DNA of 64,000 nucleotides from Arsenophonus endosymbiont of Aleurodicus floccissimus (GTDB taxonomy: Bacteria > Pseudomonadota > Gammaproteobacteria > Enterobacterales > Enterobacteriaceae). The notes beneath the pieces were generated by a model. That model searched no databases, was not told where the DNA came from, and saw nothing but the letters and a program-made list of their open reading frames with translations. Location of the stretch: positions 62,001 through 126,000 of the forward strand of contig NZ_OUND01000004.1 of assembly GCF_900343025.1 (NCBI RefSeq), written 5' to 3'. The translations under genes and the position numbers were made by a program. Positions 1 to 64,000 of this stretch are shown here, one piece after another (position 1 is the stretch's first letter; every line of letters begins with the position of its first letter).

Positions 1-1
1 T

Positions 2-160
2 ATGATCAATGATGCTCGCCAATATATCTGGACTCAACCTCTACAAATGTTGTGGCCGGGTTTTTTAGCCCTATTTCTAACGGTGATGGCTTTTAATCTA
101 CTTGGCGATGCCCTACGCGATCACCTCGATCCTTATCTGCTAGCGGAGCGTAACGGCTAA
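2..160 (+). CDS. nikC: Nickel ABC transporter permease NikC, 3' end
   Basis: The window opens inside this gene; only the last 52 codons are present. The end [14 protein letters not shown] is the conserved C-terminus of NikC, one of the two inner-membrane permeases of the NikABCDE nickel importer. The hydrophobic stretch before it is the last membrane helix. Its TAA overlaps the ATG of nikD by one base, as expected in the nik operon. The visible part is open, but the downstream ATPase genes are broken, so the transporter is probably dead whatever the state of nikC upstream. Confidence 0.85.
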
Positions 161-927
161 TGTCACAGAAAATTGAGCTACAAAATATAACACTAAAAGC
201 ACAACGATTGCTGGTTCAAGATGTATCACTCACCATTAATAAAGGCAAAGTGTTAGCATTAGTTGATAGCAGCGGCTGTAGCAAGTCATTAACATGCGCC
301 GCCATGCTCGGAATATTACCTGCGGGCATAAATCAGACCGTCGGAAGCTTACTACTAGATAGAGATATTATCTCCGCTCAACAATTACGTGGTAGCCACA
401 TCGCAACCATCATGCAAAATCCACGCAGTGCTTTTAATCTGCTTAATACAATGGCTAGCCATATTCAAGAAACCTGCCGGGCACTTGGCAAACCTGTCGA
501 TATCGAGAGGATTAACATAACATTATAGTCAGTTGGATTAGAAAATGCTAGCCGTATACTTTCGCTTTATCCTTTTGAAATGAGTGACGGGATGTTACAA
601 CGCATGATGATAGCAATAGCGATACTCAGTGATGCACCATTTATCATTACTGATGAACCAACGACTGATCTTGATACGGTTGCCCAAACACATATTCTTG
701 ATCTACTAGAAAACACTATTCAAACTCGGGCGGTTGGTATGTTATTAGTCACCCATGATATGGGAGTAGTGGCGCGTTTGGCTGATGACGTCGCTGTGAT
801 GCACGATGGTAAAATTGTCGAATATAGCAACGTTAACACCATCTTTAACACACCTAAACACCAAATTACGCATAATTTAGTAGCCACGCATCTGGCATCA
901 TTATATGATCTGAAGTTCTCTGTATGA
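160..927 (+). pseudogene. nikD: Nickel ABC transporter ATPase NikD, nonsense-disrupted
   Basis: NikD is one of two ATPases powering nickel uptake. One reading frame covers the whole gene (about 256 codons, normal length) but is cut by an in-frame TAG at 526-528. The protein resumes in the same frame as [19 protein letters not shown]. The Walker A site has decayed too: it reads DSSGCSKS where GGSGSGKS is normal, and the signature reads MSDGM rather than MSGGM. The Q-loop region ([11 protein letters not shown]), Walker B ([12 protein letters not shown]) and H-loop (LVTHDMG) are still readable. The extra substitutions suggest the loss is not recent. Confidence 0.9.
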
Positions 928-1715
928 CATTGCTTGATATTGATAGAGTCACTTTTGGCTATCCCGATCAACCCCCCGCTTTTAAACCAAATAACGCTAA
1001 CACTAAAGGCCGGAGAAAACGTTGCTTTATTGGGTCGCAGTGGTTGTGAAAAAGTACGCTAGCACGTTTATTGTTGGGTCTTATCTCGCCTAGTTGTGGC
1101 CAGATCCTCTGGTGCGGAACTTCTCTAACCAAACTGAAAGGAAAAGCAATTAGACAATTTCGTAAAGATGTTCAGATCGTATTTCAAGATCCGATAACTG
1201 CCGTTAACCCACGTAAAACCATAGAGGAAATTATTCGTGAACCTATTCGTCACCTTTTACCGCTAACTAAAGAGGAACAGCATGCACGCATAACTAAAAT
1301 GCTAAATGCTGTTGAATTAGATAGTTTTCTACTCAATCAACGTCCACCTCAACTAAGCGGTGGTCAGTTACAACGTGTATGCCTGGCACGTGCTATGGCT
1401 GTGGAGCCCAAATTGCTGATCCTTGATGAGGCAGTTTCTAATCTCGATCTGGTACTCCAAGCTGAAATCATCCAATTACTTAAAAACCTTCAACAACAAT
1501 TTCACACTACCTGTTTATTCATTACACATGACTTACGGTTAGTTGAGCGTCTCTGTCAACAGATTATGATAATGGAAAATGGTCAAATTGTTGAAACTTC
1601 GAAAGTAAAAGCACCGTTAACCTTACATTCTAAGACCGGTCAGGCGCTACAGAATGCCGTTTTGCCAGCATTTCCTGTACGTTATGACAATTGCAGCGCA
1701 GAACTATTTTTCTAA
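924..1715 (+). pseudogene. nikE: Nickel ABC transporter ATPase NikE, frameshifted
   Basis: The start codon overlaps the end of nikD (ATGA). The first residues [16 protein letters not shown] fit NikE, but the frame is lost between about 980 and 1060, within and before Walker A (read as GRSGCE, then a stop). From about 1070 the gene is open to the end with QDPITAVNPRKT, signature LSGGQLQRVCLARA, Walker B LLILDEAVSNLDL and H-loop FITHDLR. The C-terminus AVLPAFPVR is typical of NikE. With nikD also broken, nickel import through this system is not expected. Confidence 0.9.
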
Positions 1716-1914
1716 TTTAATCGCATCCTGTCCAGATAAAGTTTTGTAAATCAGCGATGATTTATTAAAAAACATTCTTTTATTTTCCAACTTTTTTATT
1801 TATTCCCCTTACTGATAAACAACAAGCTAATTTATTTAATAATAGACTTTGACAAAAATTAGCATATTTTTAAATAATAATATTTTACATTTAGTTAACC
1901 TTTAAGGGGGAAAT

Positions 1915-2554
1915 ATGGCTTATTATGGATGGGTTCTTATCAAATTTATCATTGTTATTACCTATTTAAACCTTTCAAGAAAAAATCAACTATCGCAAAT
2001 GACGCCGATTGATTTTATAAGCAATTTTGTTCTAGGAGGTATAATTGGTGGAGTAATTTACACAGATTCCATTCCACTATATCAATATATTATTGTTTTG
2101 CTTATCGGTGTCTCATTGGTTTCCTTATTGAATTTTATTAGTAAGCATATCCACTGTATTCGTTCTGTCACCATTGGTGATCCAATTCCAATTATTAAAC
2201 ACGGCAAATTTTTAATGAAAAATATTCTGCAAAACAAAAATAAAATAGATATTTTAAAAATCTCCTCACAGCTGAGATCAAAAGGAATACATTCTTTTCA
2301 AGAAGTTGTTTATGCGTAAGTTGAACCAGATGGACAGATGACCGCTGTTTGCGAGGGAGCAAAAATGCCATCAGTGATCTTAATGAAAGATGCTGAAATA
2401 AGAAAAACGGGCCTTATTGAAATTGAAAAAGATCAAAATACAAGAAAAAAATGTATTTATTGCTGAATTTTGGCAAGGTAATTTACTATTTATATTAAAA
2501 AATGGTGATATTAAAAAACTACCTGCTGACTTGCTTAAAAAAGATTTAAAATAA
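1915..2554 (+). pseudogene. DUF421 (YetF-like) membrane protein, broken
   Basis: A strong ribosome binding site (AGGGGG) precedes the ATG. The first 134 codons give hydrophobic membrane segments and then a cytoplasmic domain beginning VTIGDPIPIIKHGKFLMKN, the arrangement of DUF421/YetF proteins. An in-frame TAA at 2317-2319 interrupts the typical EVVYA-VEPDGQM stretch. The frame then continues about 50 codons and shifts once near 2465 before ending EFWQGNLLFILKNGDIK...DLLKKDLK. The function of the family is poorly known. Assigned from domain layout and motifs only. Confidence 0.65.
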
Positions 2555-3195
2555 TTTATTAACACTATAATAAGCAACCAGATTCAACTTTTAACTTTCT
2601 AATCAATATGTTGCAAAGATCCAATCACTCAGAGGTCGGCAAATATTTTTTAATTAATAGACTGATTAAAATCTTTCTGATTAACAATTTAGCTAGCTAA
2701 AAAATAGTTACAAAACACGTAGCTATTGTTAATACTTTCATTAATTACAATTTGTATTATAATTTAAAACTTAGATTTATCATAATCATGTTAATAAAAA
2801 ACAGTAAACAAAATTAAATGAAAAGTTTTGTTTCATCAAAATCTATAGTTAAAATAACCTAAGTAACAATAAATTTAATTATTTAACCTTGAAACAATAT
2901 ATATTAAAAGAAAAAATTATGTTTTTCTCTATTAATTACAATTGATGAACTTATACAAAAAAACCTGATAAATTTTATTTAGTAAACCAGTAAATAAAAA
3001 ATAGAATATAATTTTTTAAATTATTTTATTATACATATATCACTCTCTCTGTTAAATATATCTAGCAAATAGATTTCACATCATTATTTATATTAAATAT
3101 TTGCACATATAAAAATTAAACAGCAATAGATATATTTATATTAATAAGAGGATTTATTAAATAAATCTTTATTATAAAAAAGGAGATGTTTGATT
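2555..3195. other. AT-rich region without a recognisable gene
   Basis: About 640 bases, very AT-rich, with frequent stops in all six frames. I see no gene, tRNA or repeat array. The last 20 bases carry the AAAGGAG ribosome binding site of the next (broken) gene. Confidence 0.6.
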
Positions 3196-3909
3196 ATGTT
3201 TAATTTAGTTATTCCTATTATGAGTGTAACACCAAACAAATATGCACCAATTGGCGATCCGACCATTGGCTACCCGCAATTATGCATACGCACAAATCGC
3301 ACAGCAGAACGAATAAATTTAAATGAAGTCATAAAAATATTAGACGCAGCGACAAATACCCTATTGATGAAAAAGAAAAACGCGCTAAAGTGGTAATGGA
3401 AGCATTAGCGACAATATTTAGTAGTGGAGATTTAGGCCACGCGTGGATAATTATTTTCAATAGTGATAAAAAAGGAGATTATACTAGCTACGCGTATCAT
3501 GGAAATCTCGGATTTGTTAAAAACGCAGACTAAGAAGAAATTAATGATAGCCCTGAACGTAAATTTTATATTCAGCGTTGCATACGCTTAACAAATCCAG
3601 ACCATTGTCCTGATAAATTAGAGCAAACTATTATTCCCAGTTTAAATAGAAAAAGTTATCTAATGGCCAAGTTAATGGGGATGGAGGTAAAAAATCCTGC
3701 TAATGGCGCCTATACCCCAATTAACAACTGTACCTGGGTTGCCGGATATTTATGGAATAGTATTACTAACGAACAGCTAATCTATGAACAAGATTTTAAT
3801 GGTGCAGCATATGCTGAAAATGGGGATTGATTATCTTGCGCTAGTCTCAAAAATTGCTGATCCTGGCATGCTAGCCGAAAGTCTCAGTAAAATAAAACAA
3901 ATAGATTAA
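3196..3909 (+). pseudogene. Unknown protein with H...C papain-like pattern, decayed
   Basis: An AAGGAG site lies 10 bases before the ATG. About 60 codons (MFNLVIPIMSVTPNKYAPIG...) lead into a frameshift near 3360. The next frame is coherent for about 155 codons apart from one TAA at 3529, and a last shift near 3820 leads to the end ALVSKIADPGMLAESLSK. Two conserved-looking patches stand out: SSGDLGHAWIIIF, with a histidine before a beta strand, and PINNCTWVAGYLWNS, with a cysteine in an NCTW context. A His patch before a Cys-W patch recalls permuted NlpC/P60-like cysteine hydrolases, but the order is suggestive only and no family is assigned. Confidence 0.45.
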
Positions 3910-3955
3910 AAAAACAAACAGCGAAAATGTGATTAAGCATATGGTTTGTTCTTAT

Positions 3956-3974
3956 TGCCACCTTTAAGGTGGCA
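3956..3974 (+). terminator. Hairpin downstream of the 3196-3909 remnant
   Basis: Perfect 7-bp stem TGCCACC / GGTGGCA with a TTTAA loop, 47 bases after the end of the preceding remnant. The following U-run is weak (TTTAG), so termination is plausible but not certain. Confidence 0.45.
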
Positions 3975-4709
3975 TTTAGCTCTATCAAATTAATGTTTTG
4001 TCGAAAGAAATGACCGATAGTGAAAAATTTATTTAGCAACTAAGTGTCAACAACATCCATCTTATTAATATCGTTTAAATACTGCTCGTTTAAATACTGA
4101 CACTCTTGCCTTGAAGCTATTATTGATAATATTTATCAATAAATTAATACTATTTGATTGGCAATGTCTTTTGTTAATTAACTAAATTCGTTGACACAGT
4201 TCACTCGATATCAATCTATAAGCTAATTATTTTTTCACTTTAGCACTGAAATATTATGCCCATAAGCCGATAATAACACTGCAATTAATTTAGGCATCAC
4301 TTTTTCTTAAAACTAAAAGCCAGCATTTAGGCTGGCTAAAACAACAGGGAAAACAACAAATTCGACAATAATTTATGTAATTATAATACAACGCAAAATT
4401 ATTAAAAATAATGAATATAAGCTTTAATGTTCAAATAACAACCATTCCATTAATTACTTTAATGTTAATAAAAATGTAATATGTGGTAATCTAAAAGTGA
4501 ATAATAAATAATTTTATTTTAAATAATAAAAAACAACCAATTACATAACAATGCTCTAGTTGAGCCAAGGAATTAATCAAAATATACAGGTAAACTATCT
4601 GATATAATCGATATTAAATATCACATTTAACTAAATATTAGGAATAAAAACATGGAGAACACCAAACAGTAACCATTATGTCAGCGCTATTTTGATTGGA
4701 CTTAACACA
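3975..4709. other. AT-rich region, no confident gene
   Basis: About 735 bases with no gene I can support. It contains an 11-bp direct repeat (TATTTAAACGA, two copies around 4070-4095) and a hairpin at 4318-4337. A minus-strand frame from 4297 has two stretches of about 30 open codons separated by stops, which could be an old remnant but could also be chance. Confidence 0.4.
4318..4337 (-). terminator. Possible minus-strand terminator hairpin
   Basis: 7-bp perfect stem AGCCAGC / GCTGGCT with a 6-base loop. Read on the minus strand it is followed by TTTAGTTTT, so it would work better in that direction. No gene ending here is recognised. Confidence 0.35.
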
Positions 4710-4811
4710 ATGAAAAATACTATCCGTCAGAAACTAAAAAGTGCTGTCAAAATCAAGGGGCATTTTAAATATATCGTTAAAGAACTAAACAAATACTGCA
4801 TTATGGGTTAA
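4710..4811 (+). CDS. Small basic ORF of 33 residues before a terminator
   Basis: ATG to TAA encodes a lysine-rich peptide beginning MKNTIRQKLKSAVKIKG. The stop codon touches a good terminator hairpin, which suggests a short transcript ends here. A second start 58 bases upstream (4652) in another frame gives cysteine-rich text broken by stops, so this may be the tail of a decayed gene. No family recognised; it could be noise in a short transcript. Confidence 0.25.
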   Translation: MKNTIRQKLKSAVKIKGHFKYIVKELNKYCIMG

Positions 4812-4832
4812 AGCACCCAAGTGGTGCTTTTA
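4809..4832 (+). terminator. Rho-independent terminator
   Basis: Stem AAAGCACC / GGTGCTTT with a short CAAGT loop, followed by TTATATCTATTTAT. Eight-base-pair stem with a U-rich tail, immediately after the small ORF. Confidence 0.6.
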
Positions 4833-4914
4833 TATCTATTTATAAGCAAAAGCAAATCTTGTTATTTTTACAAATAAGGTTGTTTTCAGTATGATAACTT
4901 AAGTAATAATGGAT

Positions 4915-5070
4915 TATAACTATAGAGATATTTTTAGCTAAAATATGCTCTAATCTATAACTAAGAGAGTAATAGTTATATCTAAAAGGAATTTTTTGTA
5001 TAAAAAGCGCTCTAAAATATAACTATAGTAATAATGAGCAAATAACGTTCAAAATGTAATAAATAGTTAT
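4915..5070. repeat. Scattered TATAACTA motifs, direct and inverted
   Basis: TATAACTA occurs at 4915-4922, 4956-4963 and 5018-5025, with inverted copies TAGTTATA at 4973-4980 and TAGTTAT at 5064-5070. Two direct copies are preceded by GCTCTAA. The cluster lies directly upstream of a toxin-antitoxin remnant, so autoregulatory operators are one explanation; low-complexity AT sequence is the other. Confidence 0.35.
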
Positions 5071-5185
5071 TTAAAAATCTACTTGTTAACGATAGAATCA
5101 GGCTAAAGGTTAACAAGCAAAACTTGAATAGAGTGAAGCGTGAGATAACAAATCGAGGTAGACTATATCACAAGAATAGGAAAAA

Positions 5186-5287
5186 GATAAAAAAGTTCGT
5201 AAAACTATTAGGCGTTCTGCTGAATATAAAAAGGCTATGTCTGATGCCTTTTAAATAGCAGCAAAGGAAATGGAAAAAGTGAGATAA
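5186..5287 (+). pseudogene. Antitoxin remnant (C-terminal part) upstream of YafO-like toxin
   Basis: In one frame, DKKVRKTIRRSAEYKKAMSD, a stop, then IAAKEMEKVR and TAA, ending six bases before the toxin start. The basic helical C-terminus and the tight spacing fit the antitoxin of a type II pair. The N-terminal DNA-binding part is not readable. Assignment rests on position and on the recognised toxin. Confidence 0.4.
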
Positions 5288-5293
5288 GGATTG

Positions 5294-5781
5294 ATGGCAA
5301 TAAAAATAACTCGTAGCTTTCATGTACAGAAAATTCTATCAAACCTCGTTGTTAATTTAGGAATTATAGCAGAATCGTTTATTACCGAATTCAAAGAATA
5401 TAAACAAAAATATATGGCATTCGGTGATATTCCTATACCTCCATACCATATCTAGCTAGAACACCCATCTTATGTTTGTTGAAACTATTGACAGAGATAA
5501 ACCAATGGAAAGACCAAGCTTTGCCAGACATGAATAGCTACCATCATACTCATTTGTGGCAGGAGAACTGTATCTGGGAAGATGACGATGGCAAACTAGT
5601 TCCATGGAATAGCACAAGTGACTCGTTCATTGTTTATTCCTACTTTATTGATAAAATTGGGGCTCATCACTTTTATATTATTGATTTAGTGTATAACAAA
5701 GCGCATACCCTAATAGAAAATAACAGCCAAATCCTAAAATGGGTCGCTATCGCTAAAAAATTTTGGCTACAAAATATCTGA
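5294..5781 (+). pseudogene. YafO-family mRNA interferase toxin, decayed
   Basis: YafO toxins are ribosome-dependent mRNA interferases. The N-terminus MAIKITRSFHVQKIL...FITEFKEYKQKYMAFG matches the family start, and the C-terminus TSDSFIVYSYF...FYIIDLVYNKAHTLIENN...VAIAKKF matches its end. In between are stops near 5454 and 5472 and a frame change, with an enlarged middle (HHTHLWQENCIWEDDDG) that I cannot align. The broken state means no active toxin. Family call is from memory of the conserved pattern. Confidence 0.55.
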
Positions 5782-5951
5782 TATAGTGTATAAGAACACC
5801 AAAATTCTATGCTTACCTTAATCTACTGTGCGATAAAATAGCCTGGATTTTGTTATACTAATTGAAATAAAATAACACCTATCCGTTATTGACTATTATA
5901 TCAATACTCAAAGCGGGCTATACGGTTACCTATTTTAATAAGAATAAATTC

Positions 5952-7184
5952 ATGCGCACATCCTCTTTGTCAAAGTCAGAACGTATATTCTTTCCGTTAA
6001 GTTTAACGTTATTTGAATTTAGCGTGTACATCGCTAACGATATGATCCAACCCACCATGTTAGAAGTGATAGCAAATTTCAATGCTGGCGTAAAATGGAT
6101 CCCCACCTCCATGACAGCATTTCTGGCCGGGGGCGTCTTCTTACAATGGTTTGTTTGGCCCATTATCAGACAGACGTGGTCGACGTCCAATTATGCTTAT
6201 TGGCGTCTTGTTCTTTATTATTAGCTGTTTAGCCATTTTGCTCGTTTCGAATATTGAGCAATTCATTGCCATGCGATTCTTACAAGGCATTGGGCTGTGC
6301 TTTATCGGTTCAGTCGGCTATGCAACTATTCAAGAGGCTTCCAACGAAACCGTCTGCGTCAAAATTATTGCACTAATGGCCAATGTGGCTTTAATAGCAT
6401 CATTACTGGGGCCATTGGCCGGCGCTACCTTAATCAATATCCTTCCCTGGCAAGGCATATTTATTATTTTTGCTATTTTAGCTTTGATCGCATTCGTCGG
6501 CTTATTCTTCTTCATGCCAGAAACCGTAACGCAAAAAGGGGAAACATTATCTTTTCCCCATTTATGGCGTGATTATAAACAAGTACTGAAGAATTAGCAT
6601 TTTATCAGCGGCGCACTTGCAATAGGATTTGCCGCCGTACCGCTACTAGCTTGGATAGCACTCTCCCCTGTTATTATCATAAGTGAACAACAACTCTCAA
6701 TGCTGATCTCTGGCTTATTACAAATACCAGTTTTCGGTGGATTAATTATTGATAACCTAACATTAAGCCGTCTAATTGGAAAAAAACTTTAGTTCAGTTA
6801 ATTAAATTTGGAGGTAAGCTGATAATCATTGGTCTGATAATAGCTACCAGTTCAATATTTTCCTCATCAGGCGCTTACCTATGAATAACTGCGGGTCTAG
6901 CTGTATACGCATTCGGGCTTGGTATGACGAACGCCGATTTAATCCGATTAATCTTATTTTCCAGTGATGTAAGCAGAGGCACTGTTTCTGCCGCTATGGG
7001 CATCATTAACATAGTAATATTTATTTTAGGCATAGAGCTTACCAAAATAGTTTATCTATGGAGAGATGAAGGTGCTTTTAATCTGCTAAATTTATTTTAC
7101 GGCTTATGCTGGCTGCTTTTAGCGACTTTTTTTACTTACAAATTCCCCCGAAAAGAAGAAGCATCCATGATTAAACAACTTTGA
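5952..7184 (+). pseudogene. MdtM/MdfA-like multidrug MFS exporter, broken
   Basis: A 12-helix major facilitator of the Cmr/MdfA/MdtM group, which exports drugs and cations by proton antiport. The N-terminus FFPLSLTLFEFSVYIANDMIQP and motif [13 protein letters not shown] are typical. The frame shifts near 6160, a TAG stops it at 6595-6597, and further damage lies at 6790-6890. The last fragment, FGLGMTNADLIRLILFSSDVSRGTVSAAMGIIN, is still clear. Total length equals a normal family member (about 410 codons), so the loss is by point changes, not deletion. Confidence 0.8.
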
Positions 7185-7208
7185 CAATTTCTTTCTTATC
7201 ATCCGAAC

Positions 7209-7231
7209 AGCCACGGCTCCCAGCTGTGGCT
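7209..7231 (+). terminator. Hairpin after the MFS remnant
   Basis: AGCCACGGCT pairs with AGCTGTGGCT over ten positions with one G-U pair, 25 bases after the MFS stop. No strong T run follows. Confidence 0.45.
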
Positions 7232-7536
7232 AATGTAACTTTTACATCCAACCATTCCCGCCAGCACTTTTATCTTAGCGCCACCTCTTTTACGATAGGC
7301 AGAGTGGATGCCGAATAATATGAGATTTACCCTTTATTTTATATTTAGTATTAAGAAAAATTTTATTGGTTAACTACCAAATAGTTTTTCACACTGGTAG
7401 TGTGAAAAGTTATATAAAAAATATAATACCCACATCTAGATAGAATTTTATTGCCTTTATACTAATGCTATTGAGTTACTATATAAGTTGCGTATTATTT
7501 ATTTAATAATTTTTATTTGCCTATAGAGCGTAAGTT
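7232..7536. other. Intergenic region, nothing recognised
   Basis: AT-rich sequence with no open frame of note and no repeat or RNA gene that I can identify. Confidence 0.5.
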
Positions 7537-7823
7537 ATGCAATCATTAAACAAAATTCTTATTGTTACGTTTTTTTATCCTTTAGTTATTTATCATTATC
7601 TGAAAATGGTAATATAACTAGAGATATAAATAAAAAATCAAGCACCAAATATTTTATACATTTTGACGACCCTGATAACTGTATTGCTACAAACACAATC
7701 AACGACAATTTACCTAATACGCAGTGATTTTAAATTTTAACAGTAAAAAAAAAGTATTCCGTGATTAAGTTTAAATATGTTTTATTTAATGATGATAGGA
7801 TGAGTTATCAAATTATTATTTAA
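7537..7823 (+). pseudogene. Small secreted protein remnant, unknown
   Basis: MQSLNKILIVTFFYPLVIY has a basic start and hydrophobic core like a signal peptide. A frameshift near 7600 leads into SENGNITRDINKKSSTKYFIHFDDPDNC, then stops near 7725, then the same frame gives KKKYSVIKFKYVLFNDDRM and ends. About 95 codons in all. It looks like a decayed exported protein; no family recognised. Confidence 0.35.
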
Positions 7824-8114
7824 AATATTCACTGTTTCTTCCTTTGGGAGAACTTAACTTTCTTTATCAAATAATAACAAGTCAGACTAAACAAACCTAA
7901 AAATATAAAGCGACAGGCAATTTATGTTATACCAAAAAGAATATCCGGTTTGTGTTATACACATATACCATGCAAAATGGATTTAGCGCTCGGATTCTGC
8001 CGCAAGACCTCAGTAACAAAAATAGACCTCTTCTAATTTTCTGTAGTATTAGGCAATTATTTTTTATCTATAAACCTCTGCGCCGTTCTATTGCTTAAAT
8101 AGTTAATAAAAAAT
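7824..8114. other. Intergenic region, nothing recognised
   Basis: AT-rich, no coding frame or RNA gene that I can support. The right end abuts a terminator hairpin for the minus strand. Confidence 0.5.
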
Positions 8115-8144
8115 TGCCGCTATAATCAATTAGATTTAGCGGCA
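8115..8144 (-). terminator. Rho-independent terminator, minus strand
   Basis: Perfect 8-bp stem TGCCGCTA / TAGCGGCA. On the minus strand it is followed by ATTTTTTATT, a good U-run. It lies 66 bases past the end of the minus-strand remnant at 8210-8647 and so marks the end of that transcript. Confidence 0.6.
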
Positions 8145-8209
8145 TGATTAAGTCATATTGTTTTTAGCCAGAAATAGCGTTGGAATCTATAAGTTAGTTA
8201 TTTTTATAT

Positions 8210-8647
8210 CTAAAAATTGATATAAAAAAAACCTCCATTACTTGAATATGAAAATTTTATTAAAGTATTCCAGCTATCGTCTTTTAACTCAAAAATTTTT
8301 ATTTTTTCACAAAAATTATTATAGTGGCCGTATTCTAGAAAGTGATTTTTATGTCCATCAGAAGCTAAATATTTTAATGTCAAAAAATATTTTGTTGCTT
8401 CTTCAGAATTTAATTATGCTAAAGAGTTATTTAATTTTGCTACACAAGAATAAGCTTTTTCTTTTCCCGTAGAAAAAAATAAATATTTTATTTTTTCCCA
8501 TAATGTTAATTGAATAGATGAATTATTTTTTTGTATTTCTTTAACATCTCAAATAGTTATCTTTTCTCTTATAAAAAACCATTTCCAATAGATAAACTCA
8601 TGATTAAATTTCTACTATTTCTCTGATGTTAAAATCACATTCTTCAT
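8210..8647 (-). pseudogene. Unknown protein remnant B of a two-gene minus-strand unit
   Basis: Read on the minus strand, 146 codons stay in a single frame from ATG to TAG with four in-frame stops (two adjacent near codon 11, one near codon 33, one near codon 78). The text is protein-like: EIQKNNSSIQLTLWEKIKYLF, EKAYSCVAKLNNSLA, EATKYFLTLKYLASDG and KIFELKDDSWNTLIKFSYSS. No signal peptide or membrane span. I do not recognise the family. The terminator downstream and remnant A upstream argue for a former operon. Confidence 0.45.
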
Positions 8648-8683
8648 AATTTAAAATAAATTAATTTTGATTAAAAATTTGAT

Positions 8684-8712
8684 ACATAGATACAGTATTA
8701 CTGTATCTATGT
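8684..8712. repeat. Perfect 29-bp palindrome
   Basis: Arms ACATAGATACAGTA and its exact complement flank a single central T. It overlaps the stop codon of remnant A and lies 37 bases before the start of remnant B, so it sits in the intergenic gap of the former operon. It could be an attenuator hairpin or an operator. A perfect 14-bp arm in decaying sequence is unexpected. Confidence 0.7.
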
Positions 8713-8969
8713 TCTGTTTACTGAACAACTAAAATTGGTTTTTATTATACTATAACATTCTCTCCAAGATAAATAACAAGGATTTGCGGCGTTTTCTGGT
8801 AAAAGCAGAAACAAGAAGTTATCAAAGAATTTAAATAGCTCTGCTTTATATAGATTGTCTTCATTCTTTAGGAAAATACAAAAGTATAGAAGAGGACTAA
8901 TTTAATATCTTTCCGTTTTTTATTGTAAAAATATAAACCAATCAGTATATTTCCGCTTTGTAAAAGCAT
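8707..8969 (-). pseudogene. Unknown protein remnant A of a two-gene minus-strand unit
   Basis: On the minus strand MLLQSGNILIGLYFYNKKRK leads to KLVLFYTFVFS and a stop; shifting frame once near 8880 gives LKNEDNLYKAELFKFFDN, then LLPENAANPCYLSWRECYS and SCSVNRT and a stop inside the palindrome. The reading may extend upstream of 8969 (EILDFSCILFFVINKY) but is soon blocked by a stop. No family recognised. Confidence 0.4.
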
Positions 8970-9451
8970 ATATTTATTAATCACAAAAAATAATATACAA
9001 CTAAAATCCAAAATTTCAACTTAACTATAAGTAACTGTTAAATATATTCTAGACACCGTTTTCATGATATTATTATATTAAAATATTTATCTTAATTTTT
9101 ATAAATTAATTTAAAACTTGCTTTAACAGCATATAAACCTATTTAAGTATAGAGAAAATAAAATACTCAAAACAAATCTTTTGTTGATAATAAAAAATTA
9201 TCAATACCTAAGTAATAACTAATAAAATATTTTAATACTTTAACTATCGATATCGCTTAAATATTTGGCATCACATACTGCAATTAGCAGCCACTATTAA
9301 ATTTAATTGTGTGATTATAAAAATTTACATAGAAATCATGTTTATATATTAATTGCAATAATGTTAGTTAATAAAATAAACTTATTTCATAAAAAACATT
9401 TGTTATGATTAATCCTCATTAAAATAACATAATTATATAAATAGTGAATAT
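8970..9451. other. AT-rich region, nothing recognised
   Basis: About 480 very AT-rich bases with stops in all frames. It holds the presumed upstream regions of the minus-strand remnants and of the kinase-like remnant at 9452; no promoter can be picked with confidence. Confidence 0.5.
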
Positions 9452-10036
9452 ATGCCAAAAGAAATATTGAGTGTTTTTAATCATAATCAGTTCAGCATAT
9501 CTGCCGCATTACAAAAAGAAAATGATATAGAAAATAAAAATATAAAACTAGGAGAACTAATCGGAGAAGGACTTCACGGAAAAACATATTTTGATGATAA
9601 TAATAAAAATTTCATATTAAAAAAACTATATAATTTAATTGATAGACATAGAACAGAATTCTGAGCCAGAGAAGAAGTAAACTGTTTTAATAAATATTAC
9701 GGAGAAGGAGCTACCGCGCTAATAGAAAATGTGATATATTTTATATTAGAATATATAAAGTACCTGAAGTAACAATCACTAGCATTAAAGATAAAATATT
9801 TCCGCTGAGTGCACAGGAACGTTTTCGACATATGATCTGTGATTTAGGCGATAAAGAGATAATGCATGATGATTTACACTGTAATAATATTCTATATAAT
9901 AAAGAAACCAATAGATTTTACTAACAAATATACAGAGTACTACTCTGTAGATAATGACACCAAAGATTCACTAAATGATAAAATAGAAATGATGTATGAT
10001 TGAGCGCTTAAACATATTATTAAACTTACAGACTAA
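9452..10036 (+). pseudogene. OspG/NleH-like type III effector kinase, decayed
   Basis: The text follows Shigella OspG and E. coli NleH, small effector kinases injected by type III secretion that dampen host NF-kB signalling. KLGELIGEGLHGKTYFDD is the glycine-rich loop and ILKKLYNL holds the ATP-anchoring lysine. After a TGA at 9662 come AREEVNCFNKYYGEGATALI and, in a second frame, YIKVPEVTITSI and MICDLGDKEIMHDDLHCNN, the HxDLxxxN catalytic loop. The DFG equivalent PIDFTNKYTEYYS follows in another frame. Length from start to last stop is 195 codons, close to OspG (196). Like OspG it lacks the C-lobe. Confidence 0.75.
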
Positions 10037-10183
10037 TTTAGCAAAAATTAAAATAATCAACTCTCATATTAAAGTGTAAAACCACCGCCAACAACAATAA
10101 AACCAAACCATTGACATCCCCTCAAAACTAGGCGTTACATCCCTGGACCTCTACCAATAGATTTAATCAAACTTTTTATTAGC

Positions 10184-10516
10184 TTTTTTCCATTCTGTGC
10201 AAATAGCCAACTGAAAAATATTTTTGCAGTTGATTATTCTAATACTGCCTGGAGAGCCGCACTAAACCGAGCCGGTATAGAAAACTTTCGATTTCATGAT
10301 CTGAGACACACTTGGGCTAGCTGGTTAATTCAGTCAGGTGTTCTGCTTTCAGTATTACAAGAGATGGGAGGTTGGGAATCTATCGAGATGGTACGTAGGT
10401 ACGATCACCTGGCGCCTAATCATCTTACTGAACATGCAAAACAAATCGACGATGTTTTCAATAAATTCAAAAATCGTGTCTTAAATTTGTCCCACTTAAA
10501 AAAACTGAAAAGTTAA
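10184..10516 (+). pseudogene. Phage-type tyrosine integrase, C-terminal fragment
   Basis: Open for 110 codons without a start. It holds the catalytic block of tyrosine recombinases: [16 protein letters not shown] (HxLRH), [17 protein letters not shown] (with the H/W position as W and the tyrosine in RRYDHL). The upstream two thirds are missing. It lies just outside the left attachment site of the prophage and is a different subfamily from that prophage's own integrase, so it is a relic of another element that used this locus. Confidence 0.8.
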
Positions 10517-10541
10517 ATTTGATGTAACACATTGAAATAAC

Positions 10542-10589
10542 TGGTACACCCTATAGGATTCGAACCTGTGACCTACGGCTTAGAAGGCC
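10542..10589 (-). repeat. attL: attL: decayed copy of the 3' part of tRNA-Arg(UCU)
   Basis: 48 bases match the 3' part of the intact tRNA-Arg gene at 48197-48244 (anticodon loop to CCA) at 41 positions. Shared runs include AGGATTCGAACCT and ACGGCTTAGAAGGCC. This is the direct repeat left when an element integrates into a tRNA 3' end. Most differences are transitions, showing the copy is free to mutate. Confidence 0.85.
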
Positions 10590-10719
10590 ACGACCACGCT
10601 TTTTCACCCTATTTCATTCTGTTTCAAATACAAGCATCAAGTTGTTTTTAAATGGTTTTATTGCATTGCAATGTTTCATCGGGTTGCATATCATTGCATC
10701 ATAACTTGACCTCAAAATC

Positions 10720-11922
10720 ATGGCTAGCTCACTACTCACAGATACTAAAATTCGAGGCTTGAAACCCAAACAATCGGCTTACTATGCTTGGCAAGCATCC
10801 TCCTCTAGAGGAACTGGCCGCCTTGTTGTAAAAGTATACCCATCGGGACGTAAAACATTCATATACCGATATTTCATTAACGGTAAAGCCTCTTTCATTA
10901 CTTAGGCGACTATTCAGCTTTATGCTTGTCTGATGCGAGCTTACGATGTAAAGAAGAAGCTAAAAAGCTACAACAAGGTCAACCAATCATAAGCCCTTAT
11001 GCCAGTTTAAAAACTATATCACAGATCAACGACTACGGGGAAAACGTTCTTATGCGAAAACCGATAATCGGCTAAAACAAGTACTCAACAGTCAACATAT
11101 CAACGGTGATATACCTGCGCGTGACATTACACCAGAACATATTAAAAAAGTATTATCTGAATTTATTGAAAGAGGAGCATTAGCTGGCGCAAATAAGGTT
11201 CGTGCTAATCTACATGCCGTTTTTAATTTTAGGTTATTTTCTGATAATGATCCGGCTAAGCTGGGAGGAAAAATACTGTACGGAATAACAAGCAACCCCG
11301 TCACAGTAGTACCTTCTCAACACGGTGCAGATAAAGCGTTAGATCGCTTTATATCATCGAGCGAATTACGTACTTTGTTAGAAACTATAAATATACCTGC
11401 TGAAGCATGCCCATTAAATCCTGATTATGCGCAACTGTTAATGCTTTGTATTTTTACTGGTGGGCAGCGGCCTTGGGAGCTGATGACAAATACGTATGAT
11501 AATTGGGATAAAAACAATACCACGCTAACAATTCCGCCTCATATATCAAAACTGGGGATTATCATGTAGTGCCTCTTTGCCCTACTGCCGTTAAAGTTTT
11601 GACAGAGATGGAACTGCGTTATCCGAATAATGCCTTCTTATTTCCTTCGGATACCCAGGAAGGACATTTACTACCGAGTGAATACGCCAAGTAATTAAGA
11701 AAGTTTTGTTTACGGGAAAAGTTCACTAAATTTACGCCCAGAGATATACGCAGAACATTTAAGACTTTAGCGGGTGAGATCGGGATCAGGGCTGAAATGC
11801 GTGATAGATTGCAGAATCATAAAATGCCCATAGTATCTGTTCGACACTATGATCGATACGACTATCTAAAAGAAAAATGTGAGATCATTGAACTATGGGA
11901 AAGAAAATTACTTAGCTTGTAA
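10720..11922 (+). pseudogene. Prophage integrase, IntS/P4-like (DUF4102 type), broken
   Basis: Integrases of this group insert phages and islands into tRNA genes. The N-terminal DUF4102 domain reads LLTDTKIRGLKPKQSAYYAW and RLVVKVYPSGRKTFIYRY, then TAG at 10903, a frame change, the SAM-like core (RLKQVLNSQHINGD) and the catalytic domain FTGGQRPWELM (R replaced context), PRDIRRTFKTLAGEIG and HYDRYDYLKEK with the tyrosine. Damage: stop at 10903, shifts near 11010, 11550 and 11690. Full length is about 400 codons. It reads into the prophage from attL. Confidence 0.85.
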
Positions 11923-12034
11923 TTTATCAATTTCTGTTATCCATCCAACGGGAGCGACGTAGTTTTTTGAGTCGCTATGCGTTGGGCTATTATTTTAATG
12001 GCATTTTATTAACTTAGCTAGGTATACTACGCTC

Positions 12035-12988
12035 ATGACAAAACCTTCACTATCCCAACATGATGCCCTTTTCAAAAAGTTCCTTGGTTATATCGCTGTA
12101 GCAAGGGATTTTTAGAAGTGCATCTTCCACCTTATCTTCGGGAGCGTTGCGATTTCAGTACTCTGACGATGGAGTCAGGCAGCTTTATTGAAGACGATTT
12201 ACGCACCCAGTATTCAGATATGCTCTACTCTGTACAGACGAATTCGGGGAAAGGTTATATACACACAGTAGTCGAGCACCAGAGCCGCCCTGAAAAGTTA
12301 ATGGCATTCAGGCTTCTACGGTACAGTATAGCAGCCATGCAGCGGCGCGTCACCTTGCCGGTAGTGATCCCGTTGCTGTTCTATCACGGCACCACATCAC
12401 CCTATCCGTACACTACCCAATGGCTCGATTGCTTTGCTGACCCAGAACTGGCAGAATCAGTCTACAGGCAAGCATTCCCGCTGGTTGATATTACCACGAT
12501 ACCGGATGAGGAGATCCTGACACATCGCCGAGTAGCACTTCTGCAACTCGTACAAAAGCACATCCGAACCCGCGATATGTTGGAACTTGCCGTAGAGTTA
12601 GCTACTCTAATAGAAAAATGGCATTATTCCAAAGAACAATGCAAGAGTTTATTATATTATATAGCTAAAGCAGGGAATATAATTGATGGCGAGGGATTCA
12701 TACGTAACCTTGCGGAAAAGCACCGACTTACCGGGAGGATTTTATGACGATAGCAGAACAGCTTGAGGCTAAAGGTGAGGCCAGAGGTATCCAACTAGGC
12801 AAACAGAAAGGCTACCGCTAAGCCGACAGGATGGGGTTAATGAGGGATTGCAGCAGAGCTTAGAAAAAGGCCGTCAAGAAGTGACACGCCAACTAGCAAG
12901 GCAATTATTTGCTAATGGTGTTGATCGGCAAATTATAAAAACATCTACCGGTCTAACCGATGATGAACTAAATACACTATTAGTTTGA
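12035..12988 (+). pseudogene. Rpn family nuclease/transposase-like (YhgA type), broken
   Basis: Rpn proteins are PD-(D/E)XK endonucleases linked to RecA-independent recombination and phage defence. HDALFKKFL...ARDF, then LEVHLPPYLRERCDF, SGSFIEDDLRTQYSDMLYS and YIHTVVEHQSRPEKLM carry the D...E-x-Q core. Two one-base losses explain the damage: in the T run at 12107-12112 (five T where six would keep frame) and in the T run near 12740, after which MTIAEQLEAKGEARG is the usual C-terminal start. A third shift near 12820 leads to GLTDDELNTLLV. Typical family length, about 300 residues. Confidence 0.85.
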
Positions 12989-13031
12989 AATATTCCCCAC
13001 CTCCAAATAATTACCTAAAGATGAGGATATC

Positions 13032-13654
13032 TTAACCTGCTGTTTTTTTTGTAAATACATTTATCTCTTCTTGAGGTAAGTCTGTATTTGCTTCAATTTT
13101 GGATAAAATCTCTCTGAACTGCTCCTCGCCCATAGATTCTAAACGCAGCAGGGCTGCCCGCTTTTTATTTTCTGGTAAATTCAAAATGATTGATTATCTA
13201 AATCTAATAATTCAAGCAAAAGCATAGTTCGTCTTCTAGAGAGTAGTTTGGCTAGCTGCTGTAACTCATTATCATCAAGATTTTCTATACAACTAATAAT
13301 AAGTTGCATATTTGGTTTTTGTGATGATATCTGCTCAATGACCTCTTCTGTTTTTCTTGATAATCTACCATCTTCTTTAATTTTATCAGCTTCAATGTCT
13401 AGAAGATCCGGCGCAATTTAGCCGTATTCTGGAGCCGTAGAGTTAGTCATTAGCCATAGCGTATATTTACTAAATTTTGGATGATTCGTTACTCTATCTA
13501 AAATAACCAAACCTACACCTCTTATGCCTGCCCCATAATTTTTGATTGTCCCTAATCCAATGCCAAGTACATGAGAAAATTCAATTTGTGTCATACCTTC
13601 ACTTAGTCTTACTGCTTTAAGTTTTTTACCGTGATCTATTAACAAAGTCTTCAT
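13032..13654 (-). pseudogene. Prophage repressor, XRE-type helix-turn-helix, broken
   Basis: On the minus strand, MKTLLIDHGKKLKAVRLSEGMTQIEFSHVLGIGLGTIKNY is a lambda-Cro/XRE helix-turn-helix. An in-frame TAA at 13418-13420 interrupts it; the frame goes on as IAPDLLDIEADKIKEDGRL...LDLDNQS, shifts by one base near 13180 and ends ESMGEEQFREILSKIEANTD. I start at 13654 because GAGG lies upstream and the domain begins there; an upstream ATG at 13777 is possible. Divergent from the Cox-like gene, it occupies the usual place of the phage repressor. Confidence 0.7.
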
Positions 13655-13814
13655 TAGAAGTCTATCCTCTATATTAAGTCGCCCATAAGTGACTACAAAG
13701 TCAGGGCTGTCTTGCAAACCAAGTAAACCCTCCATAAATGAAGAAAAATCCACGTAAAACTGGATAATTTTCAACAAATGCCACTATTAAGAAAAATACC
13801 AGACTTTCTTCTTT

Positions 13815-13853
13815 AAGTGACTTAAAGCGACTTAGCAGTACCTAGAAGCACTT
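13815..13853. promoter_or_regulatory. Operator-like repeats in the repressor/cox switch region
   Basis: Between the divergent repressor and cox genes: AAGTGACTT, AAGCGACTT and a partial third copy (AAGCACTTT). The first two are 10 bases apart, one helical turn, as expected for cooperative repressor binding sites. Inferred from position and repetition only. Confidence 0.5.
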
Positions 13854-13872
13854 TGAAGGATATGAGGATCGG

Positions 13873-14130
13873 ATGATTAAGAATGACTACGAGGTTAAAT
13901 ATCCGCTTGACGCAGTCAGCGTTGAAAAGTTTTCCGAGCTACTCGGAAAGCCAGAAACCGCTGTCAGGAAGATGATAATTAACAACAAACTACCTGTTGT
14001 TGAGTTAACCGATCCTGAAGTAGCTGCGGCGCGTGTTGGTGAACGCTGGGTAGTCATCTCAGAATTTAATCACAGAGTCCTTGAAGCTTATTACAACCGT
14101 CCCGCAGAAGAACGTGATGCTTGGGCTTAA
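13873..14130 (+). CDS. Cox-like phage regulator/excisionase
   Basis: Intact, 85 residues. KFSELLGKPETAVRKMIINNKLPVVE is a winged-helix DNA-binding start and VGERWVVISEFNHRVLEAYYNRPAEERDAW is the conserved tail of the P2 Cox family. Cox proteins promote excision and repress the lysogenic promoter. It is the first gene rightwards of the switch region, which fits. One of the few unbroken genes in the prophage. Confidence 0.7.
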   Translation: MIKNDYEVKYPLDAVSVEKFSELLGKPETAVRKMIINNKLPVVELTDPEVAAARVGERWVVISEFNHRVLEAYYNRPAEERDAWA

Positions 14131-14447
14131 GTGGCTTGGATTGTGAACCAAGCAAGAAATTTGAACAAAAGTCCATAGCCAGCGTTTAGTGCGGTGAACT
14201 GCTCTTTAACAATACGGTATCAGCAAAAAAATCTGTGAAACGGATGGCAGGGAAATTGCGCCTGTAATTTGCTGATAGCTAAGCATGAAGTTTATGTGAA
14301 GCGGAGTTGAGCCTACTTTACGTAGGGACTTTCCGAACGGAGTATGCCGATACAGGTGTACACAAACACTGAATAACCAATAGGTGTATTTGTAGTAAGT
14401 ACGTTTCGTGCTTAGCATAAATCTTCTTATAAAGGAGACATTTGTCA
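14131..14447 (+). ncRNA. Structured leader of the early operon
   Basis: 317 bases with no gene between cox and the next ORF. It contains a boxA motif (14200-14211), a hairpin CCTAC/GTAGG at 14312-14326 and a long-range pairing of GCTAAGCATGAA (14278-14289) with TTCGTGCTTAGC (14405-14416) that would close a domain of about 140 bases ending just before the ribosome binding site AAAGGAG of the next gene. This looks like an untranslated regulatory leader. No known RNA family assigned. Confidence 0.45.
14200..14211 (+). promoter_or_regulatory. boxA antitermination element
   Basis: TGCTCTTTAACA is identical to the boxA of E. coli rRNA operons, the RNA site bound by NusB-NusE. Here it sits at the head of the phage early operon leader, where antitermination is expected. 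No clear boxB hairpin next to it. Confidence 0.65.
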
Positions 14448-14747
14448 ATGAATGCTTGTCAACGTTGCCGTGAGCGGCAGCAAATGCATTATCAAGACCA
14501 ATGTCGAATACGCACAATAAGATTAAGCTTGATAAAAACACGCCCAACTGAAGAAATCATTGATAGTGCATGGCCCGAAGATAACTTACAAGAAAATCAC
14601 CTCATCAACCTTCTTGCTACATTCAAAAATAAATTGGACAGATACCCTACTGACAGCATTGATAACCGCTGCTTAACGAAGGCGTATCTCTATACGGTCA
14701 AGAATCGCTATCGCCGAAGAAGGAAACCGCATGGACATTCAAACTGA
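14448..14747 (+). CDS. Phage early protein, unknown, with N-terminal CxxC
   Basis: ATG chosen because AAAGGAGA lies 8-15 bases upstream; a TTG two codons earlier is possible. 99 residues: CQRCRERQQMHY (a possible metal-binding start), IRLSLIKTRPTEEIIDSAWPEDN, and a basic end KNRYRRRRKPHGH. Overlaps the next gene by 17 bases. Similar short proteins occur in lambdoid early regions, but I know no function. Confidence 0.6.
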   Translation: MNACQRCRERQQMHYQDQCRIRTIRLSLIKTRPTEEIIDSAWPEDNLQENHLINLLATFKNKLDRYPTDSIDNRCLTKAYLYTVKNRYRRRRKPHGHSN

Positions 14748-15018
14748 AAATGAAATGCTTTGGGCACTGAAAAAATTAACGGTCGAAGAAGAAGGGTTCT
14801 GTCAGCCGGGTGGGGAGTATTTATACGAAAGTTTAACCAATGCCTATCTTACGCAAAAACTCTCCGATACAGATAAAAGCGATGAATACGAAGCATGGTT
14901 ACTCGCACTGGAAACTACCGACGGATTCGATGAAGTCTTATACGATGTTACCCAGAAAGTTGAACAAATTTTATATCTGATGCAATGTCGTGATGCTTAC
15001 TACGAGGTTCCAGCTTAA
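14731..15018 (+). CDS. Phage early protein, unknown
   Basis: Intact, 95 acidic residues (MDIQTENEMLWALKKLTVEE...CRDAYYEVPA). Its stop overlaps the next start by one base (TAATG), so it is translationally coupled within the early operon. No domain recognised. Confidence 0.6.
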   Translation: MDIQTENEMLWALKKLTVEEEGFCQPGGEYLYESLTNAYLTQKLSDTDKSDEYEAWLLALETTDGFDEVLYDVTQKVEQILYLMQCRDAYYEVPA

Positions 15019-15511
15019 TGACAGAAAAAACACACTATAGAAAGGCGCTCGATTCTCCTTATTTGAGCAGCGCTGATATTGTTGAGCCGACAGTGTTAAC
15101 TATCTCTCATGTTTTATTTGAACCGGATAAAACCAGAAGAACAAAAGATGTTTTTAACACAGCTTATTTTGAAGAGAAAGAAATTAGACCCGGCGAAGAC
15201 AGTTAAGCCGATGATTCTCAATGCAACCAATAGCAAGATGGTTAGACAAATAACGGGGTCGCCGTTTCTTGAAGATTGGCAAAATGTAAAAGTCATGATT
15301 TGCGTTGAGCGCGTAAAAAATAGACAGGAATTTGTCGATGAATTAAGAATTTATCCTGCCATTACCCAGAAAAAAATATTAACGCCAAGCAAAGTAGAAT
15401 CATGGGAAAGAGCCAAGCAAAGTTATCTTAATACTGGCTCGCTAGAAAAAGTATTAGCTCATGTTGAGATGTCGCTGGAAGACCAGGAACCCTCAAGAAG
15501 GAGTGCGCTAA
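15018..15511 (+). pseudogene. Phage recombination-module protein, unknown, frameshifted
   Basis: HYRKALDSPYLSSADIVEPTVLTI and KTRRTKDVFNTAYFEEKEIRPGE lead to a frameshift near 15190, after which PMILNATNSKMVRQITGSPFLEDWQNVKV follows. A conserved lambdoid protein of this kind precedes the exonuclease in several phages. A second shift near 15480 fuses it in frame to the exonuclease; in the proper frame it would end at the TAA overlapping the next ATG (15509-15513). Confidence 0.65.
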
Positions 15512-16139
15512 TGCAATGGTATAACGTACAGCAAAATACGGGAGACTGGGATACGTTGCGCTTAGGAAAGGTTTCTGCATCACAGTTTAGCGGTTTTATG
15601 GCCAACCAGGGAAAAGCCTTCGGCGAACCGGCAAGGCGATATGCGTTACAGATTGCGCTAAAAATTATCAACGGGAAAAAATCAGACGTTAGTTTCACTA
15701 ATGAGCACATGCTACGCGGGCGCGAGCAGGAACCCATAGCCCGAAAGCTATACGAAGAGACAAACCTTGTTGATGTAACCAATGGAGGATTTTTTGACTG
15801 CGGTAAGTATGGCGATAGTCCTGATGGATTAGTCAGAGACGACGGGGTTATTGCAATTAAGTCTGTTACCGCCCCGGGCATTATGCCACTTTGGAACGCG
15901 AATCTTTTGACCCTGCTTACAAATGGCAACTCATAGGGCACCTTGATTGTACAGGTCGTGATTGGGTGGATTTTGTCAGCTACTGTTCTGATTTCCCAGA
16001 GGGTGGACAGTTAATTGTAAATAGGCTGCATCGAAAAAATCACGAGAAAGATATTAATCAACTTAGAATTCGACGCGCTCAGTTTCTTGATGTTATCAAA
16101 TTCACCAAAAATAAAATAGAACAGATCATTGCTTCTTAA
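15511..16139 (+). pseudogene. YqaJ-type phage exonuclease, frameshifted
   Basis: Lambda Exo-like 5'-3' exonuclease for phage recombination. The start is set by AAGGAG 8 bases upstream. MQWYNVQQNTGDWDTLRLGKVSASQFS, EHMLRGREQEPIARKLYEE and DSPDGLVRDDGVIAIKS carry the D...E-x-K nuclease core (E-x-K read as AIKS, where EIK is normal: possible loss of the catalytic Glu). A frameshift near 15895 leads to YKWQLIGHLDCTGRDWVDFVSYC and the end. About 209 codons in all. Confidence 0.8.
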
Positions 16140-16150
16140 GGAGACAACTC

Positions 16151-16743
16151 TTGAACAATATCACCTTTACGTATAGCCAAGAAGCTACATTAGCCGCCGG
16201 TCAAAGTGCATTCATCAATGAATTTGGCACTTATATTGTCACGATTCTCGAAGCAAAATATATGACCAGTAGCGGCGGTGCTGAATCAATTGAATTTTCG
16301 GTTGAATCAGATGATGGCAAGAAAGCAAATTATCTTAATGCATACACGAAGAAAAAAGATAAAACGCCCAATAAGCACGGTGTCAATATGATTCATGCCA
16401 TCATGGGCTGCGCTGGCGTTCAGCAACTAACCAACCAAGATGATTAACGCGCACACCCATATAGCACCAGAGCTTACCAATAAGCGCGTTGGGCTAGTAC
16501 TGTAAAAAACACTAAAGACAAAAGCGAACGGACAGGATACTTATAGCTTTTATACTATCTTACCCTTCATCGCTCAAACACGACAAACATTAGATGAACA
16601 GATTAATGGGCGGCTACCCCGCTCAAACAATCGATAAGAAGCTCGCCACGCTACAGGATAAAGACGAAAGGAAGCCGGTAGAAAGAGGTTATCAGCAGTA
16701 TCAATCAGAATATCCCAGTGATAATGTGTTTTTTAGTGAATAA
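16151..16743 (+). pseudogene. DUF669-like phage ssDNA-annealing-module protein, broken
   Basis: TTG start chosen because TAAGGAGA lies about 9 bases upstream and the text NNITFTYSQEA begins there. FINEFGTYIVTILEAKY and INAIMGC-type motif (IHAIMGCAGVQQL) recall phage DUF669 proteins. A TAA at 16445 ends the first frame; related text persists (PELTNKRVGLVL, KANGQDTYSF, then KLATLQDKDERKPVERGYQQYQ) across at least two shifts. Sits right after the exonuclease as in many recombination modules. Confidence 0.6.
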
Positions 16744-16777
16744 ATCATAAAGTTCAAGTATCTTATCGGGGATAAAA

Positions 16778-17302
16778 ATGATTCTAACTGTTAGTAAACA
16801 GGCGCTTCTTAGTGCGATGATTTTTCAGGCTAAATGTGATGAAAGATATTATCTAAACGGCATTTGTTTTGCTCCCAAGAAAAAACTTTATTCGACTGAC
16901 GGTCATCGTGCTTTTCTCGGTGAGCATGAGTCCGAAGATCTGAAAGAAAACGTTATCGTTGGTATCAAAGGGCCTAAGTTCGTCAAATTTGATAAGGCAA
17001 AAATAGACACCGAATTGGGTATGGTCACTTATCTTGATTGTTTCGGTATCAGGGTTGGTGTAGCAACTTGTGAGGTTATTAACGGGAAATACCCTGATAT
17101 TAGCCGAATAATGCCCAAGGAAAACAAGCCCGTTTCAGAAATTGGCTTCAATGCCAGCTATCTTGCAGATATAGAGAAAGTCGCAAAAATTTATAACCCG
17201 AAATATAAATTAATAAAAATTAAACCTAACGGTAATGACAGTGTCGTAATTATCAAGTTAAACAAAAACACATCCGTTATTGTTATGCCAACACGGATTT
17301 AA
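16778..17302 (+). CDS. Phage DNA polymerase III beta-like sliding clamp
   Basis: Intact, 174 residues, half the size of bacterial DnaN, as in phage-encoded clamps. RYYLNGICFAPKKKLYSTDGHRAFLGEH and CEVINGKYPDISRIMPKENKPVSEIGFNASYL match the phage family (the S/ATDGH and G(K/R)(F/Y)PD motifs are its hallmarks). It would tether a polymerase to DNA or modify host clamp use. Stands alone with its own GGGG ribosome site upstream. Unbroken although neighbours on both sides are broken. Confidence 0.75.
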   Translation: MILTVSKQALLSAMIFQAKCDERYYLNGICFAPKKKLYSTDGHRAFLGEHESEDLKENVIVGIKGPKFVKFDKAKIDTELGMVTYLDCFGIRVGVATCEVINGKYPDISRIMPKENKPVSEIGFNASYLADIEKVAKIYNPKYKLIKIKPNGNDSVVIIKLNKNTSVIVMPTRI

Positions 17303-17356
17303 ACGTTACTCATCAATGGCTTTCAGCCGAATTCATTTAACAGTGAAGAGATTGTT

Positions 17357-18150
17357 ATGACCAAGTTAATTATGATCGAAAATACCGTCGTCCGTCTCGG
17401 GCATTACTGTTTAAATGATTTACACCGTGCCGCCGCTGCGCAAGGTAAAGCGACAGATTCTCAGCGTCCTTCAAAATTTATGCGTTCTGATGGTATTGCC
17501 GCATTTGTACAATCGTTAACCGAAGCCCAAAAAAGGGCTTCGGTTAACGTCATTAAAGGTGGCCTAGAATCAAGTACTTGAGCAAATGAACTTGTTGCTA
17601 TTCGCTATGCTGCATGGATTGAACCCACCTTTAAAGTTCAAGTATTTGAGCAATTTCGTAATTCAGTAAAAAGCGGCGGCGGCGTACTGGTAGAAAAAGT
17701 TCAAGCTGGATTGGCAATGCTCGCTTTTTACAAGCAGGAGCTATGTATAGCACCTTCTGCCATGTTGGGTACAATGAAAAAGTTGCAATCTTCCCTTGGT
17801 ATGCCAGATATTCTGCCAACCTACGCCGTAGACGTGCCAGAGGGCAGTGTAACCGGATCAAGTGAAGTCACATCATTCGTTCATAGAGCTTTTACTGCTG
17901 CACGGTAAGCCCTATACGGCCCAATCTGGTTATCCGGCGGCTGCAACTACTGGGACTTGCTGAACGTAAATCACGTCCTAGCAGTAAGCATCCTGATAAA
18001 GAGAAGCTGTTCTGGTCACTAACTGATAAGGCTTACAGTTTGGCAAGAACCTGACCGATCCGAATAACCCGCGCCAGACCTAGCCACACTTCTACGATAG
18101 CCTGTTTTCCTAAGCTCTTAAGCGTCATGATGAACGGAATTGCGGCATAA
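17357..18150 (+). pseudogene. KilA-N domain phage protein, broken
   Basis: KilA-N proteins are phage DNA-binding regulators or antirepressors. VVRLGHYCLNDLHRAAAAQGKA, RPSKFMRS and, after TGA at 17579, ANELVAIRYAAWIEPTFKVQVFEQFRN form the domain; the TGA probably replaces a TGG. The C-terminal part (GKPYTAQ, LQLLGLAERKSRPSSKHPDKEKLFWSLTDKAYSLART) is spread over two frames after 17905. About 260 codons originally. Confidence 0.75.
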
Positions 18151-18154
18151 ACCC

Positions 18155-18637
18155 ATGTACGTATTGACGAAAGAGCAAAACATGCGCTATATTGTATCCA
18201 GCACCGTTAATAAAATGAGTGTCGGGCCTGAAAGCCTGAGTCAACAAGCGGACATAATAGCCCGCTTTAATTCGGTTTTTTACGTCCGAAATCAGCGCTA
18301 CGCCCCTATAATGGTGGGACGTAGCGGGAAAGCTGAAAGGCTCGCCGGATTTCTTGTTGACTGGTCTTGCATCCCTGTTACGTCTCGCCACCATGCCTGC
18401 AAGCGTGGAACGAGGTTTGAAAAACTTCAACAAGAGGCCATCACTATAGTTGCTACTACCCAAACTCGCCCTGAGTTTATTGGTACCTACTGGATTATCC
18501 GAGAATACTCCACTACCCCTTACCGCAAAGTGTCGTTTACACGCCAAGATCGCCGCACCTTCAATTGCATGTTCAAAGATAACTGCCTAATCTGGGCCGG
18601 TCGTCAACCTGTACGTACTGGCATGGGGGAAAATTAA
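18155..18637 (+). CDS. Phage protein, unknown
   Basis: 160 residues, open. Text such as SVFYVRNQRYAPIMVGRSGKAERLAGFLVDWSCIP and FIGTYWIIREYSTTPYRKVSFTRQ. Basic and rich in aromatic residues, no membrane span. The ATG at 18155 is used; a TTG at 18140 in the same frame overlaps the end of the KilA-N remnant. I do not recognise the family; the C-terminal quarter could be altered by an undetected frame change. Confidence 0.45.
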   Translation: MYVLTKEQNMRYIVSSTVNKMSVGPESLSQQADIIARFNSVFYVRNQRYAPIMVGRSGKAERLAGFLVDWSCIPVTSRHHACKRGTRFEKLQQEAITIVATTQTRPEFIGTYWIIREYSTTPYRKVSFTRQDRRTFNCMFKDNCLIWAGRQPVRTGMGEN

Positions 18638-18638
18638 C

Positions 18639-18861
18639 ATGAGAATTGTTGATACCTCCGGTGGCTCGGCAGGAAAAATAAAGCTAGAAATTAGCTCAGA
18701 AAGCTACAGCAAGCTTATTAGAGCAAGAGACGTGGCAGCATAATATCTATCAGTATCTTGAGGCTGGAGAAGCTGAATTTAAGCCTATTCCGTGGCTCCC
18801 TGAAATTCTGGATTATCTGTGCAAAAACATTGATGTCATTTTGCATGAAATCGACAAATAG
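18639..18861 (+). pseudogene. Small phage regulator-like remnant
   Basis: MRIVDTSGGSAGKIKLEISSESYSKLI is read in one frame, then after one shift near 18715 comes EQETWQHNIYQYLEAGEAEFKPIPWLPEILDYL and the end DVILHEIDK. About 74 codons. Located immediately before the replication initiator, where lambdoid phages carry CII-like activators, but no helix-turn-helix is clear. Confidence 0.4.
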
Positions 18862-18925
18862 GAATTGAGAAACAGCTTATCAAGCACCTATTTATTTAAA
18901 GAAGAGAATTTACAGGAGCCTTGTC

Positions 18926-19905
18926 ATGACTAACGTTACCTATCCTATTTTAAATCAAAAGATGAGGCACAGGCGTTTCTCATGACTGGAAGCGATATTG
19001 GATTTACTAAGTGGGATAATGAGTTAAAAGAAGCATTACTACGTGCGCCCCTTACATTTCGGCAATATAAAGTATTTGACGCCATTCACCGACTGACTAT
19101 AGGTTGGAATAAACAGTGTTCACACATTGAAAATACACGGATAGGGAAAATGACGGCGATCCATCATACGCATGTCAGTAAAGTTAGGAAAGAACTTAAA
19201 AACATGAATATGATATTTAAACACAATAATGAAGTATCCATAAATCAAAACCATCATGAGTGGAGTTTCAATAAAAGTTTAGCTGAACCAGCTAATAAAA
19301 TTAAGCCAAATCAGCAAGGTTTAGCCAAAATAGCTAATCATAATGAAACATTAGCCGAAACAGCTAATAAAAATGAGCCAAATCAGCTAACCATTACTGA
19401 ATTGGCTAATGGTTGCCAAAACAGCTACACATTAGCTAAAACGGCTAATATAAGTTTAACTAAATCAGCTAATGAGAGTTTAGCCGAATCAGCTAAACAT
19501 AAAAGAAAGGAAAGACAGGAAAGAAATATTTTAAAACATAAACTACCCCAAACCCCTTCTTTGGCAAAATCAAAATCATTTGACCCAAGCTCGGTAGACC
19601 TTCCCGCTTGGCTACTCAAATCAACCTGGGATTCCTGGGTGCAGTACCGCAAGGAAATCAACAAGCCGATTAAATCCCAGCAGACGGTGATTCAAGCTAT
19701 CAAGCTGCTAGGCAAGTGCCAAGACAATGGGCATCAGCCAGAAGAAATTATTAACGCTAGTATCGCCAACGGTTGGGGCAAGGACTCTTCGAGCCTAATC
19801 AACCAAGAAGAACTCAACAGACGAAATCCCACTCTGTCGCAGATAGCTTTGCTGACAAGGACTATGGGGAACAGCGGCTACCTGATTGGGCGAGGGAGTG
19901 TCTAA
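18926..19905 (+). pseudogene. Lambda O-like replication initiator, N-terminal frameshift
   Basis: The original start is at 18926 (AGGAG upstream); the reading shifts near 18945, after which YFKSKDEAQAFLMTG runs into a 307-codon open frame to 19905. DNELKEALLRAPLTFRQYKVFDAIHRLTIGWNKQCSHIENTRIGKMTAIHHTHVSKVRKELKNM is the winged-helix origin-binding domain. The middle is built of repeated LAE-x-AN units, encoded by an iteron array. The C-terminal part (WLLKSTWDSWVQYRKEINKPIKSQQTV) should contact the DnaC-like loader. An internal ATG at 18982 might still allow synthesis, but it lacks a ribosome site. Confidence 0.75.
19279..19496 (+). repeat. ori: Iteron array, candidate phage replication origin
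   Basis: Six 17-bp copies of a TTAGC-N7-GCTAA palindrome: 19279-19295, 19321-19337, 19351-19367, 19432-19448, 19456-19472 (TTAAC variant) and 19480-19496, with a degenerate copy at 19413. Consensus TTAGCYRAAWCAGCTAA. The last three are exactly 24 bases apart; all spacings are multiples of three because the array lies in coding sequence. Lambda's origin is likewise a set of iterons inside gene O. In the protein the repeats appear as LA(E/K)xAN units. Confidence 0.7.
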
Positions 19906-19918
19906 CGAAGGAGGGTCT

Positions 19919-20771
19919 ATGAACTACAGCACAGAAATTATTACCGTACGTCAAAAACTGGCAGACCTGAATGCGCCCCCTAAGCCACTGGAACACACGG
20001 TTTACGAGGAAAGAGAGGCCATCTGTGACAGGCACGGCGTATTCAAACAACGTTGCCGTAGGATGGCGCTTCACGGCAAAGGGATTGAGACAAAAACCGA
20101 ATGCCCTGCTTGCCTGAGCGAAAAATTATCTCAGTTGCAGCAAGCCTAAGCAGAGCATGAAAAACAGCGCAAGCGCAGCAAAATTAAAATTCTCATGGAT
20201 AACCTGAATCTGCCAGAGCGCTTTACTAATGTCACCCTGGATAACTACGAGGCAGTGAACCCAGATGCGGCCCGTTGCTTAAAATTTTGCAATGCCTATG
20301 CCCACCCATTGGCCTGAACGCCTTAAGCAGGGTGGCGGTTTGGGGATGTGTGGCAAGCCAGAAACCGGCAAGAATCACCTTGCCCTGTCGATTGCTAAGC
20401 ATGTTATCAACGAACACCAAAACTCAGCGCTATTCACGACCGTTTTGCGCATTGCCCGTTAGTTTAAATCGACCTGGAGCAAAAATGCAGAATGTTCAGA
20501 AGCTGAAGTTATTAAGCGCTATACGCAGCCTGACTTGCTCATCATTGACGAGGTGGGGGTTCAGTTCGATAGCGACGCGGAAAAGCTGATTTTATTCGAG
20601 GTCATCAACACGCGCGACGAGAGTATGAAGCCGACGATAATGATCAGCAATCTGGCCTTGAACAAACTGACTGGATTTATCGGAGAGCGTGTGATTGACC
20701 AGATGAACGACGGCGGAGGTTGTACTTTGACGTTCACGTGGAGTAGTTACCGTTCACGGATGGCTGCATAA
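19919..20771 (+). pseudogene. DnaC-like helicase loader ATPase, broken
   Basis: GGAGG precedes the ATG. A zinc-finger-like N-terminus (CDRHGVFKQRCRR...ECPAC) ends at TAA 20147-20149, continues in frame to NPDAARCLKFCNAYA, then shifts. The AAA+ core follows: GKPETGKNHLA (Walker A, normally GTGKTHLA), LLIIDEVGVQFDSDAEKLILFEVINTRDESMKPTIMISN (Walker B and sensor 1) and RVIDQMNDGGG (arginine finger region). Phage DnaC homologues load the host helicase with an O-like initiator, which is the gene just upstream. Confidence 0.8.
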
Positions 20772-20902
20772 GTAGCTTTTAAACGGCTTAAAACGCTCTA
20801 TACGGCGTTTTCAATCACCAAATCAATTCCACCAATTCACTACTAACAGCGCTCACAGTGGCGTACAGATAGCATTTATTAAATTTTCAAGGTTAGTACC
20901 AA

Positions 20903-21094
20903 ATGACATATTTACGAAAAAGCTGGTTTCGATACGAGGCCATTAGCACGAGAGAGGCTAATAGACTTGTGAAGTAATACAGAGAAAAGGGGTATCATGT
21001 TGAGAAAACAATGAATACCGATAAAAAACTGTGGGATGTTTCGGTGAAACTTGAAGAAAGCTGTAACAATAAACCCACGCCACGCTGCATGATT
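20903..21094 (+). pseudogene. Small phage protein interrupted by an IS256-family element
   Basis: MTYLRKSWFRYEAISTREAN, a TAA at codon 25, then YREKGYHVEKTMNTDKKLWDVSVKLEE and KPTPRCM up to the insertion sequence. After the element the frame can be resumed at the duplicated target (ATGATTAACAAAGTCTGG...), giving INKVWHSPLYKNLPWFKTYDYQ. No family assigned. It shows the gene was already in place when the element landed. Confidence 0.5.
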
Positions 21095-22428
21095 GAGTCT
21101 GTAATGAATTTTGTGTAAATGGCTCCATCGCTTAACCGGAGATTCGTTCTCCATACATCAACATGAATTGGCTCATAGCCGGTTTCCAGTCTCTGATTGG
21201 CAAGGTCCATTTAGCCGAGATATTATGCAAGGCTAGATAGAGTAATTTTAGCACTGAGTCATCCGTTGGAAATATTCGTCGCGTTTTCGTTATCTTGCGC
21301 AATGAAGCATTTAACGACTCTATCGCATTGGTGGTATAGATAACCTTGCGGATCTCCGGCGGAAAGTCAAAAATGACGATGAGACGTTCCCAATTACTTC
21401 TCCACAACAGGCTGATCGTCGGGAACTGTTTATCCCATTTGGCGGCGAAGGCATCCAGGGTCTCTTCAGCGCCCTCTAGCGTTGCGGAACTATAAGATGG
21501 TGATGGTGCGGGAGGTCAGCAGCAACGGCTTTACCCTCTTTCCAGCCTACGTAGCGCAGCGAGTTCCGCACCTGATGCACCGATGCAGAGCTGTACCCGC
21601 GTATGCGGGTAAACAGCTTCAATGGCATCAGGAAAGCCTTTCAGGCCATCGCAGCGGGCGATGACGATGTCCTGTAGCCCAAGCCCCAAGCCCACTATTT
21701 TTCAGTTTTGTCATCACAGATAACCAGAACCTGGCCCCCTCGGTTTTGGCTATCCCATAGCCCCAGCAGCTCTTTTTCGCCCTGGCTGTTGACGCGGAGG
21801 GCCAGGTAAACAGACTTATTGGCCACGGCTCCACCATCCTGGCTTTTAAACAACAATACAGTCAAGGTAAACAATGGGATAAAGCGCATCCAGCGGCCGT
21901 TGCTGCCAGCGCTTAACTTCATCCATCACGGCATTGGTGACTTGAGAAATGAAGCTAGCGGAAACATCTACCCCGTATACTTCTTTAAAGTGTGCCTGAA
22001 TATAACGGGTTGATAACCCTCTAGAATATATAGAAATAATGCGGTCATCGAAGCCGTTAAGCTGTTTTTCGTTCTTACCGATCAGTGTCGGCTCAAAGGT
22101 ACTGTTGCGGTCGCGCGGAATATCGAGCTCGATCTCCCTATTTTGGCTACGTACGCTCTTGGATGTCTTGCCATTGCGGGAGTTGCCTGAATTATTACCT
22201 TGCCGGGTCATGCTTGGCATACCCAAGGTGCATCTCCATCTCAGCTTCAAGAACCTGTTACACCAGTCTTTTAATCAGTACCTTGAGTAGGCCTGATTCA
22301 CCCAGCAGATCCTAAGGGGAATGACAATCTTGAAGCAGTTGGTCAATAAGTTCGTTGCTGATAGGCATTTTGTTGTCCTTTGAAGGTTTTCCTCAAAATG
22401 CCATTTACACAGATATTTTTACACTCTC
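21095..22428. mobile_element. IS256-family insertion sequence, 1334 bp
   Basis: Imperfect 29-bp inverted ends: left 21095-21123 and right 22400-22428, sharing the inner GTGTAAATGGC and the outer GAG. The element is flanked by an 8-bp target duplication GCATGATT / TCATGATT (7 of 8 identical) at 21087-21094 and 22429-22436. Size, end type and duplication length are as expected for IS256. Its only gene is a broken transposase on the minus strand. Confidence 0.85.
21132..22368 (-). pseudogene. IS256-family (mutator-type) transposase, broken
   Basis: On the minus strand MPISNELIDQLLQDC starts the gene; stops follow at codons 19 and 37. NSRNGKTSKSVRSQNREIELDIPRDRNSTFEP and FISQVTNAVMDEVKRWQQRPLDALYPIVYLDC carry the first catalytic Asp, GLWDSQNRGG and the D-containing middle are in two other frames, and TNAIESLNASLRK carries the catalytic Glu. 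At least two stops and three frame changes: the element cannot move by itself. Confidence 0.85.
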
Positions 22429-22488
22429 TCATGATTAACAAAGTCTGGCATTCTCCGTTATACAAAAACCTACCCTGGTTTAAAACCT

Positions 22489-23368
<880 letters not shown>

Positions 23369-23437
23369 CCTTCGCTGACTAAAAAACCATCAATACACCA
23401 ACAAGGTCAATCACATTTAAAATCTAAGGTAACAACG

Positions 23438-24589
23438 ATGACTTTTTCAAACCAACCAATATTGGTTAACGGAGACTAGTTGCCATATATCAAAACACTG
23501 TCAGATAATTCCATCGATCTTTGTGACTGATCCGCCATACTATCGTGTTAAATCCTGTACATGGGACAGACAGTGAAAAACAACCGAGCAATATCTAGCG
23601 TGGCTAAATGATTACCTTGTTGAATTCCAGCGGATATTAAAGCCAAACGGCAGTCTCTATCTGTTTTGTAGTGAGGCATTGGCCGCTGATACCGAAATTA
23701 TGCTAAAAAATCACATGAGGGTGTTAAATCACATTATTTGGGCTAAACCGTTTGGCCGGTGGCGGCGACAGAAGAAGGATACGCTTCGTTTATTTTTCCC
23801 CAGCACCGAGCGAATATTGTTTGCCGAGCAGTACGAGGCAGAGGGTACAGCAAAAAATGACGCTGGCTATGCATTGAAATGTGCTGAGTTAAAAGGCGGA
23901 GTGTTTTCTCCACTGATTGACTATTTCATCACCGCAAAAAATCAACTCAATATCACAAACAAAGAAATAGAAAAGTATATGGGAAGCTACATGCATCGGT
24001 ATTGGTTGTCGTATTCTCAGTGGCAGCTACCGAACGAAATACAGTATGAACGTTTGCAACAATTCTTTTCGCAAAAAGCAGCTGAGAAAAAATTAGCGTC
24101 GTCTCTCGTCAATAATCACCATCAACTGAGTTTGAAGCACGACGAACTTCAGCGTGATTACGGTGAACTGATGAAAAGCTATGCCGAACTTAAGCGACAA
24201 TATGAAAACTTGCGCCGACCTTTTTCTGTCACCAAAGACGTGCCGTATACCGATGTGTGGAACTTTCCGCCCGTACTATACTATCCAGCGGTAAACATCC
24301 TTGTGAAAAACCAGCAGCCTTGCTTGAGCATATTATTAACGCCAGTAGTAAGTCGGGACATACCGTAGTGGATTTCTTTATGGGATCAGGCTTAACGGTG
24401 AAAGCCGCAATTCAATTAGGTCGGCAAGCTATCGGCGTGGAGTTAGAAATAGATAGATTTTTGCAGACTAAAAAAGAAATAGGAAATCTTATTCCTCAAA
24501 TCAATAACAAAGGTATGATTTTTTGCCGAAGCGCTACCCTTCTCCCAGAAGAGACATACCCCATTATTCAAACACCCGAAAATAAATAA
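23438..24589 (+). pseudogene. Phage DNA methyltransferase (DPPY ... FxGSG type), broken
   Basis: ILVNGD, TAG at 23477 (probably for Cys or Gln), LPYIKTLSDNSIDL, a shift, then VTDPPYYR (catalytic DPPY), WLNDYLVEFQRILKPNGSLYLFCSE. A long inserted region of about 150 residues with a coiled-coil-like stretch (LKHDELQRDYGELMKSYAELKRQYENL) follows, then another shift near 24285 and HPCEKPAALLEHI...VVDFFMGSGLTVKAAIQLGRQAIGVE, the cofactor-binding motif. Amino-methyltransferase making N6-adenine or N4-cytosine; substrate sequence unknown. Confidence 0.75.
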
Positions 24590-24597
24590 AGCTATCT

Positions 24598-24777
24598 ATG
24601 AATAATATTGAAAAATACACAACGGGCACTACCTATGTTGCCAGCGCGACGACGTTCCTATTTGGAGCGCTTTCGCTCAGTGAATGGGCGCTAATTACCG
24701 GTATTATCTGTTCAGTGTTGACCGTTGGCCTCAACTGGTACTACCGACACAAAGAGTACCGTTTCAAGATAAAATAA
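24598..24777 (+). CDS. Phage holin
   Basis: Intact, 59 residues. Two membrane spans (TYVASATTFLFGALSLS and WALITGIICSVLTVGLNWYY) separated by a short turn, followed by a basic tail YRHKEYRFKIK: the class II holin layout. It starts the lysis cassette; the lysozyme is about 350 bases downstream. Holins release or activate the endolysin at the inner membrane. Confidence 0.75.
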   Translation: MNNIEKYTTGTTYVASATTFLFGALSLSEWALITGIICSVLTVGLNWYYRHKEYRFKIK

Positions 24778-24799
24778 TAACAATAAAGAGGAAGTCACG

Positions 24800-25118
24800 A
24801 TGAGCAATGAATTATAGCCAAGCGACATTATTTTGATAACAGTCAGCTATGCTTTTTTGCCACATATCAGGGCATCGGCTGTAATCTTTAAGTCGGTTGG
24901 CTATACCACTCCATTTGCACCCTTCCAGTGAAAACCCCAGCAAGTCATCAAAAGTTAAGCAGTATCTTATTACCAATAATGCAGCCTATTACAATGTCGT
25001 GGTCAGTGTTATTGCGGAAAGTGGAGATTTTCTCTACTTTCAGGGTTGGGATAACGGTCAATATGAAACTTTCACGCCCGATATGTACCAATACTCGGCT
25101 GAACTGCCGACGGGCTAA
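24800..25118 (+). pseudogene. Small phage protein between holin and lysozyme, broken
   Basis: GAGG precedes ATGAGCAATGAATTATAG: the sixth codon is a stop. Coherent text resumes from about 24925 (SKVKQYLITNNAAYYNVVVSVIAESGDFLYFQGWDNGQYETFTPDMYQYSAEL) and ends 5 bases before the lysozyme start. No family recognised. Confidence 0.45.
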
Positions 25119-25123
25119 CTATA

Positions 25124-25693
25124 ATGTCTCCTGAATTTCGTAAACGATTGATAACAGTGACGGCAGGCGGCGTATTAGCACTGGCTGCCGTCTTGGTGCA
25201 GTGGCACGAAGGTAAGCTCTATAAGCTCTATAAGCTCTATAAGCTCTATAAGCTCTATAAGCTCTATAAGCTCTATAAGCTCTATAAGCTCTATAAGCTC
25301 TATCGTGATGGTGGTGGTGTGCTCACTGTTTGTCACGGTCATACGGGCAAGGACGTTACACAGGGAGAAATCTATAGCGAAGAAGAATGTAACGAGTTGA
25401 TGAAACGGGATTTGTAAGTAGCACGCTCCACCGTTGAACATTATGTCACTGTTCCGCTCTCCGATTTGCAGAAAGCCACTTTAATTTCATTTGTTTACAA
25501 TATTGGCAGTGGGGCTTTTGCCAATTCAACGCTACTCAAAAAGTTGAACGCCGGAGATATTCACGGCGCTTGTGATCAGATGTGCCGATGGAAATACGAT
25601 GAAGGAAAGGTATCAAACGTGCTGATTAATCGCAGAGAGGTGGAATGGGAACTTTGTTTAAATCCAGATTTACTAATCAATCCAACTCAATGA
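25124..25693 (+). pseudogene. SAR-type phage lysozyme (GH24), repeat-expanded and nonsense-broken
   Basis: KRLITVTAGGVLALAAVLVQ is the signal-arrest-release anchor of P21-like endolysins. The catalytic Glu is in WHEG; normally about seven residues separate it from RDGGGVLTVCHGHTGKD. Here ten KLY units lie between them, from a 9-bp tandem repeat. The frame is cut by TAA at 25415-25417 after MKRDL and continues as VARSTVEHYVTVPLSDLQKATLISFVYNIGSGAFANSTLLKKLN...RREVEWELCL to the normal end. The nonsense codon removes more than half of the domain. Confidence 0.85.
25214..25303 (+). repeat. Ten perfect tandem copies of a 9-bp unit (AAGCTCTAT)
   Basis: 90 bases, ten identical copies, encoding (KLY)10 inside the lysozyme gene. 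Homologues have a single equivalent (roughly RYKPYRDG), so the array arose by slipped-strand or unequal expansion. Identity of all copies points to a recent event, probably after the gene was already inactive. Confidence 0.95.
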
Positions 25694-25858
25694 GCCTTGG
25701 TTATCGTTCAAGGCTTTTCTATACGCGCCACGCTACATAAAGAATCACATCAAACCGGAACCTTTTGAAATGAGCCTTTGAGGAAGTCGGTTAGTGCTGG
25801 CGAGCCTCGATGGACTGATTTCCTATGCAGCAACGGTTCAATTCAAAAGGAAAACGCA

Positions 25859-26489
25859 ATGCAATATTCAAATGTTATCGTACTCCCCACATCTAAACAG
25901 CCAACTATGAGCAGTATTGAAATGGTTGACTGCATTAACACTGACCGTGCATCAAAAGCAAAACGTGAAGGGTTTAGCGTTCCCTTGCAAGAAGTATCGT
26001 AAGCTACGTCACGACAGCTTTATGCTCAAAGTGCCAAAGGTCTTAGGAGAGACCACATCTCCAAAGTTTTTTGGAGATGATATTTTCACCGCTGGAAACG
26101 GCGCTCAGGCCACACGCAAGATTTATCGCTTCCCCAAACGTGAAGCTTGCCTAATGGCAATGAGCTACAGTTACGAACTACAGGAAACCGTGTTCGACAG
26201 GATGACTGAGTTAGAAGGTGGTCAAGATATTAACCTTCTCGACTTGTCCGATTTAACAGAATTCACCATTAAGCAGATGCAAGATCGGGTTGCACTGGCT
26301 GAAAAGTATTCTTTTACAGAGCATGGCCAAAAAGGTAGCAGCCTAATGGCGTTACGTAGAAGAGAAAAAAAGACAATTAAAATAGTTGAAGAACAGGTGA
26401 AAAAACTCTCTCAACTTCTTCTATGCGATCTTGGCAATTTTCCAGATACCAGGAATTTAAAGCAAGATGAGCAACCTAGAATTCATTGA
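25859..26489 (+). pseudogene. Rha-family phage regulatory protein, frameshifted
   Basis: AAAGGAAAACGCA precedes the ATG. TMSSIEMVDCINTDRASKAKREGFS, a one-base shift near 25985, then KKYRKLRHDSFMLKVPKVLGE, GNGAQATRKIYRFPKREACLMAMSYSYELQETVFDRMTELE: this is the Rha/phage regulatory family that often sits near lysis or antirepressor genes. The C-terminal 90 residues (FTIKQMQDRVALAEKYSF...) may be a separate domain. Overlaps the next gene by 23 bases. Confidence 0.75.
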
Positions 26490-26676
26490 AAAACATGTAA
26501 TAACTGAATTGATCAAACAAGGATATGACCAATCTGTAGCACGGATCAGTGCAGACATAGCAAAAGAACATTATCGCCGCAATACCGCCAGTGCAAAAGG
26601 TAAGATGTTTGTAGATTGTCTGCATGTTGCCAAAGTCTGGGCTGGAAAGTATCAGCCTCAAATCAAACCAAAATGA
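26467..26676 (+). CDS. Small phage protein, unknown
   Basis: Intact, 69 residues (MSNLEFIEKHVITELIKQGY...VWAGKYQPQIKPK). Predicted helical, no membrane span. Followed after 10 bases by another small gene. Family not recognised; similar short proteins are common next to phage lysis genes. Confidence 0.5.
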   Translation: MSNLEFIEKHVITELIKQGYDQSVARISADIAKEHYRRNTASAKGKMFVDCLHVAKVWAGKYQPQIKPK

Positions 26677-26686
26677 GGATGACTTC

Positions 26687-26863
26687 ATGTGGATATTAAT
26701 CCTGGCTATGTATGCCAGTCCTTACTCGTCCAGTAACGTAGCTAGCCTTCATACACAAAAGTTTGACACTGAAAACAGGTATCAATTTGCCGCAAAAAGG
26801 TTTGAACAGGAATTTGAGACTTTTAAGGACATCAACGCAAAAGCAATTTGCGTAAAGAAATAA
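26687..26863 (+). CDS. Small phage protein with hydrophobic N-terminus
   Basis: 58 residues: MWILILAMYASPYSSSNVASLHTQKFDT then a charged helix ending AICVKK. The start at 26687 is preferred over an upstream in-frame TTG because GAGGATGA lies just before it. Could be a membrane-anchored or exported small protein. No family recognised. Confidence 0.45.
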   Translation: MWILILAMYASPYSSSNVASLHTQKFDTENRYQFAAKRFEQEFETFKDINAKAICVKK

Positions 26864-26921
26864 TTACCCGTTCTGAATTTATCCCCATAAATCTTATTAT
26901 ATCGCACGGTAAGGAATCATT

Positions 26922-27834
26922 TTGTCTGCTTATTACAACGAGATTGACCTTTACGCGGCGCAATGACTGCGTAATTTAATCGTTGCGGGTCATATTGCCG
27001 ATGGTGATGTCGATGAATGCTCAATAAAGGATGTCAAACCGGATGACCTTAAACCCTACACAATGCCATTTCTTCGCCGGAATTGGTGTCTGGTCATACG
27101 CATTGCGTAATGCAGAATGGCGCGATAACAAGCCAGTCTAGATAGGAAGCTGCCTTTGCCAACCTTTCAGCGCGGCAGGTAAAGGTAAAGGATTTGCTGA
27201 TGAGCGGCACTTGTGGCCCGCGTTCTTTCATCTCATCCAGCAGTGCAACCCTGACGTTATTTTTGGTGAACAGGTTGCGAGCAAAGACGGCCTCGGCTGG
27301 CTCGACATTGTACAAACTGACTTGGAAGCAGAGAAGTACACCACAGCAGCACTTGATTTATTCATTGCGTGCTTCGACGCACCGCATATCAAACAGAGAC
27401 TATATTGGCTGGCCGACACCCACTGCGGGCGACTGGAAGGATGGCAGGGAATGCAATGCAGCGATCAAATCCCAGCTAGTACGTTTGGTATGGCTGACGG
27501 GCTCTGTAGGGCACGCCGAATGCGATTGACTCAATGTCGATGTGTTCAGTGGAAGTACTAGCAAAATGAAAGAAGAAAGGGGTTGCTCGAATCTCAAAGA
27601 CCAGATACACAAAATAGTTTATTGGTCACAACTAATGCGACTAAAGGCTTCTGGCGAGATGCTGATTGGCTTTATTGCAGGGACGGAAGGTGGCGATCAG
27701 TTGAACCCGACACATTCCCGTTGGCTAATGGGATTACCAACAGAGTGGGACGACTGCGCGCCTACGGGAATGCGATTGTTCCGCAAGTTACATCAGCATT
27801 CATAACGGCATTTCTGGAAACAACTTATGAATTG
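26922..27834 (+). pseudogene. Phage C5-cytosine DNA methyltransferase (Dcm-like), broken
   Basis: TTG start with TAAGGA upstream. TGA at 26964 (probably TGG), then PYTxCHFFAGIGVWSYALRNAEW (SAM site FxGIG), GSCLCQPFSAAGKGKGFADERHLWPAFFHL (catalytic Cys motif; the usual P before C is L), DVIFGEQVASKDGLGWLDIV (ENV-like EQV motif) and PHIKQRLYWLA (QRR-like). After several shifts, [22 protein letters not shown] is the final GNAVxP motif. The exact end is unclear; the next gene starts at 27827. Confidence 0.8.
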
Positions 27835-28260
27835 GAAAATTCCTCTTGTTATCGCTTTGCTACTGACCTCAATATTAGGAGTAACCCTGTATTACCGGAC
27901 ACTGTATTACGACGCTGAAAAAGCACGAAAGATTACTGTATATGATAGGGAAAAACAACAGGTTGTATTTGAGCAGTTAAGCCATCAAATGCAGACCATC
28001 CCAGCGCTGGATACACAACACACCAAAGCACTTGAACATGATAAGAAACTTATTACCCAGCTTGAGCGCGATGTAGCTACTAGTCGTCGCCGGTTGCACG
28101 TCAAAGCAACCTGTTCCAATGTGTCAGTCAATACCACCCCCTCCGGCTTGGATGATGCAGCCCGCGCCAGACTTTGACTACACCGCTCAACTAAATTATT
28201 TAACCCTCAGACGACGAATTGAAATCGCAGAACAGCAAATAAACGGCTTGCAGGATTATA
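27827..28260 (+). pseudogene. Rz-like inner-membrane spanin, frameshifted
   Basis: MNWKIPLVIALLLTSILGVTLYYRT is the membrane anchor, followed by a helical periplasmic region (KQQVVFEQLSHQMQTIPALDTQHTKALEHDKKLITQLERDV). DDAARARL is followed by a stop at 28175-28177. Removing one T from the TTT at 28173-28175 restores DYTAQLNYLTLRRRIEIAEQQINGLQDY, the usual Rz C-terminus. Without that base the frame then runs on into the next ORF. Rz joins outer-membrane Rz1 to disrupt the envelope in the last step of lysis. Confidence 0.8.
28038..28194 (+). pseudogene. Rz1-like outer-membrane spanin lipoprotein, embedded in Rz, broken
   Basis: In the +1 frame within Rz: MIRNLLPSLSAM, TAG at 28074, then LLVVAGCTSKQPVPMCQSIPPPPAWMMQPAP. 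VVAGC is a lipobox and the proline-rich run is diagnostic of Rz1. Taking out the same extra T at 28173-28175 gives DLTTPLN and a stop, the usual Rz1 end. So this overlapped gene carries a nonsense codon in its signal peptide plus the shared frameshift. Confidence 0.75.
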
Positions 28261-28301
28261 ATTCGGCAGGTGGTGCTCTCTCATCAACAGGAAAAGCAGG
28301 A

Positions 28302-28652
28302 ATGAATCATTCGATTGATTGTCGTGTTGGTATGCCAGACATTGACGATAAGGTACTAATTTATCGAAAAGAAAACAAAATGCAATTGATCGGTACTTAT
28401 CTAGGAAATAGCAAATTCCACTATGGATATTCTTGCCAAGGTATCCAAAAAACTTGTACCGCTAGCCACTCGATGCCGTTGCCTGAGCCGCCGAATGAAG
28501 ATAATGCACTTGAAACTTTTAAAAATGCCAGAGAAGCGTTACTTAATACGCCAAAAAAGCGTGTCAGTATAATGAAAGAAAGAGGGAAATATAATGAGAA
28601 TTTCGCCAAAAATGTTTGCGTATGGGATTCAAGTCTGCTTCAAAGATGCTGA
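28302..28652 (+). CDS. DUF551-like phage protein
   Basis: 116 residues from an ATG with AGGAAAAGCAGG upstream. PDIDDKVLIYRKENKMQLIGTYLGNSKFHYG and SHSMPLPEPPNED resemble DUF551, a phage domain that ends in H-x-MPLPEPP. The C-terminal 40 residues are unlike the domain and overlap the next gene by 59 bases, so the true end may have been lost. Function unknown. Confidence 0.5.
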   Translation: MNHSIDCRVGMPDIDDKVLIYRKENKMQLIGTYLGNSKFHYGYSCQGIQKTCTASHSMPLPEPPNEDNALETFKNAREALLNTPKKRVSIMKERGKYNENFAKNVCVWDSSLLQRC

Positions 28653-28833
28653 TACTCCCAAAGAGTATATATCTGCGCGTGAGCCATTAATAAATAATGA
28701 CTTTTTGAAATTTACTACGTTTGATAGCGTGGAGTTTCTTATACCTGTATCGAGAATAAAGTATGTAAAAACTGTTCCAATAGAAAAAATGGCGAAGTCT
28801 ATAGGTTTAAATTATACAAATTTTGTGCTTTAA
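28594..28833 (+). CDS. Small phage protein, unknown
   Basis: Intact, 79 residues: MRISPKMFAYGIQVCFKDADTPKEYIS...FDSVEFLIPVSRIKYVKTVPIEKM. AAGAGGGAAAT precedes the ATG. Predicted mixed alpha/beta, no membrane span. No family recognised. Confidence 0.5.
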   Translation: MRISPKMFAYGIQVCFKDADTPKEYISAREPLINNDFLKFTTFDSVEFLIPVSRIKYVKTVPIEKMAKSIGLNYTNFVL

Positions 28834-28949
28834 GAATTAATCCTGAATGTCTCAATGATCTACAAAAAGAATTAAAGGCATTCTTTAACTCAGACAATCA
28901 ATATGCCAAGCCAAATTTCTAGGCCTTCCTGTAAAACATGGTTGTCCTT

Positions 28950-29289
28950 ATGAAGAAAACCTAACTGTACAATTCTCGCTGGTATAAAGCGAGACAGGCA
29001 TTTCTTGCCAAAAATCCCTTATGTGTAATGTGCCTAGATAGTGATTTAATTAATCCTGCTACCGTCATTGACCACATTGTAACGCATCGTCTTCACTTTG
29101 CTCAGACAAGCAGAAGAAGTTAAGACAGCACAAAAACGTTTCTGGGATGAAAAGAACTAGCAGCCACTCTGTGCTCAACATCACAACACAACCAAGCAAC
29201 GGATGGAAAAAGGTAACAAAGGCTTTGGTTGTGATGAAAACGGGATGCCGAGTAATCCCAATAGTCACTGGTATCAACAAAATAAATAG
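28950..29289 (+). pseudogene. Phage HNH endonuclease, broken
   Basis: MKKT, TAA at codon 5, then LYNSRWYKARQAFLAKNPLCVMCLDSDLINPATVIDHIVTHR, the CxxC and the DH of the HNH motif; after shifts near 29095 comes KRFWDEKN, a stop for Trp, QPLCAQHHNTTKQRMEKG with the second HNH part. HNH proteins encoded directly before the terminase are needed for cos cleavage in HK97-like phages, and this one lies exactly there. Confidence 0.8.
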
Positions 29290-29442
29290 GGAGAGTGGGT
29301 TAAAAGTTCCAGTAAATAAAGCTTACTGACCCACGTTGCCCCCTCTGTACGCACAGTCGCGAAATGAAATCTCATTTCACAAAACATCTTATATTATTGA
29401 AATACAAATACTTTTATAAAAATTAACAAAATGGATACATTT

Positions 29443-29829
29443 ATGGCTGGAAGACGCCCAAAACCAACCGCCTTAAAATTAGTAACCGGTAATCCAGGAA
29501 GAAGACTACTTAATAGCGCAAAGCCTACCCCACCACCCTATTCAGTTCCTCCCCCAAAACACTTATCCAATACGGCAAAAGAAATCTGGGAGCGGCTAAC
29601 ACTACTGTTAAATAGCATGGGCATATTAACGATTGCCGATGCTTTTGCACTGAAAAAGCTGTGTGATATTTACGCTGAGATCCTGCGATATCGCGCCTTG
29701 ATAGAGAGCAACGGTGAAACGTTTTAGGTGCATTCTCAAAACGGCATATTAATCAAGGCGAATCCAGCCGTTTCGATGCTGTCGGATGCGGATAAACGCT
29801 TTAAAGCTATCTGGTTGAATTTGGCTTAA
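29443..29829 (+). pseudogene. Terminase small subunit, P27 family, nonsense-broken
   Basis: MAGRRPKPTALKLVTGNPGRR is the P27-type start; an ATG 12 bases upstream is the alternative. The frame is cut by TAG at 29725-29727 and goes on (VHSQNGILIKANPAVSMLSDADKRFKAIWLN). A shift near 29815 moves the last residues EFGLTPAARTKV to the frame used by the following gene. TerS recognises phage DNA for packaging. Confidence 0.85.
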
Positions 29830-29860
29830 CACCCGCAGCAAGAACCAAGGTGAGGACACA

Positions 29861-31613
29861 TGACAAAGAAAAAAAACGGACGAACTCGACGAATTCTTCG
29901 CTCACTGATTTGCCCACCGACTATGCCACTCAAGTTATTTCAGGCGTAGAGATTGCCGGGCCTGATATTCGTCATGCCTGTCAACGTCACTTGCGAGATT
30001 TATCGACGGGTAATACGCGGGGTCTGTTGTGGGATGTCGGATCCGCACAGCGTGCCATCCGTTTTTTTTCCAACGTATTGCAATTGAACGGCGGTATCTA
30101 TGAAGGCAAGCCGTTTAATTTACTCCCTTGGCAGTGTTTTATCGTTGGCACCCTTTTTAGCTGGAGAAACAACGAAGGACAACGCCGTTTTCGGATGGCC
30201 TACGTTGAAGCTGGAAAAGGATCAGGGAAATCGCCACTGGCGGCGGGGATAGGGCTCTATTGTCTGGTTGCCGATAATGAAGCGCGAGCCGAAGTCTACG
30301 CCGCTGCCACCAAAAAAGACCAGGAGATGATCCTGTTTCGTGACGCCGTCGCGATGATAGACCAATCGCCAAAGCTGGCCGAACGTATCCAGAAATCCGG
30401 TGGGGCGGGTAAGGAATGGAATCTGGCATTTTTACAAGCCCGTGCTTTTTTCCGGCCTATCAGTGCCGATGATGGGCAATCCGGCCCGCGTCCTCACTGT
30501 GCCTTGATTGACGAAATTCACGAACACAAAAGTAATCAGATCGTTGAAATGATGCGGGCGGGCACAAAAGAAAGGCCGCCAACAGGCATTGATTTTCATG
30601 ATCACCAATAGCGGCCATAACAAAACCAGTGTGTGTTACGACTATCACGAATACGGACGTAAAGTGGCAGAGGGCAGCATTGAAGATGATAGCTTTTTCG
30701 CATTCATCTGTTCGCTGGACGAAGGCAATGACCCCTTTAAAGATAGCGGTTGTTGGAAAAAAACGAATCCCTCATTATAGCATACGTTCAGCGAACGCTA
30801 TCTACAGGAGCAAGTCACGCAAGCCCGTGGTATGCCAGCCAAAGAGAGGCCTGGTTCGTCGTCTCAATTTCTGTCAGTGGGTCGATGCCGAGAATCCCTG
30901 GATTAATAGTGATAGCTGGATGGCGGGTGAGGAAGCCTCGCTGGATTTAGGAGCACTAGCAAGCTCACCCTGCTATGGTGGCCTGGATTTATCCGGCAAG
31001 CAGAATTTAACGGCACTGGCGCTTTATTGGCCGGAAGAAAAAGTGGCTTATGTCGAGTTCTGGACACCTAAAGACACCTTACTGGAACGTGCTAGGGTAA
31101 ACAGAGTGCCTTACGATGCCTGGTTGCGAGAGGGTTATATTAACGCCACGCCAGGGAATGAGATTAATCTGGGTTTTGTTGCTCAACGAATAGCCGAATT
31201 ATCCGCACGATATACCCTCAATCGTATTGCCTACGATGCGTATCATCTTGATTATTTACAGCCAGAACTGGAAAACGAAGGGGTGAATACGGTATTAACG
31301 CCGCACGGACAAGGCTTTGGAAAATCGAAACAATCCGGACTTTGGATGCCACGATCCATTGAATTGCTTGAGCAGCGTCTTCTCGGTGGTGAATTACTCA
31401 TTGATTTTAATCCCTGCCTACGCTGGAAGGCCGCGAATACCGTTATTGAAGAAGATAAAAACGGCAATCGTGTTTTTAGCAAACGCCGTAGTAACCGGGT
31501 GCATTGACGGGGTTGTTGCGCTGGCGATGGCAATCGGGGCCGCCGAGGTTGTTGAGGAAGAAAGCGGAGATCTGGTTGGCTTTTTAACAAATCCGATTAT
31601 GTTAGGGCTGTAG
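29861..31613 (+). pseudogene. Terminase large subunit, HK97/P27 type, broken
   Basis: ATP-driven packaging motor and nuclease. LPWQCFIVGTLFSW, AYVEAGKGSGKSPLAAGIG (Walker A), HCALIDEIHEHK (Walker B), then a frameshift near 30585, ITNSGHNKTSVCYDYHEYG, another near 30780-30870, ASSPCYGGLDLSGKQNLTALALYW (nuclease Asp), GFGKSKQSGLWMPRSIELLEQRLLGG and a final shift near 31500 before VVEEESGDLVGFLTNPIML. Normal length, about 580 codons. Stop overlaps the portal GTG. Confidence 0.85.
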
Positions 31614-32941
31614 TGAAAAAACATAAATCTCCTGGCAAAATTAAAAGCGCGGTGCACACCTAGCTAGGTGTGCCGCAGAATTTAACGGATACGCTGTCAT
31701 CGTTTCATGACTATAGCCAAAGTAAGAGTGGGCAAGTGGTGACAACGGATAAAGCCCTACAACTTTCTGCGGTCTGGGCGTATGTGCGTCTGTTGAGTGA
31801 ATCGATATCCACGTTACCGCTCAAACTCTATCACCGTGAGTCAGATGGTTCACGCAGCCTCGCACAGCAACACCCTGCTTATCCTGTCTTGTGTCGTCGT
31901 CCTAACCTGGAAATGACCCCTTCGCGTTTTATCTAAATGATTGTTGCCAGCTTGTGTTTACGTGGTAATGCCTTTGTTGAAAAAAAGAAGGTCGGTCAGC
32001 GTCTGGTCTCCCTCGTCCCACTATTACCCCAATACATCACCGTTAAACGCCGTGATAACGGGCGACTGGAATACCACTATACCAACGACACCAAACCGGG
32101 TTATTCCTCATTAAAACCCCGAGTTATTGCAGATAATGACATGATGCGCATACGGGGGTTCGGATTAGACGGTATTTCCGGCATAATGCCGTTGAAAACG
32201 GGTCGTGAGGTGTTTGGCTACGCGATGTCGCTCGAAATAACGGCAGATCGGTATTTCCAGAAAAGCATGTCGGCATCCGGTTTTATCTCGTTCGATAAGT
32301 TGTTGTCAGAAGAACAACGTGAAAGATTTAATAAGCATCTTGAAAACTTTGCTGGCTCAGAAAATATCGGCAAAGTGATGTTGCTAGAAGCCGGAATGAA
32401 ATTTAATGGTATCCCCCTCGATCCACAAACCTCACAAATGTTGGAAAGCAGCGATCATAACGTCGAAGAAATCTGCCGTTGGTATCGCGTTCCGCCGTTT
32501 ATGGTCGGTCATATTACGAAATAAAGCAGTTAGGCTTCTAGCGTAGAAGGGATGAACCTGATTTTCTTGACCAATACATTACGGCCCTTACTGGTCAATA
32601 TTGAATAGGAAATTGCCCGCTGTCTGTTGGATAATAACAAGGATTATTTTGCGGAATTTTCTGTTAAAGGACTGCTCAGAACCGATAGCACGGGTCGAGC
32701 AGCCTATTACACTACTGCGCTACAAAATGGCTGGATGAGTCGCAATGATGTGAGGAGACTGGAAAATCTGCCGCCGATTGATGGCGAAGACCTGTATACT
32801 GTTCAGTTAAACCTCACGCCCCTCGATCAACTGGGGCAGGCGAATGACAGCGAAAAAGCACGAGTTGCTCTAAATGCCTGGTTATTTCCTGAAAAATCCT
32901 CATCTCATCACCCGACTGGCCCCCAGCAAGAAACAAAATAA
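31613..32941 (+). pseudogene. HK97-family portal protein, five in-frame stops, no frameshift
   Basis: The GTG start overlaps the terminase stop. One frame spans the whole gene, interrupted at 31661 (TAG), 31934 (TAA), 32522 (TAA), 32531 (TAG) and 32606 (TAG). ALQLSAVWAYVRLLSESISTLPLKLY, LRGNAFVEKKK, LSLEITADRYFQK-like text and EEICRWYRVPPFMVGHITK are typical. Expected residues at the last three stops are S, W and Q. Length is about 443 codons, slightly longer than HK97 portal. The portal forms the head vertex through which DNA passes. Confidence 0.85.
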
Positions 32942-32956
32942 CTGGAGTTTTTCCCG

Positions 32957-33772
32957 ATGAAAAAACATGCACTTCCGGTATTCCCGGCGGTTTTTCCCTG
33001 TCCGAAAATGACCAGTGAAATTTCACAGTCAGCATTAACAAAATGGAACCGCATCATCAGGGCATCAATCCAGGATGATAATACGCTATCGATATTTTAG
33101 ACGATTGGGCAGGATTGGGCATGTGAAGGGATCACCGCTAAACGAATTGGCGCAATATTACGTTCACTGAAAGGTAAAGATATTACCGTCAATATCAATG
33201 CGCCGGGTGGCGATCTATTTGAAGGGCTAACTATCTTCAATCAACTCCGTGAATATGCTAGCAAAGTGACCGTGAAAATATTGGGATTAGTGGCTTCTGC
33301 GGCTTCAATCATTGCCATGTCAGGCGATGAGATACAAATCGGGCGAAGTGCTTTTCTGATGATCCACAACACCTGGGGTATGGCCGTCGGTCATCGCCAT
33401 GACTTTGCCGACATTGCCGAAAAAATGACCCCCTTTGATTTTGCCATGCGGGATGTTTACGTCGCCAGAACCGGGATGGATGAAAAGACGATCACCGCGA
33501 TGATGGATAATGAAACCTGGATTAATGGCGGCGAAGCGGTAGAGAAAGGTTTTGCGGCGGATGCCTTCCTACCCGCTGATAGCACACAACAGGATAACGA
33601 TTCGCCTACCGCCGCACTGAGAAAACTGGATGCACTGTTAGAGAAAACCAATACACCTCGCGCTGAACGCCGACGATTATTTAAAGCTTTACGGGGTGAT
33701 ATGCCGAGCGCTATCACGCCCTCTCACGGTACGCTGTCCGCTATACCCTTAATGTTTCTTCGGAGACCTTGA
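32957..33772 (+). pseudogene. ClpP-like prohead protease, nonsense-broken
   Basis: Phage head maturation protease of family S14. TAG at 33098-33100 cuts the frame early; the rest is open. ITVNINAPGGDLFEGLTIFNQLREY, LGLVASAASIIAMSGD (nucleophile Ser in the GxASAA pattern) and MIHNTWGMAVGH (catalytic His) are intact. The last 25 residues do not match the family and suggest a late frameshift. Lies between portal and capsid as in HK97-type phages. Confidence 0.85.
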
Positions 33773-33831
33773 CATAACTGGATAATGCCTTGCGTCGTCT
33801 GGTGTCGATACCCCATTAAACTGGAGACAAT

Positions 33832-35084
33832 ATGTCTGATATTAATGAAATGTTTAAGAAAGTAACGGCTTCTATTGAAGAAGCCAGCAGCAAATATAAC
33901 GCCCAGGCAGAGAAACCCCTGAAGAAAGCGAAAAAATCCGGTGAACTTTCCGCAGAAACCAAGGCGGCCGTTGATAAAATGGCGGTCGAATTAAACGCCT
34001 TACGCGAAGCAGAAAAAACCCTGAAAGCCCAGGTAGGCGAAGTTGAACAACATATTGCCCAAATGCCGGTCGCCAATGCGTTGAACGTGGTGAGTTCTAT
34101 CGGTCAACAAGTGGTTGGCATGGAGGTGGTACAGGCTTTAGGCTCGGGCATGGAATCCAGCAAACGGATAGTCGCGCCGATTAACGCTACACTTATTTCA
34201 TCGGATGTTACAGGAACGATTGTCGCCCCAGACCGTCAAACAGACATCTTGACCAAGCCGAAGCAATGGTTGTTTATTCGTGATTTGATTGCCAGTGGAA
34301 AGACGCAAAGTAACACGATTTATTACGTGAAGCAGAAAGGATTTACCAATAATAATAATGCCAAGACTGTCGCGGAAAATACCACGAAGCCCTATAGCAC
34401 GATTGAATTTAAAGAGGCAACCGTCCCCGTTCGCACGATTGCCCATATGTTTAAAGCCTCCAAACAAATTCTGGATGACTTTTCGCAACTGGCCTCCCTT
34501 ATCGATATGGAGCTACGTTATGGCCTGAAATACGTTGAAGAGCAGCAAATTCTCTTCGGTGACGGTACCCGGTTCAAACCTGAACGGGATCTTTACTCAA
34601 GCCACTGCATTCAAAGTAGAATTAAAACCAGCACATCGAACCGCGATCGATGATCTGCGGCTTGCCATGCTACAAGCGGCAACTCACACGGATCCCCGCG
34701 ACAGGCCGTGTGTTGCACTTTACCAACTAGGCACAGATTGAACTTATCAAGAATACGCTGGGGCGCTATCTCCTTTCCAATCCGGCAGCCCTGACGACGC
34801 CGACGTTGTGGGGCTTACCCGTTGTCGTCACAGAAGCCGCTGAGTTTAAAGATAAATTCCTGGTGGGGGCTTTCAATTTAAGTGCGCAACTGTTTGACCG
34901 TGAAGAAGCAAACATGGTGATCAGTACCGAGAATACCAATGATTTTGAAAAGAATATGATTTTGATTCGTTGCGAAGAGCGTCTGGCGCTCGCGGTTTAC
35001 CACCCTGAAGCGTTTATCAAAGGTGACTTAACTAAGATAGAGGTTTTAGGTGGCGCAGGAAAAGGCGGGAATAACGGAGAGTAA
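33832..35084 (+). pseudogene. HK97-fold major capsid protein, frameshifted
   Basis: The N-terminal scaffold-like delta region is a coiled coil (MSDINEMFKKVTASIEEASS...LRAEKTLKAQVGEVEQH pattern). The shell domain begins near residue 110: PDRQTDILTKPKQWLFIRDLIASGKT, KEATVPVRTIAHMFKASKQILDDFSQLASLIDMEL. Shifts near 34570 and 34735 move IFTQATAFKV...RTAIDDLRLAMLQA and TLWGLPVVVTEAAEFKDKFLVGAFN to other frames. The final frame ends GNNGE*. About 417 codons. Confidence 0.85.
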
Positions 35085-35143
35085 TCAACGTTAAATACAA
35101 TGGCCTATCAATGTAGGCCATTGTTTACTGGAAATAAACAACT

Positions 35144-35431
35144 ATGCTTATTAACAAAGAACAGGTCAAACGACAATGCAGGATTGAATTAGACGATAAC
35201 AGTGAAGATGTACTCCTTGATAGTTATATCGCCGCCGTAGAGCAAAAAACCATCGCACACCTTAACTGTAATCTCTACAAAGCCTCCGTGCCTAAAACTG
35301 ACCCTAACGGTCTGGTTATCAATGCGGCGATTATTCAGGGTATGTTACTATTGGTGACGGGGTTATATGAGTATCGTGGGGGCTATCCGATATGGAATAG
35401 TTGTCTATTTTTCCGTTTTTTAAGTTTTTAG
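35144..35431 (+). CDS. Head-tail connector, gp6-like
   Basis: 95 codons open. KEQVKRQCRIELDDNSEDVLLDSYIAAVEQKTIAHLN and NAAIIQGMLLLVTGLYEYRG follow HK97 gp6-like connectors that form a ring below the portal. The last 20 residues (YPIWNSCLFFRFLSF) do not fit the usual end, so a frameshift near 35375 is likely and the product is probably abnormal. Confidence 0.65.
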   Translation: MLINKEQVKRQCRIELDDNSEDVLLDSYIAAVEQKTIAHLNCNLYKASVPKTDPNGLVINAAIIQGMLLLVTGLYEYRGGYPIWNSCLFFRFLSF

Positions 35432-35456
35432 TTGATGACTACAGGCTGACCGGACT

Positions 35457-35840
35457 ATGAAACTGCATTATAGCAGACCGTATTCCCGTTTCCTATATCC
35501 CGGGGAGTTAAATAAGCGCGTTTTGTTTTATACACGACAAGATGAACCGATAGGCGGTAGCGGGATACAGGCAGCAAATCAATACGAGCATACCGTCTGG
35601 GGAAAATTGATCTCCGTGAGTGACACACTTCGCCTCCATTCTTTTCAAATCAACAAAACCGTCACGCATAAAATTATTGTGAGATACAGACAATCGCTTT
35701 ACTCAAGTGATCAAACGGTAATTAACGGTGTCGTCTATATCATACGGGGCGTTACTGATATCAACAGTGCGGGGCGGTTTCTGTCTTTTTCTTATGAGGA
35801 AATGCGCAGTCAACCCGAAAGAGGAAATGATTTTGGATAA
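35457..35840 (+). CDS. Head-tail adaptor (phage head-tail joining protein)
   Basis: Intact, 127 residues. PGELNKRVLFYTRQDEPIGGSGIQAANQYEHTVWGKLISVSD and IVRYRQSLYSSDQTVINGVVYIIRGVTDINSAGRFLSFSYEEM are the family hallmarks (a small beta-barrel stopper protein). Overlaps the next gene by 14 bases. One of few whole structural genes left. Confidence 0.8.
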   Translation: MKLHYSRPYSRFLYPGELNKRVLFYTRQDEPIGGSGIQAANQYEHTVWGKLISVSDTLRLHSFQINKTVTHKIIVRYRQSLYSSDQTVINGVVYIIRGVTDINSAGRFLSFSYEEMRSQPERGNDFG

Positions 35841-36353
35841 TCTCCATATTGATTTTCATCAACCCAAAGAATTTGTCTTTAATCGCGCAAGGATCCGTCG
35901 TGCTTTTGTGAAAGTCGGTCAAATGCATCTGAAAGCAGCACGTCGTCAACTAATGAAGCGGGGTGGCCGTTCAAGACCCGGTGAAACCCCACGGTGGCAA
36001 ACCGGACGATTAGCGCGATCTATTGGTTATTACGTTCCGAAAGCGACATCACGACGACCCGGATTAATGATCAAGATTGCCCCCAAGCAGAAACGTGGTG
36101 TCGGCAGTGAACCAATTGAAGGCGATTTCTACACTGTTTTTCTGCATTATACGGGGTACGTAGCACTTCTCGCGGCATGTCTAAACAGCACAAACGACAA
36201 AAACGTCACTACCAACGCGGGGGATGGCGTATTGAGAAATGTCAAAATTACATGGTGGTAAAATTAACGCGATTAAAAAGTTGGACTGCCTACATACTCA
36301 AAAGAGAACTTCGTAAATCACTACGAGCAGAGCGCCGTCGGAGTCATGAATGA
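35827..36353 (+). pseudogene. HK97 gp10-like tail completion protein, frameshifted
   Basis: MILDNLHIDFHQPKEFVFNRARIRRAFVKVGQMHLKAARRQLMKRGG, then WQTGRLARSIGYYVPKATSRRPGLMIKIAP. A shift near 36155 breaks FYTVFLHYGVR; the rest, RGMSKQHKRQKRHYQRGGWRIEKCQNYMV...RELRKSLRAERRRSHE, runs in the next frame to a stop overlapping the following ATG. The basic C-terminus is normal for this group. Confidence 0.75.
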
Positions 36354-36890
36354 AATTAAGTCCTATTATCTCTGCATTACGTACCTATTACCCACGCTTT
36401 GAGAATAGAGTAGGCAGTGTTTCTCAATATGAGGATTTACCTGATTGCGGAAAATTGTCTTTGCCGGCTGCTTACGTTATTCCGGGAGAAGATGTTGTGG
36501 GTGAACAACGGTCACAAACGGATTATTGGCAATCATTAACCGAAAGTTTTTATGTCGTGGTGATTTTAAATAATGCACGTAATCAAAAGGGACAATATCC
36601 CTCTGTCGACACATTAAATGAAGTCAGGTCTGAAATCTAGCGGGCATTACTTGGCAGCCAGCCAGAGCCTGGTTGTGGTGCAATTCATTATGACGGTGCA
36701 GAGGAAGCCGATTCAAACCGCGCCGAATATCACTACCTGTTTAAATTTAATACTGAAACAGACATCAACGCTTGAAGATACCCGCCACTATGTTGATTTG
36801 AACAATTTACCCAATTTGCATAGCGTTGCTATTGATCTAAACGAGCAATCAAGCAGTATAAACGCACATTTGGAGATGAATATAAAATGA
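36350..36890 (+). pseudogene. Tail terminator/completion protein, broken
   Basis: MKLSPIISALRTYYPRFENRVGS..., SLPAAYVIPGEDV, SFYVVVILNNARNQKGQYPSVDTLNEVRSEI, then TAG at 36638 where a Trp is expected, RALLGSQPEPGCGAIHYDGAEEADSNRAEYHYLFKF. A later shift near 36770 leads to the end LPNLHSVAIDLNEQ. Corresponds to the short gene between gp10 and the sheath in Mu-like tail modules. Confidence 0.7.
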
Positions 36891-37159
36891 TGGGTATACA
36901 ACCAGAAATTGTTTTTATAAAACCCCAGCGCGCGCGAAAAGTGCCTATTCCACAATATATGCGCGATACTAAAGAATATTTTGGTAACTATCTTCCCGAA
37001 GATGGTTTGCAGGTTCAAAAAACACTTTTTTGGATCAAAAGAAAGCAGGACGATGATATTGAAGAAGTGTCTGAATCTGATGATTCCCCGATTGAACAAG
37101 AGACGGCTGATACCGCAAGAAACAAGTTAAAAAAAGCTAAACAGGAGACTCAAGAATGA
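36887..37159 (+). CDS. DUF2635-like tail protein
   Basis: Intact, 90 residues. VFIKPQRARKVPIPQYMRDTKEYFGNYLPEDGLQVQKTLFWIKRKQDDDIEEV matches DUF2635 proteins (FVKPA...lpaeG..V....fW.RRl.dGDv), always encoded just before the contractile-tail sheath. The long acidic-basic tail is an extension. Overlaps the sheath start (ATGA). Confidence 0.7.
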   Translation: MMGIQPEIVFIKPQRARKVPIPQYMRDTKEYFGNYLPEDGLQVQKTLFWIKRKQDDDIEEVSESDDSPIEQETADTARNKLKKAKQETQE

Positions 37160-38660
37160 CCATTAGCTTTAATACCGTGAACGCCCATCTGCGAGTGCCT
37201 AGTTTCTATCCAGAAATGGATAACAGCGCTGCCAATACGACACAAACCAGTGGCCCGGCACTCCTCATTGGCCATGCATTACCCCATGCACAAATCACCC
37301 TGAATTCACCGATGATCATCCCCTCGGCAGATCAGCAGAAATGATGCAACAGCTAGCCGGTCGTGGCAGCCAGTTGCGCCGCATGGTGCAGGCGTATCCC
37401 CGGATTGATGCGGTCGGTTAACTGTTTATCATTGCCCTACCTGAAACAATGGGCCTGAAGCAAAAGGCGACATCACGATTAGCGGGACAGCAACCAACTC
37501 TGGTGTCGTCACGCTCTATATCGGCAATCAACGTATTTTAGCTGCCGTCAAGAAATCGGATCCGGCAAATACGGTTAGCCGCCGCGCTTGGCAAGGCCAT
37601 TAACGATAATGAGGACTTACCCGTCACCGCGACGATAGATGCTGACAAAATCAGCTTGATGGCAAAACATAAAGGGTTAACCGGCAACGATATTCCCTTG
37701 ATGATGAACTATTATTCGCCGACAGGCGGTGAGAATACGCCTCACGGTCTTAATATTACCATTACTGCCATGAGTGGCGGTGCTGGCTCCCCCAATATGG
37801 ATAGCGTTATCAGCATAATGGATGACTTATTATTTGATTTTGTTGGGCTGCCTTTCTCTGATGCTGCCTCTTTGCAAAAGATAAGCGCGGAGATGAACGA
37901 CACGAACGGTCGCTGGAGTTCTTATCAACGGTTATACGGTTATGTTTATACCGCAAAAAAAGCGACGGTCGGTGAACTGGTCGCTTTTGGTGACACCTTT
38001 AATGATCCGCATCTCACCATTGCAGGCTATGAGAAAGCGACACAAACTGCGCTTGATGAACTGGTAGCGGCACGACTGGCACGGTGCGCGATATTTTTGC
38101 GTAATGACCCAGCCAGACCCACCCACACGGGCGAGTTAAGCGGGGTATTACCCGCACCGTCTGGCAAACGCTTCACCTTGACAGAGCAGCAATCCCTGCT
38201 TTCACACAGTATCGCCGCCGCCAATGTAGAAGGCGGCGTATTACGCATTCAGCGCGATGTGACGACCTACCAGAAAAACAGTTACGGGGTGGCGGATAAC
38301 AGCTATCTGGACAGTGAAAGACTCTATACCAGCGCTTACCTTTTGCGACGATTGAAATCGGTAACCAGCAGCAACGGACGGCATAAACTGGCCGATGACG
38401 GTACACGATTCTGGGCAGGTCAGGCGATTGCTACGCCCGCCGTGATTAAAGGTGAACTCTGTGCGGTTTATCGCCAGATGGAAGATGAAGGCATTGTCGA
38501 GAATTTCGAGGCTTTCCGTAAAAATCTCATCGTTGAACACAATGGAAAAGGCCCCAACCGGATTGATGTGGTATTTCTTGCGGATTATATCAATCAACTG
38601 CGGGTATTTGTGTTGGCAAATCAATTCAGGCTGCAATATAATCAGGGTGAGGTGGTGTGA
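37156..38660 (+). pseudogene. Contractile tail sheath protein, Mu gpL-like, broken
   Basis: MTISFNTVNAHLRVPSFYPEMDNSAAN and GPALLIGHALPHA open the gene. Shifts between 37340 and 37650 and a TAA at 37420 break the region MMQQLAGRGSQLRRMVQAYPRIDAVG. From 37656 a 335-codon frame is open: GLTGNDIPLMMNYYSPTGGE, DSVISIMDDLLFDFVGLPFSDAASL, RQMEDEGIVENFEAF and the end. The sheath contracts to drive the tail tube through the envelope; its presence shows a myovirus-type tail. Confidence 0.85.
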
Positions 38661-39026
38661 TGACGGGAAAAAGAAAAATAGGTGACACCTGCTATTTTAA
38701 GGTGGACGGCCAACAACTCTCACTGAATGGCAGTGTAGAAGTGCCGATGAATACGGTTATCCGCGAAGATCTTGTGGGTATTGATGGCAGTGTGTATTAC
38801 AAGGAAACGCATCGTGCGCCTTATATTAAGGTAGAATTTAAAGTTAAGAGAAGTTTCCCGATAAAAAAACTCACTACAGCAGATGAAATGACCATTACCG
38901 CTGAATTAGCTAACGGTATGGTCTATGTATTGTCAGGCGGGTGGCTATCCGGCGAGAATCTTCACATAATGCTGACGAAGGCACGGTCGAGATGGAATTT
39001 CACGGAGACGAAGGATTTTATCAATG
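38657..39026 (+). pseudogene. Tail tube protein, Mu gpM-like, late frameshift
   Basis: GDTCYFKVDGQQLSLNGSVEVPMNTVIREDLVGIDGSVYYKETHRAPYIKVEF and ADEMTITAELANGMVYVLSGGWLSGE match Mu-type tube proteins. After 38970 the frame slips; the proper end GTVEMEFHGDEGFYQ lies in the next frame and stops at 39024-39026, overlapping the next ATG. The actual frame runs on to 39046 with unrelated residues. Confidence 0.8.
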
Positions 39027-39348
39027 AAATCAATAGCACTGAGTAAGCCGATTCAGGTACACAATAACAAAGTCACCGTCCTGAGAATTCAGGAACCCAC
39101 GTTTGATCAGGTTGAAAAATACGGCATTCCTTTTAGTTACTCTGAACGAGGCGATATGCGGTTGGATACGCGTTCAGCTCTGTCTTATCTGCCTGAACTG
39201 ACGGGGGATACCCCGCTCCTCCGCACAACAGCTAGCGCTACATGATGTGTTTGTAGCTTCGATGATCATCGCGGGTTTTTTTACCGGTGCCCAGAACCTG
39301 GCAGTCTCAGACGACGATTCTATAACGTTGCCTGGTTCTGGCGACTAA
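39024..39348 (+). pseudogene. Tail assembly chaperone, upstream ORF
   Basis: MKSIALSKPIQVHNNKVTVLRIQEPTFDQVEKYGIPFSY is the usual start of Mu-like tail assembly proteins (gp41 type). A small shift near 39225 separates it from AQQLALHDVFVASMIIAGFFTGAQNLAVSDDDSITLPGSGD. A run of seven T (39276-39282) in the codons GGT TTT TTT is discussed with the overlapping ORF. Located directly before the tape measure, as always for these chaperones. Confidence 0.7.
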
Positions 39349-39419
39349 ATCCCCTTGAATTACGCCAGCATCCGCTAAGCCAGTTCTTTGATCTGGAAAC
39401 GGGAGGCTGTTCACATTAA
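39282..39419 (+). CDS. Tail assembly chaperone extension, reached by -1 frameshift
   Basis: In the -1 frame from TAC at 39282, 45 codons give YRCPEPGSLRRRFYNVAWFWRLNPLELRQHPLSQFFDLETGG and end 12 bases before the tape measure start. The upstream ORF crosses T7 as GGT TTT TTT; slipping back one base lets both Phe tRNAs re-pair exactly and puts the ribosome in this frame. There is no start codon or ribosome site of its own. Programmed -1 frameshifting between two such ORFs is the rule in tailed phages (lambda G/GT, Mu 41/42). Confidence 0.55.
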   Translation, partial: YRCPEPGSLRRRFYNVAWFWRLNPLELRQHPLSQFFDLETGGCSH

Positions 39420-39430
39420 CAAGGAGCAGC

Positions 39431-41321
39431 ATGGTGGCTAACAGTATTGAGTTAAAAGCTATTATCACTGCCGTTGATAAACTCTCCGCCCCGCTAAAGG
39501 GGATGCGGCGTGAAATCAAGACCTTCAAGAAAGAGTTTAGCGCAGGAATGACAGGCGCGGCGGCATTAGGGGCAGGGATTGTTACCGCAATGGCCGGCCC
39601 TATCAAGCAGACAATAGACTTTGAGTCGACGATGGCTGATATCTGCAAGGTGGTTGATTTTGATACGCCTGTACAGTTTAAACAGATGTCGGAAGATATT
39701 CTTAAGCTGTCGACAGAATTGCCGATGGCCGCAGATGGCATTGGTCAGATTGTGGCCGCGGGCGGTCAGGCAGGGATAGCGAAAGAAGAATTAATGTCCT
39801 TCACCCAATCTCCGCCGTAAAAATGGGTATCGCCTTTGACCAAACGGCTGAGCAATCTGGGTAGATGATGGCACAGTGGCGGACCGCCTTCCGGTTAACG
39901 CAAAATGATGTCGTCTCGCTTGCCAATAAAATCAACTACCTTGGCAATAACGGGCCCAGCCAATGCCGCCAAAATCTCTGAAATTGTGACCCGTATTGGC
40001 CCGCTGGGTGAAGTGGCGGGTTTTGCCTCGGGTGAGATTGCGGCACTTGGCGTAACGATTGCCGGTATGGGCGTGTCGAGTCAGATGTGGCTGCAACCGG
40101 TATAAAAAACTTTATGCTGGCGTTAACCAAAGGGAAATCAGCGACAAAATCACAAAAATTGCGTTACGTACCTTAAAAATAAGTCCCAAAAAACTGGCCG
40201 CACAGATGCAGAAAGACGCGAAAAGCGCCATGTTGATGGTGCTGAAAGCCATTGAGAAAGTCCCTAAAAAAGATCAGGCCGCATTATTAAATGATTTGTT
40301 TGGCTCTGCATCCCTTGGAGCCATTGCGCCACTACTCACCAACCTTAAATTACTGGAAGTTAACCTGGATCGCGTCGCCGATAAACAAAAGTACGGCGGA
40401 TCGATGCAGAAGGAATATGCTACTCGGGCAGTCACTACCGCAAATGCAATACAACTGTTTAAAAATCAGATGCATGTTGCCAGCGTGAGTATTGGTAGTA
40501 TTTTTCTACCTTCCATTGTTGAAGCGACAGAGAAAATCCAGCCGTTGATTGAGCAATTTCGCACCTGGTCAAAAGCCAATCCAAAACTGATTAAATCCTT
40601 CGCCAAGTGGGGCCTTTATCTATTGGAAACCGCGACAACAGTAGGTGTTGTTACCCGTGCTTTCAGGATTTTTAACAGTGTGATGAAAATGTCGACGCTA
40701 GGTAAACTGGTCACGTTAATGGTAATAGGGGTGGACTTATCGTCGAAAACTGGGAAACGATCGGCCCGATTATTAAAGCGGTCTGGAAAGATATTGATGG
40801 CGTTATTCAGGCAATCGGCGGTTGGGAAACCGTGCTCGCAGGCATTCTGGTTTTTGTTACGACAAAATGGGCTGTCGATATGGTGAAATCGATTCGGCAT
40901 GTCACCCGTGAAATAAAAACATTGGCTAAAAACATCCCCTCTGGCATCAAGGGGATGCTGGGAAAAGCGGGAATTATTGGTGCTGTTGCGATGGAAGCCG
41001 CACCGCTTGTCGACAAAAGTCTCAATGCCGCATTCGGTGATAATGAATGGTTTCAAAACATCAGAACAGCGCGGGATTGGGGCGAGTTTGGTCGTTCAAT
41101 GATGGGCGACAGTCATTTGCTTAAAGATGACAAGGGCAACTGACAATTTCAGTAAGCCCCAAAAAAACACCTTGGATTCACTGAGCAAAACTGAACCACG
41201 AGACGGTGAAGTCAGGCTGATCTTTGAAAATACCCCGCCGGGTATGCGTATCTCCCCCGTAGGCAATGCGCTACCCTGGCTGAGTTACGATGTCGGCTAT
41301 AACCGATTTTCCAGGCAGTAG
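39431..41321 (+). pseudogene. Tail tape measure protein, broken
   Basis: Starts 12 bases after the chaperone. SIELKAIITAVDKLSAPLKGMRREIKTFKKEF, then a hydrophobic GMTGAAALGAGIVTAMAGP, then TIDFESTMADICKVVDF..., LSTELPMAADGIGQIVAAGGQAGI. At least five frame changes follow (39815, 39945, 40095, 40735, 41140). Late parts include APLLTNLKLLEVNLDRVADKQKYGGSMQKEYATRAVTTANAIQLFKNQM and the end GEVRLIFENTPPGMRISPV. About 630 codons. Sets tail length. Confidence 0.85.
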
Positions 41322-41349
41322 CAGTAAGTAAAAACAAAGGAGAAGGAAT

Positions 41350-41547
41350 ATGAGTTTTTTAGCAATAGAAGTTGATAATTACGACAATGGAAACGCGGAC
41401 GAACCAACGAAAACGATAGGAATTAATTTTGAGTCTATAGGAGAAATAAGTAAAACTGTCAGTTTAGGCATCCCTCAGATACTAATTTTATCAGAAAAAA
41501 ATCTTTTAAAACCATCAGGAAGCGTGATGATCATTTTGACTATATAG
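41350..41547 (+). CDS. Small ORF A after the tape measure
   Basis: AAGGAGAAGG precedes the ATG. 65 residues: MSFLAIEVDNYDNGNADEPTKTIGINFESIGEISKTVSLGIPQILILSE.... Its layout (short beta strands, a central INFESI patch) parallels ORF B downstream. Likely a pair of small beta-rich proteins; perhaps morons inserted in the tail module. The C-terminus may be altered. Not recognised. Confidence 0.45.
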   Translation: MSFLAIEVDNYDNGNADEPTKTIGINFESIGEISKTVSLGIPQILILSEKNLLKPSGSVMIILTI

Positions 41548-41605
41548 CCATCAAGTTATAAATCATTGATTTATAATCAAAATAAAACAACAAGGAGTAA
41601 TAATT

Positions 41606-41782
41606 ATGAAATTTGTAAGAATAAAATATCGTGAAGATAATAAAACCGAAGATGTGATAGTCAACTTATCAAAAATTCCTTATATTGACAGAACTTTTCC
41701 CAATAAACTTAATCCTAATCTTACTTATGACATTTTGTTTTCCGCGACAGGGGGACGGATTTTAGCCAGAATGGGGTGTTGA
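41606..41782 (+). CDS. Small ORF B, fused at its 3' end to a truncated gpN gene
   Basis: CAAGGAG precedes the ATG. 58 residues: MKFVRIKYREDNKTEDVIVNLSKIPYIDRTFPNKL...DILFSATGGRILARMGC. VNLSKIPYIDRTF lines up with INFESIGEISKTV of ORF A. The last 10 codons run over the start of the remaining gpN sequence in another frame, so the natural end of B was removed by the same deletion that took the N-terminal part of gpN. Confidence 0.45.
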   Translation: MKFVRIKYREDNKTEDVIVNLSKIPYIDRTFPNKLNPNLTYDILFSATGGRILARMGC

Positions 41783-42602
41783 ATCAGGCTAAATCCATGG
41801 TCAGCTATGTTACCAACGCTTTTGATACTATCGATAGCGGCATTACCGCCGCATCAAGATTATTACACGGTGATATTTCTGTACTGTTTAAATCTGGCTC
41901 ATCGGATAAAGGGTTTGTGGAAGCCATACAGCGGATGTGGCGATCTGGCAGGCGTACTATTCAGGATGCCACAACACTGCTGGCACAGCAAAAATCAAGA
42001 CGCTATCTGGTGTGACGCTGGGGCATGATTTAGCGCCGCGTGGCGTCTGGAAAAGCGACAGGCCAAGTATTCAGTCTGAACATAGGCGCAGTAATCGTAT
42101 TGCCGCTTTTTTGCGTAACACGGCCATCCATGAGGCGACGTGGCGATTAATACAACTCCCACCACCACGTACCGCCATGTTACCGGTTAATCAACGTGAG
42201 AAACGCCAGATAGACGTCAATATTTCCCATCCCACATTACACGCGGTTTCTCATGCGGCAGGCAGCCACACAGAAGGACTGGCGGCGGTCACGTGGGAGC
42301 ATTGGTCACAGTGCGAGAAACCCTGAATCAGGTTTATCGAGCACGAACAGGCATTAACGCTTGACGATGCGCTGTTCCTTGCCTTGCAACAGGTGAAAAC
42401 CGATGCGAACCGTGATATTGCAACACGATTGGCGCAAGTTGAAAAAACGGTTACCCGTACGCCAGAGGCGGTGCTACCCGCACTGGTTCTGGCCGCCAAG
42501 TGGTATGACAATGCGGCACGGGAAACCGATATCACCAGCCGGAATGCCGTTAATCATCCTGGCTTTATGCCAGTTAAACCTTTGAGAATACCCGCCAAGA
42601 TG
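41758..42602 (+). pseudogene. DNA circularisation/tail protein, Mu gpN-like, N-terminally deleted
   Basis: DFSQNGVLNQAKSMVSYVTNAFDTIDSGITAASRLLHGDISVLFKSGSSDKGFVEAIQRMWRSG is the middle of gpN. The conserved N-terminal DNA circularisation domain (about 130 residues) is absent. Shifts near 42000 and 42320 separate SGVTLGHDLAPRGVWKSD..., HEQALTLDDALFLALQQVKTDANRDIATRLAQVEKTV and NAVNHPGFMP, the C-terminal signature. Between tape measure and gpP as in Mu. Confidence 0.7.
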
Positions 42603-43676
42603 AATAATTACGTGATATTGCGCGTCAACGAGCGCGAATGGGGGGCTGGACGCGGGTACAAATTTTAGCAGGCAATAGAGCGGCTCTCACGCGATTTCAA
42701 TGTAGAAATCACCCGCCAATGGCCTGGGGAGTCAGGAAGCGTACCGTTACAGCCCAGAATTAAAAAAGGTGAACTTGTCGAAGTCCTCATCGGTCAGGAT
42801 AAAGTCCTAACCGGCTGGATTGAAGCCACACCGATACGTTATGACGCTAAAAGTATCCATGTTGGTATCAGTGGTCGTAGTAAGACAGCGGATTTAATCG
42901 ACTGTGCTGCAAATACTACGCTTTTTACGGGCAAAACCTTACATCAAATCCCGTCAGAACTGGCAAAACCCTTTGGTATTAAGTTCATTAACCAAAAAGC
43001 CCCAAAAACGCCGCTATATGCTTTTCAGGCCGATTACGGCGAAACAACAAGTACACGTGAAAATTAAACAAGGCGCTAGGAAGCCAACAGGCGCTCGCCT
43101 GGGATGACGAAGACGGCAATTTGTTAATTGGTTTGATTGGTAATGACAAAGCCACCACCGCGCTGGTCTGGGGTGAAAATATTCCTACCTGTAATACCGA
43201 GCAAAGTATCCGTGAACACTTTTCTGAATATCAAGTAGCAGGTCAACGGTCGGGTAATGATGACGATTTCGGGGAAGCCACGCTGACAGTACTCCGCGCC
43301 AGAGTCAGGGATAGCCAGATAACGCGCTATCGTCCGCAACATATCCGCCAATCCGGAAATGCAACCGGAGCCAGTTGTCGCGCTCAGAGTCAATTTGAAG
43401 CGTAGCAACGGGCAGCCAGAACCGAGGAAACCGCTTATACGGTGCAAGGTTGGCGGCAGTCTGTGGAAACCTAACCAGAGGGTTATTGTTTTTGATCCTG
43501 TGCTAGGCTTTAACAATCGGGAACCGGTCATTAGCGAAGTTTTTTATACGCATGATGAAGGCGGAACACGCTGTGAACTCCGTGTTACACCCGAAGCCGC
43601 GTATATTCCGCTGCTTAAAGAATTGAAAGCGCTGACCGCAGAAAACGATTGGGAACAGATATCTAAAACGATATAA
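42600..43676 (+). pseudogene. Baseplate hub protein, Mu gpP-like, broken
   Basis: MNNYVILRVNEREWGG(WTRVQIL), with shifts near 42650-42665, then AIERLSRDFNVEITRQWPGESGSVPLQPRIKKGELVEVLIGQDKVLTGWIEATPIRYDAKSIHVGISGRSKTADLIDCAA is the GpD/gp44-type hub start. Further shifts near 42990-43110 and 43390 precede WKPNQRVIVFDPVLGFNNREPVISEVFYTHDEGGTRCELRVTPEAAY and the end. Hub of the contractile-tail baseplate. Confidence 0.8.
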
Positions 43677-43702
43677 CCATTTATTAAGCAGGAGATTTAT
43701 TA

Positions 43703-44249
43703 ATGAAAAACGCCTTAGCCATGCTACAGCGAGTCTTGTTGCGCCTGTGGTCAAGGGTCGTTGTACGAGGGGTGAATAGCACCCTCACTTACCAGCAAGT
43801 GGATATCTCGTTAGTGGCAAGTGAAACAAAAAACAGAATGGAATATCTAGAGCCTTACGGATTTACCTCAACAGCGCATGCTGGTGCGGAATGGGTTGCC
43901 CTATTCCTGGGTGATGACCGCTCGCATGGCGTAGTGATTAGTATTGCTGATCGGCGCTACCGGATAAAAAGGCTAAAAAGCGGTGAAGTAGCGATCTGCA
44001 CGGACGAAGGCAACAGCATCATGCTCAAGCGTGGACGATTGATAGAAGCGACCACGGACACTTTTAATCGTGCTGGACACACAACAAGTAGAAACGCAGG
44101 GAAAGATCACGGTGGCACAATCCATCGTTTCACAGGCAGAAATATAGGACAAAATCGGCTCATTGAGCACCATGCGAGCGCAGTACAATACCTACGATCA
44201 CAAAGGTTATAGCGGTGGCATAACAGGCAAGCCCAATCAACAGATGTAA
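43703..44249 (+). pseudogene. Baseplate assembly protein V, Mu gp45-like, frameshifted
   Basis: LAMLQRVLLRLWSRVVVRGVNSTLTYQQVDISL, ETKNRMEYLEPYGFTSTAHAGAEWVALFLGDDRSHGVVISIADRRYRIKRLKSGEVAICTDEGNSIMLKRG is the OB-fold and hub region of the tail spike. A shift near 44075 moves the spike end (VETQGKITVAQSIVSQAEI, then DHKGYSGGITGKPNQQM) to another frame with a stop between. The actual open frame ends at 44212. Confidence 0.8.
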
Positions 44250-44254
44250 ATAAT

Positions 44255-44665
44255 ATGCTGATGAATAAAAAAGTGAATACAGCGTTACCCGATCAGGAAC
44301 GACTCAGGTGGGCAGTGATGATATCGCTTTTCACCTGGCGACGCGCTGAACCGGATGATGACACAGATACGCAGTTTGGGTGGTGGGGCGATACTTGGCC
44401 GACCGTACAAAATGACCGGATTGTCTCTCGATTGCATCTGCTGAAACGCGCGACCTTAACCCATCAAACGGCGCAAAGAGCGAACGAATATATCGCTCAG
44501 GCGCTCAAGTGGATGACGGAGGACGGGGTAGCGCTTCGGGTTGATATTGAGGTAGTACGTTCAAGCATCGATAGATTAATTGTAACTGTCATCCTGACGT
44601 TACCTGACCATAACATAAAAACGATGACCATCAACAATTTGTGGAGCGTAATCCATGCAAAATAG
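44255..44665 (+). CDS. Baseplate wedge protein, Mu gp46-like
   Basis: Intact, about 136 residues (a second in-frame ATG lies at 44261). RWAVMISLFTWRRAEPDDDTDTQFGWWGDTWPTVQNDRIVSRLHLLKRATLTHQTAQRANEYIAQALKWMTEDGVA matches the GP46 family, a T4 gp25-like wedge component. Overlaps gp47 by 11 bases. One of the few whole tail genes. Confidence 0.85.
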   Translation: MLMNKKVNTALPDQERLRWAVMISLFTWRRAEPDDDTDTQFGWWGDTWPTVQNDRIVSRLHLLKRATLTHQTAQRANEYIAQALKWMTEDGVALRVDIEVVRSSIDRLIVTVILTLPDHNIKTMTINNLWSVIHAK

Positions 44666-45725
44666 CGGTTTTTCGTGCCCGACCCTGCCACAACTGATAG
44701 ACACCCTTCGCGGTGATTTGCTCACACGATTTAATGAAGATAGCGTATTACGCCACCTAGATGCCGAAGTGTACACAAGAGTACAAGCCGCCGCTATTCA
44801 TACCCTGTACGGCTATATCGATTATTTAGCGCGTAATATCTTGCCGGATTTAGCCGATGAAGACTGGTTGACCCGACACGGTAATATCAAGCGTTGTCCC
44901 CGCAAAGGTGCAACCAAAGCGAGCGGATTTGTTCACTGGGAGGGGGTACAAAATGCCATATCGCTGCCCGCTGATACTGCAATACACCGTGATGATGGTC
45001 AAATATACACCACAACGGCCTCAGCAACATCAGCAAAGGGTGTATTTCGCGTACCCGTCGTTGCAAAAAGCAGCGGTCAGGCTGGCAATTGTGAGGACGG
45101 CATTGCGCTAAGACTTGCTACGCCTATTTCTGGTTTATCTTCGACCGGTTATGCTGATAACATCAGGACAGGAACCGATATTGAAGATTTGGATAGCTGG
45201 CGACAACGCATCATGGCGCACTGGTACGATACGCCACAAGGTCGTGCAGATAGTGATTATGTTCGCTGGGCTAAAGAAATTTTAGGCATAAACCGCGCAT
45301 GGACACATCGACACAAGAACGGTATCGGCACAATTGGAGTCATGGCGGCGAGTGATGATGTCGATAATCCGGCACCCACAGAGAAAATCTTAACCAAAGT
45401 CAAAGAGCATATTGTACCCTTTGCCCCTGTTGCAGGTAGTGGCTTAACAGTCTTTCCGGTCACGGCAAAAACTGTTCCAGTTTCGATAGCATTATCAACC
45501 GATACGCCAGAAATTCGGGCAGCAGTTATCGTGGAAATCAAAGCCTTCTTACAGCGAGAAGGAGAGCCTGGCAGCAAACTTTTTCTTTCAAGACTCGCGG
45601 AAGCCATCAGTCTGGCGGCAGGAGAAGTCACGCATCGCCTAATTGCGCTAACGGCAGATATTGAATTGACCGATACATAGGTGCCGGTATTGGGCGAGGT
45701 CACATGGGCAAAATATAAGGAATAA
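44655..45725 (+). pseudogene. Baseplate J family protein, Mu gp47-like, stop near C-terminus
   Basis: 341 codons are open: FSCPTLPQLIDTLRGDLLTRFNEDSVLRHLDAEV, DEDWLTRHGNIKRCPRKGATKASGFVHWEG, DIEDLDSWRQRIMAHWYDTPQGRADSDYVRWAKEILGINRAWTH. A TAG at 45678-45680 takes the place of a codon, probably CAG, in the usual end TDT-Q-VPVLGEVTWAKYKE, removing 15 residues. This is the mildest lesion in the tail module and might be tolerated. Confidence 0.85.
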
Positions 45726-45730
45726 GCGTA

Positions 45731-46327
45731 ATGAGTCAACTCGACGACGAATATACGCAACTGTTACGAACATTATTACCGCCTGGCCCGGCATGGGATG
45801 AAAAAGATCTGCTGATTAAAGGGCTGGCACTTTCTCTGGCACATGCGCATCAACACGCCGATAGCCTGATGATTGAAATTAATCCGGCCCAATCGGTTGA
45901 ATTAATTAATCGCTACGAAAAATTATGCGAACTGCCGGATAAATGTCTTGCCAATAAAGCGCAAACATTAGAAGAAAGACAGCAAGTGCTTGATGCCAAA
46001 GTCAATATAGTTGGTGGTATTAACGAAGCCTTCTTTAAAAAACAGCTAGAAATCCTGGGTTATCCCACGGCAACAATAGAACAGTTTCACCATCTTGATA
46101 GGTACGCCGGATCCGGTGTGGGGGGATAAGTGACGTTACTACTGGCTGGCGGGTGAATATTCCTGCCGAAGCCAATGTATGCTGGATTAACTGTACCAGT
46201 TCTTGCAATGTAGTCAATTAGGACATGGGGCGATAGCGCAGTGGAATGCGTGATTGAACGCCAATGTCCTTCCTATACCCAAGTACTTTTTGCCTACATC
46301 AAAGGAGAAAATGATGCATCGGATTGA
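45731..46327 (+). pseudogene. DUF2313 tail protein, Mu gp48-like, broken
   Basis: DEYTQLLRTLLPPGPAWDEKDLLIKGLALSLAHAHQHADSLMIEINP and TLEERQQVLDAKVNIVGGINEAFFKKQLEILGYP are diagnostic. From 46100 the frame changes at least twice: WGDKWRYYW, VNIPAEANVCWIN and, after a stop region, WGDSAVECVIERQCPSYTQVLFAYIKGEN. Overlaps the fibre gene start. Confidence 0.8.
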
Positions 46328-46745
46328 TACCCAGACCGCACAAAAAGATAAATTTGGTCAGGGGAAAAACGGTTTTACTAACGGGGATCCCACTACCGAC
46401 ACACCGTCAACAAAATTAAATAGTGATATTTATGATGCACTCCAGGAAGAAGTTTGTACTGTGGTTGAGCGTTCAGGTATACGACTGGATAAAAGCCAGC
46501 ATGACCAGCTTTATCATGCAATAAAGAAACTATCTGAGACAGAAGCGAATAATGCTAAAACAGCGCTAATTGATGGCTCAACAGTCGATTTAAATACGTT
46601 AAACAAGCTTGCAAAAGCGCTTGGCAATGACCCAAAGTTTTCGGAAACAGTCACTAATTTATTAAATCAAAAATTAGCAAAAAATCAAAACGGGGCAGAC
46701 ATTTCAGATAAAAATCTTTTTCTGAAAAACCTTGGTTTAATATAA
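46311..46745 (+). CDS. Tail fibre, N-terminal constant part only
   Basis: AAAGGAG precedes ATGATG. 144 residues: HRIDTQTAQKDKFGQGKNGFTNGDPTTDTPSTKLNSDIYDALQEEVCTVVERSGI is the conserved baseplate-binding start of Mu/SfV/P2-like fibres. It ends KNLFLKNLGLI, at the motif where such genes cross a DNA-inversion site; the whole receptor-binding part is missing. No function in adsorption is expected. Confidence 0.8.
   Translation: MMHRIDTQTAQKDKFGQGKNGFTNGDPTTDTPSTKLNSDIYDALQEEVCTVVERSGIRLDKSQHDQLYHAIKKLSETEANNAKTALIDGSTVDLNTLNKLAKALGNDPKFSETVTNLLNQKLAKNQNGADISDKNLFLKNLGLI
46720..46745. promoter_or_regulatory. Gin/Hin-type crossover site (gix/hix-like)
   Basis: 26 bases with the layout TTCT-N3-AAACC-TT-GGTTT-N3-ATAA. 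The inner AAACC/GGTTT arms around a central dinucleotide and the outer TTC...ATAA match known hix and gix sites. It lies in the codons for the LKNLGL motif, the standard place of such sites in fibre genes, and 53 bases before a Gin-type invertase gene. No partner site is found nearby. Confidence 0.6.
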
Positions 46746-46798
46746 TTAAATATCTATCAGCTAACACAGGGCTTACGGAGGAGAGGAAAGGGGTTAAA

Positions 46799-47391
46799 AT
46801 GGCAAAAATAGGCTATATATGAGGGTGTCAAAAAATGACCAAAACACCGATTTATAGCAAAAATCCTTGATTTGCGCAAATTATGAACAGATTTTTGAGG
46901 GTAAAATCAGTGGAAAAACAGACCAGAGACCAGGATTAAAACGCACTTTAAATTGCTTAAAAGCGGGCGACACTTTAGTTGTTTGGAAACTGGATAGATT
47001 AGGCCGCAGCATCAAACATTTAATCGGTTTAATCTTTGAACTGGAAGATAAAGGGATTCACTTTCACAGTTTGACGGATTCTATCGACACCTCTTCATCC
47101 GCCGGCCGTTTTTTCTTTCATGTAATGAGTGCGTTGGCACAAATGGAGCGGGAATTGATTATCGAGCGTACTCAGGCTAGTTTAGCCGCAGCAAGAAGTA
47201 GAGGACGTATCGGCGGCAGACCTTACGCATTATCTTCTGCGCAGCAAGAGCAGGCTAAAAAATTACTTGGATCCGGCAATAGTAGAAAACAGCTTGCATT
47301 ACTGTATGGTGTTTCATTGGCTACTATGTACAAATATTTTCCAGTTAACCGAAACTCTGAAACAAGTCAAAGTGGCTCTGATGAAAAATAA
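46799..47391 (+). pseudogene. Gin/Pin-type DNA invertase, N-terminal frameshift and stops
   Basis: Serine recombinase that flips fibre gene segments. MAKIGYI is followed by TGA; one base off, VSKNDQNTDL (with the catalytic Ser), a TAG, QKSLICANYEQIFEGKISG. From 46867 the frame is open for 174 codons: LKRTLNCLKAGDTLVVWKLDRLGRSIKHL, TDSIDTSSSAGRFFFHVMSALAQMERELIIERT and the C-terminal helix-turn-helix RKQLALLYGVSLATMYKYFP. Length is as in Gin (193). Confidence 0.9.
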
Positions 47392-47681
47392 CAATGTAAT
47401 TCCGTTGTAGTTATGAAAACAAAAGTCGCTCGCCATTTCTCAACCACTTCGGCTGCAAATATACCACACCCAAGCATCCATAATATATTTAGCGACCGGA
47501 ACTAGCGCTAAAAATTAGCAGCGGTGAGATACAGAATGTCAAGTTAAATACATTGGTAGCGCGATAGGCTCACTCTCCTTCATCACGTCACTAAAAATCC
47601 CATTCCTACGATTCATAATTCCCCTACCTGCTAGCCCGTCATGACGAACGGAGCAGCGGCTTGATTTTAGCAGAGGTCATT
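47392..47681. other. Region between invertase and excisionase, no supported gene
   Basis: 290 bases, less AT-rich than the left-arm gaps. On the minus strand there is some protein-like text (ATG at about 47611, NRRNGIFSDVMKESEP, KYIMDAWVWYICSRSG), in a frame with stops, possibly a host or phage relic. I do not annotate it as a gene. Confidence 0.4.
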
Positions 47682-47774
47682 ATGACACACATCATATTAT
47701 TCGAGTGGAATAGGATTAACTTAAAACACGAACTGCGGAATATTCTGCTTGAAACAATGAAAAAAAAGGTTTGA
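47682..47774 (+). CDS. 30-residue ORF directly before the excisionase
   Basis: GAGG lies 7 bases before the ATG. MTHIILFEWNRINLKHELRN...KKKV ends one base before the GTG of the next gene, an arrangement that would couple translation of the two. It may be a leader peptide or the tail of a lost gene. Confidence 0.3.
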   Translation: MTHIILFEWNRINLKHELRNILLETMKKKV

Positions 47775-47775
47775 A

Positions 47776-48126
47776 GTGATTAAAACCTTTGATGATTTTC
47801 TTAGTGAAACTGTTCCAGACGGCTTTGGCGATATGTCAGAGCGTCGGTATGTGTGGAGTCATCTCCGTATTGAGCAGGCTCGGAAGGTATGGTTAGCTGC
47901 ACAGCGCGCCACTAAAGTTAACAGACAGCAAACAGAGGCGACATTCGATACTACAAGATTTATGGGATATGAAGAGATGGAGACGAAATTAAATAAAAGC
48001 AGAACAACAATTTGGAGGATGGTCAAAAGGGGTAAATTTCCGAAGCCTAAGGTAACGCTGGGCGGACTTTTTCTTGGTTGGTCAGAGGAAAGTTACAACA
48101 AGTGGGTTGAATTACAGAATAACTAA
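47776..48126 (+). CDS. AlpA/Xis-like helix-turn-helix protein (excisionase)
   Basis: GTG start; 116 residues. The C-terminal half FMGYEEMETKLNKSRTTIWRMVKRGKFPKPKVTLGGLFLGWSEESYNKWVE is a MerR/AlpA-like winged helix (KSRTTIWRMVKRGKFP). The N-terminal half FGDMSERRYVWSHLRIEQARKVWLA is an extra helical part. It lies 70 bases from the right attachment site, the usual place for an excisionase or integrase activator. Intact. Confidence 0.65.
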   Translation: MIKTFDDFLSETVPDGFGDMSERRYVWSHLRIEQARKVWLAAQRATKVNRQQTEATFDTTRFMGYEEMETKLNKSRTTIWRMVKRGKFPKPKVTLGGLFLGWSEESYNKWVELQNN

Positions 48127-48196
48127 CTTGACCCATTGCTTGACCTTGATTTTTTAACTTAACCTCGTACTAATCTGCTTAACACCTTAATTTTAT

Positions 48197-48273
48197 TGGC
48201 GCGCCCTGTAGGATTCGAACCTACGACCAACGGCTTAGAAGGCCGTTGCTCTATCCAGCTGAGCTAAGGGCGC
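48197..48273 (-). tRNA. argU: tRNA-Arg (anticodon UCU)
   Basis: 77 bases on the minus strand, GCGCCCTTAGCTCAG at the 5' end, anticodon TCT in CTTCTAA, T-loop GGTTCGAATCC, and encoded CCA. All four stems pair. It reads rare AGA/AGG codons. The prophage sits at its 3' end; the first 48 bases in window coordinates (48197-48244) are the attR copy of the direct repeat. In E. coli argU is also next to folD and is also a phage site (DLP12). Confidence 0.97.
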
Positions 48274-48460
48274 TTAAAAAAACGCTTATTCAATAATAAA
48301 ATAATGTCGTTGGATTATACGGTTGCTGAGCACTAAGTCAATGTCTTTTCAATGAAAAATTATCTATCTGCTCATTTTCTGGCTACTAATAAAACTGACA
48401 GCATCCCTTTCTTCTGACAAAATAGCAGTATCACAATGTTTTTATGGATTAATGAAATAA

Positions 48461-49333
48461 ATGTCAGCAAAAATTATTGACGGAAAAATGATTTCCGAAA
48501 CAATCAAACAGGAAATTGCCGAAAAAGTTAAATTGAGACTGTCACTAGGCAAGCGAGCTCCCGGACTTGCAGTCATTTTAGTCGGTAATGATCCGGCTTC
48601 ACAGATCTACGTAAACAGTAAACGTCGTACTTGTGAAGCGGTTGGTTTTATTTCTCGCTCATATGATTTAGCGGAAAAAACCACTGAGTCTGAACTTTTA
48701 CAATTAATTGCTCAATTTAATAATGACAAGGCAATTGATGGCATCCTGGTTCAATTACCACTGCCCAAAACTATTGACTATATCAAGATATTAGAACATA
48801 TACATCCAGACAAAGATGTTGACGGTTTTCATCCTTATAACATAGGCCGTCTTTGCCAACGAGCCCCAAGACTACGCCCTTGTACCCCTCGCGGCATTAT
48901 TACCTTACTTGAGCGCTACCAAATTAATCTACTTGGTTTAAATGCGGTTATCGTTGGTGCTTCAAATATCGTAGGTCGCCCGATGAGCATGGAATTGCTA
49001 CTTGCTGGTTGTACAACTACTGTCACCCACCGCTTTACTACTAATTTACGTCAACATATAGAGCAGGCTGATTTGCTAGCGGTGGCTATTGGTAAACCAA
49101 GTTTTATACCCTGTGAATGGATAAAACCGGGTGCCATTATTATCGATGTGGGAATTAATCGGCTTAAAAATGGCACCGTTACCGGCGATGTCTGCTATCA
49201 AGAAGCACAACAACGCGCTAGCTGGATCACTCCTGTGCCTGGTGGCGTTGGCCCAATGACAGTGGCAACACTTATGCAAAATACCTTACAAGCTTGTGAA
49301 GAATATCATGATATTCAAAATACTAACCAATAG
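48461..49333 (+). CDS. folD: Bifunctional methylene-THF dehydrogenase/cyclohydrolase
   Basis: Intact, 290 residues (E. coli 288). It interconverts 5,10-methylene-, methenyl- and 10-formyl-tetrahydrofolate in the cytosol, feeding purine and formyl-Met synthesis. [16 protein letters not shown] holds the catalytic Tyr and Lys, [10 protein letters not shown] and PCTPRGI the folate site, [12 protein letters not shown] the NADP site, and [16 protein letters not shown] the C-terminal signature. Starts about 190 bases from argU as in E. coli. Confidence 0.97.
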
Positions 49334-49341
49334 GCGATAAA

Positions 49342-49556
49342 ATGGACATCTTTCATCTAAATGGGCAGCCTTATATTAAATTATGTAATTTATTGAAATT
49401 GCAAGGTTGGGTAGATATAGCGGCGCCGCAGCCAAAGCGCTTATCGCCCAAAGTGATGTGAAAGTTGATGGTGAAGTTGAAACCCGTAAACGCTGTAAAA
49501 TTAGCAAAAATAATATTGTCACTTTAATTAATAATAGCGTAATAGTTAAAGAGTAA
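49342..49556 (+). pseudogene. ybcJ: S4-domain RNA-binding protein YbcJ, one-base frameshift
   Basis: Starts 8 bases after folD. YIKLCNLLKLQGWVDI, then a lost base near 49425, then GAAAKALIAQSDVKVDGEVETRKRCKISKNN is the S4-type fold of YbcJ. Total length (about 71 codons) is the family length. E. coli has the same folD-ybcJ pair. A single lesion means either recent loss or, less likely, a base-call error in the GC-rich GCGGCGCCGC stretch. Confidence 0.8.
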
Positions 49557-49585
49557 TCATCAATTATAAAAAAATATTTAACAAT

Positions 49586-49603
49586 GCCCCTTATAACGGG
49601 GGC
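49586..49603 (+). terminator. Hairpin after folD-ybcJ
   Basis: GCCCC / GGGGC stem with a short loop, 30 bases after ybcJ, followed by TAATCTTCTGCTTAATTTTT. Plausible rho-independent end of the folD transcript. Confidence 0.55.
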
Positions 49604-49691
49604 TAATCTTCTGCTTAATTTTTACTCATTTTTAAGTAATGATTTACAGCTTTTAAAGCTAATGAGTGAATATTTCATAATATTATTCTTA

Positions 49692-49880
49692 TCAAGTAAC
49701 AATAGTAAAATTTTCTTCTGTCTCTGGAGCAGAAATTATTCTGGCTAAACTTTCTAATGTTTTAAAGGTACAAGAACATCTTATATTTTAACGTTGATAA
49801 TAAGATTCATTAGTTTTGTTAGTTAAGTAACAGCTCGTTCTAGTATGAGCGGTATTTTTACAAACAGGGCAACGCATCAT
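49692..49880 (-). pseudogene. Ogr/Delta-like phage late-gene activator, nonsense
   Basis: A minus-strand gene of 63 codons with a perfect GGAGGTG site before the ATG. MMRCPVCKNTAHTRTSCYLTNKTNESYYQR, a TAA, then NIRCSCTFKTLESLARIIS follows the Ogr/Delta zinc-finger family of P2 and P4: first zinc pair CPVC, second pair around NIRCSCTF. The stop falls at the third cysteine region. It lies outside the argU prophage and is the only trace here of a P2/P4-type element. Confidence 0.7.
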
Positions 49881-50244
49881 ATACACCTCCTAAAAAACTT
49901 AAGATTGAGTAATTTATATAGAAGTAAAGTGATCTGTTTTCGTTATAAATCTCTACCTTTTACTTCAGTACTAGCGCTATTTAAATCAATATCCATTAAA
50001 AATGGAATATCAACTCGTTATACCAAGGTTAGATAGCAAGAACCATCTATTTTTTGTTGATTATTTGATATTTCAATATATTTACCACTACCTACATCAC
50101 CACTCGCTTTTCTTTATTAAGCCGCAACGCGTCATTTTATCCTTTTTGTTGTGTGGTTGACGATAGATTTTTTTAACGTTAGAAATTTGTTTTTTTATTG
50201 TTAGATTAAATACTCCTGTAAAGATAAGGAGATTAACTTAAATC
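49881..50244. other. Intergenic region upstream of levansucrase
   Basis: 364 bases with no gene that I can support. The open frame reading 49845-50036 on the plus strand is the shadow of the Ogr-like remnant and then AT-rich sequence. AAGGAG at 50226-50231 precedes the levansucrase ATG at an unusually long distance. Confidence 0.5.
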
Positions 50245-51420
50245 ATGGACATACTAAGAGATAGAGTTATTACTAGTTGTTGGACGCGAGCTGATGCACT
50301 TAAGGTGCATTTCGATGATCAAACAAAAACTCAACCCAAGGTCAATATTGTATCAGTAAATGGTTGGTCGATTATTTTTACTCTCACGGCAGTGAAACAA
50401 CCCGACCGATTTAAAGACAAAAATGGTAATTACGATATTGTTAAAGATTGGAATGATCGACATGGCCGAGCACGTATGTGCTTTTGGTACGCCAGAAATA
50501 GTAAGAGTTGGTAATACGGTAGCCTAGTAATGAATGATGGCGTATCGCCAACAGAACATGAGTGGGCCGGTACTCCTATTTTACTAAATGATAACGGTGA
50601 CATTGATCTTTATTATACCTGTGTTACACCTGGCACTACTATCGCTAAAGTTAGTGGTAAAGTGCAAACTAACAATAATAGTGTAAAACTAAGTGGCTTT
50701 GACAAGGTTATCCCACTTTTCTCTGCCGATGGCGTTTATTATCAGACAGAAGAACAGAATGAGTATTGGAATTTCCGCGATCCTTGCCCTTTCATTGATC
50801 CCAATGATGGCAATCTTTATATGGTCTTTGAGGGTAATGTTGCCGGTGATAGAGGCTCCCATATTATTTTTAGCACTGATATGGGCAAATGTGCCGCCAG
50901 GTTTTGAAGATGTGGGCGACGCTAAGTATCAAGTTGGTTGTATTGGTTTTGCAGTTGCAAGATACAGCACGGGAAATAATTGGGAAATACTTCCTCCATT
51001 GTTCACCGCTGTAGGTGTAAATAATCAAACAGAGCGTCCACATTTTGTATTTAAAGATGGTAAATATTATCTTTTTACCATTAGTCATCAATACACTTAT
51101 GCCGATGGTTTGAAAGGCCCAGATGCTGTTTATGGTTTTATCAGCGATTCATTATTCGGCCCTTACACACCACTTAACAGTTCTGGTTTAGTGTTAGGCA
51201 ATCCATCTTCCCAACCGTTTCAGACTTACTCACATATGTTATGCCTAACGGTCTTGTCACTTCATTCATCGATAATGTTCCCGGTCGTGGTCACAAATTT
51301 CATATCGGTGGTACTGAAGCACCGACTGTGCAAATTAAAATTGTTGGTAATAGAACTTTTGTCGTCAAACAGTTTGATTATGGCTTTATTCCACCGCTAA
51401 AAAATATAGTTGTCAGATAA
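50245..51420 (+). pseudogene. Levansucrase (GH68), broken, catalytic segment deleted
   Basis: GH68 enzymes make levan from sucrose outside the cell. [25 protein letters not shown] joins directly to [14 protein letters not shown]: about 23 residues that carry the nucleophile Asp (WD motif) are absent in frame near 50345. Later text is clear: [39 protein letters not shown] (stabilising Asp), [27 protein letters not shown] (acid/base Glu), [13 protein letters not shown] and [22 protein letters not shown]. Further damage: stop at 50512, shifts near 50880 and 51240. Most like the Erwinia/Rahnella type without a signal peptide. Confidence 0.9.
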
Positions 51421-51576
51421 ATAAATTATCTTGATATTGAGCGATATTTTCGATTTTATTATAAAATATCGCTTAAAACACATAATGAAGAGTAAAAAAT
51501 ACACTTGATTATTCAACTCAAATGTCAATCAATATTCTGAGTGACTCCTATATAAACTAAAAGAATATTAGCAATT

Positions 51577-52170
51577 ATGAAGAAAATATTTTTGTATGTG
51601 ATTCTACTATTCCTTTATAAAATCAGTTTCTGTTATGCATTAACAAATAGTAATAAAGGTAATAATATGAAAGATACGGTACGATTAGTTACTATTGAAG
51701 AAGACGATCATAATATTTGCTCAATATCAGCAATATCTGTAATATTCCCGCTAAATAGCAAGCAAAAAAAAAATTATTTCTACTTTGCCAAAATTTTTCC
51801 ATAATTTAAAAAGTCCTTTAGGAAAACAAGCCGGTTTAGCCGCACCTCAAATTGGTTATCCATTTCAAATCGTAATTATTTAGATACCTCCAGACGCAAA
51901 AGAAAAACGTAAATATGTTTATGATACTTTATCACCGACGATACTAATAAATCCGTTTTATACCCCTATATTAAATGCAGGTCTAAAGATTGGGAAGGTT
52001 GTTTTTAAATACCAAATAAGATCGGTGAAGTTTATCGCTACAATGAAATACATTATGAGGCTTATACATTAGAAGGTAAGAAAATAAGTATTCACGCAAC
52101 AGAATTTTTGGCTAGGCTTATTCAGCATGAAATAGATCATTTAAATGGTAAATTATATATTGATTATTGA
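51577..52170 (+). pseudogene. Peptide deformylase-like protein with signal peptide, broken
   Basis: MKKIFLYVILLFLYKISFCYA is a signal peptide, followed by RLVTIEEDDHNI. After a shift in the A run near 51770 come LGKQAGLAAPQIGYPFQIVII (motif 1), then DWEGCF-stop-IPNK (motif 2, TAA for an expected Ser), EGKKISIHATEFLARLIQHEIDHLNGKLY (motif 3, HExxH). All three deformylase motifs, including the metal-binding Cys and both His, are readable. Exported deformylase-like proteins are unusual; this is not the housekeeping def. Confidence 0.75.
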
Positions 52171-52788
52171 TGTAATGATTGCCGATTTGTTTCAACCTCC
52201 GAAGCTTTAAACATAATGAAAATAGAAAAATAAAGGTAATGTCGTATTAACAGGAAAAGCTTTGGTAAAACATTATGTTATTTAGAAATAATTTATACTC
52301 AATCAAATTCACTTATTAATGAAAATATGACGAACTATCAAAGCAATATTTGTTTTTGACACATTAATAATGAATTAAGCTTATAAGTTACTAAACTTAA
52401 AGAATCGCTTAAGTACCAGTGTAAATAAATTAGAATCGATACCAACTGCAATATGGGCTGTTCATTCACTTGCTGCTTTACTGGATATTCAACAAACAAT
52501 CTTACGATCACAAAAGAGGATATTTATCACATAATAATATCATTAGGCAAAGAGGAGCCTATGCGGATTAATAATAGCGGAATATAGTTGGCAAAACTGC
52601 CGGCTTGTAAAATTATTGGTACAGCCGGCACTGGCGATCTCATGGTGGCTGAATTGATTTATAGTTTACTGATGAAATAAATCCTATAAAGAAACATTCT
52701 GTTTACACAACTTACACAACAAACCAAAACTTAGCTAAAAACAATCAATCTAACAACCATAAATAGACTAAAACTTGAACCTGTTTTT
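52171..52788. other. Decayed region, no confident gene
   Basis: About 620 bases between the deformylase remnant and cysS. One plus-strand stretch (VNKLESIPTAIWAVHSLAALLDIQQ) faintly recalls the end of ADP-ribosylglycohydrolases, and another (KLPACKIIGTAGTGDLMVAELIYSLL, 52588-52678) is protein-like, but both are short and flanked by stops. Confidence 0.4.
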
Positions 52789-54180
52789 TTACTTACGACG
52801 CCATACGGTTCCTTGCGGACTATCCTCTAATATAATGCCCATTTTAGTCAGTTCATCACGCGCTGAATCAGCCTGCGCCCATAATTTGTTTTCGCGTGCA
52901 TCATTACGTTGCTTAATTAATGTCTCAATTTTTTCTATGTCAGCGCTGTGAGAAACTTGTGCTCGACTTTGTAAGAATTGTTCAGGATTCTGTGTTAATA
53001 ACCCCAAGATATTGGCTAATTGGCGTAATTGTACGGCTAATCCATTTGCCATTGCCATATCATCGATTTTCAGTCGATTAATTTCTCTTGCCAAATCAAA
53101 TAGAACTGAATAAGCCTCCGGCGTATTAAAATCATCGTTCATTGCCTGCATAAAACGCCGCTTAAATATTTCATTATCTGTAGATATAAAATTATTAGTA
53201 TCAGTATCTCGTAAAACGGTATAAAGACGCTTAAGCGTGGTGCGAGCTTGCTTTAAATTTTCTTCGGTATAATTTAATTGACTACGGTAATGCCCTGATA
53301 ATAAAAAATAACGCACCGTTTCGGCATCATAATGTGTCAATACATCACGAATGGTAAAGAAATTATTTAATGATTTTGACATTTTCTCCCGATCTACCAT
53401 AACCATTCCAGTATGCATCCAATAGTTTACATAGGGGCCATTATGGGCACAGGATGATTGAGCTATTTCATTTTCATGATGAGGAAACATCAAATCTGCC
53501 CCACCACCATGGATATCAAAATGTTCACCCAGTTGTTTACCATTCATGGCTGAACACTCTATATGCCAACCTGGTCGCCCATCTCCCCAAGGGGAAGACC
53601 AACTTGGCTCATTCGGTTTAGACATTTTCCATAGCACAAAATCTAATGGATTACGCTTGGCATCCGTGACTTCAACCCGTGCTCCAGCTTGTAATTGCTC
53701 GAGATCTTGGCGGGATAATAGTCCATAATCAGAATCGCTATTAATAGCGAACATGACATCACCATTGTCTGCAATATAAGCATGGCCACGCTCAATTAGG
53801 CGCGCGGTCAAATCAATAATTTCTTTAATATGGTCAGTTGCTCTTGGTTCAAAATCGGGGCGCAAAATATTTAACGCATCAAAATCCTTATACATTTCAG
53901 ACAACATGCGTGATTTCAAAGCGTCGCATGTTTCATTATTTTCAGCTGCCCGTTTGATTATCTTATCATCTACATCAGTAATATTACGTACATAAGTCAG
54001 GTCATAACCAAGAAAACGCAAATAACGGCTAATCACATCAAAAGCGACAAAAGTTCTGCCATGACCAATATGACATAAATCATAAATAGTAACACCACAC
54101 ACGTACATGCCAATTTTGCCTGGGGTAATTGGTCTAAACTCTTCTTTTTGACGATTTAGTGTATTATAAATTTTTAACAT
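52789..54180 (-). CDS. cysS: Cysteinyl-tRNA synthetase
   Basis: Intact, 463 residues (E. coli 461). Charges tRNA-Cys. The start at MLKIYNTL is chosen because the zinc Cys in [10 protein letters not shown] and the ATP site CHIGHGRTF fall at normal positions; an in-frame start 30 bases upstream is unlikely. WHIECSAM and HHENE give the other zinc ligands, and [10 protein letters not shown] is the KMSKS loop. The C-terminal DALR-like and anticodon domains are whole. Essential gene, transcribed away from ppiB. Confidence 0.97.
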
Positions 54181-54450
54181 TGAGACTTTTTCCATCATCA
54201 GCCGGTACATGCGGTAAATAGTTTATTTTAATTACAAGACTATGTAAGAGGCCATTGCTACCAATAAGCACAACTATTGGAGCCCTATATTCTGAGTTAT
54301 GCAACTACAAGGCGCAAGGAAATTATTCAATATTCCACAAATACTGACGCAATTAACCCAATATAGTATAAAATAGTTGATCTGTTTTAAATTGATTACT
54401 TTGCTTTTTGATTTTTACATTACTTATAACGATTTATCAGGATAGTGATT

Positions 54451-54945
54451 ATGGTAACTTTTCACACCAATTTAGGCGATATTGTCATTAAAACTTTTGA
54501 TGAAAAATCGCCCATAACGGTAAAAAATTTTTTAAACTATTGTCGTGATGGATTTTACGGTAACACGATTTTTCATCGCGTTATTAATGGATTTATGATC
54601 CAGGGTGGCGGTTTTGAACCCGGAATGCAGCAAAAAACGACCAAGGATCCAATCAAAAATGAAGCGAATAACGGATTAAAAAATAACCGTGGTACGCTCG
54701 CGATGGCTAGAACCAATGATCCACATTCAGCCACAGCACAATTCTTTATTAATGTTGTCGACAACGACTTTCTAAATTTCCGTTCAGAACAGCAAAATGG
54801 CTGGGGTTACTGTGTTTTTGGCGAAGTAGTTGAAGGAATGGATATTGTTGATAAAATTAAAGGAGTCGAAACAGGTCGTAGTGGTTTACATCAAGATGTA
54901 CCAGTTGAAGATGTTATCATCAAACGCATAACGGTTAACGAATAA
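54451..54945 (+). CDS. ppiB: Peptidyl-prolyl cis-trans isomerase B (cyclophilin)
   Basis: Intact, 164 residues, the size of E. coli Ppi[34 protein letters not shown] and [21 protein letters not shown] are the cyclophilin active-site blocks (R, F, Q, F). Cytosolic, no signal peptide. ATG at 54451 is used rather than the GTG two codons upstream because family members begin [11 protein letters not shown]. Divergent from cysS and followed after 9 bases by lpxH. Confidence 0.95.
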
Positions 54946-54954
54946 TTACAAACT

Positions 54955-55707
54955 ATGGCAATCTTATTTATTGCTGACTTACATTTAAGTGAAAAAGAGC
55001 CGGCTATCACTGCCGGTTTTCTGCATTTCTTACACGAACAAGCGAGCCAAGCTAAGGCTTTGTATATTTTAGGTGATTTTTTTGATTATTGGATCGGTGA
55101 TGATGATCCCAGCCTGCTACATGAAGCTATAGCGCAAAAACTTAAGGAACTGCAAAGTAAAGGTGTTCCCTGCTACTTTATTCATGGTAATCGTGATTTT
55201 TTACTGGGTAAGAAATTTGCCAAAGAAAGTGGCATGATTTTATTACCAGCAGAGAAAGTATTAACGCTACATGGCCATAATATCCTTATTTTACACGGTG
55301 ATACACTTTGTACTGATGATATTTCCTATCAGCGTTATCGAAAACGAGTATATAATCGCTGGTTGCAACGGCTATTTCTATCGCTCCCGTTATCTACCCG
55401 CCACCGTATCGCTGAAAGAATGCGTAAGAATAGCCAATCAGCCACCCAACTTAAGCCAGAGTATATTACCGATGTTAATGAACAAACAGTAATTAAAAAA
55501 TTTCGAAAATATCAAGTCGATTGGATGATCCACGGCCATACGCATCGACTTGCTATCCATAAAATTAATGTTAATGGTAAAATATTACACCGAGCGGTGT
55601 TAGGTGCCTGGGATAAAAATGGCTCAGTGATCAAAATAACGCCTAAAACTATCGAACTGCTTAATTTGCCATCAATAAATGACTTAAATCCAGGAGCAAC
55701 AAATTAA
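54955..55707 (+). CDS. lpxH: UDP-2,3-diacylglucosamine diphosphatase
   Basis: Intact, 250 residues. Hydrolyses UDP-diacylglucosamine to lipid X in lipid A synthesis, at the inner face of the inner membrane. Metallophosphoesterase motifs: [41 protein letters not shown] and [10 protein letters not shown]. Slightly longer at the C-terminus than the E. coli enzyme. The stop overlaps the purE start by one base. Retention shows that a lipid A outer membrane is still made. Confidence 0.96.
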
Positions 55708-56237
55708 TGATCGCTCAATTTGATGCACAGAAACCGTCATATTCCAACGCCAAAATTGCCATCGTAATGGGCTCCAAAAGCGACTGGAGCACGATGAAAT
55801 ATGCGGCCGATATACTTAATGAACTAGAACTACTCTATCAAGTAGAAATTGTTTCTGCTCATCGCACCCCAGATAAACTCTTCACCTTTGCTGAACAAGT
55901 AAAAGAAAAAGGATTGCAAATTATCATTGCCGGTGCTGGTGGAGCCGCACATTTACCCGGTATGCTAGCAGCTAAAACGTTAGTTCCTGTTTTTGGTGTT
56001 CCTGTTGTAACAGCGACACTTAATGGTATTGATAGCCTTTATTCGATTGTTCAAATGCCAAAGGGCATTCCAGTGGCTACCTTCGCAATTGGTAAAGCTG
56101 GGGCAGCCAATGCGGCATTGCTGGCAGCCCAATTTCTTGCTGGTACAGATAATGAACTTTATGAGCGTTTATCAATCTGGCGTTTAAAACAAACTAATGA
56201 CGTCTTAAGCAATCCCGATCCACGGGAGGTGGAATGA
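55707..56237 (+). CDS. purE: N5-carboxyaminoimidazole ribonucleotide mutase
   Basis: Intact, 176 residues. Converts N5-CAIR to CAIR in purine synthesis together with Pur[30 protein letters not shown] and [19 protein letters not shown] are the active-site blocks with the catalytic His. Overlaps lpxH by one base and purK by four. An N-terminal extension of about 13 residues ([13 protein letters not shown]) relative to E. coli is seen. Confidence 0.96.
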
Positions 56238-57322
56238 AATCGATTTGCGTCCTTGGTAATGGCCAGTTAGGCCGCATGTTACGCCAAGCAGGAGAGCCGT
56301 TAGGTATTCGTGTTTATCCTATCGGTATCGATGATAAATTAGAAACTATCCCCTATCAACACAGCATCATAACAACCGAAATTGAGCGCTGGCCCGAAAC
56401 GCCGCTTACCTGTGAATTAGCTCGCCAAGCTAGCTTTATTAATCGCGATATCTTTCCGCAACTGGCCGAACGGTTGTCACAAAAGCAATTGCTAGATTCT
56501 TTAGCCTTAACGACGGCTCCCTGGCAACCTCTTACCAATCGAACACAATGGCCACAATTATTTACCGAGTTAGGCGATTTTGTTATTGTTAAATGTCGTA
56601 CTGGTGGTTATGACGGCCGTGGACAATGGCGTATCACACCGGATAACCTATCAATACTGCCAGCTGAGATTTATGGTCAAGCAATTGTTGAAAAAGCCAT
56701 TCCTTTTTTAGGCGAAGTTTCACTCGTCGGTGCACGTAATATAAATGGCCAATGTATTTTTTACCCGCTAACATACAATCTGCATCAAGAGGGAATACTA
56801 CGAGCAAGTATCGCTTTTCCTCAGCCAGATAAAAAATTGCAAACTCAGGCAGAATTGATGCTGTCGACCATTATGACAAAATTAAATTATGTGGGTGTGA
56901 TGACAATGGAATGTTTTATTTTAAATGATAAACTGCTAATTAACGAATTAGCACCACGTGTTCATAATAGTGGTCACTGGACGCAAAATGGCGCATCTAT
57001 AAGTCAATTTGAACTCCATCTGCGAGCCATTTCAAATCTACCAATTCCTACCCCTAATATAGAAACTACGGCAGTCATGATTAATTTGATAGGTACAGCG
57101 TTAAATCCTGCATGGTTGTCATTACCTTTAGTTCACCTACATTGGTATAAAAAAGACGTTCGTCCAGCGCGCAAAGTAGGCCATCTAAATTTGTGTAGTA
57201 ACAGTCAGCAAGCGATAAAAAACTCATTAAATACAATACAAACTTTACTTCCTAGTGAATATAACGATAGTATTGGATGGCTAAACACAAAATTAATCCA
57301 TTCCCCACGACACGATGAGTGA
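56234..57322 (+). CDS. purK: N5-carboxyaminoimidazole ribonucleotide synthase
   Basis: Intact, 362 residues (E. coli 355). ATP-grasp enzyme making N5-CAIR from AIR, ATP and bicarbonate. [20 protein letters not shown] at the N-terminus, [13 protein letters not shown] as the ATP lid, [10 protein letters not shown], and [25 protein letters not shown] as the metal and substrate site. Overlaps purE by 4 bases, so the two are translated together. Confidence 0.96.
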
Positions 57323-57408
57323 AAATAACAACAACTACCATGTTGAATAAGCCAGTTTATTGTTAAGCTTACTGTTTTCATGCAATAGTTGTCTGCTTAG
57401 TAGTCATA

Positions 57409-58670
57409 ATGCCTGCACAACAACAAATATTTGGTCCTATTTACCCATGGTATATGTTAGTTTTATTGGGATTAATTTACTTCTTATCAACAGCCACTAC
57501 TTTTACTTCTCTAGGTGTCGTACTACCTAGCATGATTAATGAATTCAATTGGAACTGAGCAAAGCAGGACTGGGGTTCACGATATTAGGATTAACCTGTG
57601 GTTTATCAAGCTATCTGCCCACCTTAATGATCCGTAAACCGGGTCTTCGAATAACATTATTATTCGGCCTTACTATTTTTATCCTTGGCTTTTATTGCCT
57701 CTATTCTACCGCCAGTTTATTTGATTACTTTTCTCTGGTACTGCCTTGTTAGGTATTGGCTTTACTTTTTTAGCAACGTTGCCAGGTACTTATGTTATTT
57801 CGCGATTGTTTGAAAAACAATCGCTCGCTTTTGGCTTCTACTTTACTATTGGCGACTTAGGCGGTGTAGTAGGCCCTTGGATCTATTTTCTGGTAACACG
57901 TGTCTGGGGTTCATGGCGCATACAATGGATCATTTCAGCGCTTTGTTTGGCCATTGTTGTTTTTATTACACTATTAACCTTACGCGAAGGCCAGCGTGAA
58001 ATTTTACATACCAAAACGGATCGCAGACAAACTGACACAACACTCTTCAGAAACAATCTACAAAACGAAAGAAATATGGACTGCCAGTGGTGCCCTACGC
58101 ACCTGGCAATTTTATATCATTGTCGCTAGCTATACCGCCTTTCTTTGGTGCGGTATTACCGTTAATAGCTTTGCTGTTGCCCACATCATAGAACAAGGTT
58201 TTAGCGAAACAATTGCCGCAGGTTCCTTAAGTGCAATGGCGTTTATCAACGCCTTCTCTCGCTTGGCTGGCGGTGCAGTCGGTGAGCAGCTAAAACCCAA
58301 AAAATTATTAATAAGTAGTTTAATAATTATTATTTGTGGACTTATTGCTCTCAGTTTTGCCACAATCTGGCTGTGGCTAATCTTATTTACTATTGGTGTT
58401 GGAGTCGATTATGGCATGACCTTTCTAGCGTCAAGTGTTTTACTGGCTAACTATTTTGGTCGAGGTCCATACCTGGAGCTTTTTTCTGTCATGAATTTAT
58501 TCTCTACTTGCGCCTGTTTTGCCCCATTCTTCGGCGGAATAATCAAAGGTTATACAGCGAGTTTTACGCCGGCATTTTTAATTATTACTATTCCTGTTTT
58601 TATTATTTTATCACTAACATTATTAATGAAACCGCCAGTGCAGCGATTGCCTCAAAATTATAAATTGTAA
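57409..58670 (+). pseudogene. Major facilitator transporter, broken
   Basis: MPAQQQIFGPIYPWYMLVLLGLIYFLSTATTFTSLGVVLPSM, TGA near 57557, then SKAGLGFTILGLTCGLSSYLPTLMI, a shift near 57750, TYVISRLFEKQSLAFGFYFTIGDLGGVVGPWIYFL, another near 58010, then LRTWQFYIIVASYTAFLWCGITVNSFAVAHIIEQGFSETIAA to the end. Twelve hydrophobic segments can be counted over the frames. Resembles the monocarboxylate/OFA-like MFS group, but the substrate cannot be told. Confidence 0.75.
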
Positions 58671-58768
58671 TTAAAAACAGAGTTATTTTACTTATTTAGC
58701 ACTTTATCTGTTGGCATTAAGAATCAATACTAGTATGTAGCATGATAATTTTATTGAGATCAAAAACC

Positions 58769-59539
58769 ATGAAAAGAGTGATTTTTATTACCGGAACCTC
58801 AAGTGTATTAGATTATAAGCTGCCAAAATTTTGCTAACCAAAGGTTATCGAATATTAGCGGGTTGTCGTAAAGAAGCAGATTTAATTACCATGAAAACAC
58901 TAGGCTTTAAACCGATTAAAATCGATATGGATAATGCAGAAAGTGTAAAACAAGCAGCCCAACAAGTTATCGAATTAACTAATGGCCGATTATATGCCTT
59001 ATTTAACAATGCCGGTTACGGTGTCCATGGCTCACTCACTAAATACCATCAGCCGACAACAACTAGAGCAGCAGTTTTCCACTAATTTTTTTAGTATCCA
59101 TCAGCTCACCACTTTATTGCTACCGGCCATGCTGCCTTATAACGAAGGGCGTATTATTCAGACCAGCTCGGTGTTAGGAATTGTCTCTTCTGCTGGTCGT
59201 GGAGGCTACGCGGTCAGTAAACATGCTTTAGAGGCTTGGTCAGATGCACTTCGTCTTGAACTAAAAGGATCGGGTATACAAGTTTGTATTATCGAACCTG
59301 GTCCAATTAAGACACGTTTTACTGACAACGTCGATCAAACCAACAAAAATAATCCGGTTGAAAATCCAACTATCGCTGCAAGGCTAGCATTAACGCCAGA
59401 ACACGTTGTCAAACGACTACTCCATGTATTAGAGAGTCCCAAGCCTAAAATTCGCTACCCAGTAACACTATTAACTTACGCTATTGCCTTTATGAAACGT
59501 CTATTACCTGATCGTTTAATGAATAAATTTTTAACATAA
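58769..59539 (+). pseudogene. ybbO: Short-chain dehydrogenase YbbO, broken
   Basis: NADP-dependent aldehyde reductase family. MKRVIFITGTSS is the start of the cofactor site, but the following SGIG has decayed and the frame is lost by 58820. AAKILLTKGYRILAGCRKEADL, LYALFNNAGYGVHGSL (NNAG), a shift near 59050, then IIQTSSVLGIVSSAGRGGYAVSKHALEAWSDALRLEL with the YxxxK active site. Lies next to ybbN, as in E. coli. Confidence 0.85.
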
Positions 59540-59619
59540 CAAATATCTTTTTCCCCTTGAAATAACTAAGTTTGAGCTTATTTTATAAGGATAACCGAAC
59601 ATAATTTAAGAAAAACATC

Positions 59620-60477
59620 ATGCTAGCAGCTGCTTATGCCATCGACGTAAAGGAATCTAATCTGCAACAAGTCATCGAACAATCAATGACGCAACCGGTT
59701 GTTTTCTATTTTTGGTCACCACAAAGCCCTCATTGCCAAACCTTAGGTACCACGCTGGATAAATTAGCGGCTGAATATGCTGGCCAATTCACGCTAGCAA
59801 AAGTCAATTGTGACACCGAGCAAATGGTTGCCGCTCAGTTTGGATTACGTGCCATTCCAACTGTCTATTTATTACAGCAAGGTCAACCGGTTGATGGCTT
59901 TCAAGGACCTCAATCTGAAGAATTTATCCGCGAAATGTTAACGCATGTTCTACCTAAAGCAGAAGAATTAAAAATTACTCAAGCGACTAAATTAATGGCC
60001 GCTGGAAAAAACGCCGAAGCTTTGCTCTTGCTAAAAGAAGCATATCAACTAGCGCCTAAAAATAGTGATATTAGCCTAACTTATGCAGAAGCATTAATTA
60101 CCCTCAACCAATTAGATGAAAGCCAGAAAATTTTGAACACCATTGCTATTCAAGATCAAGATAGCCGTTATCAAGGTTTATTAGCCCAAATTGAACTACA
60201 AAAGAAAGCCGCTGATACACCGGAAATTAAGCAATTACAAGAGCCTTTCGCTCAACAGCCAGAAAACGCCGAACTAGCGGTACAACTGGCACTCAAACTA
60301 CATGAAGTGAATAGAAATGAAGAAGCATTAGAAATTTTGCTAACATTTCTTAAGAAAGATTTATCGGCAGGAGACGGTTCTGTGAAAAAAAAGATGATGG
60401 ATATTTTATCTGCCTTAGGCTCTAGTGATCCATTAACAAATCGCTACCGTCATCAAATTTATTCACTACTTTACTAA
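59620..60477 (+). CDS. ybbN: Thioredoxin-fold co-chaperone YbbN (CnoX)
   Basis: Intact, 285 residues (E. coli 284). Thioredoxin domain, residues 1-110, with WSPQSPHC where thioredoxins have WCGPC: the first Cys is Ser as in E. coli YbbN (SxxC), so it is not a normal reductase. The rest is a tetratricopeptide array ([31 protein letters not shown]...). E. coli CnoX hands substrates to GroEL and DnaK and protects against hypochlorous stress. Confidence 0.95.
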
Positions 60478-60497
60478 CATCAAACAGGAAAAACGCG

Positions 60498-61439
60498 ATG
60501 GACTTATTTTCTTTTGGTGCCATACCCATAATTATTTTTGTTGCTATTGTCATTGTTTTAACTTGTGTGAAAACTGTGCCACAAGGTTTTCAATGGACGG
60601 TTGAACGTTTTGGCCGCTACACCCGTACACTACTACCGGGTTTACATTTCATTGTTCCGTTCATGGATAAAATTGGACGAAAAATCAACATGATGGAACG
60701 AGTTTTCGATGTTCCATCGCAAGAAGTTATTTCTAAAGATAATGCCAATGTCACTATTGATGCCGTTTGCTTTATTCAAGTTGTTGATCCCGTTCGCGCC
60801 GCATACGAAGTGAATAACCTTGAATTATCTGTAATTAATCTCACCATGACCAATATTCGCACGGTATTAGGAGCGATGGAACTGGATGAAATTTTATCTC
60901 AACGAGATGTAATCAATGGTCGTTTACTGCATATTGTCGATGAAGCCACCAATACCTGGGGGCTTAAAATCACCCGGATTGAAATCCGTGATGTTCGACC
61001 ACCGAAAGAATTAATTAATGCCATGAATGCGCAAATGAAAGCAGAGCGAACTAAGCGCGCTGACATTCTTGAGGCCGAAGGGGTACGCCAGGCAGCTATC
61101 CTAAAAGCGGAAGGTGAAAAGCAGTCACAAATTTTAAAAGCGGAAGGTGAACGTCAATCAGCATTTCTACATGCTGAAGCGCGAGAGCGCACGGCAGAAG
61201 CCGAAGCCAAAGCAACCCAAATGGTCTCTAATGCCATTGCCAATGGTAATATGCAGGCGATAAACTATTTTATTGCACAAAAATATACCGAGGCGCTAAC
61301 CAATATTGGTAAAGCTGATAACAGCAAAGTGATTATGATGCCTCTTGAAGCAAGTAATTTAATGGGTGCTATTAGTGGAATCACTGAACTATTTCAAAAC
61401 AACAAAAAACGCGATAGCCAAAAAAGCAATCAAACATAA
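60498..61439 (+). CDS. qmcA: SPFH/stomatin-like protein QmcA
   Basis: Intact, 313 residues (E. coli 305). One N-terminal membrane span ([17 protein letters not shown]), then the SPFH domain beginning [29 protein letters not shown] and a long charged helix with repeated AEG(E/V)xQ units. QmcA forms large cage-like assemblies with the membrane partner YbbJ, whose gene follows 16 bases later. Linked in E. coli to membrane protein quality control. Confidence 0.95.
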
Positions 61440-61455
61440 CTAGAGGTATTAAACG

Positions 61456-61938
61456 ATGCTTGAGCAAATAATTGGGCAACCAGCCTGGTTTTGGCTCTGT
61501 TTAGGTGGATTACTGTTAATTGCTGAGCTACTCGGTGCCGGCGGTTATCTACTCTGGTCTGGTGTTGCTGCCGTTATCATGGCGCTTATTACCTGGCTTA
61601 TACCTGAAATGAGTTGCGATTGGCAAGGTCTATTATTTGCGATTATGATCATTCTTTCTGTATTGGGTTGGCGTAAATGGCTTAGTATACGTAATAAATC
61701 AATGTCCGATGAACCTAATCAAAAACAACATCAATTAATTGGCACAAAAGCACGTTTAATCTCAGATACCAATAATGGCTATAGCAGAATACGACTAGCT
61801 GATGGTAGCTGGCGGGTTTATTGTTCTCAGCAATTATTAGCTAACACTGAAGTCGAAGTGATTGACGTCGATGGTATTACGCTAACAGTCAAACCGGTTT
61901 GGTCTAATCAACATGATGACCAACCAGATGATAAATAA
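61456..61938 (+). CDS. ybbJ: NfeD-like membrane protein YbbJ
   Basis: Intact, 160 residues. Membrane segments ([38 protein letters not shown] and [13 protein letters not shown]) followed by an OB-fold domain ([36 protein letters not shown]...[18 protein letters not shown]). Partner of QmcA. The 3' end overlaps the end of cueR on the other strand by 35 bases. Confidence 0.93.
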
Positions 61939-62305
61939 TCGGGCATTTTGCATTGTCATCCCCTGGACACGATGCAACCAATGAAAGCAAACTATCGCGG
62001 ATCAGATTAAGTTCGGTAATGGTTTTTTCAATTTCACTAATTTTATTTAACGTCGCCGCTTTTATATCCGCACTGTGGCGACGTGGATTACAGAAAAGTT
62101 CAAGTAATTTCCGACACTCTTTTAACGTAAATCCAACCTCCCTAGCTTGCTTTAATAATGTTAATTCTTCCAAGTGAGTAGGTTAATAATGGCGATAGCC
62201 ATTTTCACTTCTCGTTGGCGGAGTAATTAATGACTTTTCCTCATAAAACCGAATTATCTTGGCGCTTAATCCCGTTTTCTCTGCAACTTGAGTAATATTC
62301 ATCAT
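61904..62305 (-). pseudogene. cueR: Copper-responsive regulator CueR, single nonsense codon
   Basis: MerR-type activator of copA and cueO that senses Cu(I). On the minus strand: [69 protein letters not shown]...[11 protein letters not shown]. The metal-binding Cys pair in CPGDDNAKC is kept, and length (133 codons) is normal, so the one stop after codon 39 is the only lesion seen. Divergent from copA, the usual arrangement. Confidence 0.88.
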
Positions 62306-62311
62306 TTCTCC

Positions 62312-62342
62312 TTGACCTTAACCTTACTAGAAGGTTTAACCT
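62312..62342 (+). promoter_or_regulatory. CueR-type promoter/operator of copA
   Basis: TTGACC (-35) and TAACCT (-10) are separated by 19 bases, the long spacer typical of MerR-family promoters. The dyad ACCTTAACC...TAGAAGGT (62315-62335) is close to the E. coli copA site ACCTTCC...GGAAGGT, and both hexamers are the same as at E. coli copA. Intact although both genes it controls are broken. Confidence 0.8.
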
Positions 62343-62424
62343 TTATCATAATCGAGGTTATTTCAGCCATAAATGTTAGGACGTAATTAGCATTATACCA
62401 ATTAATTTATTGTATGCATTAGGA

Positions 62425-64000
62425 GTGTCAATCATACCTAATATCACCATTCTAGCGCTACAAGGACTGACTTGCTCCAATTGTATTAAGCAAGCTAACT
62501 AAAGTGCTGAAAGCACGACCAGACATACAACAAGTTGCCGTTACACTTAATTATGCCAAAGTTACCGGTTCTGCTTCAGTACAAGATATGATTAAAACCA
62601 TCGAACAAGCCGATTACCAAGGGAAAGTGGCAACACAGCCTGATATTACACTACAGCTTACAGGGCTCAATTGCCGCAACTGTGTCAATAAAACACAACA
62701 AACATTGGAAAATATCAGTGGTGTTGCCGCCCGCCATAGTAACCACTCAAACAGCTCAAATTTTTGGTACTGCCCGAGCCCACAGAGCTAATTGCGGCGG
62801 TTAGGTCGGCTGGCTACCAAACTACATTGGAAACAGCAAGCAATCCTTCCATTCGCTAACAATCAGCCACACTATCACGCAAGACAACCCAAACAGTTAG
62901 CAAACAAACTGCATCAGATAGACTTGAGAAAGTAAATATTGATAGTGAGACAATACAATTACTCATCAATGGTATGACTTGTGCCAGCTGCGTTAACAAA
63001 GTACAAAAAGCGTTACTTAGTATTCCAGGCGTACAAAACGCTCAGGTTAATTTAGCCGAACGCAGTGCCCTAATCACCCGACAAGCTAAACATCACGTAT
63101 TAATTCAAGCAGTGCAAAAAGCAGGTTATGACGCCGCAATCATTGACAATGAAATGGAACATCGAAAAAAACAACAGCAGCTAACCAAGGACACTATACG
63201 CAAATTTCGTTGGCAAGCTGCTTTAGCACTACTAATTGGTATCGCCGTTATGATTTGGGGCATGATTGACAACCATATGATGTTAAGTGAAAAAAATCAA
63301 TTTAGCTGGCTGCTTATTGGTCTGCTCACTCTGATGATCATGGTTTTAACTGGTGGCCATTTTTATTATAACGCCTGGAGAAGTCTAAAAAATGGCAGTG
63401 CAACAATGGATACCCTGATCGCACTTGGAACCGATGCCGCCTGGCTAAATTCAATTAGCGTTAATTTGTGGCCAGATAAATTTCCTTTCCAGGCTCGTCA
63501 TCTTTATTATGAAGCCAGTTTAATGATCATTGGTTTAATTAATCTTGGCCATGCATTAGAACAAGGTGCCCGTCAACGTTCATCAAATGCGCTAAGGCGA
63601 TTACTTGATCTTACGCTACCCACTGCACTGGTTATTAGTGAAAAAGGTGAAAATAGAGTGCCACTGTCTCAAGTTGAATAAGGTATGGTATTACATCTGT
63701 CTAACTACCGGTGATCGCATTCCCGTTGACGGTGAGCTGGCTAACGGTGAAATTTGGCTAGATGAATCAATGTTAACTGGCGAGGCTATTGCACAATATA
63801 GGACCGTAGGTGAAAAAGTACATGCCGGAATGGTGGTACAAGATGGTACTGCATTATTACGCGTTTCGGCAGTCGGACAATATACCACCTTAGCACGCAT
63901 TATTAAATTAGTGCGCCAAGCACAAAGCAGTAAACCAGCAATAGGACTACTGACTGATAAAATCGCCTCTATTTTCGTCCCTACTGTGATCATAATTGCC
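62425..64000 (+). pseudogene. copA: Copper-exporting P1B ATPase CopA, broken; runs off the window
   Basis: Exports Cu(I) across the inner membrane. Three N-terminal metal-binding domains can be read: LTCSNC, LNCRNC and GMTCASC; the first two are cut by frame changes near 62495 and 62735 and stops near 62860. The membrane domain ([20 protein letters not shown]...[28 protein letters not shown]...[18 protein letters not shown]) is open to TAA 63679-63681. After another shift, [27 protein letters not shown] is the actuator (TGE). The phosphorylation domain lies beyond 64000. Confidence 0.85.

What the first reader, a model, noticed from the sequence alone, without database searches (positions are those of the whole stretch)
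19279..19496. Palindromic iterons inside an O-like gene: probable replication origin of an uncharacterised SfV-like phage
Six 17-bp copies of TTAGC-N7-GCTAA lie within the coding sequence of the initiator, three of them at exact 24-base spacing. Lambda has the same logic (iterons inside gene O) but with unrelated iteron sequence. The repeats shape the protein too, as LA(E/K)xAN units, so DNA site and protein linker have evolved together. The sites have kept their 5-bp arms in five of six copies although the gene is frameshifted.
Basis: partly seen in the sequence, partly recalled or inferred. Interest (0 to 1): 0.72.

Follow-up and report, generated by a model that had tools for sequence, protein, structure and literature searches.

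The report
Phage replication origin inside initiator gene
A decaying prophage in a bacterial genome, probably that of an insect symbiont, still carries the row of short mirror-image DNA sites at which its own starter protein would have begun copying phage DNA; this is a known kind of origin, but comparison with relatives suggests which part of the protein goes with which site.

Summary
Window 19279-19496 holds seven TTAGC-N7-GCTAA sites with at most one mismatch (five exact) and three degenerate ones, inside an O-type initiator ORF (Pfam Phage_rep_O, E 1e-19). It is best read as the O-binding iteron array of a lambda/P22-type origin in a now defective prophage. E. coli phage HK446 has a four-site form. 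Relatives show that DNA rather than protein is conserved: the palindrome lies in all three reading frames, and its near-perfect copies in two of them depart mostly where a perfect copy would make a stop codon. In a sister class without that stop, 11 of 13 near-exact sites in the same frame are exact. The start of the recognition helix goes with the iteron arms: H-x-T-H with a TTAGC array in 84 of 85 genes, and in 0 of 65 others. In one relative, helix-turn-helix, wing and array differ together between similar flanks. New member of a known kind, with a useful specificity pattern.

The parts
18982..19905 (+). O-type replication initiator ORF (307 codons from this ATG); disturbed at both ends relative to relatives
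   Evidence: PF04492 residues 5-94, E 1.1e-19; phrog_678 E 4e-38; ORFs of L005 and L008
18982..19263 (+). Winged-helix DNA-binding domain (residues 1-94)
   Evidence: AlphaFold model, mean pLDDT 84.8: helices 51-58 and 62-74, strands 78-81 and 84-87; Foldseek matches weak, most of the 50 shown being CRP/FNR- or MarR-family proteins
19162..19176 (+). Codons of HHTHV (residues 61-65), start of the recognition helix; H-x-T-H goes with TTAGC iterons
19113..19502 (+). Stretch that differs as a unit in relative L006 (helix-turn-helix, wing and array); homology stops at 19113 and resumes at 19502
19279..19295 (.). iteron, exact, reading frame 0
19302..19318 (.). degenerate iteron, 3 mismatches, frame 2
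19321..19337 (.). iteron, exact, frame 0
19351..19367 (.). iteron, exact, frame 0
19374..19390 (.). iteron, one mismatch at arm base 2, frame 2, where an exact arm would give an in-frame TAG
19393..19409 (.). degenerate iteron, 3 mismatches, frame 0
19412..19428 (.). degenerate iteron, 3 mismatches, frame 1, 20 bases before the next one
19432..19448 (.). iteron, exact, frame 0
19456..19472 (.). iteron, one mismatch at arm base 4 (not forced by a stop codon)
19480..19496 (.). iteron, exact, frame 0
19497..19570 (.). A-rich stretch after the array, candidate unwinding element
   Evidence: 60-base windows starting 19480-19520 have 28-32% GC and AT skew 0.30-0.51. Not the most AT-rich part of the gene: 19180-19259 has 23% GC.
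20292..20771 (+). Pieces of a DnaC-like helicase loader, broken
   Evidence: phrog_50 and phrog_3277 matches of two separate ORFs; relatives L005 and L006 have one long ORF there

Best explanation
The array is the origin of replication of a lambda/P22-type prophage, lying as usual inside the gene of its own initiator. O dimers would bind each 17-bp dyad, one recognition helix per TTAGC half-site, and stack into a nucleoprotein complex. The A-rich stretch at 19497-19570 would then open, and the DnaC-like loader encoded next would bring in the host DnaB helicase. Shown here by computation: the domain, the sites, their conservation as DNA, the helix-iteron association, the A-rich flank and the position before a loader gene. 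Inferred from lambda: binding, opening and loading. In this genome the system is probably dead, because the loader is broken and both ends of O are disturbed, although the DNA-reading domain and the sites are still readable. The array is an enlarged form (about 10 units against 4 in lambda and HK446), in part probably by duplication of a block of about 70 bp.
For: PF04492 and phrog_678. Array above Markov and synonymous-codon controls. 112 of 120 doubled-iteron viral stretches fall in an ORF with an O domain; of the other 8, seven read as O linkers cut by a contig end or frame break and one as a RelE-like ORF (these readings by eye). Of 83 protein-selected TTAGC linkers, 82 have an in-frame pair 24 bases apart (chosen as the best pair with at most 2 mismatches in all): its sites are exact in 80 and 81 of 82; the sites at -20 and +47, taken by position alone, are exact in 0 of 82 but within one mismatch in 75 and 71. 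Codons of distinct LAxxA units: Leu TTA 65 of 66 (TTA is 12% of Leu codons in the rest of these genes), second Ala GCT 66 of 66, first Ala GCT 30 of 66 (Fisher 4e-14). Spacing 20-24-23 in 99 TTAGC and 36 TTTAC genes of 210 and in lambda's annotated iterons. P22's annotated rep_origin lies in the same part of gene 18.
Against: No binding or replication data exist for this protein. Spacing of the strong sites in the window (42, 30, 23, 58, 24, 24) departs from 20-24-23. The loader is broken and O is disturbed, so present function is doubtful. The stretch after the array is A-rich on one strand but not the most AT-rich part of the gene; over 204 O genes it ranks in the top 5% for A content in 106 and in the top 10% for AT in only 75. 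Foldseek matches are weak (none at E <= 0.001).
Confidence: 0.86

Rival explanations
1. The DNA repeats are a by-product of a repetitive protein linker (LAxxAN units) and have no role as DNA sites.
For: The sites in frame 0 do encode similar peptides; synonymous shuffles of the same protein still give 0.9 exact sites on average.
Against: The same palindrome is kept in frames 1 and 2, where it encodes other peptides. The in-arm Ala codon is fixed as GCT while the out-of-arm one is free. Mismatches sit mostly where a stop codon would arise, and in the six TTACC genes, where frame 2 gives no stop, 11 of 13 frame-2 sites with at most one mismatch are exact.
Confidence: 0.03
2. The sites are operators for a transcription regulator or for autoregulation by O, not an origin.
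For: Dyads beside a winged helix of the same general fold as many repressors.
Against: They lie deep inside the coding sequence, just after the DNA-binding domain, where lambda's iterons and P22's rep_origin are annotated. In 8 of 10 annotated phage records the next gene is called helicase, DnaC-like, P or DNA replication protein; the other two read 'primosomal protein' and 'hypothetical protein'.
Confidence: 0.04
3. The remnant array now serves the host as a decoy that ties up the O protein of incoming phages of the same specificity.
For: Ectopic lambda origins arrest lambda (PMC4488673, abstract), and plasmids with oop plus lambda iterons silence lambda replication (PMC3349717, passages). 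The array here has about 10 units.
Against: PMC3349717 found that neither oop nor the origin alone accounts for the effect. A single chromosomal array is few sites. The array has shrunk to one site in L005 and decayed in L255/L350. Coresident prophages do not avoid sharing a class (5 of 21 pairs the same, shuffled mean 2.3). No sign of selection after the frameshift was found.
Confidence: 0.06

Closest known systems
Phage lambda gene O / ori-lambda
   Same: Iterons are dyads inside the initiator gene just after the DNA-binding domain, followed by an AT-rich stretch (PMC3349717, passages); spacing 20-24-23 in lambda and in many TTAGC genes.
   Different: Arms TCCCT/AGGGA against TTAGC/GCTAA; helix PVKRC against HHTHV; four iterons against about ten units here; the window's own spacing differs.
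Phage P22 gene 18 / P22 origin
   Same: [quoted passage not shown] spacing 20-24-23 in its class.
   Different: P22-class iterons are TTTAC/GTAAA with helix APTKC. P22-like ST104 has instead HHTHV with TTAGC.
Escherichia phage HK446 replication protein O
   Same: Helix HHTHV and TTAGC-N7-GCTAA sites spaced 20-24-23 in frames 1, 0, 0, 2.
   Different: Four sites, a different C-terminal half (by eye), followed by a gene annotated replication protein P.
Cronobacter phage phiES15 O
   Same: Best-ranked annotated phage protein (39.6% over 85%); TTAGC iterons.
   Different: Five sites against seven plus three; followed by a gene annotated P.
Shiga-toxin phage origins (P27, 933W)
   Same: Enlarged iteron arrays (six) in gene O; O dimers (PMC7466680, abstract passage and Discussion section).
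   Different: Lambda-type iteron sequence.

Membership tests
Phage_rep_O (lambda O / P22 18) initiators | N-terminal Phage_rep_O DNA-binding domain | tested here: met
   PF04492 residues 5-94 covering profile positions 6-95 of 95, 71.2 bits against cut-off 28.7
Phage_rep_O (lambda O / P22 18) initiators | Dyad iterons inside the gene just after the domain | tested here: met
Phage_rep_O (lambda O / P22 18) initiators | Spacing 20-24-23 (common in the family, not defining: Gifsy-2-type genes have 22 and 39) | tested here: not met
   The window's strong sites are 42, 30, 23, 58, 24, 24 apart
Phage_rep_O (lambda O / P22 18) initiators | AT-rich unwinding region beside the array | tested here: met
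   28-32% GC and A-rich in windows starting 19480-19520, but 19180-19259 is more AT-rich. Over 204 genes the 60 bases after the array have A 0.49 against a gene mean of 0.31 and AT 0.62 against 0.52. Unwinding itself not testable.
Phage_rep_O (lambda O / P22 18) initiators | Helicase or helicase-loader gene next door | tested here: met
   DnaC-like pieces downstream, but broken here
Phage_rep_O (lambda O / P22 18) initiators | O dimers bind iterons and open the DNA | not testable with these tools
   Needs protein and DNA in vitro
SfV-like prophage | Contractile-tail module related to SfII/ST64B (their kinship with SfV is recalled) | tested here: met
   Sheath 62.8-64.0% identical to SfII and ST64B; sheath, baseplate and tape measure families
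SfV-like prophage | SfV-type replication protein | tested here: not met
   The gene annotated replication protein in SfV (orf39) has no TTAGC site with up to one mismatch; its protein does not read like an O domain (by eye; the profile score was not shown)

The most novel reading that the evidence does not exclude
In O-type initiators the helix-turn-helix, wing and iteron array form one swappable specificity cassette with a readable correspondence between the first residues of the recognition helix and the iteron arms: H-x-T-H with TTAGC, SRQNV with GTCTC, PRQKV with GTCAC, PHKC with TTACC, TKC with TTTAC, VK(R/H) with TCCCT. Because the sites must also be translated, the genetic code itself decides which sites of the array can be perfect: in the TTAGC class the outer sites are imperfect at the bases where a perfect site would be a stop codon.
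Probability: 0.6. Interest if true: 0.58.

Novelty: new member of a known kind. Interest (0 to 1): 0.45.

Why it matters
Origins inside initiator genes have been studied since lambda, and it is in print that different lambdoid phages have different iterons. This finding led to a comparison in which the reading helix and the DNA site can be listed side by side for many phages, so the origin of a new phage can be guessed from one heptapeptide and tested with one oligonucleotide. The stop-codon pattern explains why some iterons are imperfect and suggests that spacing is held more tightly than site perfection. The relative L006 suggests how phages change replication specificity: by exchange of one cassette of about 390 bp.

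Tried and rejected
Avoidance of shared iteron class between prophages of one genome (an incompatibility idea): rejected. 5 of 21 coresident pairs share a class, shuffled mean 2.3, P(at least 5) 0.06. Two of the five same-class pairs look like copies of one prophage (G069, G260: same values in all printed columns but place).

A built-in weak outer site as a functional demand: not favoured, since the TTACC class (6 genes) has exact sites in frame 2 (11 of the 13 sites there with at most one mismatch). Against a simple rule: in the TTTAC class the mismatch of site 4 is stop-forced (3 of 3 distinct 17-mers) but that of site 1 (base 3) is not; and 6 of 18 distinct 17-mers at the TTAGC site-4 position have more than three mismatches, so no site is left there.

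Tree test of the helix-iteron link: on a tree with the helix masked, only 3 independent contrasts on supported branches, all in the expected direction, p 0.25; too few to prove independence. The link rests on many related genes plus exchanged pairs.

Sequence search for a solved O structure: only weak hits; best Foldseek E 0.013. DNA searches of parts of the window in phages and plasmids gave little. The search of 369 genomes of the class with PF04492 matched 7, the own genome among them.

Rows dropped: 7 O-domain hits with an incomplete domain before the 210 distinct genes were counted; one row dropped from the tree, 3 of 44 loci had no O-domain ORF (L355, L370, L376). The loci came from queries that include TTAGC-class proteins, so class proportions mean nothing. 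The second set overlaps the first in part.

Correction of a notebook entry: checkpoint 1 calls the array 5 of 12 exact sites of the genome; one search shows 17 places, five of them the array.

Full report
What is there. One search finds five exact TTAGC-N7-GCTAA sites and two with one mismatch at 19279-19496; one search adds three with three mismatches, so about ten units lie 19 to 30 bases apart. They lie in ORF 18982-19905, whose first 94 residues hold a nearly complete Phage_rep_O domain; PHROGs calls it replication initiation O-like. Controls: 0 of 1000 Markov-1 sequences have an exact site, and 0 of 1000 synonymous-codon shuffles of the same protein reach five (mean 0.90, maximum 4). A 69-base block at 19270 is repeated at 19342 with 74% identity, and both copies align with one block of L008, so part of the array probably arose by duplication. 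L008 and L012 have five sites.

Is the iteron peculiar to this phage? No. In 112 of 120 the pattern lies in an ORF with an O domain. Of the other eight, seven read as O linkers cut by a contig end or a frame break, and one (L095) as a RelE-like ORF; these readings are by eye. Named phages with it are phiES15, ST104, PSTCR7lys, RCIP0114, vB_YenM_06.16-1 and HK446. P22 has no such site within two mismatches, and lambda has TCCCT/AGGGA; P22-class genes have TTTAC/GTAAA.

DNA or protein? Of 83 distinct linkers of TTAGC-class genes found by protein search, 82 have an in-frame site pair 24 bases apart (the best pair with at most two mismatches in all). Its sites are exact in 80 and 81 of 82. The sites at -20 and +47, taken by position alone, are exact in none, yet 75 and 71 of 82 are within one mismatch. 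These outer sites are in other reading frames. In frame 1 a perfect site contains an in-frame TAA at bases 15-17; in frame 2 an in-frame TAG at bases 2-4. Mismatches of distinct site-1 17-mers fall on base 15 (23) or 16-17 (3), with 5 elsewhere; those of site 4 on bases 2-4 (13), with 1 elsewhere. 17-mers with more than three mismatches, 2 of 28 and 6 of 18, are left out of these position counts. A perfect copy is impossible there in an open frame; the point is that nearly all else is kept. The TTACC class (6 genes) is a natural control: its site makes no stop in frame 2, and 11 of the 13 frame-2 sites with at most one mismatch are exact. The Ala codon inside the arm is GCT in 66 of 66 distinct LAxxA units, the Ala codon outside it in 30 of 66 (Fisher 4e-14). 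The class was defined by its arms, but 84 of 85 H-x-T-H genes fall in it, so this selects little. The DNA site is conserved and the LAxxAN peptides follow from it. Spacing 20-24-23 occurs in 99 TTAGC and 36 TTTAC genes of 210 and in lambda's four annotated iterons.

What reads it? An AlphaFold model of the window domain (mean pLDDT 84.8) is a winged helix with HHTHV at residues 61-65, the start of the recognition helix 62-74. Foldseek matches are weak; most of the 50 rows shown are CRP/FNR- or MarR-family proteins. Over 150 distinct O genes from loci found by protein, 84 of 85 with H-x-T-H have a TTAGC array (the 85th, L005, keeps one exact site), and 0 of 65 others have one. Those are TTTAC 38, TCCC-type 9, GTCTC 7, TTACC 6, four singletons, and one (L255) with no array. 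An array here means two or more sites within one mismatch; the weakest (L023) scores 3. A second set from genomes with several prophages gave an O-domain ORF in 41 of 44 loci and an array model in 40. All 8 H-x-T-H genes had TTAGC, none of the other 33 did, and new pairs appeared such as PRQKV with GTCAC (partly overlapping with the first set; L359 did not exceed its shuffles). These genes are related, so the numbers are not independent: a helix-masked tree gives only three independent contrasts on supported branches, all concordant, p 0.25.

Exchange. DNA homology between the window and L006 (Arsenophonus endosymbiont of Aphis craccivora) runs to 19113, stops, and resumes at 19502, just after the array; the flanking blocks are 80% and 87% identical. 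Between them L006 has helix ERVNV and TGTGG/CCACA iterons. L255, a second O gene that matches the window's own genome (L340), also loses homology at 19113. Genome G174 has two O genes, AIHHTHV with TTAGC and LLPHKC with TTACC. TTAGC arrays occur with at least three kinds of C-terminal half by a rough motif sort, which left 82 of 144 unsorted.

Mechanism. From lambda (PMC7466680, Discussion read; PMC3349717, passages): O binds the iterons as the O-some, and the AT-rich stretch is needed for opening; dimers and helicase loading are also in those passages or recalled. The window has the domain, the sites, an A-rich stretch at 19497-19570 and a DnaC-like gene next door, broken into pieces. The stretch is not the most AT-rich part of the gene: 19180-19259 has 23% GC. 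Over 204 O genes the 60 bases after the array are A-rich (0.49 against 0.31) but rank in the top 10% for AT in only 75. The start used by the relatives is out of frame in the window, and the C-terminal end reads in another frame than in L005 and L008; open copies exist in relatives. The terminase matches lie in two ORFs and the portal match is partial. So this is most likely a dead origin.

Known or new. [quoted passage not shown] The library searches listed no paper whose title or abstract start describes a helix-iteron catalogue or the stop-codon constraint. Some lists were capped (15 of 1508, 12 of 37, 12 of 26, 20 of 24), the library is open-access only, and most listed papers were not opened. 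The older lambda/phi80/82 hybrid work is recalled, not read.

Host. The named hits are an Arsenophonus endosymbiont and Candidatus Symbiopectobacterium and Arsenophonus apicola plasmids, so an Arsenophonus-type insect symbiont is likely (inference).

Noticed in passing
L255 / L340 / L350 (own genome, C7:177865-178191): A second O gene in the same genome has helix HHAHI instead of HHTHV and a single longer dyad GTGTAGC-N7-GCTACAC; possibly an altered specificity with a collapsed array.
   Followed up: partly
L005:4298-4314: In Candidatus Symbiopectobacterium endolongispinus the array has shrunk to one exact site in an otherwise open O gene, as recombination between repeats would leave it.
   Followed up: partly
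window 25214-25320: Run of Leu-Tyr-Lys triplets in a short ORF (25124-25417), a 9-base tandem repeat in a possible lysis-type gene (label recalled).
   Followed up: no
window 21132-22250, - strand: Broken pieces of what looks like an IS256-type transposase beside the replication genes (label recalled, not searched).
   Followed up: no
window 29850-32524: Terminase large subunit matches are spread over two ORFs and the portal match is partial, so packaging genes look broken too.
   Followed up: partly
window 48197-48273: tRNA-Arg (TCT), similar to a stretch near the start of several Klebsiella prophage records; a candidate attachment site.
   Followed up: no
L338, L339: More distant O-domain genes (frames of 609 and 347 codons) with other dyads: GGGTG-N9-CACCC with helix ERSNV and ACACC-N5-GGTGT with RRQHC.
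   Followed up: no
L008:6094-7311: A 405-aa ORF of unknown nature on the opposite strand beside the O and loader genes in this relative.
   Followed up: no
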